From Oscillospiraceae bacterium (GTDB lineage: Bacteria; Bacillota; Clostridia; Oscillospirales; Oscillospiraceae): DNA of 45,963 nucleotides. Numbering within the stretch: position 1 is the first letter of the stretch; every line of letters begins with the position of its first letter. The notes under the pieces are model-generated. The model searched no databases and was not told the DNA's origin. It worked only from the letters and a program-made list of their open reading frames with translations. The position numbers and the translations under genes are program-made. Of this stretch, positions 1 to 45,963 are shown piece by piece. The stretch is taken from NCBI GenBank assembly GCA_017439805.1, contig JAFSIK010000017.1:1-45963 (forward strand). The letters run 5' to 3'.

Positions 1-998
1 AGGGATACGAACTTGTAATCGTACTGGGTATCCTCGCGCAGGCGTCCGATGGAAACGGCCATGCCGCCTTCCATGTCGCGATCAAGCTTGGCCTGGGGAC
101 GGTTGTCTTCTTCAAAATAGTTGAGGAACTGCTTAGGAGCGGTGGGCAGTTTAAGCTCCTGGGCGGGCCCCTTGAAATCGGCCCAAGCCTGCTTCATCTG
201 CTCAATGGTGGGCTTGTTTTTGAAGGTTACGAATACAGCGGCGGTGTGACCGTTGGATACGGGTACGCGCAGGCACTGAGCGGTAATGGCGGGCTCGCTG
301 GCCTTAACGATAACGCCGTTTTCAACCTTGCCCCAAACTTTCAGGGGCTCCTGCTCGCTCTTTTCCTCCTCACCGCCGATATAGGGGATGAGATTATCCA
401 CCATTTCGGGCCAGGTTTCGAAGGTCTTGCCGGCGCCGGAAATGGCCTGATAGGTGCAGACCAGAATTTTCTCAATACCGCAGTTGCGCAGAGGAGACAG
501 GGCAGGGACATAGCTCTGAATGGAGCAGTTGGATTTTACGGCGATAAAGCCGCGCTTGGTACCCAGACGCTTGCGCTGGTCGTGAATGACCTCGATGTGC
601 TCGGCATTGATTTCGGGAATGACCATGGGCACGTCATCAGTCCAGCGGTGAGCTGAGTTATTGGAGACAACAGGGCACTCAGCCTTGGCGTAGGCCTCTT
701 CCAGAGCTTTGATTTCATCTTTTTTCATATCAACGGCAGAGAAGACAAAATCCACCTGAGAAGCGATTTTTTCAATGTCGGCGGTGGCGTCCATAACAAC
801 GATGCCCTTTGCCTGTTCGGGCATGGGAGTGCTCATAGCCCAACGGGAGCCGACGGCCTCTTCATAGGTTTTGCCTGCGCTGCGGGAGCTGGCGGCGATG
901 ACCTTAAGGTCAAACCAGGGATGGCCGTCCATCAGAGTCACAAAGCGCTGGCCTACCATACCGGTTCCGCCGATAATACCTACTTTGAACTTTTCCAT
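1..998 (-). CDS. asd: Aspartate-semialdehyde dehydrogenase, 3' end cut by window edge
   Basis: Reduces aspartyl-4-phosphate to aspartate semialdehyde with NADPH, the branch point to lysine/diaminopimelate, threonine and methionine. The minus-strand frame opens MEKFKVGIIGGTGMVGQRF, a Rossmann GxxGxxG nucleotide-binding start, and the catalytic cysteine lies in KSNCSIQS. The GTGMVGQRF start and the spacing to SNCS resemble the archaeal/fungal-type enzyme of about 350-360 residues. 332 codons are present and the frame stays open at base 1, so about 20-30 residues are missing. The ATG at 998 follows AAAGGAAG. It is transcribed away from queA, from a consensus promoter at 1182-1210 with an untranslated leader of roughly 175 nt. 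Confidence 0.93.
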   Translation of the reverse strand, partial: MEKFKVGIIGGTGMVGQRFVTLMDGHPWFDLKVIAASSRSAGKTYEEAVGSRWAMSTPMPEQAKGIVVMDATADIEKIASQVDFVFSAVDMKKDEIKALEEAYAKAECPVVSNNSAHRWTDDVPMVIPEINAEHIEVIHDQRKRLGTKRGFIAVKSNCSIQSYVPALSPLRNCGIEKILVCTYQAISGAGKTFETWPEMVDNLIPYIGGEEEKSEQEPLKVWGKVENGVIVKASEPAITAQCLRVPVSNGHTAAVFVTFKNKPTIEQMKQAWADFKGPAQELKLPTAPKQFLNYFEEDNRPQAKLDRDMEGGMAVSIGRLREDTQYDYKFVS

Positions 999-1114
999 AA
1001 TTTTCTTTCTTCCTTTCTAAACCGCACAGTGACTGCAAAAGGGATAAAACCGCAGTCCGAAGCGGGGAGCAAAATGCAGCTATGTGTTGAAATCCGACAA
1101 TATTTGAGGTACAA

Positions 1115-1120
1115 TATAAT
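1115..1120 (+). promoter_or_regulatory. Possible -10 element for queA
   Basis: A perfect TATAAT lies about 130 nt before queA in the asd/queA divergent region. No good -35 is found 16-18 nt upstream. A second weak candidate starts with TTGATA near 1137. Low confidence. Confidence 0.3.
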
Positions 1121-1181
1121 GAGATGCCGTCAGATTTGATAAGAACACGAAAAAGCATACAAAATCCAGCTTTATCAAGTT

Positions 1182-1210
1182 ATATTATCATTGGCAAAAT
1201 GAATTGTCAA
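1182..1210 (-). promoter_or_regulatory. Sigma-A-type promoter of asd
   Basis: Read on the minus strand, TTGACA (1205-1210) is followed after 17 nt by TAATAT (1182-1187). This near-perfect promoter would give asd a leader of about 175 nt. A GACTGC/GCAGTC hairpin (1031-1036 with 1052-1057) lies in that leader. Confidence 0.75.
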
Positions 1211-1250
1211 TGTGGTATGCCGGCAATTTTGAAACGATTGGAGCCGCTCT

Positions 1251-2273
1251 GTGAAAACCAGCGATTTTTACTACGACCTGCCCGAGGAACTGATTGCCCA
1301 GCATCCCATTGATAAGCGTGATGCGTCCCGGCTGATGCATATGGACAGGGAAAACGGCGAAATTGAACATCTTACTTTCAGCGACCTTCCTTCTCTTTTG
1401 AAGAAAGGCGACTGTCTTGTTATAAACGACAGCCGAGTGCTGCCTGCCAGACTCATCGGCAATCTCCAGGGTGGGGGAGCGGCGGAGGTCCTGCTTCTTC
1501 GTCAGGCTGATGAGGACCTTTGGGAGTGCCTGGTCCGCCCGGGCAAAAGGCTTAAGCTCGGCAAGACCGTTACTTTCGGCGAAGGCAAGCTCACTGCGGA
1601 AATAGTTGATATTGTCAGCGACGGTAACAGAATGGTGAAATTTCACTATGAGGGAATTTTTCTTGAAATTCTCGAGCAGCTTGGCCAAATGCCTCTGCCG
1701 CCATATATAAAGGCCCATCTGGATGACCCGGAGCGTTATCAGACGGTTTACTCCCGTGATTACGGCTCTGCCGCAGCGCCTACCGCCGGACTGCACTTCA
1801 CAAAGGAACTGCTGGGAAAAATCGAGTCTATGGGTGTTGAAATCTGCCCTGTTACCCTCCATGTTGGCCTTGGTACTTTCCGACCTGTAAAGGCAGAGTA
1901 CATAGAAGAGCACGAGATGCACAGCGAGTACTGCATCATTACTCCCGAGACAGCGGACAAGATAAACAAAACCAGGAAAAACGGAGGCAGAATAGTTTGC
2001 GTGGGTACCACTTCCTGCCGCACACTGGAAGCCCGAGCCAATCCAGACGGCACCATCGAACCCTTCGCCGGCTATGTAAATATTTTTATATATCCCGGTT
2101 ATAAGTTTAAAATAGTTGATGCTCTTGTCACAAACTTTCACCTGCCCGAGAGCACTCTGGTTATGCTGGTCAGCGCGCTGGGGGGCAGAGAGAATATTTT
2201 GAATGCATATAAAACCGCAGTTGAAATGAAATACCGTTTTTTTTCATTCGGCGACGCAATGTTCATCGGCTAA
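1251..2273 (+). CDS. queA: S-adenosylmethionine:tRNA ribosyltransferase-isomerase QueA
   Basis: Transfers and isomerises the ribosyl moiety of SAM onto preQ1-modified tRNA, giving epoxyqueuosine, the penultimate step of queuosine synthesis. The 340-residue product has the family start ([14 protein letters not shown]), the early [13 protein letters not shown] segment, TAGLHFT near the middle and the C-terminal [15 protein letters not shown] block. Length is normal. The GTG at 1251 is chosen because the family begins MKTxDFxYxLPExLIAQ; the ribosome site is weak (TTGGAG). It is followed after 15 nt by the SLH exoprotein gene and then tgt, which acts earlier in the same pathway. Such genes are commonly adjacent in Firmicutes, but here an unrelated secreted-protein gene separates them. 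Confidence 0.96.
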
Positions 2274-2288
2274 ACAAAGGAGACTGAA

Positions 2289-6043
<3,755 letters not shown>

Positions 6044-6071
6044 AAAACACCAATATTTTCTAAAATTATAC

Positions 6072-6100
6072 TTGCATTAACTAAAAATATTCAATATAAT
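6072..6100 (+). promoter_or_regulatory. Sigma-A-type promoter of yajC
   Basis: TTGCAT (6072-6077), 17 nt, then a perfect TATAAT (6095-6100), 37 nt before the yajC ATG. It implies transcription of yajC independent of queA-tgt. Confidence 0.7.
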
Positions 6101-6137
6101 TGGTAAAGTACGTTTTTAAATTACGGAGGTCAGATTT

Positions 6138-6524
6138 ATGAGAAAATATTCCCGAGCTATCGCCATCGTACTGGTACTTGTAATGGCTCTGTTTACCCTT
6201 ACTGCCTGTGCTCCCGCTACCGGCGGCGCCGGCGGTACTGAAGAGGCCGGCACCGGCTACAGCACCATCATCATCCTTGTTGTTCTCGTTGTAGTGTTCT
6301 ACTTCTTCCTCATCCGTCCCGAGAACAAGCGTAAAAAGCAGGCTGCTGAGATGAGATCTTCTCTGGGCGTTGGCGATACCATCACCACCATCGGCGGCAT
6401 CGTAGGCGAGATCGTCAGCATTGACGATGGCCTGTACACCATCGAAACCGGCGAGGATCAGGTTCGTCTGCAGATCACCCAGTGGGCCATTTCCACCAGC
6501 GGTGTTAGCAAGAACACCAAATAA
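6138..6524 (+). CDS. yajC: Preprotein translocase accessory subunit YajC with an N-terminal lipobox
   Basis: YajC associates with the SecDF-YajC complex in protein export. The 128-residue product has the family's transmembrane helix (about 42-59) followed by FLIRPENKRKKQ and the cytoplasmic GDTITTIGGIVGEIVSIDD core. Unusually, a full signal sequence with a lipobox, LTAC (C24), precedes this helix, so the protein may be lipidated outside and span the membrane once. The length gain over minimal YajC comes from this segment and a Gly-rich linker (29-40). ACGGAGG precedes the ATG. It has its own promoter and a strong terminator. secD/secF are not downstream here. Confidence 0.92.
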   Translation: MRKYSRAIAIVLVLVMALFTLTACAPATGGAGGTEEAGTGYSTIIILVVLVVVFYFFLIRPENKRKKQAAEMRSSLGVGDTITTIGGIVGEIVSIDDGLYTIETGEDQVRLQITQWAISTSGVSKNTK

Positions 6525-6551
6525 CTGTAATTAAATCAGATCCTTCACAGT

Positions 6552-6591
6552 AGAGTATAATAGCCCTTCGGCTGTTATACTCTGCTTTTTT
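6552..6591 (+). terminator. Rho-independent terminator after yajC
   Basis: AGAGTATAA (6552-6560) pairs with TTATACTCT (6575-6583), extended by AGC/GCT around a CCTTCG loop, and followed by a T run (6586-6591). Confidence 0.85.
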
Positions 6592-6607
6592 GTTAAGGAG
6601 GATATTT

Positions 6608-7051
6608 ATGAAAAATACCGTTATGGCGGCAAGAGCCTCCCAGTCCCGCAGGTCAATTTCAGAAAGGGACAGCTGGGGTAAAATCGCCCTGCGCACCGCT
6701 GTTGGTGCCGTTATTGGAATAGCGGCGGCAGTGGTGCTGATGCTGCCCGCGTCCCTGCTTATCTCGAAAGAAGTGTTTGATATTTCCACCCTTTCAGCTG
6801 CTGTAAAAATAATAATGTTTATTTCCGGTGCTGTTTGCGCTGCTGCGGCCTGCAGAAAATGTTCCGGGTGGGTGCTGCCCCGGTGCATTGCGGCGGCAAT
6901 ATTAATGTATATCATCATGCTCGTGGCCGGACTTGTTTTTGTAAAAGAACCTGTTGAAAGCCGCACAGTTCTGCCCGGCCTTCTTGCAGTTGCAGGTGGC
7001 GCTGCGGCCGCAATTTTAAAAAGTATGCCGAAAAAACAGCGAAGATCTTGA
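6608..7051 (+). CDS. Small membrane protein, TIGR04086-like
   Basis: A 147-residue protein with a basic N-terminus (KNTVMAARASQSRRSISERDSWGK) and four hydrophobic segments (about 28-50, 60-80, 90-108, 118-135), ending in a basic tail (KKQRRS). It resembles the uncharacterised TIGR04086 membrane family, which from memory occurs near yajC and the SCIFF peptide in Clostridia; the position here, directly before scfA, fits. The ATG at 6608 is chosen for its strong AAGGAGG; an in-frame TTG 18 nt upstream lacks one. A role in SCIFF export or insertion is only a guess from context. Confidence 0.6.
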   Translation: MKNTVMAARASQSRRSISERDSWGKIALRTAVGAVIGIAAAVVLMLPASLLISKEVFDISTLSAAVKIIMFISGAVCAAAACRKCSGWVLPRCIAAAILMYIIMLVAGLVFVKEPVESRTVLPGLLAVAGGAAAAILKSMPKKQRRS

Positions 7052-7076
7052 AATCGTGAAAGATTTATGATACTAT
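7048..7076 (+). promoter_or_regulatory. Sigma-A-type promoter of scfA
   Basis: TTGAAA (7048-7053), 17 nt, TACTAT (7071-7076). The -35 overlaps the stop codon of the upstream membrane-protein gene. A GGGGG ribosome site lies 10 nt before the scfA ATG. Confidence 0.65.
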
Positions 7077-7109
7077 TACTGTCAGAAATTTTATAGGGGG
7101 AAATCCGAC

Positions 7110-7256
7110 ATGAAACATGTTAAAGTTCTCAACGGCGCCACCCTGAAGGAAAGCGCTGCCAAGGGCGGCTGCGGCGAGTGCCAGACCTCTTGCCAGTCCG
7201 CTTGCAAAACTTCCTGCACCGTGGCCAACCAGAAGTGCGAGAGCAAGTCTAAATAA
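7110..7256 (+). CDS. scfA: SCIFF peptide precursor (six-cysteine RiPP)
   Basis: A 48-residue peptide starting MKHVKVLNGATLKESAAK, then a cysteine-rich C-terminal half with exactly six cysteines (C21, C24, C28, C32, C36, C43). This is the SCIFF (six cysteines in forty-five residues) family found throughout Clostridia, substrate of the adjacent radical-SAM maturase, which links a cysteine to a threonine by a thioether. In the characterised clostridial homologue the link is reported between C32 and T37; both residues occur at the same numbers here (C32 ... C36-T37). The gene has its own promoter and ribosome site and is followed by a hairpin attenuator before scfB. The biological role of the mature peptide is not known. 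Confidence 0.97.
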   Translation: MKHVKVLNGATLKESAAKGGCGECQTSCQSACKTSCTVANQKCESKSK

Positions 7257-7264
7257 TTAAAGCG

Positions 7265-7298
7265 CGGACCGCGACGCACGTTGCGGTCCGTAATTTTT
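7265..7298 (+). terminator. Hairpin attenuator between scfA and scfB
   Basis: An 11-bp fully paired stem, CGGACCGCGAC (7265-7275) with GTTGCGGTCCG (7280-7290), GCAC loop, then TAATTTTT. Lying only 9 nt after scfA, it probably ends most transcripts so that the peptide exceeds its enzyme. The scfB ribosome site (TTGGAGG) follows at once. Confidence 0.8.
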
Positions 7299-7307
7299 GG
7301 AGGAATT

Positions 7308-8636
7308 ATGGTACATATTTTCAAGTGCCTTGATATGAATTTCGCCGTGGATGTAAACAGCGGTGCTGTACATGTCCTAGACGACCTGGCCTATGCCATC
7401 CTTGAAATGAATATGGACGGTCTGCCGGAAAAAGCTCCCGAAATCGAGGGTTATGCTGCTCAGCAGTGCGCCGAGGCTCTTGAAGAGCTGCGTGAGCTTG
7501 AAAATCAGGGCATGCTGTTTACAGATGACGGATACGACGCGGCCCGGGCCATTCCTGTGGGCGCACCTGTTAAGGCTCTGTGCCTGCACGTATCTCACGA
7601 CTGCAATCTGCGCTGTGGCTACTGCTTTGCCGCCACCGGTGACTTCGGTACCGGCCGCAGAATGAATATGGATATTGAAACTGCGAAAAAGGCCATCGAT
7701 TTTGTTATAGAACGCAGCGGTGTGCGCAGAAATATCGAGATAGATTTCTTCGGCGGTGAGCCTCTGCTGGCCTTTGATACCGTTAAGGCTGCTGTTGATT
7801 ATGCGCGAAGCATAGAGAAGGAGAAAGGTAAAAACTTCCGTTTTACAATCACCACCAACGGCCTGCTGCTGGATGATGATAAAATTGAGTATATAAACCG
7901 CGAGATGGATAACTGTGTGCTTTCTCTTGACGGACGCCGGGAAGTCAATGACAACTGGCGCTTTACCACCTCCGGTAAAGGCAGTTACGATGTAATCGTT
8001 CCCAAGTATAAAAAGCTGGTGGATGAAAGAGGGGACAAGTCCTATTATGTCCGCGGCACCTTTACCCGTGACAATCTGGACTTTGCCAATGACGTAGTCC
8101 ATATTGCCCAGGAGGGATTTTACGCCGTCTCCGTTGAGCCTGTAAGCGCTCCCGACGGCTGTGGCTATGAAATCCGCGAAGAGGATCTGCCGCGCGTGTA
8201 TGATGAATACGACCGCCTTGCCCGTATCATGCTGGAACGCGACGACTTTAGCTTTTTCCACTTTACCGTGGATCTGGCACAGGGACCCTGCGTTATCAAG
8301 CGCATGAGAGGATGCGGCGCCGGATGTGAGTACGTTGCGGTAACTCCCGAGGGCGATATTTACCCCTGCCATCAGTTTGTGGGCAGGGAAGAATACCGCA
8401 TGGGAAATGTATTCACTGGCGAGTTTGACAAAGATGCTTCAAACGATTATGCGGCCCTGAATATTTACAGCAGGGAAGAGTGCCGCAAGTGCTGGGCAAG
8501 GTTTTATTGCTCCGGTGGTTGCTCCGCCGCAAACGTGAATATGAACGGTGACATAACAAAACCCTGGGAGATCGGCTGCAAGCTGGAGAAAAAACGCCTG
8601 GAGTGCGCAATCGCTTTGCAAGCCGCAAAGAGTTAA
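7308..8636 (+). CDS. scfB: SCIFF radical-SAM maturase (thioether-forming)
   Basis: Radical-SAM enzyme of 442 residues that installs the Cys-Thr thioether in ScfA. An N-terminal peptide-recognition region (about 1-80) precedes the SAM-cluster motif CNLRCGYC (C99, C103, C106) and the FFGGEPLLAFD segment. A C-terminal SPASM region has the cysteine sets GCGAGC, YPCH, CRKCWARFYCSGGC, IGCKLEKKRLEC expected to hold two auxiliary Fe-S clusters. The ATG at 7308 is used because TTGGAGG lies 5 nt before it; the frame opens further upstream but would run through the attenuator stem. Followed by a strong terminator, so scfA-scfB is a compact unit. Confidence 0.96.
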   Translation: MVHIFKCLDMNFAVDVNSGAVHVLDDLAYAILEMNMDGLPEKAPEIEGYAAQQCAEALEELRELENQGMLFTDDGYDAARAIPVGAPVKALCLHVSHDCNLRCGYCFAATGDFGTGRRMNMDIETAKKAIDFVIERSGVRRNIEIDFFGGEPLLAFDTVKAAVDYARSIEKEKGKNFRFTITTNGLLLDDDKIEYINREMDNCVLSLDGRREVNDNWRFTTSGKGSYDVIVPKYKKLVDERGDKSYYVRGTFTRDNLDFANDVVHIAQEGFYAVSVEPVSAPDGCGYEIREEDLPRVYDEYDRLARIMLERDDFSFFHFTVDLAQGPCVIKRMRGCGAGCEYVAVTPEGDIYPCHQFVGREEYRMGNVFTGEFDKDASNDYAALNIYSREECRKCWARFYCSGGCSAANVNMNGDITKPWEIGCKLEKKRLECAIALQAAKS

Positions 8637-8675
8637 CTTGCAAAAAGCAAAAACCTAATAACGATATTAAAAATT

Positions 8676-8713
8676 ATTTCCGCCGGCGTATGTTGCGCCG
8701 GCGGAAATTTTTT
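8676..8713 (+). terminator. Terminator after scfB
   Basis: A perfect 13-bp stem: ATTTCCGCCGGCG (8676-8688) pairs with CGCCGGCGGAAAT (8696-8708), loop TATGTTG, followed by T's. Confidence 0.9.
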
Positions 8714-8803
8714 AATCAAAATGTTGTTGGTTTTCTTATGAACGAATACCACATATTGCACCCGGGCAGGAGGGGACGGAGTGACTTGCAAGAAGGTTAC
8801 TCA

Positions 8804-8831
8804 AGTTTACATAATGTAGTTTACATAACAT
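8804..8831 (+). repeat. Tandem 14-bp direct repeat, operator-like
   Basis: AGTTTACATAATGT (8804-8817) is followed directly by AGTTTACATAACAT (8818-8831), 12 of 14 identical. The same AGTTTAC core occurs inverted at 8919-8925, just past the -10 element. The layout suggests a binding site for an unidentified regulator. Confidence 0.55.
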
Positions 8832-8873
8832 TGTGAAATATTTCATCCATTTTCCTGAATTATTCAAAATCCC

Positions 8874-8902
8874 TTGATTTTTGGGTTATTTTGCGGTATA
8901 TT
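8874..8902 (+). promoter_or_regulatory. Sigma-A-type promoter of the spoIIM-like/xerD unit
   Basis: TTGATT (8874-8879), 17 nt, TATATT (8897-8902). I do not see a sporulation sigma-E-type promoter, which might be expected for a true spoIIM. Confidence 0.55.
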
Positions 8903-8980
8903 TTTTTTACTTGTTAACGTAAACTATTTTTCGTTTTCGCCACATATCCTTTAGTGAAAACTTTCACGGAGGGTATGCGA

Positions 8981-9589
8981 TTGAAACGGATATTTAAAGA
9001 CGGTGCGCTTCCCTTTGACACTTTATCCGGAGCGCCTGTCTATGTTTTCGCGTTTTTTATGTTTTGCGGCTGTACGGCGGGGTTTATTGTCTCGCGGGCC
9101 GTTACGGAATGGGATGCTGCTTCACAGATCCTGCATCTTGCTGTTTCACAGCTTATCGGTGGAAGAGACGGGGTGTTTGTTTCCGTTTTCAAATACATAT
9201 TTGCGATAACATTTTTTTCCCTTACGGTCTATGGCGCGGCGGCGGTACCGCTTGTGGTTTTTGCCAAGGGATTTTTTCTTTCTTTTTCGGCATCTGTTTT
9301 TGTTGCTGCATGGTCCTTTGGCGGACTCCTTACTGCGGCAGCCTGTTTCCTTGTGCCGGAGTTTTTTTCCATCTGTGCTGTTTTGCTGGTTTCAATGCCG
9401 GCTTTTACTGTCAGTGGTAGCTTGATCTCCGCCGCCTTCACCGCGGTACCGGGAGAACTGCCGGCTTTTTCCACGGAAAGGCTCAGACGTTTTGCCCTGG
9501 GATATGCAATGACGTTTGCGGCTTTTTTATGGGAGAAATTCCTTAACCCCCGCATTATTACAGCTATAGTCGATAGACTTGGCTTATAA
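8981..9589 (+). CDS. spoIIM: SpoIIM-like integral membrane protein
   Basis: A 202-residue membrane protein with about five hydrophobic segments. Architecture and position match stage II sporulation protein M (DUF95), part of the engulfment machinery that remodels septal peptidoglycan: a short basic start, helix one at about 16-38, a segment equivalent to FVSVFKYIFAITFFSLTVYG, then VPLVVFAKGFFLSFSASVFV. Identity is modest by eye. It is immediately upstream of xerD; spoIIM also lies near xerD in Bacillus. The TTG at 8981 is preferred because GGAGGG lies 7 nt before it; the in-frame ATG at 8975 would sit almost on the ribosome site. Confidence 0.65.
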   Translation: MKRIFKDGALPFDTLSGAPVYVFAFFMFCGCTAGFIVSRAVTEWDAASQILHLAVSQLIGGRDGVFVSVFKYIFAITFFSLTVYGAAAVPLVVFAKGFFLSFSASVFVAAWSFGGLLTAAACFLVPEFFSICAVLLVSMPAFTVSGSLISAAFTAVPGELPAFSTERLRRFALGYAMTFAAFLWEKFLNPRIITAIVDRLGL

Positions 9590-9604
9590 AAAGAGGTGAG
9601 TGTG

Positions 9605-10486
9605 TTGGCAGAATACCTTTCCGGCTTTGAAAGCTATCTGAAAATTGAAAAAAACGCGTCCACCAACACCCTCAATTCCTATATGCGGGATCTGCGCCAG
9701 TTTGATTCTTATGCTGCAGCCAGAAATACGGATATTTCTGGTGCTGACAACGATTTTATTTGCGGTTATATGGAACATCTCAAGCAGCAGGGGAAATCTC
9801 TTGCCACCATCAGCCGTGTTACCGCCACACTGAAAAATTTCTATCGCTGGCTTTGCGCCAATGATGTTATTGAGTCCAGTCCGGCAAAGGATGTAAAAGC
9901 AGAGCGCGTTGAGCGCAAACTGCCCGAAATTCTTACCGGTGAAGAGGTCGAACTGCTCCTGTCTCAGCCGGAAAAATCGGATATCAAGGGCCTGCGTGAC
10001 AAATCCATGCTGGAGCTGCTCTATGCCACCGGCATCAGAGTTTCCGAGCTTATTTCCCTCGATATTACCGACCTTAACCTTTCTCTGGGCGTAATTCGCT
10101 GTCAGGGCAGGGGAAAGTCCAGAACCATCCCTCTTTACCCCGGCGCGGTAAAAACCCTGCGAGAATACGCCATGAACGCCAGACCCAAGCTGGTGTCCTC
10201 TGATGAAGAAACCGCACTTTTCGTCAATATGGACGGCGTTCGCATGAGCCGCCAGGGTTTCTGGAAGCTCATAAAGCATTATGCCGCCAAGGCGGGCATT
10301 ACCAAGGACATTACTCCTCACACCCTTCGCCACAGCTTTGCCGCGCATCTGCTTGAAAACGGCGCGGAATTAAAGGATATCCAGGAAATGCTGGGTCATG
10401 CGGATATATCCTCCACCCAGATATATTCCCACATTGTCAAACAGCAGATTAAAGAAGTTTATAAAAAATTTCACCCTCTGGCCTGA
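9605..10486 (+). CDS. xerD: Site-specific tyrosine recombinase XerD-type
   Basis: Resolves chromosome dimers at dif with a partner recombinase. The product of 293 residues has an N-terminal SAM-like DNA-binding domain (about 1-90, YLKIEKNASTNTLNSYMRDL) and the catalytic domain with ATGIRVSE (Arg), GRGKSRTIP (Lys), HTLRHSFAAH (His-x-x-Arg), LGHADISSTQIYSHI (His and nucleophile Tyr). Length and the core position next to a spoIIM-like gene favour XerD over a mobile integrase. The TTG at 9605 has GAGGTGA 5 nt upstream; the GTG at 9602 is an alternative. Its stop codon lies in the loop of its own terminator. Confidence 0.9.
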   Translation: MAEYLSGFESYLKIEKNASTNTLNSYMRDLRQFDSYAAARNTDISGADNDFICGYMEHLKQQGKSLATISRVTATLKNFYRWLCANDVIESSPAKDVKAERVERKLPEILTGEEVELLLSQPEKSDIKGLRDKSMLELLYATGIRVSELISLDITDLNLSLGVIRCQGRGKSRTIPLYPGAVKTLREYAMNARPKLVSSDEETALFVNMDGVRMSRQGFWKLIKHYAAKAGITKDITPHTLRHSFAAHLLENGAELKDIQEMLGHADISSTQIYSHIVKQQIKEVYKKFHPLA

Positions 10487-10505
10487 GCCGGAGGGCGATT
10501 TTTTT
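10474..10505 (+). terminator. Terminator overlapping the end of xerD
   Basis: CCCTCTGGC (10474-10482) pairs with GCCGGAGGG (10487-10495) with loop CTGA, which includes the TGA stop; a run of seven T's follows. Confidence 0.85.
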
Positions 10506-10594
10506 GCTTCGCTATGGACAATCACTTTTTTGTAATGTATAATTTTGTAAAACCGCCGGGCAAACCGCCCGGCTTAATGCGTCATGGAGGAACC

Positions 10595-12421
10595 ATGGAA
10601 GAAAAGCTTGAACGAATACTTAGAAAAGTGCAAAAGCCTGCCCGATACACAGGCGGCGAACTTAATCAGATAATCAAGGAAAACTGCGGCGTCAATGTGG
10701 CGTTTTGTTTTCCCGACCTTTACGAAATCGGTATGTCCAATCTGGGCATGCGTATTCTCTATGCTGTAATGAATAAAATGGAGGACGTTTCCTGTCAGCG
10801 TGTATTTGCCCCCTGGACCGACATGGAAAAGGAAATGCGCGAAAACGATGTGCCTCTTTACGCACTTGAAACCGGCAAACCCGTAAAGGAATTTGATATT
10901 ATAGCCTTTACTCTGGGATATGAGATGGCATATTCCCAGGTACTCAATATGCTGGATCTGGCCGGTGTGCCTCTGCACGCTGCTGACCGTCATGGCATTG
11001 AGAACATAGTTATAGCCGGCGGAGTTTGCGTATACAACGGCGAGCCTCTGGCTGACTTTGTTGACGTTTTTTCTCTTGGTGAGGGAGAGGAAGCCCTGCC
11101 CGAGTTTATTGACCTTTACAGGAAAGCAAAAAACGAGGGGTGGAGCAAGAAACGTTTCCTGCGCGCGGCGGCGGATATTGAGGGGTTTTATGTGCCGTCC
11201 CTTTACGATATAAGCTACAACTCCGACGGAACCGTAGCCGCCATTACTCCTCTTGATGGCGCGCCAGCTGTAATTACAAAACGCATTGTCCGTGATATGG
11301 ATAAGGCTCTCTATCCCACGGATATGATAGTTCCCTCAATGGAAATTGTCCATGACCGCGTTACTCTTGAGCTTTTCCGTGGTTGCATCCGCGGCTGCCG
11401 CTTCTGCCAGGCGGGGTATGTTTACCGACCTGTACGCTCTAAGAGTGTGGAAACTCTGCTTGAGCAGGCCAGAGAAAGTCTTGAAAGCTCCGGATATCAG
11501 GAAGTCAGCCTTTCGTCCCTCAGCAGCAGTGATTACAGACCTCTGGCAGACCTTTGCGACGGACTTCTTGAATACTGTGAGCCGAGAAAAACCAGCCTTT
11601 CTCTTCCGTCTCTGCGTGCCGATAACTTTTCTGTGGAACTTATGGAGAAGGTACAAAAGGTGCGCAAGAGCGGTCTTACCTTCGCTCCCGAGGCCGGCTC
11701 GCAGCGCCTGCGTGACGCAATAAACAAAAATGTCAGAGAAGAAGATGTTCTCAACGCCTGCCGAGTTGCCTTTGAAGGCGGCTGGAATCAGGTAAAGCTT
11801 TATTTTATGCTTGGCCTGCCCACCGAGACCGACGAGGACGTTGTGGCGATAGCCGAACTGGCATTCAAGGTGCTGCGTGAATGGAAAATGCATGCATCAA
11901 ACAAGGCCCGCGGTGTTCGCATAACCGTCAGCACTTCTTTCTTTGTTCCCAAGCCCCACACACCCTACCAGTGGGAGCAGCAGATAACCATGGAGGAATA
12001 CGAGCGCCGCTGCACCCTGCTTAAAGACAGCATGCGCACAAAGGCCATCGGATATAACTGGCATGACGGAAAAACAAGCTATCTGGAAGCCGCCCTTGCC
12101 CGTGGCGACCGCCGCCTTGGAAAGGTTATCGAAAAGGCCTGGGAATTGGGCGCCAGGCTCGACGGTTGGAGCGAGACCTTTGACTTTGACCTGTGGATGC
12201 GCGCTTTCAGCGAGTGCGGCGTTGACCCGGATTTCTATGCCACCCGTGAGCGCGGCGAGGATGAAATCCTGCCCTGGGATATGGTTTTCGTGGGCGTAAA
12301 TAAAGAACATTTCAAGCTTGAACGTTCCCTGTCCAGAAAGGACAGGCTTTCCCCCGATTGCCGTGCCGGATGCATGCACTGCGGCGCGGACTGTCTGAAC
12401 GGAGGAAAATGCGATGAATAG
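10595..12421 (+). CDS. B12-binding-type radical-SAM protein, TIGR03960 family
   Basis: A 608-residue protein: an N-terminal region with GVNVAFCFPDLYEIGMSNLGM and a cobalamin-binding-like Rossmann fold (about 30-200), then a radical-SAM core with FRGCIRGCRFC (C264, C268, C271) and a C-terminal region ending in a cysteine cluster (CRAGCMHCGADCLNGGKC). It matches the TIGR03960 family, whose reaction I do not know. The downstream gene is its usual companion (DUF2344/TIGR03936) and overlaps it by 8 nt, so the two probably act together. The ATG at 10595 follows GGAGG; upstream in-frame codons would translate through a GC hairpin. In other Firmicutes the pair often precedes RNase G and rplU/rpmA; here asnS follows. 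Confidence 0.85.
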   Translation: MEEKLERILRKVQKPARYTGGELNQIIKENCGVNVAFCFPDLYEIGMSNLGMRILYAVMNKMEDVSCQRVFAPWTDMEKEMRENDVPLYALETGKPVKEFDIIAFTLGYEMAYSQVLNMLDLAGVPLHAADRHGIENIVIAGGVCVYNGEPLADFVDVFSLGEGEEALPEFIDLYRKAKNEGWSKKRFLRAAADIEGFYVPSLYDISYNSDGTVAAITPLDGAPAVITKRIVRDMDKALYPTDMIVPSMEIVHDRVTLELFRGCIRGCRFCQAGYVYRPVRSKSVETLLEQARESLESSGYQEVSLSSLSSSDYRPLADLCDGLLEYCEPRKTSLSLPSLRADNFSVELMEKVQKVRKSGLTFAPEAGSQRLRDAINKNVREEDVLNACRVAFEGGWNQVKLYFMLGLPTETDEDVVAIAELAFKVLREWKMHASNKARGVRITVSTSFFVPKPHTPYQWEQQITMEEYERRCTLLKDSMRTKAIGYNWHDGKTSYLEAALARGDRRLGKVIEKAWELGARLDGWSETFDFDLWMRAFSECGVDPDFYATRERGEDEILPWDMVFVGVNKEHFKLERSLSRKDRLSPDCRAGCMHCGADCLNGGKCDE

Positions 12422-13073
12422 ACTTCTTTTTGAAAAGACAGGCCGTGCGGCTTATATGTCACACCTTGACCTGATGCGAACCGTTCCCCGGGCCTTTATG
12501 CGGGCCGGCGTGGCAATAAAGCACACCGAGGGATTCAACCCTCACGCCTTCGTTTCGGTGGCAATGCCTCTTTCCGTTTATCAGGAAAGCATATGTGAGC
12601 TTTTGAATTTCGAGCTTCTGCCCGGCGAAATTTCTCTGGAGCAGCTGCCCGAAAAACTGAACTCCTGCCTGCCTGAGGGTATAAAAGTGCTGAAGGCCTA
12701 CGATGCTCGGCGCCCTTTTAAGCAGATAGAAGCTCTTGAGGCAAAGATAACCCTGACATATGACAGGGGAGGCGCGGCGGAAAAGACTGAGGCTCTTACG
12801 GAACTTTTCGGACGAAGCCAGCTGGTTATAAACAAAAAAACCAAGAGCGGTTATAAAGACACAGACGTCCGCCCCGGTATAAAGTCAGTATCTTTTGCGG
12901 CGGCAGGGGAGAATATTGTTGAGTGTCTGTGCACGGTTTCTGCCAAGGAGCCTGTTCTCAATCCGGAGGCCGTTGTAACCGTTATAAATACTCTGGCGCC
13001 GGAGCACGCACCGGACTTTTACCGCATAATGCGGCTTTCTCTGCGTGACGCCGAGGGAAAGATATTTGAATAG
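12414..13073 (+). CDS. Radical-SAM-associated DUF2344 protein (TIGR03936 family)
   Basis: A 219-residue protein with the family opening [30 protein letters not shown] followed by [18 protein letters not shown]. It always accompanies, or is fused to, the TIGR03960 radical-SAM protein; here the two genes overlap by 8 nt (ATG at 12414, previous TAG ends 12421), which implies coupled translation and equimolar partners. A role in RNA or ribosome modification has been supposed from gene neighbourhood only. The -35 of the asnS promoter overlaps the end of this gene. Confidence 0.85.
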
Positions 13074-13102
13074 TTGAAAAAATAAGTTTGCGGGTGTATA
13101 AT
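13074..13102 (+). promoter_or_regulatory. Sigma-A-type promoter of asnS
   Basis: TTGAAA (13074-13079), 17 nt, TATAAT (13097-13102). Only 33 nt separate the -10 from the ATG, so there is no room for a T-box. Confidence 0.75.
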
Positions 13103-13135
13103 ACTGCAACATATCATTCAAAGGCGGAATTATTT

Positions 13136-14530
13136 ATGGAAAGAATCAGACTTGCCCAGATACACAAAAACAGCGCCGCTTATGCCGATCAGACCATAAC
13201 TGTCTGCGGCTGGGCCCGTACTATAAGAGATATGAAGAATTTCGGCTTCATTGAGCTTAACGACGGCAGCAGCTTTACCGGGCTGCAGATCGTTTTTGAA
13301 GCCGCAACCCTGCCCAATTACGCCCAGGTGGCCTCTCAGAACGTAGGTGCCGCCTTTATCGTAAAGGGCAAGCTGGTGCTGACTCCCGATGCCAAGCAGC
13401 CTTATGAAATCAAGGCCGAGAGCATCGAGATTGAAGGCGCCTCTTCTCCCGACTACCCCCTGCAGAAAAAACGCCACAGCGTTGAATTCCTGCGTACTAT
13501 TCAGCATCTGCGCCCCAGAACAAACCTGTTTTCCGCGGCTTTCCGCGTGCGCAGCGTAGCGGCTCATGCCGTGCACTGCTTCTTCCAGGATCAGGGATTT
13601 GTTTACGTCAATACCCCCATTATCACCGGCTCCGACTGTGAGGGCGCCGGCGAAATGTTCCAGGTAACCACCCTTGACCTTAACAATCCTCCCCGCCTTG
13701 AAGACGGCAGCATCGACTGGTCTAAGGACTTCTTCGGAAAGCAGACCAACCTTACCGTTTCCGGTCAGCTCAACTGCGAAAACTTTGCCATGGCGTTCGG
13801 TGATGTTTATACTTTTGGCCCCACTTTCCGTGCGGAAAATTCCAACACCGCCCGTCACGCCGCCGAGTTCTGGATGATCGAGCCCGAGATGGCTTTCGCC
13901 GACCTGAATGATTACATGAACGTTGCGGAGGCAATGCTCAAGTACGTTATCAATTATGTACTTGAAAAATGCCCCGATGAGATTAATTTCTTTAATAATT
14001 TCGTTGACAAGGGACTTAAAGAACGCCTTGAGCACGTGGCCGGATCCGATTTTGGTCGTGTAACCTATACCGAGGCGGTTGAAATTCTCAAGAAGGTTAA
14101 TGATCAGTTTGATTACAAGGTTGAATGGGGCTGTGACCTGCAGACCGAGCACGAGCGCTATCTGACAGAGCAGGTTTATAAGAGGCCCGTATTCGTAACC
14201 AACTATCCCAAGGAAATCAAGGCTTTCTATATGCGTCTTGATGATGACGGAAAGACTGTGGCCGCGGCGGACTGCCTTGTTCCCGGTATCGGCGAGATTA
14301 TTGGCGGCTCCCAGCGTGAGGAGCGTATCGACATTCTTGAGGCTCGTATCAAGGAACTTGGTATGAAGCCCGAGGATTACTGGTGGTACTGCGACCTGCG
14401 CCGCTACGGCTCCTGCCGCCATGCCGGTTTCGGCCTTGGCTTCGAACGTATGGTTATGTACCTTACCGGCATCTCCAATATTCGTGATGTGGAGCTCCAT
14501 CCCCGCACCGTGGGCAACGCCGACTTCTAA
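13136..14530 (+). CDS. asnS: Asparaginyl-tRNA synthetase
   Basis: Charges tRNA-Asn with asparagine. The 464-residue class IIb enzyme has an N-terminal OB fold (about 15-110, [24 protein letters not shown]), motif 2 [24 protein letters not shown] and motif 3 [15 protein letters not shown] near the C-terminus. AsnRS rather than AspRS is indicated by [18 protein letters not shown]. Length is normal. The ATG at 13136 fits the family start [11 protein letters not shown]; a weak AAAGGCGG is upstream. Presence of AsnRS suggests direct charging, though an amidotransferase route elsewhere cannot be excluded. Confidence 0.96.
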
Positions 14531-14538
14531 AAATTAAG

Positions 14539-14570
14539 AAACGGTACAGCGAAATGCTGTACCGTTTTTA
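14539..14570. terminator. Bidirectional terminator between asnS and the GNAT gene
   Basis: ACGGTACAGC (14541-14550) pairs with GCTGTACCGT (14556-14565), with flanking A and T tracts on both sides, serving two convergent genes. Confidence 0.88.
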
Positions 14571-15326
14571 TTATTTTTCCAGACGCCAGTTGGGCATCTG
14601 ACCGGCAGGGATAAACCCGCAGGCTATGTAGGAGGGATAGCCCGTGTCGTTGGATTGCAGTGCGGCGATCTCGCAGCCGTTTTCCTTGCCGTGCATAATG
14701 CACTTTTCAAGCAGGCTGCGGAAAAGATGCTTTCCGCGGTATTCCGGCAGAATACCGCCCTCATGCATACCGCAGATGCCGTCTTTGCAGTAAGCCATTG
14801 CGGTGCCAACAATTTTTCCGTCGGCTTCATAGCCGAAAAACGCAACCCTGGGATCTTTGACAAGAAGCTCCAGAGCGTCCCGCTCGGAGGGCTTGGGGAA
14901 AGCAGTGTTGAGGGTGTTTTCCCACTCGTCGAATCTGTCTTCGCCAATGCGTATAACAGGGGAGAGGTCGGCCTTGAAAACATGCTTGTCTATTTCAAGA
15001 TACATGCCAACCTGGCTCATAAAGTTGACAAAACCATGCTTTTCAAGAGCTGCACGATGCTCGCTGCCGGCGATTTCCTCGGTGTAGCTTACATAACCCG
15101 GGCCGCCGGCCTTTACAAGCTCCATAATATTGCCGATAACTTCCTCACTGCGGCCCTTGGCGTCGGCGGTAAGTATATGACGGGGATAAATGGCGCCCTT
15201 GCCGGAATCGATGGTCACAAATCCGTCGTGATATACTGGCTCTTTGCCGACATAGTCGGTAAGCAGAGTGCAGATATCGTAAATAGTCTTTTCGGAAATT
15301 GCGTAAGGCTCAATGTTCATCTTCAT
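14571..15326 (-). CDS. GNAT-family N-acetyltransferase
   Basis: A 251-residue protein whose C-terminal half (about 125-250) is a GNAT fold: FFGYEADGKIVGTAMAY (strand 4 region), GGILPEYRGKHLFRSLLEKCI (acetyl-CoA pyrophosphate loop, here RGKHL) and NDTGYPSYIACGF. The N-terminal half is less conserved and may be a degenerate second GNAT domain. Substrate unknown. The ATG overlaps the pfp stop as ATGA, so it is coupled to pfp; no ribosome site is evident beyond AAGG. A glycolytic partner is implied only by position. Confidence 0.75.
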   Translation of the reverse strand: MKMNIEPYAISEKTIYDICTLLTDYVGKEPVYHDGFVTIDSGKGAIYPRHILTADAKGRSEEVIGNIMELVKAGGPGYVSYTEEIAGSEHRAALEKHGFVNFMSQVGMYLEIDKHVFKADLSPVIRIGEDRFDEWENTLNTAFPKPSERDALELLVKDPRVAFFGYEADGKIVGTAMAYCKDGICGMHEGGILPEYRGKHLFRSLLEKCIMHGKENGCEIAALQSNDTGYPSYIACGFIPAGQMPNWRLEK

Positions 15327-16561
15327 TCGGCAAGTACCTTTTTCAGCTTGACAAAGCGGGGCATGGAATCAACCATGGGTCTGTCGGGATCGCCCTGAAC
15401 CAGAGGAAGTACATATTCGATGAACTCTTCGGTTACGCCGTTATGCTCAGCGTTAATCCACTCCAGAGGAACTTTTTTTTCGAAGTTTGCAACCTTTTCA
15501 AGGGGCAGAAGTTCCACACCGCAGTGGTACTTGCCATCAACGCTCTCGCGCTTGAAAGCAACCATCTTGCCGGTGTCGCCGGAAACGGCGGCCTCGACTG
15601 CGGCCTTACCAGCCAGGAAGGCTTCGTCAAGGTCGGTCTTGGAAGCCAGATGAGAGCCGCAACGCTGCAGCAGATTCAGCTCAATGCCGCGAACCTTGGC
15701 GCCGGTCTCTTTCTTTACGATATCAGCAAGAATGGTAGCCAGACCGCCCAGCTGGGCATGTCCGAAACCGTCGGTAGCGGAGGTCTTTGCCTCGGATACG
15801 AAAGAGCCGTCGGCGTAGTGGATACCCTCGGAAACGGCAACAAGGCACTTTCCGGTGGCGTTATACACACGCTTTACATCCTCAAGGAATTTTTCCATTG
15901 AAAAGTCGGTTTCGGGCAGGTAAACGAGGTCGGGACCTGCGCCGTAGCGGCAGCCCAGAGCTGCGCTGCCGGCAAGCCAGCCTGCGTGACGGCCCATGAT
16001 TTCGATAATGGTGACCATTCCGGTATCGTAAACATGAGCGTCCTTGTAGACCTCCATAACGGAGGTGGCGATATATCTGGCGGCACTGCCGAAGCCGGGG
16101 CAGTGGTCGGTGCCGAAGAGGTCGTTGTCGATGGTCTTGGGAACACCCATTACGCGGCATTCGTAGCCTGCGGAAGCCATATAGCGGCTGATCTTGTTGC
16201 AGGTGTCCATGGAGTCGTTGCCGCCGTTATAGAAGAAATAACGGACGTTGTATTTTTTGAAAATTTCAAGGATGCGTTTATAGTCGGTGTCATCCTTTTC
16301 CGGATCTGCCATTTTGTAGCGGCAGGAACCCAGCTCGCTGGAGGGGGTGTAGGGCAGCAGGGCAAGCTCCTGAGCGTCCTCCTTGCTCATGTCGTAAAGC
16401 TTGTCGTCCAGCACGCCCTTGATGCCGTGGGCTGCGCCGTAGACCGCGGTGATGTTTTCGTCGTCCAGGGCGGTACGAATAACGCCGTAGGCGCTGGCAT
16501 TGATTACAGCGGTGGGGCCGCCGGACTGACCGATGATACAGGCTCCCTTTAAAGTGCTCAT
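15323..16561 (-). CDS. pfp: Pyrophosphate-dependent 6-phosphofructokinase
   Basis: Phosphorylates fructose-6-phosphate to fructose-1,6-bisphosphate, probably with PPi rather than ATP and hence reversibly. The 412-residue product has GQSGGPTAVINASA (phosphate loop), YNGGNDSMDT (113-120 region) and PKTIDNDLFGTDH. The aspartate of GGND and the lysine of PKTIDND are the residues that mark PPi-type enzymes, where ATP-type enzymes have glycines. The ATG at 16561 is chosen for GGAGGAAGATAT; an in-frame start 39 nt upstream lacks a site. It is divergent from fba, the next glycolytic step, and followed by the overlapping GNAT gene. Confidence 0.92.
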   Translation of the reverse strand: MSTLKGACIIGQSGGPTAVINASAYGVIRTALDDENITAVYGAAHGIKGVLDDKLYDMSKEDAQELALLPYTPSSELGSCRYKMADPEKDDTDYKRILEIFKKYNVRYFFYNGGNDSMDTCNKISRYMASAGYECRVMGVPKTIDNDLFGTDHCPGFGSAARYIATSVMEVYKDAHVYDTGMVTIIEIMGRHAGWLAGSAALGCRYGAGPDLVYLPETDFSMEKFLEDVKRVYNATGKCLVAVSEGIHYADGSFVSEAKTSATDGFGHAQLGGLATILADIVKKETGAKVRGIELNLLQRCGSHLASKTDLDEAFLAGKAAVEAAVSGDTGKMVAFKRESVDGKYHCGVELLPLEKVANFEKKVPLEWINAEHNGVTEEFIEYVLPLVQGDPDRPMVDSMPRFVKLKKVLAE

Positions 16562-16599
16562 ATATCTTCCTCCAAATGTCTTATGTGGGATTTCTACCA

Positions 16600-16605
16600 A
16601 TCATA
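16600..16605 (-). promoter_or_regulatory. Extended -10 promoter of pfp
   Basis: On the minus strand TGTTATGAT gives an extended -10 (TG-N-TATGAT). The -35 position, 17 nt upstream, is a T tract. It lies about 40 nt before the ATG. Confidence 0.45.
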
Positions 16606-16649
16606 ACATAATTTTTATCGAAAAAAAAGATGAATATACTTTATCCTGC

Positions 16650-16678
16650 TTTTAAAATTACAATTTATGTGGTATTAT
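16650..16678 (+). promoter_or_regulatory. Extended -10 promoter of fba
   Basis: TGGTATTAT (TG-N-TATTAT, -10 at 16673-16678) with a weak TTTTAA -35 at 16650-16655. Confidence 0.5.
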
Positions 16679-16709
16679 TTGGTTGTAAGATTTTATGGAG
16701 GTGTTTTAA

Positions 16710-17645
16710 ATGCCACTCGTAACAACCAAGGAAATGTTCAAAAAAGCTTACGACGGCGGATACGCCATCGGCGCTTTCAATGTAAATAATATGGAAATCA
16801 TTCAGGGCATCACCCAGGCAGCCGCCGACCTGCGCGCCCCTCTTATTCTTCAGGTGTCCGCCGGCGCAAGAAAGTACGCCAGCCATGTTTATCTGATGAA
16901 GCTTGTTGAGGCTGCGGTAGAGGATACCGGTCTGCCTATCTGTCTGCACCTTGACCACGGCGACAGCTTTGAAATCTGCAAAAGCTGCATTGACGGCGGC
17001 TTTACTTCCGTTATGATGGACGGCAGCAAGTTCAGCTTTGAGGAAAATATCCGCATAACCTCCGAGGTGGTAAAATATGCCCACGACAGAGGCGTTGTAG
17101 TTGAAGGCGAGCTTGGCAGACTTGCCGGTGTTGAGGACGACGTTAATGTATCTGCGGAGGATTCTTCCTATACCCGTCCGGAGGAAGTACAGGAGTTTGT
17201 TGAACGCACCGGAGTTGACTCTCTGGCCATTGCCATCGGCACAAGCCACGGCGCATATAAGTTCAAACCCGGCACCAAACCCCAGCTTCAGTTCCAGATT
17301 CTTGAGGAAGTCGGAAAAAGACTGCCCGGTTTCCCCATCGTACTTCACGGAGCCTCCAGCGTACCCCAGGAGTTTGTAAAGGCAATAAACTCCAACGGCG
17401 GAGCCCTTGAAGATGCTATCGGCGTTCCCGAGGATATGCTGCGTCAGGCGGCTTCCATGGCGGTGTGCAAAATAAACATCGACTCCGACCTGCGTCTTGC
17501 CATGACCGCCGCAGTTCGTGAGCATCTGGCAAATCATCCCGGCGATTTCGACCCCAGACAGTTCCTTAAACCCGGCCGTGAGAGCATAAAGGCCATGGTT
17601 GCTCACAAGATAAACAATGTTCTCGGTTGCGCAGGCCAGGCGTAA
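16710..17645 (+). CDS. fba: Class II fructose-1,6-bisphosphate aldolase
   Basis: Zinc-dependent aldolase cleaving fructose-1,6-bisphosphate to dihydroxyacetone phosphate and glyceraldehyde-3-phosphate. The 311-residue product has the metal and active-site segments LHLDHGDSFE, VVEGELGRLAGVEDD, IGTSHGAYKF and VLHGASSVP, then NIDSDLRLAMTAAVRE binding the substrate phosphate. Length is that of the gram-positive class IIB type. GGAGGTG lies 7 nt before the ATG. It diverges from pfp, so consecutive glycolytic steps share one intergenic region. Confidence 0.95.
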   Translation: MPLVTTKEMFKKAYDGGYAIGAFNVNNMEIIQGITQAAADLRAPLILQVSAGARKYASHVYLMKLVEAAVEDTGLPICLHLDHGDSFEICKSCIDGGFTSVMMDGSKFSFEENIRITSEVVKYAHDRGVVVEGELGRLAGVEDDVNVSAEDSSYTRPEEVQEFVERTGVDSLAIAIGTSHGAYKFKPGTKPQLQFQILEEVGKRLPGFPIVLHGASSVPQEFVKAINSNGGALEDAIGVPEDMLRQAASMAVCKINIDSDLRLAMTAAVREHLANHPGDFDPRQFLKPGRESIKAMVAHKINNVLGCAGQA

Positions 17646-17691
17646 GTGATTTTTCCTCCCTCTGCCGCATAAACTTGCCACGGTGATGTTT

Positions 17692-18393
17692 ATGACCGGC
17701 AGAAGGCCTGTACTGAGAAAAATAAGATACGATCTTCGCAGAGCGAAGGGCAAGCGTTTGTTACTGTTACTGCTTGCCCTTCTTATTTTATTGTCGGCGC
17801 TGTTTGTGGTGTTCAATCTGCGTCTGCGCCCGGTGCTGATTGAAATGGTGAATATGGAGGTAAACAACGTTGCCCTCATATACATCGGTGACGCGGTGGA
17901 GGAAGAACTGGCATTGGGGCTGACCTACGGAGATATTGTTACCCTTGAAAAAACCGCAGACGGCACAGTCGCGGCAATAATAACCGACATGGCGGAGGTA
18001 AACAGGCTGCAATACGGTATTGCAAAGCGCGTGCTTGAAAGCTCCGAGGAGGACAGAGAGATGCTGATTGAGGTGCCGGTGGGTACTGTTCTGGGCATTA
18101 ACCTGGCCTCCGGCAGAGGACCGAAAATGCGGCTGAAAGCAGTGATTTCAAACGACGCGGACGTACTTTTGAAAAGCAGCTTTTCCACAGCCGGGATAAA
18201 TCAGACATATCACCGCATCGTTGCTGAGGTTACCATGAGTTATAAATTTTTCATACCCGGCAAATGGCTGCAGTCAACGGTTGTGTCTGATGTTGTGGTG
18301 GCGGAAACCGTAATAATGGGTACCGTTCCGGAGAGCTACACCTATCTTGGCGACAACAGCGAGGTGGTAGAACACTACGCGGTGGTAAAATGA
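17692..18393 (+). CDS. yunB: Sporulation protein YunB
   Basis: Single-pass membrane protein of 233 residues. After a basic start (TGRRPVLRKIRYDLRRAKGKR), a hydrophobic segment (about 24-44, LLLLLLALLILLSALFVVF) leads to the family's conserved external part with LRPVLIEMVNMEVNN, DIVTLEKTADGTVAAIITDMAEVNRLQ, VPVGTVLGINLASGRGPKM and INQTYHRI. In Bacillus the gene is expressed in the mother cell and needed for efficient sporulation; its biochemical role is not clear. The ATG at 17692 is chosen with GGTGA just upstream; GTG 17683 and ATG 17686 are alternatives. It supports an endospore former. Confidence 0.88.
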   Translation: MTGRRPVLRKIRYDLRRAKGKRLLLLLLALLILLSALFVVFNLRLRPVLIEMVNMEVNNVALIYIGDAVEEELALGLTYGDIVTLEKTADGTVAAIITDMAEVNRLQYGIAKRVLESSEEDREMLIEVPVGTVLGINLASGRGPKMRLKAVISNDADVLLKSSFSTAGINQTYHRIVAEVTMSYKFFIPGKWLQSTVVSDVVVAETVIMGTVPESYTYLGDNSEVVEHYAVVK

Positions 18394-18402
18394 CGGAAAG
18401 TG

Positions 18403-18431
18403 TTGTTAAAGACGGTAAATTCTGATATAAT
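18403..18431 (+). promoter_or_regulatory. Sigma-A-type promoter of ligA
   Basis: TTGTTA (18403-18408), 17 nt, TATAAT (18426-18431) with the extended TGA before it; 46 nt before the ATG. Confidence 0.75.
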
Positions 18432-18441
18432 TATTCATTGA

Positions 18442-20463
<2,022 letters not shown>

Positions 20464-20474
20464 TTAAATATTTG

Positions 20475-20503
20475 TTGCAAAAATGTACTGTAAGTGTTAT
20501 TAT
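20475..20503 (+). promoter_or_regulatory. Sigma-A-type promoter of crt-hbd
   Basis: TTGCAA (20475-20480), 17 nt, TATTAT (20498-20503); 33 nt before the crt ATG. Confidence 0.7.
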
Positions 20504-20536
20504 ATTTATTCGTAAACTGTTTGATGGAGGCAGAAT

Positions 20537-21313
20537 ATGAATTACATCAAATTCCAGCAGGACGGCCACATCGGCATCGTCAGCCTGAACCGTCCCGAAT
20601 CTCTCAATGCTCTTAGCACCGAACTCATGGGTGAAATTGCCGAAATTTTTGCCCAACTTGAGAAAAATGACGATATTTACGTTATCGTCCTTACCGGCGA
20701 GGGCCGTGCTTTTGCCGCCGGTGCCGACATCTCTGAAATGAGCAACTACGGTGTTGTTGAAGGCAAGCGTTACGGTGTTCTGGGTAACGATACTATGACT
20801 TTTATTGAAAATATGACCAAGCCTGTCATCGCCGCTGTAAACGGTTTCGCACTGGGCGGCGGCTGTGAGCTTGCCATGTGCTGTGATATCCGTATTGCCA
20901 GTGAAAAGGCAAAGTTCGGCCAGCCCGAGGTTGGTCTGGGTATTACCCCCGGCTTCGGCGGCACCCAGCGTCTGCCCCGTATTGTTGGTATCAGCAAGGC
21001 TATGGAGCTGATTCTCACCGCCAGAGTTATCGGCGCGGCTGAGGCTGAAAGAATCGGTCTTGTAAGCCTCGTTGTTCCTCCCGAGGAACTTATGACCACC
21101 GCAGTTACTCTTGCCAAGGCTATTGCAGACCAGGCTCAGGTAGCCGTGCGCGAGTCAAAAAAGTGCGTAAGACGCGGTATGCAGACCGATATTTACACCG
21201 GTACCGCTTTCGAGTCCGAGGCTTTTGGCCTGTGCTTCGGCACCGAGGACCAGAAAGACGCCATGAAGGCTTTTGTAAACAAAGAGAAACTCTCCGGATT
21301 TAAAAACAGATAA
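20537..21313 (+). CDS. crt: Short-chain enoyl-CoA hydratase (crotonase)
   Basis: Interconverts 3-hydroxybutyryl-CoA and crotonyl-CoA. The 258-residue crotonase fold has the oxyanion-hole segments AFAAGADISEM and ALGGGCELAMCCDIRIAS, and the catalytic glutamates within CELAM and PEVGLGITPGFGGTQRL. Length is typical. It is followed by hbd after 38 nt, forming a two-step module of butyrate synthesis (acetoacetyl-CoA to crotonyl-CoA). Butyryl-CoA dehydrogenase, the Etf genes and thiolase, often in the same operon, are not adjacent. Confidence 0.93.
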   Translation: MNYIKFQQDGHIGIVSLNRPESLNALSTELMGEIAEIFAQLEKNDDIYVIVLTGEGRAFAAGADISEMSNYGVVEGKRYGVLGNDTMTFIENMTKPVIAAVNGFALGGGCELAMCCDIRIASEKAKFGQPEVGLGITPGFGGTQRLPRIVGISKAMELILTARVIGAAEAERIGLVSLVVPPEELMTTAVTLAKAIADQAQVAVRESKKCVRRGMQTDIYTGTAFESEAFGLCFGTEDQKDAMKAFVNKEKLSGFKNR

Positions 21314-21351
21314 AATTTTAAAAAGTTCAACATATTTAGGAGGAAAAGAAA

Positions 21352-22194
21352 ATGGAAAAAATCGTAGTACTCGGCGGCGGCACCATGGGCCTGGATATCG
21401 TCCATGTATTCGCCCGCAGCGGCAAGAAGGTTGTTCTTCGTGTCCGTAACATGAACAAGCCCTATCTGGCCAACCTGACCAAGACTCTGGACAAGCTGGT
21501 TTCCAAGGGCAAGATGGATGAGGACACCAAGGCTGCTATTCTGGCCAATGTCACCGTTACCGACGATATGAGCCAGTGCGCTGACGCCGATCTGGTTCTT
21601 GAGGCTCTGGCCGAGGACATCAAGGTTAAGGCTCAGTACTTCTCCGAGCTGGACGAGATCTGCAAGCCCGAGTGCATCTTCGCCACCAACACCTCTTCCA
21701 TCTCCATCACCGAAATCGCTGCCGCTACCAAGCGTCCCGATCGCGTTATCGGTATGCACTTCTTCAACCCCGCCACCGTTATGAAGCTTGTTGAGGTTAT
21801 CAGAGGCATGAACACCTCCGACGAGACCTTCAAGGCTGTTTATGATCTGACCGTTGAGTGCGGCAAGGACCCCGTTGAGGTCGCCGAGGCCCCCGGTTAT
21901 GTTGTAAACCGCATTCTGTTCCCCATGATCAACGAGGCCATCGGCCTGCTCGAGATGGGCGTTGCTTCCGCCGAAGATATTGATAAGGCCATGCGTCTGG
22001 GCGCCAACCATCCTATGGGCCCCCTGGCTCTGGCTGACCTGGTTGGTCTGGATATCAGCCTTGCTATCATGGACACCATCTATGCCGAGACCTGCGACTC
22101 CAAGTACAGAGCCTGCCTGCTCCTGCGCAAGATGGTACGCGCCGGCCTGCTGGGCCGCAAGACCGGCAAGGGCTTCTACGATTACAGCAAATAA
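21352..22194 (+). CDS. hbd: 3-hydroxybutyryl-CoA dehydrogenase
   Basis: Reduces acetoacetyl-CoA to 3-hydroxybutyryl-CoA. The 280-residue enzyme has an N-terminal NAD-binding site (VVLGGGTMGLDIVHVFARSG), FATNTSSISITEIA, the catalytic GMHFFNPATVMKLVEVI (His) and EAPGYVVNRILFPMINEA of the dimerisation domain, ending LLGRKTGKGFYDYSK. AGGAGG precedes the ATG. Codon choice is strongly biased to GCC/AAG/CTG, more than in its neighbours, suggesting high expression. It is the second gene of the crt-hbd operon and ends in a strong terminator. Confidence 0.95.
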   Translation: MEKIVVLGGGTMGLDIVHVFARSGKKVVLRVRNMNKPYLANLTKTLDKLVSKGKMDEDTKAAILANVTVTDDMSQCADADLVLEALAEDIKVKAQYFSELDEICKPECIFATNTSSISITEIAAATKRPDRVIGMHFFNPATVMKLVEVIRGMNTSDETFKAVYDLTVECGKDPVEVAEAPGYVVNRILFPMINEAIGLLEMGVASAEDIDKAMRLGANHPMGPLALADLVGLDISLAIMDTIYAETCDSKYRACLLLRKMVRAGLLGRKTGKGFYDYSK

Positions 22195-22208
22195 GCCGTT
22201 GTATAACG

Positions 22209-22236
22209 AAAACCCCCGCCAATCGGCGGGGGTTTT
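22209..22236. terminator. Terminator between hbd and the DtxR-family gene
   Basis: AAAACCCCCGCC (22209-22220) pairs with GGCGGGGGTTTT (22225-22236), loop AATC; a 12-bp stem between convergent genes. Confidence 0.9.
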
Positions 22237-22247
22237 GTATTGCAATA

Positions 22248-22637
22248 TTAGTTTTTGTCGGGGTGGGGGAGAGCTACACCGGAAGCATAGCGGCACAGAG
22301 CATCAAAGGTTTCAGAACTGATATCGTGCTCAATCTTGCAGGCGTCTTCAACGGCGACTTCACGACTGACGCCCAGGTGTACAAGAAACTCGGTTATAAG
22401 CTGATGTCTTCGGCACATATCCAGAGCAATGGACATTCCAGCCTCAGTAAGTGTAATGAGGCCGTCGGCATCCATGGTGATGTAACCGTTCTCGCGCAGA
22501 CGCTTTGTGGCGTAGCTGACACTGGGTTTGGTGACGCCCAGATGCTCTGCAACGTCCACGGAGCGGACAAAACCATGCTTTTCCTTCATCATCAGCATAG
22601 CTTCAAGATAGTCTTCGGAGGACTTCTGAATCTTCAC
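22248..22637 (-). CDS. DtxR/MntR-family metal-dependent repressor, probably iron-responsive
   Basis: A 129-residue repressor, divergent from feoA-feoA-feoB. The N-terminal winged helix (about 1-62) carries VRSVDVAEHLGVTKPSVSYATKRL; the dimerisation and metal domain follows, without an SH3 domain, as in MntR. Candidate metal ligands by alignment from memory are D9, E12, H78, C100, E103, H104. D9 and E12 are MntR-like, whereas the cysteine of DACKIEH is the DtxR/IdeR feature linked to iron. The GTG at 22637 is preferred (AGGTG just upstream gives MKIQKSSEDYLEAM); an ATG 12 nt earlier is possible. The GTTAG-N6-CTAAC sites at the feo promoter are its likely targets. Confidence 0.88.
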   Translation of the reverse strand: MKIQKSSEDYLEAMLMMKEKHGFVRSVDVAEHLGVTKPSVSYATKRLRENGYITMDADGLITLTEAGMSIALDMCRRHQLITEFLVHLGVSREVAVEDACKIEHDISSETFDALCRYASGVALPHPDKN

Positions 22638-22714
22638 GGCGCACCTCATTTCCTTTTAATTAAATATTACCTTAACATACGTGGAGAAAAATTGCAAGTT
22701 TTGCTAAAAAGGTA

Positions 22715-22743
22715 TTGACAAAAGTGGTTAGATGCGTTAAACT
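22715..22743 (+). promoter_or_regulatory. Promoter of the feo operon
   Basis: Perfect TTGACA (22715-22720), 17 nt, TAAACT (22738-22743). Operator 1 covers its spacer and -10 and operator 2 lies over the expected start site, an arrangement fit for tight repression. Confidence 0.8.
22727..22742. promoter_or_regulatory. feo operator 1 (imperfect)
   Basis: GTTAG-ATGCGT-TAAAC, one mismatch from the GTTAG-N6-CTAAC pattern, overlapping the -10 element. Confidence 0.55.
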
Positions 22744-22749
22744 CAAAAC

Positions 22750-22769
22750 AGGTTAGAAGTGTCTAACCT
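22750..22769. promoter_or_regulatory. feo operator 2 (perfect palindrome)
   Basis: AGGTTAG-AAGTGT-CTAACCT, perfect 7-bp arms around a 6-nt spacer, just downstream of the -10. The arms are those of the DtxR/IdeR box, but the classic box has a 1-nt centre. Confidence 0.75.
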
Positions 22770-22785
22770 TTTAAAATGCCGTGCG

Positions 22786-22801
22786 GTTAGCCACAACTAA
22801 C
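22786..22801. promoter_or_regulatory. feo operator 3
   Basis: GTTAG-CCACAA-CTAAC, perfect 5-bp arms with the same 6-nt spacer, in the leader before feoA1. Confidence 0.65.
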
Positions 22802-22830
22802 TACAAAAATGCGGCAAAGGAGAAAGATTC

Positions 22831-23043
22831 ATGATGCCCCTTACATTTGCAGATACCGGCAGCGAAAATATTATTCGCAAAGTCGGAGGCAGCCCTGAAA
22901 TGAAAAAACATCTTGAGGACCTGGGATTTGTACCCGGCTCCGAGGTAACCGTGATGAATTCCATCGGTGGTAATCTCATTGTAAGCATTAAGGGTTCCCG
23001 TATTGCTGTCAGCAAGGAAATGGCGTCACGCATCATGATATAG
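22831..23043 (+). CDS. feoA: FeoA-family protein 1
   Basis: A 70-residue cytoplasmic SH3-like protein that aids FeoB-dependent ferrous iron uptake. It shows the FeoA pattern MKKHLEDLGFVPGSEVTVMNSIGGNLIVSIKGSRIAVSKEMASRI. AAAGGAG precedes the ATG at 22831; the next codon is also ATG and could be the start. First gene of the feo operon, 13 nt before a second feoA. Paired feoA genes are common in Clostridia. Confidence 0.92.
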   Translation: MMPLTFADTGSENIIRKVGGSPEMKKHLEDLGFVPGSEVTVMNSIGGNLIVSIKGSRIAVSKEMASRIMI

Positions 23044-23056
23044 GAGGAAAGCAATT

Positions 23057-23275
23057 ATGACGTTGAAGGACATTAAGGTCGGCCAGACTGTCACCGTCAA
23101 AAAAATTCACGGGGAAGGTCCTGTGAAGCGCCGCATCATGGACATGGGAGTTACCCGCGGTGTTGAAATCTATGTCAGAAAAGTTGCCCCATTGGGTGAC
23201 CCTGTTGAGATCACTGTTCGCGGCTACGAGCTTTCCGTTCGTAAAGCTGACGCGGAAATGATTGAGGTGGAGTAA
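23057..23275 (+). CDS. feoA: FeoA-family protein 2
   Basis: A 72-residue SH3-like FeoA protein (MTLKDIKVGQTVTVKKIHG, RRIMDMGVTRGVEIYVRKVAPLGDPVEITVRGYELSVRKADAEMI). This copy is closer to the canonical FeoA than the first: it keeps the LGDPVEI-type strand. AGGAGG lies before the ATG. A small hairpin with T run and a further operator separate it from feoB, so feoB may be tuned separately. Confidence 0.93.
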   Translation: MTLKDIKVGQTVTVKKIHGEGPVKRRIMDMGVTRGVEIYVRKVAPLGDPVEITVRGYELSVRKADAEMIEVE

Positions 23276-23288
23276 AACCACCTTTTTT
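23264..23288 (+). terminator. Weak terminator or attenuator between feoA2 and feoB
   Basis: AGGTGG (23265-23270) pairs with CCACCT (23278-23283), followed by six T's counting the stem's last base; the stop codon is in the loop. The stem is only 6 bp, so partial read-through is likely. Confidence 0.55.
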
Positions 23289-23299
23289 AACACGTATCG

Positions 23300-23315
23300 A
23301 TTAGAGATATCTAAC
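23300..23315. promoter_or_regulatory. Operator-like site before feoB
   Basis: ATTAG-AGATAT-CTAAC, same arms and 6-nt spacer as the feo promoter sites with one arm mismatch, 17 nt before the feoB ATG. No clear promoter is seen with it, so it may block elongation or mark a cryptic promoter. Confidence 0.5.
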
Positions 23316-23331
23316 TAATAAAGGAGAAGCC

Positions 23332-25512
23332 ATGGGAAAGGAAATCAGAATTGCCCTTGCCGGTAACCCTAACAGCGGCAAGACCACCCTTTTCAATGCG
23401 CTGACCGGCTCCAATCAGTTTGTTGGTAACTGGCCCGGCGTAACCGTAGAGAAAAAGGAAGGTAAACTCAAAAAGTATGACGGTGTAATAATCGCCGACC
23501 TGCCCGGTGTTTATTCTCTTTCTCCCTATACTCTTGAAGAGGTCGTAGCACGTAATTATCTTATTAACGAGCGTCCCGATGCCATTTTGAACATAGTTGA
23601 CGGCACCAATCTGGAGCGTAACCTCTATCTTACCACACAGCTTACCGAACTCGGCATCCCTGTGGTAGTAGCTGTTAATATGATGGATGTGGTCCGTAAA
23701 AACGGCGACAGCATCGATATTAAACAGCTCTCCAGGGAGCTGGGATGTCCGGTTATTGAAATCTCCGCCCTGAAAGGCGAGGGAGTTATGGACGCCGCCA
23801 CCGCTGCGGTAAATGCAGCCAAGAGCGGCAAAACCGTACCCATGCACACTTTCTCCGGCGCTGTGGAGCACGCCATCGCCCACATCGAGGAGGCCGCTGT
23901 GCACGAAATGCCTCAAGAGCAGCAGCGCTGGTACGCGATCAAAATATTTGAGCGCGACGAAAAAGTAATGTCTGCCCTGAAGCTGAATCCGACCCTCCTT
24001 CAGCATATCGAGGACGACATTACTGCTGCTGAGGCAGAAATGGATGACGATGCCGAGAGCATCATCACCAATGAGAGGTATATCTACATAGCATCCATTC
24101 TTAAGGGGTGCTACAAGAAAAAACGCAAAGGCGGAATGACTGTTTCCGACAAGATCGACAAGATCGTTACCAACAGAATTCTCGCACTGCCCATTTTTGT
24201 TGTTGTAATGTGGATAGTTTATACTATCTCCATCGGCACCATCGGAGACCTTACCGTCGTCTTTATGAACGATACTTTGTTCGGCACATGGATCATTCCC
24301 GGTGTTACTGCCGGTCTTGAAGCCGTCGGCTGCGCTTCCTGGCTTACCAGTCTTATCGCTGACGGTATAATCGGCGGCGTAGGCGCGGTACTTGGTTTTG
24401 TTCCCCAGATGCTGATTCTGTTCTTCCTGCTGTGCATTCTTGAAGACATCGGCTACATGGCCCGTGTTGCCTTCATTATGGACCGTATTTTCCGCAAGTT
24501 CGGCCTTTCCGGCAAGAGCTTTATTCCTATGCTGGTGGCCTCCGGCTGCGGCGTCCCCGGCATCATGGCCTCCCGTACCATTGAGCAGGACCGTGACCGC
24601 AAGATGACCATTATGACCACCGGCTTCATTCCCTGCGGCGCCAAAATGCCCATCGTAGGTCTTCTGGCCGGCGCTCTGTTCGGCGGCAGCGCCTGGATCG
24701 CTGTCAGCGCTTACTTTGTAGGCATTGCTGCGGTTATCATTTCCGGTATTATCCTGAAGAAAACCAAGCCCTTTGCCGGCGAACCCGCTCCCTTCGTAAT
24801 GGAGCTGCCCGCATATCATGCCCCCACTGCTTCCAACATTCTTCGCGGCACCTGGGAGCGCGGCTGGTCCTTCATCAAGCGTGCCGGTACCGTTATCGTT
24901 GTTGCCAGCATCGTTATCTGGGTTCTCAACAGCCTGTCCTTTGAGGGCGGTTTCCACTACATCACTGAGGAACTGGTCGGCCGTTCCATTCTTGAAGTTA
25001 TCGGCAGCGGTATCGCTGTTATCTTCAGACCCCTTGGTTTCGGCGGCTGGCAGGCAGCTGTGGCAACCATTCTGGGCCTTGTTGCCAAGGAAGAGGTTGT
25101 TGGTGTATTCGGTTCTCTGTCCTCCATGGCTGATGCTGATCTGGCTTTTGAACTGGTAGACTCTATGGATTCCGCAAAACTGGCCATTATCGGTCAGGAG
25201 TTCTTCGGCGGAAGCAAACTGGCCGGTTTCTCCTTCATGATATTCAATCTGCTGTGCGCACCCTGCTTTGCCGCAATGGGCGCAATCAGAAGAGAAATGA
25301 ACAGCCCCAAGTGGACTTTCTTCGGCATTGGTTATATGTGCGTGTTTGCCTATGCGATTTCCCTTATCGTATTCCAGATTGGCTCTGTGTTTACCGGCAA
25401 CATCAATGTAGTTGGTCTTATCGTTGCCATCATTGTTGCGATATTTATGATCTATATGTTGGTTAAACCCCAGAGCAAGGAAGCCCGTCTGAATGTTGGC
25501 AACGCTGCCTGA
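23332..25512 (+). CDS. feoB: Ferrous iron transporter FeoB
   Basis: GTP-binding membrane transporter for Fe2+. The 726-residue product has an N-terminal G domain with G1 GNPNSGKT (11-18), G3 DLPG (56-59), G4 NMMD (116-119) and SALKG, a helical spacer (about 170-270), then the membrane domain with two Gate repeats, including ARVAFIMDRIFRKFGLSGKSFIPMLVASGCGVPGIMASRT and GWQAAVATILGLVAKEEVVG, and the conserved FIPCGAKMPI. Length is slightly short of E. coli FeoB but usual for Firmicutes. GGAG precedes the ATG. Part of feoA1-feoA2-feoB and the Cys-rich peptide gene, under the DtxR-type repressor encoded divergently. Confidence 0.97.
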   Translation: MGKEIRIALAGNPNSGKTTLFNALTGSNQFVGNWPGVTVEKKEGKLKKYDGVIIADLPGVYSLSPYTLEEVVARNYLINERPDAILNIVDGTNLERNLYLTTQLTELGIPVVVAVNMMDVVRKNGDSIDIKQLSRELGCPVIEISALKGEGVMDAATAAVNAAKSGKTVPMHTFSGAVEHAIAHIEEAAVHEMPQEQQRWYAIKIFERDEKVMSALKLNPTLLQHIEDDITAAEAEMDDDAESIITNERYIYIASILKGCYKKKRKGGMTVSDKIDKIVTNRILALPIFVVVMWIVYTISIGTIGDLTVVFMNDTLFGTWIIPGVTAGLEAVGCASWLTSLIADGIIGGVGAVLGFVPQMLILFFLLCILEDIGYMARVAFIMDRIFRKFGLSGKSFIPMLVASGCGVPGIMASRTIEQDRDRKMTIMTTGFIPCGAKMPIVGLLAGALFGGSAWIAVSAYFVGIAAVIISGIILKKTKPFAGEPAPFVMELPAYHAPTASNILRGTWERGWSFIKRAGTVIVVASIVIWVLNSLSFEGGFHYITEELVGRSILEVIGSGIAVIFRPLGFGGWQAAVATILGLVAKEEVVGVFGSLSSMADADLAFELVDSMDSAKLAIIGQEFFGGSKLAGFSFMIFNLLCAPCFAAMGAIRREMNSPKWTFFGIGYMCVFAYAISLIVFQIGSVFTGNINVVGLIVAIIVAIFMIYMLVKPQSKEARLNVGNAA

Positions 25513-25522
25513 GGTGTAGAAG

Positions 25523-25684
25523 ATGCCCAGTTTAGCTACTGTTATCGTACTTGCGGTGGTGGTTATCATCGTAGCCGCGATTATTATCAGCCGCGTAAAG
25601 GCCCGCAAAAAAGGCGAGTCCGGCTGCAGCTGCGGGTGCTCCGGCTGCGCAATGAGCGACAGCTGTCATACGAAAAAAGACTGA
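25523..25684 (+). CDS. FeoB-associated cysteine-rich membrane peptide
   Basis: A 53-residue protein: one transmembrane helix (about 4-22, LATVIVLAVVVIIVAAIII), a basic stretch (SRVKARKKGE) and a cytoplasmic tail with C-S-C-G-C-S-G-C and a last CH (five cysteines in all). This is the small family placed after feoB in many Firmicutes. The cysteine tail may receive or hand over iron; no function is proven to my knowledge. It begins 10 nt after the feoB stop (GAGGTGTAGAAG before the ATG) and ends the operon before a strong terminator. Confidence 0.85.
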   Translation: MPSLATVIVLAVVVIIVAAIIISRVKARKKGESGCSCGCSGCAMSDSCHTKKD

Positions 25685-25709
25685 TTTATAAAACAAAAAA
25701 TGATTACAA

Positions 25710-25745
25710 AAAGACCGCCGTGCGTTGAATAGCACGGCGGTCTTT
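25710..25745. terminator. Bidirectional terminator after the feo operon
   Basis: AAAGACCGCCGTGC (25710-25723) pairs with GCACGGCGGTCTTT (25732-25745), a perfect 14-bp stem serving the feo operon and the convergent thioesterase gene. Confidence 0.92.
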
Positions 25746-25750
25746 GCATT

Positions 25751-26149
25751 TTAAAGTTTGTAGCCGGTGTTGATTACCTGCGCGATATCCCGCCCAAGGT
25801 CGTCAGTTATGTCTATATTATAAACGCAGGTGTTTTTGCCGTCTTTTTTGCATTTTGCCCGGGCAATAAGCCTGCTGCCCCGGCTGCCGCTGAGGAAATT
25901 AATGCTTACACTCTGGGCAACAGTAGTCTTGTGAACGTTGTTTGCAGCCACAGCAAAGGCAAAGTCGCCAAGAGTGAAAATCACTCCCCCCATAACGCCG
26001 CCGGCGGCATTTCGGTGGTTTTCGGCAATTTCCATACTGCAAACGCACCAGTTTTCTCCAAGTTCGTCGATAGTAATACCGTTGCTTGCGGAAAAAAGGT
26101 CGCCGGCGAAGAAAGCTCTGGCCTCGTCAATATTTTTAAATTCGCTCAT
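25751..26149 (-). CDS. PaaI-type hotdog-fold thioesterase
   Basis: A 132-residue single hotdog-domain protein with the PaaI-like segment HRNAAGGVMGGVIFTLGDFAFAVAAN, whose Asn/Gly and acidic residue (D) form the acyl-CoA active site, followed by VSINFLSGSRGSRLIARAK. Probably hydrolyses an acyl-CoA thioester; the substrate is unknown. The ATG at 26149 has AGGAGGTC 6 nt upstream; a frame extension beyond it lacks support. It lies 22 nt after the RlmD-type gene, in its operon. Close in location to crt-hbd but on the other strand and separated by feo genes. Confidence 0.85.
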   Translation of the reverse strand: MSEFKNIDEARAFFAGDLFSASNGITIDELGENWCVCSMEIAENHRNAAGGVMGGVIFTLGDFAFAVAANNVHKTTVAQSVSINFLSGSRGSRLIARAKCKKDGKNTCVYNIDITDDLGRDIAQVINTGYKL

Positions 26150-26171
26150 TTTGACCTCCTGCAAAGGAAAT

Positions 26172-27524
26172 TTACTTTATTTTTTCTAAAAGCGCCGCGC
26201 ATTCTATATGCCGCGTTCTGGGGAACATATCCACCGGCTGAACGGCGTCGGATTTATAGCCAAACTGCGCAAAAAGCTTCATATCCCTCGCCATTGTGGC
26301 GCAGTCACAGGAGATATAAACCACCTTCTCAGGAGACATTCTGCATATGATTTCGATAACATCGGGGGATAGACCCTTGCGGGGAGGATCGACGGTGACG
26401 ATATCCGGCAACTCGCCTTGTTTTTCCAGCATTACAGCGGCCTGGGAGGCATCGGCAAGGATAAATTCAACGTTGTCAAAACCGTTCAGACGGGCGTTTT
26501 TGCGGGCGTTTTCAACAGCATCGGGGACAATTTCCGCGCCAATAACTTTTCCGGCGGTTTTTGCAAGACACAGACTTATGGTGCCAATGCCGCAATAAAG
26601 GTTGAAAACGGTCTTGCCCTGAAGATTTCCGGCCATGGCGATGGCTGTATTATAAAGCCTCTCGGCCTGAGGGGTGTTGATCTGATAAAAAGATGCAGGG
26701 GAGATGTGAAATCTTAAACCGCACATAATACCGGAGAGCACATCATCCCCCCAGAGAGTAATAAAATCATGACCGAGAATTGTATTACCCCGGGCGGTAT
26801 TAATGCTCAGCAGAATTCCGCACACATCAGGTACGGCGGCTCTCACTTTTTCCACAAGCTTTTCCGCTGCGGGAATGTTTTTGCCGTTTATAACCAGGCA
26901 TATCTGACTGCCGATATTTGTCTGGCGCACAAAAAGACTGCGAACAAGGCCTTTATGTACTGTTTCATCGTAGACGCTTATGTTGTTTTCAATCATATAC
27001 TCCCGCACTGCTGCGGCTGCGGCAGAAGCGGCAGGGGATTGGATTGCACAACTTTCAGCCGGCACCACGTCGTGGGTGCGTTGACGGAAAAATCCGAAAA
27101 CAGGACTTCCGCTCACAGTTCCTGCATTGAAAATCGCCTTGTTTCTGTAGGAAACGGTTGTGTCGGCAGGCAGGGGAGGGAGCACTTCGATATCCAGATT
27201 ACCGATACGCTTCATCGCGTCGGCGACCCTGCGGCGCTTGAATTCAAGCTCCTCTTTATAGCTCATGTGTCCAAGGTCGCAGCCGCCGCAGCCACGAAGA
27301 TTGCAGACAGGCTCAATGCGCTCCGGAGAGGCTTCAATGAGCCGCTCAACCTTGCCGAAAGAGGCGTTTTTCCCGACTTTCATAATGCGGATGTCGCAAA
27401 GCTCTCCGGCAATGGCGCCTTTTACGAAAACAACCGCGCCGTCAAGCCTTGCCACACCCAGACCTTCGCTGGAGTATCCATCTATACGGGCGGTGAATAT
27501 TTGATTTTTCTTCAACTTATCCAT
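26172..27524 (-). CDS. rlmD: 23S rRNA (uracil-C5)-methyltransferase, RlmD/RumA type
   Basis: SAM-dependent m5U methyltransferase, most likely acting on 23S rRNA. The 450-residue product has an N-terminal TRAM domain (about 5-62), the Fe-S cysteine set (CNLRGCGGCDLGH and a later CAIQ), the SAM-binding FNLYCGIGTISLCLA, VTVDPPRKGLSP and the nucleophile in VVYISCDCATMARD, ending HIECAALLEKIK. In gram-positives the RlmCD enzyme methylates two sites, so the exact target base is uncertain. ATG at 27524 with GGGGAGC. First gene of a two-gene operon with the thioesterase. Confidence 0.92.
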   Translation of the reverse strand: MDKLKKNQIFTARIDGYSSEGLGVARLDGAVVFVKGAIAGELCDIRIMKVGKNASFGKVERLIEASPERIEPVCNLRGCGGCDLGHMSYKEELEFKRRRVADAMKRIGNLDIEVLPPLPADTTVSYRNKAIFNAGTVSGSPVFGFFRQRTHDVVPAESCAIQSPAASAAAAAVREYMIENNISVYDETVHKGLVRSLFVRQTNIGSQICLVINGKNIPAAEKLVEKVRAAVPDVCGILLSINTARGNTILGHDFITLWGDDVLSGIMCGLRFHISPASFYQINTPQAERLYNTAIAMAGNLQGKTVFNLYCGIGTISLCLAKTAGKVIGAEIVPDAVENARKNARLNGFDNVEFILADASQAAVMLEKQGELPDIVTVDPPRKGLSPDVIEIICRMSPEKVVYISCDCATMARDMKLFAQFGYKSDAVQPVDMFPRTRHIECAALLEKIK

Positions 27525-27552
27525 AAAAAGCTCCCCGTCGGAAATTTTAACA

Positions 27553-27581
27553 ATAATATCACATTTTTAGCCCCTGTTCAA
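27553..27581 (-). promoter_or_regulatory. Promoter of the rlmD operon
   Basis: Minus strand TTGAAC (27576-27581), 17 nt, TATTAT (27553-27558) with TGA before it (extended -10). Confidence 0.7.
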
Positions 27582-27603
27582 CCGCCGAAAACCGCCGGAA
27601 TAA

Positions 27604-27633
27604 TTGACTATTTATATATTAAGGTGGTATAAT
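27604..27633 (+). promoter_or_regulatory. Promoter of the downstream methyltransferase gene
   Basis: TTGACT (27604-27609), 18 nt, TATAAT (27628-27633), 31 nt before the ATG. Possibly the promoter of the whole ecf-truA run. Confidence 0.75.
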
Positions 27634-27664
27634 ATGCTGATAATTTCTGTAATTAAGCAGGTAT

Positions 27665-28534
27665 ATGATTATGTGGTTAGCGGAAAACTGGAAAGATTAT
27701 GAGCTTGTAGACTGCTCCGACGGCGAAAGACTTGAGCGGTGGGGGGACTATTACCTGGTCCGTCCCGACCCTCAGGCCATCTGGAGAACACCCAAAACCG
27801 ACCCTCGCTGGACCCGGCGCAATGCCCGGTATCAGCGCAGCTCCACCGGCGGCGGCAGCTGGGACAAGTCCGGCCTGCCCGAAAGATGGCAGGTGCGCTA
27901 CGGCGAGCTCACCTTCAACGTAAAACCCATGAATTTCAAGCACACCGGCATTTTCCCCGAACAGGCAGCCAACTGGGATTTCTTTAAATCTCACATCGGC
28001 AGCGCCAAAAGACAGCTGAGCGTCCTTAATCTTTTCGCCTATACCGGTGGCGCTACTCTGGCCTGCGCCGCGGCAGGCGCCAGTGTCTGCCATGTTGATG
28101 CGGCAAAGGGCATGGTTCAGTGGGGCAGGGAAAATGCCGCGGCCAGCGGCCTTGACACGAAGCCCATTCGCTGGATCGTTGATGACTGCGCCAAGTTTAT
28201 CGAGCGTGAAATTCGCCGCGGCCGCCGCTATGACGGCATAATCATGGACCCGCCTTCCTACGGCAGAGGCCCCGGCGGTGAGATCTGGAAGCTTGAAAAC
28301 GACCTGTATCCCTTTGTCGAGCTGTGCGCAGGAGTGCTTTCCGATGACCCCAGCTTTGTTGTTATAAACTCTTATACCACCGGTCTTGCGCCCTCCGTGC
28401 TTTCCTACATACTTTCAAGTGTTTTTGCGAAAAAGTACGGTGGCAGCGTGGAGTCCCAGGAACTGGGTCTGCCGGTGACCAACAGCGGCCTGGCGCTTCC
28501 CTGCGGAAGCACCGGCAGATGGATAAAAGAATAA
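27665..28534 (+). CDS. Class I SAM-dependent methyltransferase, RlmI/RlmK-like
   Basis: A 289-residue methyltransferase. The central Rossmann fold has VLNLFAYTGGATLACAAAGASVCHVDAAKGMVQWGRENA (SAM-binding) and YDGIIMDPPSYGRGPGGEIWKLE, the DPPSYGRG motif typical of rRNA base methyltransferases of the YccW/RlmI group. It lacks the N-terminal PUA domain of RlmI. Target unknown, probably rRNA. Start at ATG 27665 or the ATG two codons later; the ribosome site is weak. It precedes ecfA1 by 16 nt and so may be co-transcribed. Confidence 0.8.
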   Translation: MIMWLAENWKDYELVDCSDGERLERWGDYYLVRPDPQAIWRTPKTDPRWTRRNARYQRSSTGGGSWDKSGLPERWQVRYGELTFNVKPMNFKHTGIFPEQAANWDFFKSHIGSAKRQLSVLNLFAYTGGATLACAAAGASVCHVDAAKGMVQWGRENAAASGLDTKPIRWIVDDCAKFIEREIRRGRRYDGIIMDPPSYGRGPGGEIWKLENDLYPFVELCAGVLSDDPSFVVINSYTTGLAPSVLSYILSSVFAKKYGGSVESQELGLPVTNSGLALPCGSTGRWIKE

Positions 28535-28550
28535 GACTGCGAGAGAACAA

Positions 28551-29405
28551 ATGAACGAATTTATTAAGGCCCTGGACCTTGAATACTCCTACCCAGTTGA
28601 TGAAGGCCGGGAGCTTGTTTCCACTCTTAAGGGCATAAATTTGAATATTGAACAGGGCAGCTTCGTGGCGCTACTCGGACACAACGGTAGCGGCAAAAGC
28701 ACCCTTGCCAAGCACTTTAACGCTATTCTTCAGCCCACCGGCGGCAAAATGCTGGTGCTGGGCATGGACACCGGCGACGAGGAGCAGGTAATCGAAATCC
28801 GCAGAAATGTGGGTATGGTATTCCAGAATCCCGACAATCAGCTGGTTTCCAACGTGGTGGAGGAAGATGTGGCTTTCGGCCCTGAAAACCTGGGCATTGA
28901 AAGCGCGGAGATACTTGAAAGGGTGGAGGACGCCCTTAATATGGTGGATATGAACCACCTGCGAACCCACGCGCCCCATCTGCTCTCCGGCGGACAGAAA
29001 CAGCGTATCGCCATTGCAGGTATCATCGCCATGCGCCCCAGGTGCATAGTTCTGGACGAGCCTACCGCCATGCTTGACCCCAACGGCAGACGGGAAGTAA
29101 TGGAAACAATCAATGTACTGAACAAAAAGTACGGTATAACCGTTATTCTTATAACCCACCACATGAGCGAGGCGGTGGAGGCCGACAGAGTCATTGTTTT
29201 GGACGACGGACATATTTTTATGGACGGTACCCCCAAAGAAGTGTTCGCCCGTGTGGATGAGCTTAAATCCATCGGTCTGACCGTACCGGATACAGTGGAA
29301 CTTGTATGCAGGCTCAATGAGCGCGGCTTTAACCTGCCGCTCAGCGCTCTTACTCCCGCGGAGTGTGCCGCGGCCATTGCCGCAGCGCTGAAAGGGGAGG
29401 TGTGA
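28551..29405 (+). CDS. ecfA1: Energy-coupling factor transporter ATPase EcfA1
   Basis: ABC-type ATPase of the shared energy-coupling module of ECF vitamin/metal transporters. The 284-residue product has Walker A GHNGSGKS (43-50), Q loop VFQNPDNQLV, signature LSGGQ (145-149), Walker B CIVLDEPTAMLDP and the H switch ILITHH. VFQNPDNQ is typical of EcfA1. It forms a heterodimer with the product of the next gene (2-nt gap) and docks on EcfT. No substrate-binding S subunit is present nearby, so this is a group II module serving several S components encoded elsewhere. Confidence 0.95.
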   Translation: MNEFIKALDLEYSYPVDEGRELVSTLKGINLNIEQGSFVALLGHNGSGKSTLAKHFNAILQPTGGKMLVLGMDTGDEEQVIEIRRNVGMVFQNPDNQLVSNVVEEDVAFGPENLGIESAEILERVEDALNMVDMNHLRTHAPHLLSGGQKQRIAIAGIIAMRPRCIVLDEPTAMLDPNGRREVMETINVLNKKYGITVILITHHMSEAVEADRVIVLDDGHIFMDGTPKEVFARVDELKSIGLTVPDTVELVCRLNERGFNLPLSALTPAECAAAIAAALKGEV

Positions 29406-29407
29406 TT

Positions 29408-30277
29408 ATGAGAGACATTATTCTCCAGACAGAAAACCTTATTCACACCTACAGTCCGGGCACTCCCTTTGAGCACAAAGGCGTAGACGGCATCAGCTTC
29501 GTTGTGCATGAAGGCGAGACGGTTGGTCTTATAGGCCAGACCGGCAGTGGCAAAAGTACTCTTATCCAGCACTTAAACGGCCTTCTTAAACCTACTTCCG
29601 GCCGAATTCTTTACCGTGGTGAGGATATTTTCCGCACCAAAACCTCTACCCGTGAGACCCGCTTCCACGTTGGTCTGGTGTTCCAGTATCCGGAGTATCA
29701 GCTTTTTGAGGAAACAGTTGAAAAAGATATAGCCTTCGGCCCGAAAAATATGGGACTCTCTCAGGAAGAGATTGCCGCCAGAGTTGCCCGAGCAGCGGCT
29801 TTCGTCGATATAGATGATGAAATGCTGCAGAAATCTCCATTTGAGCTTTCCGGCGGTCAGAAGCGCCGCGCGGCAATTGCCGGAATCATTGCCATGGAGC
29901 CCGACGTTCTTATTCTGGACGAACCCACCGCCGGTCTTGACCCCGCAGGCCGTGAAAGTCTTATGGCCAACATTATGCGCTATAAGGAAGAAAAGGGTGC
30001 GGCTGTGGTAATAGTTTCTCACAGTATGGACGAAGTGGCCCGTATTGCTGACCGAATCGTGGTTCTTTCGGGAGGCAAGGTTGCCATGGAGGGAACTCCT
30101 GCCGAGATATTTTCGCGCAGACAGGAGCTTGAAGACCTGGCAATGTCCGTGCCGGAGGTTACAAATGTATTTGCCGAGCTTGATAAGCTTGGCATCAGCG
30201 TTCCCGGCTCCGTTTACACAATGGAGCAGGCAGTGGAGGCCATTCTCTCTTTGAAGGGAGGCGGCGCCGGTGCTTAA
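29408..30277 (+). CDS. ecfA2: Energy-coupling factor transporter ATPase EcfA2
   Basis: Second ATPase of the ECF module, 289 residues: Walker A GQTGSGKS (43-50), VFQYPEYQLFEETVEKDIAFGPKN (the YPEYQLF form marks EcfA2), signature ELSGGQKRR, Walker B LILDEPTAGLDP and VIVSHSMDEV. The ATG at 29408 follows GGGGAGG; a frame extension upstream overlaps ecfA1 and is discarded. It overlaps ecfT by 8 nt. Confidence 0.95.
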   Translation: MRDIILQTENLIHTYSPGTPFEHKGVDGISFVVHEGETVGLIGQTGSGKSTLIQHLNGLLKPTSGRILYRGEDIFRTKTSTRETRFHVGLVFQYPEYQLFEETVEKDIAFGPKNMGLSQEEIAARVARAAAFVDIDDEMLQKSPFELSGGQKRRAAIAGIIAMEPDVLILDEPTAGLDPAGRESLMANIMRYKEEKGAAVVIVSHSMDEVARIADRIVVLSGGKVAMEGTPAEIFSRRQELEDLAMSVPEVTNVFAELDKLGISVPGSVYTMEQAVEAILSLKGGGAGA

Positions 30278-31073
30278 AGATATTACTCTTGGTCAGTATT
30301 TTCCCGGAACTACCCCTATTCACAAGCTTGACCCCCGGGTTAAGATAACAGCGACCCTGCTTTATATCATCGTTATCTTTATCGCGAAATCTTATATTTC
30401 CTATGCTTTGGTAATCGCGTTTCTTCTGGGTTGCATTTTTACCTCAAAAATACCGCTTAAGGTCATTTTGAAGGGTATCAAGCCGATTTTGTGGATTATC
30501 GCCATTACTGCTATTTTGAATCTTTTCTACACCGACGGCGAGCCTCTGGTGCAGTGGAAGATATTCAAAATCAGCGCAGAGGGGATACGCAGCGCCATAA
30601 TGATGTCCCTGCGCATTATCATGCTTATAATGGGAACATTCCTTCTTACCTATACCACTTCTCCCATAATGCTCACCGACGCCATGGAGGAGATGCTCGG
30701 TCCTCTTAAGAAGATTAAAATTCCCGTACATGAGCTTGCCATGATGATGAGCATTGCCCTTAGATTTATTCCCACCCTCATTGAAGAAACAGACAAAATT
30801 ATCTCCGCCCAGAAAGCCCGCGGGGCTGATTTCGAAAGCGGAAAGCTTATAAGCCGCGCCAAGGCGCTTATACCTATTCTGGTACCTCTGTTTATTTCCG
30901 CTTTCCGCCGTGCAGACGAGCTGGCGGTGGCAATGGAGTGCCGATGCTACAACGGCGGCGAGGGCAGAAGCAAGATGCGCCGTCTTAAAATGCGCGGCAG
31001 CGATTTCACCGGCCTTATCATCAGCGTGGTGTTCTTTGTGGTCGTATGCCTTCTGAGGAAGGTGGGTCCCTGA
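30270..31073 (+). CDS. ecfT: Energy-coupling factor transporter transmembrane protein EcfT
   Basis: Membrane scaffold that couples EcfA1/A2 to substrate-binding S subunits. The 267-residue product has LGQYFPGTTPIHKLDPRVKI at the start, about five membrane segments and the coupling-helix motifs around AQKARGADFESG and AMECRCYNGGEGRSKMR, equivalent to the family's two A-R-G-like signatures. The start is GTG at 30270 (AAGGGAGG upstream), inside the end of ecfA2. Its TGA overlaps the truA ATG (TGATG). Confidence 0.94.
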   Translation: MLKDITLGQYFPGTTPIHKLDPRVKITATLLYIIVIFIAKSYISYALVIAFLLGCIFTSKIPLKVILKGIKPILWIIAITAILNLFYTDGEPLVQWKIFKISAEGIRSAIMMSLRIIMLIMGTFLLTYTTSPIMLTDAMEEMLGPLKKIKIPVHELAMMMSIALRFIPTLIEETDKIISAQKARGADFESGKLISRAKALIPILVPLFISAFRRADELAVAMECRCYNGGEGRSKMRRLKMRGSDFTGLIISVVFFVVVCLLRKVGP

Positions 31074-31837
31074 TGAGATATATCGCGCTTCAGATGCGCT
31101 ACATCGGTACCGCCTACCACGGCTGGCAGCGCCAGAAAACTGACATTACAATTCAGCAGGTTCTGGAAGAAGCGCTGACCGCCGTTATGGGTGAGACCAT
31201 CACCACCGTTGGCTGCGGGCGCACCGACGCCGGTGTGCATGCAGAGACCTACGTGGCAAATTTCCGCACTACCTGCGCAATTCCTACCGACAGAATTCCC
31301 CTGGCGCTCAATACCCGCCTGCCCGATGACATCGCTGTGCTTCGTGCCTTTGATGTGGACGAGGACTTTCACGCGGTCTTCAGCTGCGTGAAAAAGGAAT
31401 ATACCTACCGCATTTCCAATACCCGCATCCGTGACCCATTTCTTGTAAACAGGGTATGGTTTTGTCCGGCAGAGCTGGATGTAGATGCGATGAAAGCAGC
31501 GGCGGCGCGTTTTGTCGGTACTCACGATTTTGCCGCGGTGCGAAGCGTCGGCACCAACGTAAAAACAACTGTGCGTACGGTTTACTATTTTGATGTCGCC
31601 AAAAAGGGTGACATTATTGAGCTGAAAGTCTGCGCAAACGGCTTTCTTTACAACATGGTCCGCGCTATGAGCGGCACCGCTGTGTACGCCGGCCTTGGGA
31701 AAATTAAGCCTGAGGAAATTGATGAAATTCTGGCCGGCGGAGACCGCTGTCTTGCCGGCCCCACCTTGCCCCCCGACGGGCTTTATATGACAAAACTTGT
31801 TTATGACGGCTGTATGAGGAGCTTTTTTGATGAGTAA
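31073..31837 (+). CDS. truA: tRNA pseudouridine synthase TruA
   Basis: Makes pseudouridine at positions 38-40 of tRNA anticodon arms. The 254-residue product has LQMRYIGTAYHGWQRQ, the catalytic Asp in GCGRTDAGVHA, and ANGFLYNMVRAMSGT at the C-terminal. ecfA1-ecfA2-ecfT-truA is the conserved Firmicute order. ATG 31073 shares a base with the ecfT stop; the longer in-frame extension to 31046 is rejected. It overlaps the DUF5711 gene by 8 nt. Confidence 0.96.
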   Translation: MRYIALQMRYIGTAYHGWQRQKTDITIQQVLEEALTAVMGETITTVGCGRTDAGVHAETYVANFRTTCAIPTDRIPLALNTRLPDDIAVLRAFDVDEDFHAVFSCVKKEYTYRISNTRIRDPFLVNRVWFCPAELDVDAMKAAAARFVGTHDFAAVRSVGTNVKTTVRTVYYFDVAKKGDIIELKVCANGFLYNMVRAMSGTAVYAGLGKIKPEEIDEILAGGDRCLAGPTLPPDGLYMTKLVYDGCMRSFFDE

Positions 31838-33071
31838 AAAACAGGGAAATGTCGTTAAATTCCCGGAATTGAATATCGAAAACTCCCAGGCTGAGCAGCA
31901 CGGCAAAAAGCGGCGCAGTCCGCTTCGAGCCATTGTTTCTGCTATTGCGGCAGTTTTTGTGGTCTGCGTTGTCAGTGCCGTAATTATCCACAGCAGTGAG
32001 GAAAGCTCGGGATTTTTTTACAGAGTCACTGCTCATTTTGCCCTGGATAAAAACGATGGCGGACTCAGCCAGGTGTATCAGTACCAATCCGGAAAGGAAA
32101 ACGTCTATACAGCCCTGAAAAACGGCCTTGTTATGGCCTCGGAAACCGACGTTAAGTATTACAACCGAAACGGTGACGAGGTTTTAAGCAAATCCGTGGA
32201 TCTTGAATCTCCCGCCGTTGCATCCGCGGGTAATACCGCGGTGGTCTATGACCGTGGCGGCGGCAGCGTGACGGCCTTCACCGGAATAAGAGATGTGTAT
32301 GAAGGCAGCGTGGACGGCAGTATCACGAGCGTTTCCGTAAGCAAAAGCGGCAGCTTTGCAGTAAGCTGGCGGGAAAGCGGCTACCGTTCATCCGTAACTG
32401 TTTTTGACGGACGCGGCAGAGAAGTTTATTACTGCGGCTATACGTCCGGTTATGCCACTGCGGCAGAACTTTCACCAAACGGCGTGCATCTTGCCGTGGC
32501 GGTTGCCTCCCAGCAGGACGGTGCTGTTTTAAACCGCATCGACCTTTACGATATGGGTTCTTCCGAAGTCAAGGCAACGAAGAACATTGGCGATGAGCTG
32601 GTGCTGGATATAGGCTACGCCGATAAGAAAACCATTTGCATTGTTTGTGAAAACAGACTGCTGTTCTTGGACGCGGAAACCCTTGGGGAAAAGGGTAAAT
32701 TTTCCTACGGCGGTATGTATCTGAAAGATGTATCTTTCGGTATGGATGACCAGGTGGTGCTTCTTTTCAACCGGTACAAGGGCGGCGGAAAATGTCTGGT
32801 TTCCATTGTGGGAACCGATGGAGAACAAATCGCGTCTTATTCATCAGAGAACGAAATAAACTCCATGGATGCGGGCGCCGGAAAAGTAGCCCTGCTTGAG
32901 GATACCTCAGCTGTAATTCTCGACAAAGAACTGATGCCCATCAGTTCAATCGATAATTTTGCCGGACATCAGAAAGTATTTGTAAGAGCCGATGGTTCTG
33001 TAATATTTACCGGCATATCCACCGCCGATCTGTACGCAAGCGGCAAGGCGGTTCGAGGAGGAACGAAATGA
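31830..33071 (+). CDS. Membrane-anchored propeller-like protein (DUF5711-like)
   Basis: A 413-residue protein of unknown function. A basic cytoplasmic start (KKRRSPLRA) leads to one transmembrane helix (about 34-55); the remaining 350 residues lie outside and consist of repeated strands of about 40 residues (for example NGLVMASETDVKYYNRNGDEVL, GSFAVSWRESGYRSSVTVFDG, KKTICIVCENRLLFLDAETLGE), which suggests a WD40/PQQ-like propeller as in DUF5711. ATG at 31830 has TGAGGAG upstream and overlaps truA. It is coupled to the CvpA-like gene by ATGA, so the two probably work together at the membrane. Confidence 0.7.
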   Translation: MSKKQGNVVKFPELNIENSQAEQHGKKRRSPLRAIVSAIAAVFVVCVVSAVIIHSSEESSGFFYRVTAHFALDKNDGGLSQVYQYQSGKENVYTALKNGLVMASETDVKYYNRNGDEVLSKSVDLESPAVASAGNTAVVYDRGGGSVTAFTGIRDVYEGSVDGSITSVSVSKSGSFAVSWRESGYRSSVTVFDGRGREVYYCGYTSGYATAAELSPNGVHLAVAVASQQDGAVLNRIDLYDMGSSEVKATKNIGDELVLDIGYADKKTICIVCENRLLFLDAETLGEKGKFSYGGMYLKDVSFGMDDQVVLLFNRYKGGGKCLVSIVGTDGEQIASYSSENEINSMDAGAGKVALLEDTSAVILDKELMPISSIDNFAGHQKVFVRADGSVIFTGISTADLYASGKAVRGGTK

Positions 33072-33844
33072 AAGCATTCCTTGTATTTTTGATCGTAATT
33101 GTAATATTGGCGCTGTTTTGCTGGCGCGGTTGGCGCAGGGGTCTTATTATGACTCTGGCGGGCATTATCGTGTTTGTTGCCGCATTTGGTGTGGGCGGAG
33201 CCGTGTCCGATAGATTTTCCGAGCCTTTCAGTACGGCTATTTATCCCCTCATCTGTTCTCCCATTGAAAACGCGGGCAGAGTGGCAATCGGACTTGACGA
33301 GAGGGAAGAGGTAGAGCAGGAGATTCCCGACGACCCCAAGGAAGCGGCGAAGCTTGAGAAAAAGGCCGAGAAAGAGGCCAAGCGTCAGGAGAAAAATCCT
33401 ACTCCCAAATATGACGGCACCGTTAAAAGCGCCGCCTATCTGACTCTGCTTGAGATCGGTTTTGCCGATACTGCCGCAGACCGGATTTCCGATGAAGTCG
33501 CCGATGAAGTAAGCACTGTCAACGCAGACCTTTTCAATGTTGTATCGAAAAAAGTTGCCGGTGTTATCGCATATCTGCTTGTTTTCGTGCTCGTAACGGT
33601 TGTTATACTTATTGCGGCCGGCGCCGTGACCAATCTTTTCAATCTGAATTTCCACCTGCGCGGACATAATACTGTTGACACCATCGGCGGTGCTGTGGCA
33701 GGTATTGTACTGGGTATTGTAGTGCTTTACGGCGTGGGCTGGATACTTCGCTTTGCCGGAGCATTTTTCCCCGATCTTATAGAAAATACGATTATGGGCA
33801 AATTTACGACACACAATATCTTCACCAAATTCATGGGCTTATAA
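33068..33844 (+). CDS. CvpA-family membrane protein
   Basis: A 258-residue integral membrane protein with the CvpA layout: N-terminal GWRRGLIMTLAGIIVFVAAFGVG (two helices, about 1-45) and two more helices at about 165-190 and 205-238 (DTIGGAVAGIVLGIVVLYGVGWIL, with the family's GG-A-G pattern). An acidic-basic insert (about 78-120, EEVEQEIPDDPKEAAKLEKKAEKEAK) looks like a coiled coil. CvpA homologues were first linked to colicin V export and biofilm, but the function is open. The ATG overlaps the DUF5711 stop; the Clp gene follows after 20 nt. Confidence 0.75.
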   Translation: MKAFLVFLIVIVILALFCWRGWRRGLIMTLAGIIVFVAAFGVGGAVSDRFSEPFSTAIYPLICSPIENAGRVAIGLDEREEVEQEIPDDPKEAAKLEKKAEKEAKRQEKNPTPKYDGTVKSAAYLTLLEIGFADTAADRISDEVADEVSTVNADLFNVVSKKVAGVIAYLLVFVLVTVVILIAAGAVTNLFNLNFHLRGHNTVDTIGGAVAGIVLGIVVLYGVGWILRFAGAFFPDLIENTIMGKFTTHNIFTKFMGL

Positions 33845-33864
33845 GCAACTGACAGGAGAAAACC

Positions 33865-36210
33865 ATGCAACCTACACTTTGCTCCCGCTGCAAGAAAAAC
33901 GTAGCGGTCATATTCATAACCAAAATCGAAGGCGGAAGCACCGTCAATGAAGGCCTGTGCCTTAAATGTGCAAAGGAACTGGGCATAAAGCCCGTTGACG
34001 ACATCATGAAAAAGATGGGGATTTCCGACGATGATCTGGACAGCATCTCCGACGAGATGATGAACGCCTTCGGAGGCGCCGAGGGCGCGGAAAGTCTGCC
34101 TGCCGACGATGATGACAACGAGGACGGACGCACCGCCACTTTCCCGTTCCTCAACAAACTTTTTGGCGGTCCCAATGGCCCCGGAGATGACTCAAATCTG
34201 CCTGCAGAGCCTTCCAAATCCAACGGCAGTACCGGCAATGGCGGCAACGGAGGCGCTGCGCGTCAGGATAAGAAAAACGGCAAACGCAAGTTTCTTGAAA
34301 GCTACTGCATTTCTCTTACAGACAAGGCCAAAGCCGGAAAAATTGACCGCATAGTTGGCCGCGACAAGGAAATTGAACGTGTCGTCCAGATACTCAACCG
34401 CAGACAGAAAAATAACCCCTGCCTGATCGGCGAACCCGGCGTGGGCAAAACCGCCATTGCAGAGGGGCTGGCTCAGCGCATCTGTGACGGCAACGCCCCC
34501 TACAAGCTGCTTGAAAAGGAAGTATATCTTCTTGACCTTACCGCTCTTGTGGCCGGCACTCAGTTCCGTGGTCAGTTTGAAAGCCGAATGAAGGGCCTTA
34601 TTCAGGAAATAACAAAGCTTGGCAACATTATCCTCGTCATTGACGAAGTACACAGCATAGTGGGCGCCGGCGATGCCGAGGGCAGCATGAATGCCGCCAA
34701 TATTCTCAAACCCGCCCTTTCCAGAGGCGAAATTCAGGTCATAGGTGCAACCACCTTTGCCGAGTACCGCAAGTATATTGAAAAAGACGCCGCTCTTGAG
34801 CGCCGTTTCCAGCCTGTAACGGTTGACGAACCCACTCTTGACGAGAGCGTTGAGATAATCCGAGGTATCGCACATTACTACGAGCAGTTCCACGGCGTTA
34901 AGATACCGGATTATATATGCCGCGAAACGGTATATCTTTCTGAGCGCTATATAACCGACCGTTTCCTGCCGGACAAAGCCATTGACCTGCTGGATGAGGC
35001 ATGCTCCGACGTTAACCTCAAAAGCGCTGTTATCGCCGAAATGGCGCGTATACAGAAGGATCTGGATGACATCAAACTTGAAAGCGAAATGCTTGAGGCC
35101 CGCCGTGCCAGCGGTGAGGCGGAGGAGCCTGCCACTTACGAGCGTATGGCTCATCTGCGCAGCCGGGAGCTGCAGCTCTCCGGCCGCCTTCAGGAGCTTG
35201 AAAGGGAAGGCCGTCCGGAAATCACCACGGAAAATCTTGCCCGCATTATCGAAATGTGGACAGATATCCCTGCCAGCAATATTCAGGTACAGGAGTACGA
35301 GCGCCTTTCCGGCATGGATACCCGGCTGAAGAGCCGCATTATCGGCCAGGACGAGGCGGTTGAAGCTGTAACCGCGGCTATTCGCCGTAAAAGAGTTGGT
35401 ATTTCCCCCAAAAAACGCCCTGTGTCTTTTATATTTATCGGCAGCACCGGCGTGGGCAAGACCGAGCTTGTAAAATGCCTTGCACAGGATCTGTTTTCCA
35501 GTGTTGAAAGTCTTATCCGCCTGGATATGTCCGAATATATGGAAAAGCACAGCGTGTCCAAAATTATCGGCTCTCCTCCGGGATATATTGGCTATGACGA
35601 GGCCGGTCAGCTTACTGAGAAGATTCGACGCAAGCCTTACTCCGTAATTCTCTTTGATGAGATCGAAAAGGCCCATCCCGACGTTCTTAATATCCTGCTT
35701 CAGATACTGGATGACGGGCTTATCACAGATGCTCACGGCAGACAGGTCAATTTCTCCAATACAGTAATTATCATGACCTCCAACGCAGGCAGCGACCGCT
35801 CTGAAGGCACCGTGGGGTTCGGCCTTACCGTCAATGAGCAGGGAAAGGCTAAGGCAATCAAGGCACTGGAGGAGTTCCTGCGTCCCGAGTTTATTAACCG
35901 CGTGGATGATGTTATCTGCTTCAACCGCCTTACTGAGGAGAACTTCAAATCCATTGCTGCAATTATGCTCCGCGAACTGAGCGACGCGCTGAAAGAGCGC
36001 GGTGTATCCTTTAACTATACTCCGGATGTACTGGACTACCTTACCGAGAAAGGATATTCCGTAAAATTCGGCGCCAGAAATCTTCGCCGTCTTATCCAGC
36101 GTGATATAGAGGACGCTGTTGCAAATCGCATGATTGACAGCTATCGCGAGCCTGTCACAGTGGTGGCTGTAAGCCGTGAAGGCGACGCACTGAAAATTGA
36201 TGCACGATGA
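33865..36210 (+). CDS. clpE: ClpE-like ATP-dependent unfoldase with N-terminal zinc finger
   Basis: Hsp100 AAA+ unfoldase of 781 residues, probable partner of ClpP. The N-terminus has CxxC-X22-CxxC (C6, C9, C32, C35), the zinc finger described for ClpE (McsA has similar fingers), then a Gly/Asp-rich linker (about 60-140) in place of the Clp_N repeats of ClpC. AAA1 has Walker A GEPGVGKT (189-196) and [14 protein letters not shown]; a middle coiled coil lies at about 395-450; AAA2 has GSTGVGKT (526-533) and [17 protein letters not shown] loop (649-651) matches the ClpP-docking tripeptide. Its TGA overlaps the ruvC ATG, an unusual link to recombination genes. No CtsR operator is visible upstream. 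Confidence 0.88.
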
Positions 36211-36719
36211 TTATACTTGGAATTGACCCGGGCCTTGCTACCATAGGCTTCGGTGTAATCGACGGCAGTAACGCCAGGCAGACATTTATAAACTGCGGAG
36301 TTATATCCACTCCGGCGGGTATGCCCCTGTCCCAGCGCCTGCGCCAGATTTACGAGGACGCCGGAGCGCTGATGGATATGTATAAGCCTGACGCAATCAG
36401 CATAGAGGAGCTTTTCTTCAATACCAACCTAAAAACCGGTATAGCAGTGGCTCACGCCAGAGGCGTGCTGGTGCTGGCGGGTCAGGAGAGAGGCATACCC
36501 ATGTACGAGTATACCCCTCTGCAGGTAAAGCAGGCTATTGCCGGATACGGCAGAGCGGATAAAAAACAGATGATGGAAATGGTGCGGCGGCTGCTTAATT
36601 TAAAAGAAGCCGCCAAACCCGACGACGCTTCCGACGCGCTGGCGCTGGCCCTGTGCCACGCCCGCACCTCGGCGGTTTTGAGAAACATCAAGGAGAAAGA
36701 CGTATGTTCTACTATCTGA
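36207..36719 (+). CDS. ruvC: Crossover junction endonuclease RuvC
   Basis: Holliday-junction resolvase. The 170-residue product has the four acidic catalytic residues in ILGIDPGLA (D7), SIEELFF (Glu) and KPDDASDALALALCH (two Asp). Length and motif spacing are normal. ATG overlaps the clpE-like stop (ATGA) and the gene overlaps ruvA by 16 nt, giving a coupled ruvC-ruvA-ruvB set. Confidence 0.96.
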   Translation: MIILGIDPGLATIGFGVIDGSNARQTFINCGVISTPAGMPLSQRLRQIYEDAGALMDMYKPDAISIEELFFNTNLKTGIAVAHARGVLVLAGQERGIPMYEYTPLQVKQAIAGYGRADKKQMMEMVRRLLNLKEAAKPDDASDALALALCHARTSAVLRNIKEKDVCSTI

Positions 36720-37300
36720 GCGGTACTGTTACCCATACCGAACCCAATCTTGCGGTTATCGATGTGGGAGGCGCGGGATACGGCTGCGCTGTCAGCGGCA
36801 CGACCCTTGCCCAGCTTGAAACCGGCAAAAAAGTAAAGCTTTATACATACTGCAATATCCGCGAGGATGCCTTCGACATATACGGTTTTTACACTCTGGC
36901 GGAAAAGCGCAGCTTTGAACTTCTGCTGGGGGTTACCGGAGTAGGTCCGAGAGTTGCTCTGGCAATACTCACCGCAAACCGTCCTGAGGCGCTGTCAACA
37001 GCTGTTATTACCGGTAATGAAAAGGCGCTTACTGCCGCTGCCGGCGTAGGCAAAAAGCTTGCTCAGCGCATTATTCTTGAGCTTAGGGACAAGCTGTCTG
37101 CCGAGTCCACAGAACTTGCCGGAAGCAGCGGCGCCGTTGTTTCTGCCGTTGGTAAGGACAAACTTTCCGATGCAATGGCAGCTCTTGCCGTACTTGGCTA
37201 CGGCCCTGGGGAGATAAATGCCGCGCTTAAGGGCGTTGATGTGGAAAATCTGACTCTGGAGGATATAATTCGACAGAGTCTTAAAAAGATGATGAAATAG
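36704..37300 (+). CDS. ruvA: Holliday junction branch migration protein RuvA
   Basis: Tetrameric junction-binding protein that loads RuvB. The 198-residue product starts MFYYLSGTVTHTEPNLAVIDVGGAGYGC (OB fold), has helix-hairpin-helix motifs (LLLGVTGVGPRVALAIL, AAAGVGKKLAQRIILELRDKL) and a C-terminal RuvB-binding domain (about 150-198). The ATG at 36704 with AAGGAGA fits the family start; the open frame upstream is inside ruvC. Confidence 0.96.
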   Translation: MFYYLSGTVTHTEPNLAVIDVGGAGYGCAVSGTTLAQLETGKKVKLYTYCNIREDAFDIYGFYTLAEKRSFELLLGVTGVGPRVALAILTANRPEALSTAVITGNEKALTAAAGVGKKLAQRIILELRDKLSAESTELAGSSGAVVSAVGKDKLSDAMAALAVLGYGPGEINAALKGVDVENLTLEDIIRQSLKKMMK

Positions 37301-37312
37301 GGAGGTATTTAA

Positions 37313-38353
37313 ATGGCGATAGAGTTTTCTTCCACCGGCGGCGACGAGCCTGTCATCGCCACCAAGGTGCTTCCCGAGGACGATGGCGAAATAAGCCTTC
37401 GCCCGAAGAGAATGCAGGAATATATCGGTCAGGAGAAAGCTAAGAGCAATCTTGCCGTATATATTGAAGCTGCCCGTATGCGTGGCGAGCCTCTTGACCA
37501 TGTGCTTCTCCACGGTCCTCCGGGACTGGGCAAAACCACCCTTGCGTCCGTTATCGCCAACGAAATGGGCGTAAATATGCGTGTAACTTCCGGACCGGCT
37601 ATTGAAAAACCCGGTGACCTTGCGGCTTTGCTTACAAACCTGGATGACAATGACATCCTTTTTGTTGACGAGATTCACAGGCTCAACCGCAGCGTTGAGG
37701 AGATACTTTATCCCGCTATGGAGGATTACGCCCTTGACATCATAATGGGCAAGGGACCCGCGGCCAGCTCCATTCGACTGGATCTAAAAAAATTCACCCT
37801 TATCGGCGCTACAACACGCTCCGGTCAGCTTACAGCCCCTCTGCGCGACAGATTCGGCGTTGTGGAGCGTTTGGAGCTTTACACCGTTGATGAGCTTGCG
37901 ATGATAGTTCGCCGCAGTGCGGGCATTCTGGGCGTTGAAATTGATGAAGGCGGCTCTGTGGAGATTGCTTCCCGCAGCCGGGGAACTCCCCGTATCGCCA
38001 ACAGACTGCTTCGTCGGGTGCGTGATTTTGCTCAGATTTTCTCTGGTGGCAGGATAACCCGTGCTGCAGCTGATGATGCTCTGACCCGGCTTGAGATTGA
38101 CAAATTCGGTCTGGACGCTCTGGACAGGAGAATGCTGGGCAGCATTATCGAAAACTACGGTGGCGGCCCGGTGGGCCTTGAGACTCTGGCAGCCACCATT
38201 AATGAGGAAACCATAACCCTTGAGGATGTTTACGAGCCTTATCTGCTCCAGCAGGGTTTCCTTACAAGAACACCCCGCGGACGCTGCGTCACCCGCCGCG
38301 CCTATGAGCATCTGGGGATTGAATTCCACGGACAGACATCTATTCTTGAATAA
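37313..38353 (+). CDS. ruvB: Holliday junction helicase RuvB
   Basis: AAA+ motor of branch migration, 346 residues: [19 protein letters not shown], Walker A GPPGLGKT (68-75), Walker [13 protein letters not shown], sensor [19 protein letters not shown], and the C-terminal winged helix with [17 protein letters not shown]. Full length. GGGAGG precedes the ATG, 12 nt after ruvA. The operon ends at the terminator 38356-38383. Confidence 0.97.
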
Positions 38354-38355
38354 TA

Positions 38356-38383
38356 AAAACCTCCGCCAAATGGCGGAGGTTTT
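38356..38383. terminator. Bidirectional terminator between ruvB and gluQ
   Basis: AAAACCTCCGCC (38356-38367) pairs with GGCGGAGGTTTT (38372-38383), loop AAAT; convergent genes on both sides. Confidence 0.92.
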
Positions 38384-38385
38384 GC

Positions 38386-39294
38386 TTAAAACAGTGCTTC
38401 ATTAACGATAATATCGCTTTTTGAGACCTTTTCCCAGGAAAACCGAGAAACAAGTTCCCCGGCGGAAACGGGCTCAATTTTATCGATTATGCCGCCAAGA
38501 AAGGCCAACTTTCCAATAATATCCTCGGGTCGGTATTTCTTCCGCAAAACGCCAAGGTCCATATCCCTTTCACGCTTACTCATACGCCTGCCGTCAGAGG
38601 CCAGGAGCAGTGGAGTATGACAGTATTTCGGCGGAGCAGTGCCAAGCAGATCATAAATATACAGTTGCCTCGGTGTGGAAGAAAGCAGATCGCAGCCGCG
38701 CACAATTTCGGTAACTCCTGACTGCGCATCGTCAACAACAACGGCAAGCTGGTATGCGAACATTCCGTCCGCTTTGCGCACAACGAAATCTCCGCAGTTT
38801 TTTGCCAGATTTTCCTCAAATCTGCCGAAAACACCGTCAGAAAATCCGTAAACTTTATCCGGTACAGAAAGTCGCCAGGAGGGCGGCTTTTCCCGCTTAG
38901 AGCGTTCGATTTCTGTCAGATTGCGGCAAAATCCGGGATAGATATCGTGCCCGTCGGAGGCATGAGGCGCGGAAGCCGCCTGCAGAGTGCCACGGGTGCA
39001 CCAGCAGGGGTAAACCAGTCCGCGCTGTCTGAAGTCCTCTAAAACGGCGCAATAGGCCTCTGTACGATGTTTTTGAGGTGTGGTTTCATAATCCCAGTCG
39101 AGTCCCAGCCAGGACAAATCTTCCCGAATCATTTGTGCTTTTTCATCAGTGCAGCGGGTAGTGTCCAGATCTTCAATGCGCAGCAGAATTTCACCGCCCT
39201 GCGACCGGGCGGAGAGCCAGGCCAGCATTGCGGCAAAAACGTTTCCCAGATGCATTCTGCCACTGGGACTGGGAGCAAACCGGCCCAGTATCAT
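38386..39294 (-). CDS. gluQ: Glutamyl-Q tRNA(Asp) synthetase
   Basis: Truncated GluRS-like enzyme, 302 residues, without an anticodon-binding domain; it attaches glutamate to queuosine-34 of tRNA-Asp. Motifs: FAPSPSGRMHLGN (HIGH equivalent, 15-18), LLRIEDLDTTR, zinc-site cysteines YPCWCTRG, and RMSKRERD (KMSKS equivalent). The length, the GRFAPSPSG start and the lack of a C-terminal domain separate it from GltX. The ATG at 39294 follows AAAGGTG. It is downstream of a ThiF-like gene. queA and tgt at the left end of the window make its substrate nucleoside, and tRNA-Asp is encoded 1.1 kb away. Confidence 0.9.
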   Translation of the reverse strand: MILGRFAPSPSGRMHLGNVFAAMLAWLSARSQGGEILLRIEDLDTTRCTDEKAQMIREDLSWLGLDWDYETTPQKHRTEAYCAVLEDFRQRGLVYPCWCTRGTLQAASAPHASDGHDIYPGFCRNLTEIERSKREKPPSWRLSVPDKVYGFSDGVFGRFEENLAKNCGDFVVRKADGMFAYQLAVVVDDAQSGVTEIVRGCDLLSSTPRQLYIYDLLGTAPPKYCHTPLLLASDGRRMSKRERDMDLGVLRKKYRPEDIIGKLAFLGGIIDKIEPVSAGELVSRFSWEKVSKSDIIVNEALF

Positions 39295-39307
39295 GCGCTC
39301 ACACCTT

Positions 39308-39988
39308 TCAGAAATTAATTATGTCACAAGTGCAGGTATAGAGATCCATAACAAGGAGTTTGTTTCTTAAAATCTCACCTTTTCCGCAGAGAAGTTTTAT
39401 GGCCTCGGCTACTTGTGTTGAGGCAACAGAGGGGGGAGCAAAGGGAGGATTGCCTTCGTCAGCAATAGGAGCTGCGCCAACAGGGAAAATTTTATCAAAT
39501 GAGTCGTCTCCGGGCATAATTACAGATACCTGCCCGCGCCAACCGTTGACAGCGCCGTGAATGAGGGGAATATTCTTTTCTTTACAGGCTTTCTGAAGTA
39601 TTCTGCGCGCGTCTATGTTGTCAAGAGCATCAAATACTACGTCGTGCTTGTCAATTATATATCCGGCATTTTGCGCATTCAGAAAAGTGTTGACAGGGAA
39701 GAGGGGGACTTTGGAATTTATCTGCCTTGCACGGGCAACAGCGGCGTGAACCTTGTGCTCGCCAATATTATCCTCAAGTGACAAAAGCTGACGGTTCAGA
39801 TTGGTAACATCAAAAACGTCGCCGTCTACAGCGGTAATTGCACCAAAACCAAGGCGGGCAAGCATTTCGATTATATGTCCGCCAAGGCCTCCGCAGCCAA
39901 TTACACAGGCCCGTTTTGAGCTTATGGCAACACTGTCTTCGCGGGTAAGCGCTCCAAAATTGCGGTCATATCTTCTGGTCAGATCCAT
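39308..39988 (-). CDS. ThiF/MoeB/HesA-family adenylyltransferase
   Basis: E1-like enzyme, 226 residues, that would adenylate the C-terminus of a carrier protein or a carboxylate. It starts RYDRNFGALT, has the ATP site CVIGCGGLGGHIIEMLARLGFG (31-36), DGDVFDVTNLNRQLL (Asp and Arg of the family) and DVVFDALDNIDARRIL, but not the full zinc-binding CxxC pairs of MoeB; only CTCD occurs near the C-terminus. No ThiS/MoaD-like gene is adjacent. It could also be a TcdA-like tRNA enzyme. ATG at 39988 with GGAGGTGG, inside a short hairpin-prone leader. Operon with gluQ (13-nt gap). Confidence 0.75.
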   Translation of the reverse strand: MDLTRRYDRNFGALTREDSVAISSKRACVIGCGGLGGHIIEMLARLGFGAITAVDGDVFDVTNLNRQLLSLEDNIGEHKVHAAVARARQINSKVPLFPVNTFLNAQNAGYIIDKHDVVFDALDNIDARRILQKACKEKNIPLIHGAVNGWRGQVSVIMPGDDSFDKIFPVGAAPIADEGNPPFAPPSVASTQVAEAIKLLCGKGEILRNKLLVMDLYTCTCDIINF

Positions 39989-40017
39989 ATTCCCACCTCC
40001 GTAATTATTACGGGAAT

Positions 40018-40047
40018 ATTATATACCATTTTTTGGCGAACGCGCAA
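40018..40047 (-). promoter_or_regulatory. Promoter of the ThiF-like/gluQ operon
   Basis: Minus strand TTGCGC (40042-40047), 18 nt, TATAAT (40018-40023). The following leader of about 30 nt contains ATTCCC ... GGGAAT arms flanking the ribosome site. Confidence 0.6.
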
Positions 40048-40064
40048 GGTACAGATAAATAAAG

Positions 40065-40096
40065 AAAAACCCAAACGCAAATACGTTTGGGTTTTT
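40065..40096 (-). terminator. Terminator of the tRNA operon
   Basis: AAAAACCCAAACG and CGTTTGGGTTTTT form a 13-bp stem directly after the tRNA-Cys CCA end; the 3' T run lies at the left on the minus strand. Confidence 0.9.
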
Positions 40097-40170
40097 GGAG
40101 GTGCCACCCGGATTTGAACCGGGGAGTGAAGGTTTTGCAGACCTTTGCCTTACCACTTGGCCATGGCACC
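40096..40170 (-). tRNA. tRNA-Cys (GCA)
   Basis: Minus-strand cloverleaf starting GGTGCCATGGCCAAG, anticodon loop CTGCAAA, T arm GGTTCAAATCC, acceptor closing GGCACC-T-CCA with encoded CCA. Last tRNA of the operon. Confidence 0.95.
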
Positions 40171-40175
40171 ATATT

Positions 40176-40205
40176 AATTAAGGTGCTCTTTCGAACACCT
40201 TAATT
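40176..40205 (-). other. Hairpin in the tRNA-Gly/tRNA-Cys spacer
   Basis: AATTAAGGTG (40176-40185) pairs with CACCTTAATT (40196-40205) around a 10-nt loop. No T run follows on the minus strand, so it is not a terminator; a processing signal is possible. Confidence 0.5.
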
Positions 40206-40208
40206 CTT

Positions 40209-40283
40209 TGGAGCGGAAGACGAGATTCGAACTCGCGACTTTCACCTTGGCAAGGTGACACTCTACCACTGAGTCACTCCCGC
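40209..40283 (-). tRNA. tRNA-Gly (GCC)
   Basis: Minus-strand cloverleaf starting GCGGGAGTGACTCAG, anticodon loop TTGCCAA, T arm GAGTTCGAATCTC, acceptor end CTTCCGC-T-CCA with encoded CCA. Confidence 0.95.
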
Positions 40284-40311
40284 AAATTGCCCCGAAACTT
40301 TCCGGGGCTGT

Positions 40312-40387
<76 letters not shown>

Positions 40388-40429
40388 TCATTTAACTGCG
40401 GAGCTGCAAAGCAGCTCCGCAGTAAATGA
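40388..40429 (-). other. Long hairpin in the tRNA-Asp/tRNA-Phe spacer
   Basis: ACTGCGGAGCTGC (40395-40407) pairs perfectly with GCAGCTCCGCAGT (40411-40423) across a 3-nt loop; TCATTT (40388-40393) and AAATGA (40424-40429) extend it to 19 pairs with one bulge. It fills the whole spacer save 4 nt. No T run follows. Confidence 0.65.
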
Positions 40430-40433
40430 ATGA

Positions 40434-40510
40434 TGGCGACCCGGAACGGGCTCGAACCGTCGACCTCTAGCGTGACAGGCTAGCGTTCTAACCGACTGAA
40501 CTACCGGGCC
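40434..40510 (-). tRNA. tRNA-Asp (GTC)
   Basis: Minus-strand cloverleaf starting GGCCCGGTAGTTCAG, anticodon loop CTGTCAC, T arm CGGTTCGAGCCCG, end CCGGGTC-G-CCA with encoded CCA. A GUC anticodon is a substrate for queuosine, made by tgt and queA here. Confidence 0.95.
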
Positions 40511-40516
40511 AATTTA

Positions 40517-40592
40517 TGGTGGGAACAACAGGGCTCGAACCTGTGACCCCATGCTTGTAAGGCATGTGCTCTCCCAGCTGAGCTATGCTCCC
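40517..40592 (-). tRNA. tRNA-Val (TAC)
   Basis: Minus-strand cloverleaf starting GGGAGCATAGCTCAG, anticodon loop CTTACAA, T arm AGGTTCGAGCCCT, end TGTTCCC-A-CCA with encoded CCA. First tRNA of the operon, 6 nt from tRNA-Asp. Confidence 0.95.
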
Positions 40593-40608
40593 ATAAGCGG
40601 CGAGTGTT

Positions 40609-40637
40609 ATAATAACAAATGTTGACTGAAATGTCAA
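40609..40637 (-). promoter_or_regulatory. Promoter of the tRNA operon
   Basis: Minus strand TTGACA (40632-40637), 17 nt, TATTAT (40609-40614), 16 nt before the 5' end of tRNA-Val. Strong consensus, fitting a stable-RNA promoter. Confidence 0.88.
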
Positions 40638-40749
40638 TAAGGTTTCAGTAAAAAAATTTAAAAAAACAAACTTTTTTTATTAATTTTCTCCTTGCCGTGT
40701 TATACCGTTATCAGAATGTCAATATTATTCTTTAAAAGGGGGGAGATGC

Positions 40750-41874
40750 ATGAGAGACCGCAGCGTATATGCAAGACTACTTATCAAATTTTCCGCATTT
40801 TGCATCTGCGCGACCCTTGCAGTATTGTTTTTAAAATCGGCAATCAAAATGTTTGCGCCTTTTCTTCTGGCACTGCTTTTCGCCATGACATTACATCCTG
40901 CGGTTGGTTTTGTGATGAAGAAATTCAAATTACGTCATACCGCTTCATCCGCCCTGTGTGTCGCCGCGGTTTTTGTAATAATAGGCGGTTTTTTGACATG
41001 GATAGTTTCTACGTTGCTTTCGGAGCTTTTAAACTTTGCCCTAAACTGGGCAAACATTTGGGGCAATGTCAACAAATTCCTGGACGGGCTGTTTGATAGC
41101 GGAGCCGGAATTCTGGAGCACCTGCCGGGAAGCATAGGTGCGAGGCTTCAGGGGCTTACTGCGACTCTCTCAGACGGTGTTTACAGCGCAGTAAGCCTCG
41201 CAACGCAGGGGCTTGAAGACATGATAGGCAGTTTAAAAAAATCGTTGCCGTCGGTGGTACTGTTTACGTTTACTTTTGTTATAACATCATTTATGATTTC
41301 CGGACGGTTTCCGCGCCTGCGCAGGTGGTATCTTGAAAAGACATCAGACGATCCGGAAAATCCGCTTGCAGCTCTGGTGCTGATTGTAAAATCCGCGTTT
41401 GGAGGATATTTGCGGGCAACGCTTATTATCGCCGCTGTTGTAGGCGCTGTGACACTTGCTGCCTTTTTGATTTTGCGCGTAAAGTATGCGTTTTTGTTGG
41501 CGGTTCTTATGGCAATTTTGGATATCCTGCCTTATGTGGGCGCAGGCATAGTGATATTTCCCTGGGCCGTGATAAGTGTGGTTCAGGGCAGTATCGGACG
41601 GGCTGCAATTTTGATTGTTACTTACGGTGCAATTCTTGTTATTCGCAATTTTTTCCTGCCAAAAATACTGGGCAGTCAAGCGGGCGTATCTCCGCTTGTT
41701 ACTCTCACGGGAGTATTTCTCGGTTTCAGTGCAGGCGGTATATGGGGAATGATATGGGGGCCTATTGTTGTAATAATACTGGCCGGAATATTTCGCAGCG
41801 GAATTTTCGGTGGAACAATTGCCGATATAAAGGCTCTGGCGCGGGATATCCGCATAAAACTTGACGGAACGTAA
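40750..41874 (+). CDS. ytvI: AI-2E-family permease, YtvI-like sporulation membrane protein
   Basis: A 374-residue membrane protein of the PF01594 (AI-2E/PerM) family with about eight helices. Family features are FAPFLLALLFAMTLHPAVGFVMKKF near the start, the long extracellular segment (about 95-160, LSELLNFALNWANIWGNVNKFLD), and the C-terminal set AILDILPYVGAGIVIFPWAVISV, FFLPKILGSQAGVSPLVTLTGVFLGF and GGIWGMIWGPIVVII. Size and the Clostridia setting suggest the sporulation protein YtvI. The transported substrate is unknown. GGGGGGAG precedes the ATG. Ends at a terminator shared with rqcH. Confidence 0.78.
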   Translation: MRDRSVYARLLIKFSAFCICATLAVLFLKSAIKMFAPFLLALLFAMTLHPAVGFVMKKFKLRHTASSALCVAAVFVIIGGFLTWIVSTLLSELLNFALNWANIWGNVNKFLDGLFDSGAGILEHLPGSIGARLQGLTATLSDGVYSAVSLATQGLEDMIGSLKKSLPSVVLFTFTFVITSFMISGRFPRLRRWYLEKTSDDPENPLAALVLIVKSAFGGYLRATLIIAAVVGAVTLAAFLILRVKYAFLLAVLMAILDILPYVGAGIVIFPWAVISVVQGSIGRAAILIVTYGAILVIRNFFLPKILGSQAGVSPLVTLTGVFLGFSAGGIWGMIWGPIVVIILAGIFRSGIFGGTIADIKALARDIRIKLDGT

Positions 41875-41898
41875 AAAGCCGGGAAATCCCGGCTTTTT
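41873..41898. terminator. Bidirectional terminator between ytvI and rqcH
   Basis: AAAAAGCCGGG (41873-41883) pairs with CCCGGCTTTTT (41888-41898), loop AAAT. It overlaps the last base of rqcH. Confidence 0.88.
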
Positions 41899-43577
41899 TA
41901 TTTGATAGGGTCAACAAAATAAGTTTTGAAATTATCGTAGATAACGAAGCCTGCCCTCGAACCGGCGGGTTTCTTAACGTTTTTAATCAGCGCGCAATCC
42001 ACAGGTACATTACTGCTTTCTGCCGCCTGTGAGTGCCCGGCGGCAAGGGCAGCGGCATATTCGATATCCTCGTCGGGGACCACCGCGCCTCTTGTAAAAA
42101 GGACAACATGGCTTCCGTGGATTTTCTGTGTATGAAACCAAAGGTCGCCGCGCGAGGCGGTTTTGAAAGTAAGCTGGTCGTTTTGACGGTTGTTTTTTCC
42201 AACCATTACTTCAAATCCGTTGGGAGAGGTGAAAACCAAAGGCTTTTGAGGTTTGGGTCGAGCCTCTTTTTTTGATGCAGCGCCGGTTTTGATTATGCCG
42301 GCTTCTTTCAGCTCTGTACGGATTTCCGCCAGTTCGCTGTCGCCAGAGGCTCTGTCCAGCTCATCAAGCACACTGTCCAGATAATCAATTGTGGCGGCAT
42401 CCTCCTGCATCAGCTTTGTCAGATATTTTTCGGCTGTTTTACGTCTGGTGTATTCTTTATAGTATTTAGCCGCGTTTTGCTGTGGTGAAAGCAGTGCGTC
42501 AAGAGGAATTTCAATTTCGGGACATTCGTCTTCATAGTAATTTTCGGCCACAAGCTTGTTCTGCCCCCGGCCCATACGGTGAATATTCGAGGTGATGATA
42601 TCGCCGTAAACGCGAAGGTGCTCACGGTTTGCAGCATCAACTATCTCGATTTTTCTGGCCTCAAGTCGTTTCGATGCTCTGTCGCGGGCATTTTTCACCG
42701 CTCTGTGAATGTCACGGGAGGCGTTTTTGGTGCGTTCCCGCCGGGTCTTTTCCCCGTAAAAAGTTTCAAGAAGCTCTGAAAGGTCATCGTATTTAAAACT
42801 TTCCCCGCCCCGGCAGGTAAGAGGGATTACGGAAAAGTCGGACGCTGCGGCCTCGGATTTTGTTATATAGCCTTCACAGGGGAGGCGGCGCAGCTCGCAC
42901 ACAATATCTGCCAGAGGCACGCGGCGCTGCAGAGAGAGCCAGGAAAGTTCGGCACATACAGCGGGCGACAGGCCCATAAAGCAGTCAAGTATAACCTTGT
43001 CAGGGCGGTCAAGACTTTCGGCTCCGTCAAGCAGTCGGCGGATTTCATCCTCGGGGCAGGTGAGTGGGTCGGGTTTATCCGGAGCTGGGGGGAGTCTGTA
43101 GAATAATCCGGGCAAAACTTGCCTGCGGCTCATTTCCATATCCACCCTGTGCAGGCAGTCGATTATAACTCCCTCGTCATCCACCAGAATGATGTTTGCT
43201 CTGCGGGGTACCATCTCAACGATGAGCTTACGCATACAGGGGCGTCCCAACTCGTCACGGCAGTCAAATTCCATCATTAACAGGCGCTCCATAGGCGGCT
43301 GAGTAAGAGAAACCAGACGCGCGCCGGATAGATGCTTTCTCAGCAGCATACAGAACATGGGCGGCTGAGCAGGATTTTCGTATGATGCATTTGTGAAATT
43401 GACCCGGGGAGCCGTTCCGATTGAAATGAGCAAACGCAGATTTCCGCGGCTCTGTGTGCGTACAAGCAGTACCACATCATCGCGGGATGGCATCTGTATT
43501 TTATCCACTCTGGCGCCGACAGCGATGTGGGAAAGCTGAGCGGACAAACTGTTTAAAAACAATGCGTCAAGGGGCAT
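41898..43577 (-). CDS. rqcH: Ribosome quality-control protein RqcH (NFACT family)
   Basis: Binds stalled 50S subunits carrying peptidyl-tRNA and directs C-terminal alanine tailing for degradation. The 559-residue product has the NFACT-N domain (about 1-170, with ENPAQPPMFCMLLRKHLSG), a helix-hairpin-helix region (about 180-240), a long coiled coil (about 275-425) and NFACT-R (about 450-555, VGKNNRQNDQLTFKTASRGDLWFHTQKIHGSHVV). At the conserved DR pair (D97/R98 in Bacillus numbering) this protein has E97-R98. GGAGGAATAAG before the ATG; the mrnC stop lies 1 nt upstream. Confidence 0.92.
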   Translation of the reverse strand: MPLDALFLNSLSAQLSHIAVGARVDKIQMPSRDDVVLLVRTQSRGNLRLLISIGTAPRVNFTNASYENPAQPPMFCMLLRKHLSGARLVSLTQPPMERLLMMEFDCRDELGRPCMRKLIVEMVPRRANIILVDDEGVIIDCLHRVDMEMSRRQVLPGLFYRLPPAPDKPDPLTCPEDEIRRLLDGAESLDRPDKVILDCFMGLSPAVCAELSWLSLQRRVPLADIVCELRRLPCEGYITKSEAAASDFSVIPLTCRGGESFKYDDLSELLETFYGEKTRRERTKNASRDIHRAVKNARDRASKRLEARKIEIVDAANREHLRVYGDIITSNIHRMGRGQNKLVAENYYEDECPEIEIPLDALLSPQQNAAKYYKEYTRRKTAEKYLTKLMQEDAATIDYLDSVLDELDRASGDSELAEIRTELKEAGIIKTGAASKKEARPKPQKPLVFTSPNGFEVMVGKNNRQNDQLTFKTASRGDLWFHTQKIHGSHVVLFTRGAVVPDEDIEYAAALAAGHSQAAESSNVPVDCALIKNVKKPAGSRAGFVIYDNFKTYFVDPIK

Positions 43578-43578
43578 C

Positions 43579-43980
43579 TTATTCCTCCGTAATAATGGCG
43601 AAAAGTTCGGTTATACGGTCATTTTCACCTTTAAGATAGAGCCAGCCGAAAAGTGTTTCAAGTCCTGTAGCCTTCATATAAACCGCTCTGGGAGTATTGT
43701 GAGGAACGGTACCTACCTTTGCATTTCGGCCACGCTTATATACTGCAATTTCCTCTTCGCTGAGACGGGGCATTATTTTCTCCGCCGCCTCTGCCTGAGC
43801 GGTGGCGCTTACCCACGCCACGGTTGATTTATGCAGGGAAGCAGAGGTGGCACTGCCGTCTGAAACCAGCATAGTGCGCACCAACAGTTCGTACACACCG
43901 TCGCCGATATGAGCAAGTCCCAGTGTGCTGATGGTCTTTATTTTATTCCCGTCCAGAGTGGGGTGGAATATCTCTGCCAA
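43579..43980 (-). CDS. mrnC: Mini-ribonuclease III
   Basis: Dimeric RNase III-type endonuclease without a double-strand-binding domain, which matures 23S rRNA in Bacillus. The 133-residue product starts (L/M)AEIFHPTLDGNKIKTISTLGLAHIGDGVYELLVRTML, whose acidic Asp is catalytic, with HKSTVAWVSATAQA, YKRGRNAK and TGLETLFGWLYLKGENDRI. The TTG at 43980 is chosen because AGGAGG lies 7 nt upstream and it restores family length; the frame stays open to 44058. Operon with rqcH. In many Firmicutes it follows cysS; here it does not. Confidence 0.92.
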   Translation of the reverse strand: MAEIFHPTLDGNKIKTISTLGLAHIGDGVYELLVRTMLVSDGSATSASLHKSTVAWVSATAQAEAAEKIMPRLSEEEIAVYKRGRNAKVGTVPHNTPRAVYMKATGLETLFGWLYLKGENDRITELFAIITEE

Positions 43981-44029
43981 TGCCCGGCCTCCTAAAAATC
44001 GGCGAACCGCCTGTAATTTTATACATAAC

Positions 44030-44058
44030 ATAATAATACATAACTCATTTATGTGCAA
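44030..44058 (-). promoter_or_regulatory. Promoter of mrnC-rqcH
   Basis: Minus strand TTGCAC (44053-44058), 17 nt, TATTAT (44030-44035), about 50 nt before the TTG start. Confidence 0.65.
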
Positions 44059-44121
44059 ATATTTTTAGCCGACATACTAAATGTTGTGGAAAATCCGGTA
44101 AAATTCGACATTTACAACTAA

Positions 44122-44216
44122 TGTTACAAAATGGTTACAAAATCTTATTGACAAAATGGTTACAATCTGTTACATTTTTAATGTCTATTTGGATACAAAA
44201 ATTGGGTTTGGTTACA
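44122..44216 (+). promoter_or_regulatory. GTTACA repeats, WalR/PhoP-like sites upstream of the CHAP gene
   Basis: Five GTTACA copies (44123, 44134, 44159, 44169, 44211). The first pair reads TGTTAC-AAAAT-GGTTAC, one mismatch from the WalR consensus TGTWAH-N5-TGTWAH; the second pair has a 4-nt gap. They surround the promoter. Confidence 0.6.
44148..44176 (+). promoter_or_regulatory. Promoter of the CHAP-domain gene
   Basis: Perfect TTGACA (44148-44153), 17 nt, TACATT (44171-44176). The third and fourth GTTACA repeats lie in its spacer and over its -10. Confidence 0.7.
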
Positions 44217-44242
44217 AATAATTATTGAAGGAGGTGCTGAAA

Positions 44243-45232
44243 ATGCTGAAAAAGAGTTGCAAACGTCTGGTTGTGGCAATTCTTGTCATTGTCATTCTTG
44301 TGGCAGGTTTCAGTGTCAGCGCCGCCGAACGTGAAGACTTCATCGATTGTAACTATATCAAAATTCAGGGTGAGGGCTTTGTAGCCGATTCCCTTAACGG
44401 CGTTGATGCCATCTATAATCTTTACGGACCCACCATGCAGTGCACCGAATTTGTCCGCCGTTATTACAATACTGTTTTCGGCGTAACAATTTATCAGCGC
44501 TCCACCGGCCCTGTAATCGTTTCCGATACCGAATGCTACCTTGAAGTTCTGACCGACGATGAAGAGCCCCAGGAAGGCGACATTATTTTCTGGCCCGTTA
44601 ATGTCAGAAACACCGCCTATTCCCATATCGCTCTCGTTAAGTCCTATGAGGACGGAGTTATCACCATTATTGAGCAGAACTGGCGCTATAACGGCAAATG
44701 TGCATATGAGCGTACCGTTTCCTGGCCCTCTGACAATTACACCGTTTCTCACCTTGTTGACCCCAACGCTCCTGTATTTACTGCTGCTGTTGACGATATT
44801 GTAACCATAGGCAATACTGTTCCCGATGTTTCCGTGCGCAGTACTCCCTGCACCGCATCCGACCTCATCAGCCTCAGTTCAGGAGCTCTTTCCGGTAAGG
44901 TTGGCGTATCCATCAACTCCGGCGCATCCGTGTCCCTGATTATGGGCATTGAGGATGAACTGAGTTTGCTGTCCCGCCAGGAAGCCTACGTTGCAATTGA
45001 AAAACTCATCAAGGCTGCCGGCGTTGAAATGCCCGAATGTGATGTTGAGGAAACTCTCAGCGCTTACAGCGATGGGGATGAAATTTCCGACGATGCCCGT
45101 CAGGCTGTTGCAAATCTTACAGAGCTCGGAATCATCAATATCGGCATGGGACGCGATTGCGCCCCTCAGGAGACCATGACCTACGAACAGTGCCAGGTAG
45201 TCATGATGCGTGTTGCCGCTCTGGTAGGCTGA
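44243..45232 (+). CDS. Secreted CHAP-domain protein, probable peptidoglycan amidase
   Basis: A 329-residue exoprotein. A signal peptide (about 1-27, KKSCKRLVVAILVIVILVAGFSVSA) precedes a CHAP-type cysteine-peptidase fold (about 45-165): QCTEFVRRYY (C67), EEPQEGDIIFWP, SHIALVKS (H128) and ITIIEQNW (E144, N146) supply the expected Cys-His-Glu/Asn site. The linker (about 170-235) is Ser/Val-rich. The C-terminal part (about 240-329, AYSDGDEISDDARQAVANLTELGIINI, ETMTYEQCQVVMMRVAALV) resembles a degenerate SLH pair and may bind the wall. AAGGAGGTG lies before the ATG at 44243. Single-gene unit with a repeat-rich promoter and a terminator. Confidence 0.75.
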   Translation: MLKKSCKRLVVAILVIVILVAGFSVSAAEREDFIDCNYIKIQGEGFVADSLNGVDAIYNLYGPTMQCTEFVRRYYNTVFGVTIYQRSTGPVIVSDTECYLEVLTDDEEPQEGDIIFWPVNVRNTAYSHIALVKSYEDGVITIIEQNWRYNGKCAYERTVSWPSDNYTVSHLVDPNAPVFTAAVDDIVTIGNTVPDVSVRSTPCTASDLISLSSGALSGKVGVSINSGASVSLIMGIEDELSLLSRQEAYVAIEKLIKAAGVEMPECDVEETLSAYSDGDEISDDARQAVANLTELGIINIGMGRDCAPQETMTYEQCQVVMMRVAALVG

Positions 45233-45248
45233 ATTTACTGTTAAAAAT

Positions 45249-45281
45249 ACCGCTTCGGGCAAAAGTCCGGGGCGGTTTTTT
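45249..45281 (+). terminator. Terminator after the CHAP gene
   Basis: A 12-pair stem, ACCGCTTCGGGC with GTCCGGGGCGGT (45265-45276), including G-T pairs, loop AAAA, then six T's counting the stem's last base. Confidence 0.85.
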
Positions 45282-45282
45282 G

Positions 45283-45311
45283 TTTACAATATGCGAAAAA
45301 CATTATATAAT
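45283..45311 (+). promoter_or_regulatory. Promoter of hisS
   Basis: TTTACA (45283-45288), 17 nt, TATAAT (45306-45311), 38 nt before the ATG; no room for a T-box. Confidence 0.75.
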
Positions 45312-45349
45312 AAAATTTACCGTAAAAAACACAAAATGGAGGCACAAAC

Positions 45350-45963
45350 ATGAAAGCAACGCCCGCAAGAGGTACCAGAGATTATCTGCCCGGTGAGGAA
45401 CGTATCCGTGATTATGTTAGAGGCGTTATTCTGTCCACATACAGAGAGTTCGGATTTGAAAAAATCGCCACCCCTATGCTTGAAGACATCGAGCACCTCG
45501 AAAAGAGTGACGGCGGCGAAAATCTGGGTCTTATTTTCAAAATCCTCAAAAGAGGCGACAAGCTTGACAAAGCGCTGTCTGACGGCGATAACCTTGCCGA
45601 TATGGGTCTGCGCTACGACCTGACTTTGCCTCTGAGCCGATATTACGCAAACAACCGTACAAAACTTCCCGCCCCTTTCAAATGTATTCAGATTGACCGG
45701 GTTTTCCGCGCCGAGCGCCCCCAGAAGGGCAGACTGCGCGAGTTTTATCAGTGCGACATTGATATGCTGGGCGTACCCGGTACAGAGGCTGAGATTGAGC
45801 TTATACACACTACCTCCACGGCTCTGTCCCGCATTGGCTTTTCCGATTTTACCGTCCGTATCAACGACAGACGTATACTTCGCTCCGGCCTTGTGGCTGC
45901 GGGCTTTGAAGACGATCAGCTTGACAGCGTCTGCATCACTTTTGACAAGCTGGACAAAATCGG
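45350..45963 (+). CDS. hisS: Histidyl-tRNA synthetase, N-terminal part, cut by window edge
   Basis: Charges tRNA-His. The first 204 residues are present and the frame is open at the end. It starts KATPARGTRDYLPGEERIRDYV, has MLEDIEHLEKSDG, GLRYDLTLPLSRYYANN and motif 2 VFRAERPQKGRLREFYQCDIDMLG. The REFYQCD-D form is closer to the archaeal/eukaryotic-like HisRS branch than to the common bacterial RYRQFHQ form. GGAGG before the ATG. HisZ (the ATP-PRT regulatory paralogue) is an alternative, less likely given full motif 2. Confidence 0.9.
   Translation, partial: MKATPARGTRDYLPGEERIRDYVRGVILSTYREFGFEKIATPMLEDIEHLEKSDGGENLGLIFKILKRGDKLDKALSDGDNLADMGLRYDLTLPLSRYYANNRTKLPAPFKCIQIDRVFRAERPQKGRLREFYQCDIDMLGVPGTEAEIELIHTTSTALSRIGFSDFTVRINDRRILRSGLVAAGFEDDQLDSVCITFDKLDKI

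Follow-up and report, generated by a model that had tools for sequence, protein, structure and literature searches.

Which protein might read a row of GTTACA repeats in front of a putative cell wall hydrolase gene, and what would its binding do to that gene? The question is raised by a 45,963-nt contig (C82; "the window" below means this whole stretch) in the assembly of an Oscillospiraceae bacterium, which amounts to 1.52 Mb in 93 contigs and is 80% complete. A sequence-only reading of the window had proposed that the repeats serve WalR.

A box array across the promoter of a CHAP gene

Scanning the window, we found five GTTACA copies on the plus strand ahead of this gene, at 44123, 44134, 44159, 44169 and 44211, with the intervals of 11, 25, 10 and 42 nt that the sequence-only reading had given (Table 1). 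That reading had also noted that TGTTAC-N5-GGTTAC (44122-44138) differs from the WalR consensus TGTWAH-N5-TGTWAH by one mismatch, and it does; read on the minus strand as TGTAACCATTTTGTAAC, positions 44123-44139 fit the consensus with 0 mismatches and are its sole exact match within the whole window. Within the two pairs the copies are head-to-tail repeats 10-11 bp apart, which is the arrangement expected of an OmpR/PhoB-type operator.

Table 1. Features of the CHAP promoter region, in window coordinates
Feature	Position	Strand	Remarks
Imperfect box TTTACA	44112..44117	+	11 nt before first GTTACA; read from sequence
Box pair 1: GTTACAAAATGGTTACA on +, TGTAAC-N5-TGTAAC on -	44123..44139	-	Exact WalR consensus; about -60 to -44 of predicted start (start inferred)
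-35 hexamer TTGACA	44148..44153	+	Doubles as imperfect box, 11 nt before next GTTACA
Box pair 2: GTTACAATCTGTTACATT	44159..44176	+	Exact HLR1; within spacer and over -10
-10 hexamer TACATT	44171..44176	+	17-nt spacer; preceded by TG
Imperfect box GATACA	44192..44197	+	Predicted 5' untranslated region; read from sequence
Fifth GTTACA	44211..44216	+	Predicted 5' untranslated region, about +29 (start inferred)
Likely ribosome-binding site GGAGGT	44230..44235	+	Read from sequence
CHAP-domain protein, 329 aa	44243..45232	+	Apparent signal peptide; CHAP = residues 63-146

The clustering goes beyond local chance: none of 20,000 simulated stretches of 122 nt (first-order, modelled on the local 270 nt) held three or more copies. 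Across the whole window GTTACA is not over-represented (16 found, 13.7 expected), and the number of WalR matches at up to one mismatch is close to the chance level (8 against 4.1 expected, with 8 reached in 5 of 100 shuffles). The top-scoring sigma-70-type promoter of the region, TTGACA(44148)-17-TACATT(44171-44176), falls on the downstream half of the array and predicts a transcription start near 44183. Relative to this inferred start, the five copies would lie at about -60, -49, -24, -14 and +29. Part of the array is itself repeated, with 86% identity between 44126-44147 and 44151-44172, 25 nt apart.

As the sequence-only reading had claimed, the gene downstream (ORF 44243-45232) encodes a CHAP domain (E 4.3e-10). 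The C-terminal part of the protein can be aligned with large proteins from relatives. By eye it resembles SLH sequences; Pfam reports no SLH. The CHAP part is found in 4 of 60 relatives at 36-45% identity, and in three of these, from three other genera, a box again lies within the core promoter, in the spacer for two (L015, L016) and forming the -10 in the third (L018). The fourth, from another family (L017), has no GTTACA in its locus. In one of these relatives the box reads TTGACAAAATGGTTACAATATGTTACA, compared to TTGACAAAATGGTTACAATCTGTTACA in the window. We also considered the divergent minus-strand RNase III-like gene (ORF 43579-44058) as the target of the boxes and found it less likely, since its promoter-like hexamers are about 63 nt from pair 1.

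Elsewhere in the window, a scan for the motif upstream of the gene at 2289 had been suggested. None is there, and GTTACA at 2360 and 2808 falls inside the coding sequence. This gene (2289-4904), directly 3' of a queA-like gene (by eye), encodes a protein of 871 aa that has an apparent signal peptide as well as SH3- and SLH-like parts (by eye). The window also carries five clustered tRNA genes (Cys, Gly, Phe, Asp, Val) on the minus strand at 40096-40592.

The motif in the source genome and across the family

The exact repeat GTTACA-N5-GTTACA occurs at 2 places in the source genome, both times as GTTACAAAATGGTTACA. At up to one mismatch the genome-wide count is about that of the reversed control (5 versus 4), so that the exact repeat alone is conspicuous. 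Its second copy (C61:19958-19974) is located 29 nt before a 3D-domain gene whose product has an apparent signal peptide, and just downstream of TTGACA-17-TAGAAT (hexamers by eye). One of three one-mismatch copies, GTTACAATTTGATTACA (C40:3120-3136, minus), precedes the gene of a 98-aa protein without Pfam match, which is followed by an SH3-NlpC/P60 gene in a small-protein-NlpC/P60 operon. With the CHAP, 3D and NlpC/P60 contexts, three wall-enzyme promoters in this genome thus carry the motif.

Small proteins of 95-100 aa without Pfam match are encoded at C40:2796-3092 (minus, L036) and L126:7533-7835, and relatives of them (tblastn), usually ahead of NlpC/P60, are found behind 58 of the 80 sites of the main promoter layout described below. 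Another one-mismatch copy (C40:3562-3578, minus, L013) precedes a 90-aa ORF, which we take to resemble the IreB/UPF0297 family.

Among 200 genomes of the same family, 142 contain the exact motif compared to 28 that contain the reversed pattern, with 277 and 31 sites, respectively. The other 58 have no exact motif, and it is absent from 35 of the 129 good genomes. The motif occurs in both orientations. N5 is the peak gap, with 35 of 95 same-family pairs among the matches listed (gaps 0-20), followed by N4 with 13. Spacer sequences are constrained, the most frequent among the 35 N5 pairs in the matches listed being ATTTG (7) and ATTCG (5).

A scan of named genomes for GTTACAATTTGGTTACA, a 17-mer picked from the family motif sites found first, returned at least 119 stretches. 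Among the 80 titles listed, 37 name Oscillospiraceae or genera placed in that family, 30 are other or unspecified Clostridia-type bacteria and 13 are bacteria or archaea of other groups, as expected by chance. These 13 were kept in the counts, and the 39 of the 119 stretches that were not listed were included in the layout analysis. When genomes were sampled across the class, 127 of 245 matched (raw count). For another clostridial family (f41), we looked at 20 chosen stretches with 38 flanking ORFs, which include Amidase_3 (3), SLH (3), Peptidase_S11 (2), 3D (2) and MreB (1) as well as ORFs without a wall role (glyceraldehyde-3-phosphate dehydrogenase 3, ribosomal L28 2, others). At three loci of this family (L321, L322, L330) the boxes come directly after a TATAAT- or TATGAT-like hexamer, likely at the start site.

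Promoter layout and target genes

At 80 of 150 unique sites, TTGACA (up to two mismatches) is found exactly 21 nt before the first box, while about 6 of 150 would be expected at that offset by chance (an estimate assuming equal base use); the share of 80 in 150 is biased upward because the scan that gave at least 119 stretches used a preselected 17-mer. At up to one mismatch, TTGACA sits at 21 nt in 51 of 116 sites versus a mean of 1.2 at any offset. The consensus of the 80 main-layout sites is TTGACA-N15-GTTACAATTTGGTTACA. TACAAT inside the first box is likely the -10 at a 17-nt spacer, and the second box likely covers the start site.

Within 2.2 kb, 71 of the 80 sites are followed by NlpC/P60 (57), FtsE (10) or SleB-type (4) genes; 4 of the rest have only the small operon partner and 5 have nothing. 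All 10 FtsE genes are at least 80% identical to one that exceeds the NCBIfam FtsE cut-off, and each of the four ABC proteins scanned is an FtsE above that cut-off. By contrast, only 23 of the other 70 sites have a query gene on either side. In both counts some query proteins count themselves, two from loci within the 80 (L076, L126) and five from the other 70. Around 30 reversed-pattern sites, searched on both sides, the same queries found a distant ABC protein (27%) and an SLH protein, each once.

By Pfam, the 105 downstream ORFs contain NLPC_P60 (41), Hydrolase_2 (7) and CHAP (5), while the 27 control ORFs (from 30 control loci, 3 without an ORF) contain no NlpC/P60, SH3, Hydrolase_2 or CHAP and one SLH. 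The enrichment of the motif at wall genes, on which the WalR proposal had been staked, is found relative to reversed-pattern controls.

The other 70 sites include M23-G5 genes, on the opposite strand. At two of these (L069, L192) the TGTAAC pairs come just after a -10-like hexamer, and at three further loci (L103, L170, L173) tandem arrays lie upstream of the promoter (both by eye). At L097, L104 and L107 the motif is located between divergent yicC-like and yebC-like genes, for which we know of no wall role.

Likeness to MtrA, RpaB and WalR sites

According to PMC3353115, head-to-tail repeats 11 bp apart are typical of OmpR/PhoB regulators. In the same text, MtrA of the Corynebacterium glutamicum MtrB-MtrA system has the box (A/G)TAACAATttn(A/G)TAACAAT, an 8-bp direct repeat with a 3-bp linker, its targets include nlpC, mepA and mepB, and it represses from sites near the -10 and activates from upstream of the -35. 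The boxes described here share with it the 11-bp period, the reading sense (as GTTACAATTTGGTTACAAT) and, as far as that text goes, wall-hydrolase targets. They differ at the third base, which is A in C. glutamicum and T in the window; the pair at 44123 has 4 mismatches in 16 to the MtrA consensus, which finds no exact match in the window.

The cyanobacterial RpaB site HLR1, given in PMC11633204 as (G/T)TTACA(T/A)(T/A)NN(G/T)TTACA(T/A)(T/A), is the published consensus that comes closest to the 10-bp pair, and 44159-44176 match it exactly. RpaB is described there as repressing near the start and activating from 50-100 nt upstream. Unlike HLR1 with its 10-bp period, the family pairs peak at 11 bp, and the targets here are wall genes. 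None of the eight OmpR-type response regulators of this genome (80% complete) reaches the RpaB cut-off of 330, the best scoring 235.3.

With WalR, the array shares the exact consensus on the minus strand and wall hydrolases as targets; the box in the window is narrower (TGTAAC). WalR both activates and represses (PMC9210968, PMC7299342). In Bacillus subtilis it activates lytE and cwlO and represses iseA (PMC7299342), whereas the layout in the window suggests repression of hydrolases. Higher WalR in Clostridioides difficile reduces expression of an NlpC/P60 gene that has two predicted sites and increases that of S-layer genes (PMC9210968). Literature searches, with many subscription papers outside their coverage, gave no description of a regulon like the one predicted here.

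Candidate regulators for the boxes

The genome encodes eight PF00486 regulators. Looking for walRK, as the sequence-only reading had advised, we found two walRK-like loci by gene order, domains and a response-regulator tree (which left out the wrong-frame rows L241 and L256; 8 of 20 Metaclostridioides mangenotii regulator loci had no usable ORF). The Bacillus-type locus (C61:42.8-49.4 kb) consists of a response regulator (L002, C61:48693-49388), a kinase in which HAMP and PAS domains are present, two proteins that match no Pfam family and, further on, rlmH. The other (C54:12501-16044) has the C. difficile-type arrangement, with a 445-aa lipoprotein-like protein, a response regulator (L004, C54:13853-14542) and a kinase in one operon. 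A separate system pairs an MtrA-like regulator (L003, C61:28995-29672) with a kinase (C61:27530-29005) that has HAMP and in which no PAS was found. The best NCBIfam model for this regulator is MtrA, at 238.9 bits, below the cut-off of 300.

We compared the distribution of these regulators with that of the motif in the 200 family genomes. L003 has an orthologue in 190 of them (8 of the 190 with a second match) and in 126 of the 129 good genomes, with a 64-residue piece in one more. L002 has a strong orthologue in 118 and another response regulator, L001, in 171, at thresholds (E 1e-77 and 1e-80, respectively) set after seeing the values and with one partial match (G121) counted as lacking L002. 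Presence of the motif shows no significant link with that of L001 across the 200 genomes and no association with L002, being found in 89 of 118 genomes with it and 53 of 82 without (Fisher p 0.11). L004 was looked at in four genomes and is present in all of them. Two of these, G106 and G068 (both 100% complete), carry the motif and keep L003 and L004 while L001 and L002 are absent (regulator typing in G068 took in all but L310); the other two, G011 and G148 (90% complete), have neither the motif nor L003 and keep L001, L002 and L004. On these two patterns, L003 leads and L004 follows; the test is thin, as a missing motif is no rarity among the good genomes (35 of 129) and G011 and G148 are incomplete. 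We consider the MtrA-like regulator with its kinase the most likely reader, at about even odds.

The regulator of the C. difficile-type locus is the main rival, a possible but less likely reader; on this account the boxes would mark a WalRK regulon of that type in a repressive layout. It groups with the regulator beside the lipoprotein-like gene of M. mangenotii (support 100/97), and the order lipoprotein-like gene, regulator, kinase is that of the C. difficile wal operon in PMC9210968, which also supplies the NlpC/P60 gene lowered by raised WalR. The retention of this regulator in G106 and G068 fits, as do one motif site near the CWB2-type gene L143 in M. mangenotii and the fact that this species has only a 45-48% best match to the MtrA-like regulator. 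Against it, G011 and G148 keep the protein at 76-77% identity and have no motif, and 600 kb of M. mangenotii, a sample of low power, hold 1 motif versus 0 controls and no excess of TGTWAH-N5-TGTWAH (10 versus 11). The Bacillus-type WalR of the original proposal we regard as improbable. The 11-bp direct repeats of OmpR/WalR type, the exact consensus match on the minus strand at 44123-44139, the wal-type operon with its PAS kinase and rlmH, YycF as the best NCBIfam model of its regulator (301.8 bits, under the cut-off of 340) and the enrichment at wall genes all speak for that proposal, and these parts of it stand. The motif does not track this protein, however: it persists in the 53 genomes that fall below the post hoc threshold for a strong orthologue, with the same promoter layout in G106, G117 and G163. 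The boxes lie over the -35 and -10, a position that points to repression, whereas the B. subtilis protein activates lytE and cwlO.

Two accounts do without an operator. A role at the RNA level for boxes in the 5' leader, such as binding a regulatory protein or forming a leader switch, would suit the boxes at the 3D gene and the fifth box in the window, all within a predicted leader; the main-layout boxes, however, lie over the spacer and the -10, the spacing peak equals one helical turn and both orientations are found, which makes this very improbable. Chance or a functionless local duplication, to which the 86% repeat at a distance of 25 nt might point, is scarcely credible given the family-wide excess over the reversed pattern, the target bias and the fixed promoter offset.

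Promoters of the regulators themselves were searched for signs of autoregulation. The motif at one mismatch is found in 0 of 21 promoters each for L001, L002 and L003. In 14 of 21 promoters of L003 orthologues (e.g. L226, L230, L240), we observed TT(T/C)ACA-N5-(G/T)T(T/C)AC, followed by a TATAAT-like -10. This pattern was written after seeing the promoters, with 0 occurrences in simple shuffles, and it is absent from the L003 promoter of the source genome; it is possibly a variant box for autoregulation of L003 orthologues. In a record of an uncultured Eubacterium, an OmpR-family regulator (L098:3444-4124, minus) starts 31 nt behind an exact motif. As a pointer to the reader this regulator does not decide the matter, because its identity to the MtrA-like regulators is only 36-42%.

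Proposed mechanism and implications

Overall, we put at roughly 70% the reading in which the boxes form an OmpR-type operator array of a conserved wall-hydrolase regulon, repressive at core promoters and most likely read by the MtrA-like regulator. An OmpR/PhoB-family response regulator would recognize GTTACA, or TGTAAC in the opposite strand, arranged head to tail with a period of 10-11 bp, and the array would belong to a wall-hydrolase regulon conserved in the Oscillospiraceae-type family. At the CHAP promoter and in the commonest promoter type, the boxes lie inside the core promoter, in the spacer, at the -10 and at the start. A regulator bound there, presumably in its phosphorylated form, should obstruct RNA polymerase. 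It would hold the hydrolase down, and loss of the signal would free its expression. By analogy with the position rule of MtrA and RpaB, we infer that the CHAP promoter and the main promoter type would be repressed. Activation is plausible at some other genes, where the repeats lie upstream of the -35, and for the upstream pair of the window an activating role is an alternative.

More tentatively, the MtrA-like regulator and its PAS-less kinase may be an unnamed system, kept by almost all of the family and distinct from both walRK types, that serves as the main wall-hydrolase controller of the family and chiefly as a repressor. Such a system would act via boxes merged with the -10 element in the promoters of NlpC/P60, FtsE(X) and SleB-type genes, and likewise in the CHAP and 3D promoters. 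If this is true, its sign would be opposite to that of WalR at the main Bacillus hydrolases. The boxes may also link the sites of WalR, MtrA and RpaB as a single element that is read from varying positions within a promoter. This analysis provides, for a large group of gut bacteria, a predicted wall-lysis regulon with exact operators, in which hydrolases and FtsE would be held off by a WalR-type system.
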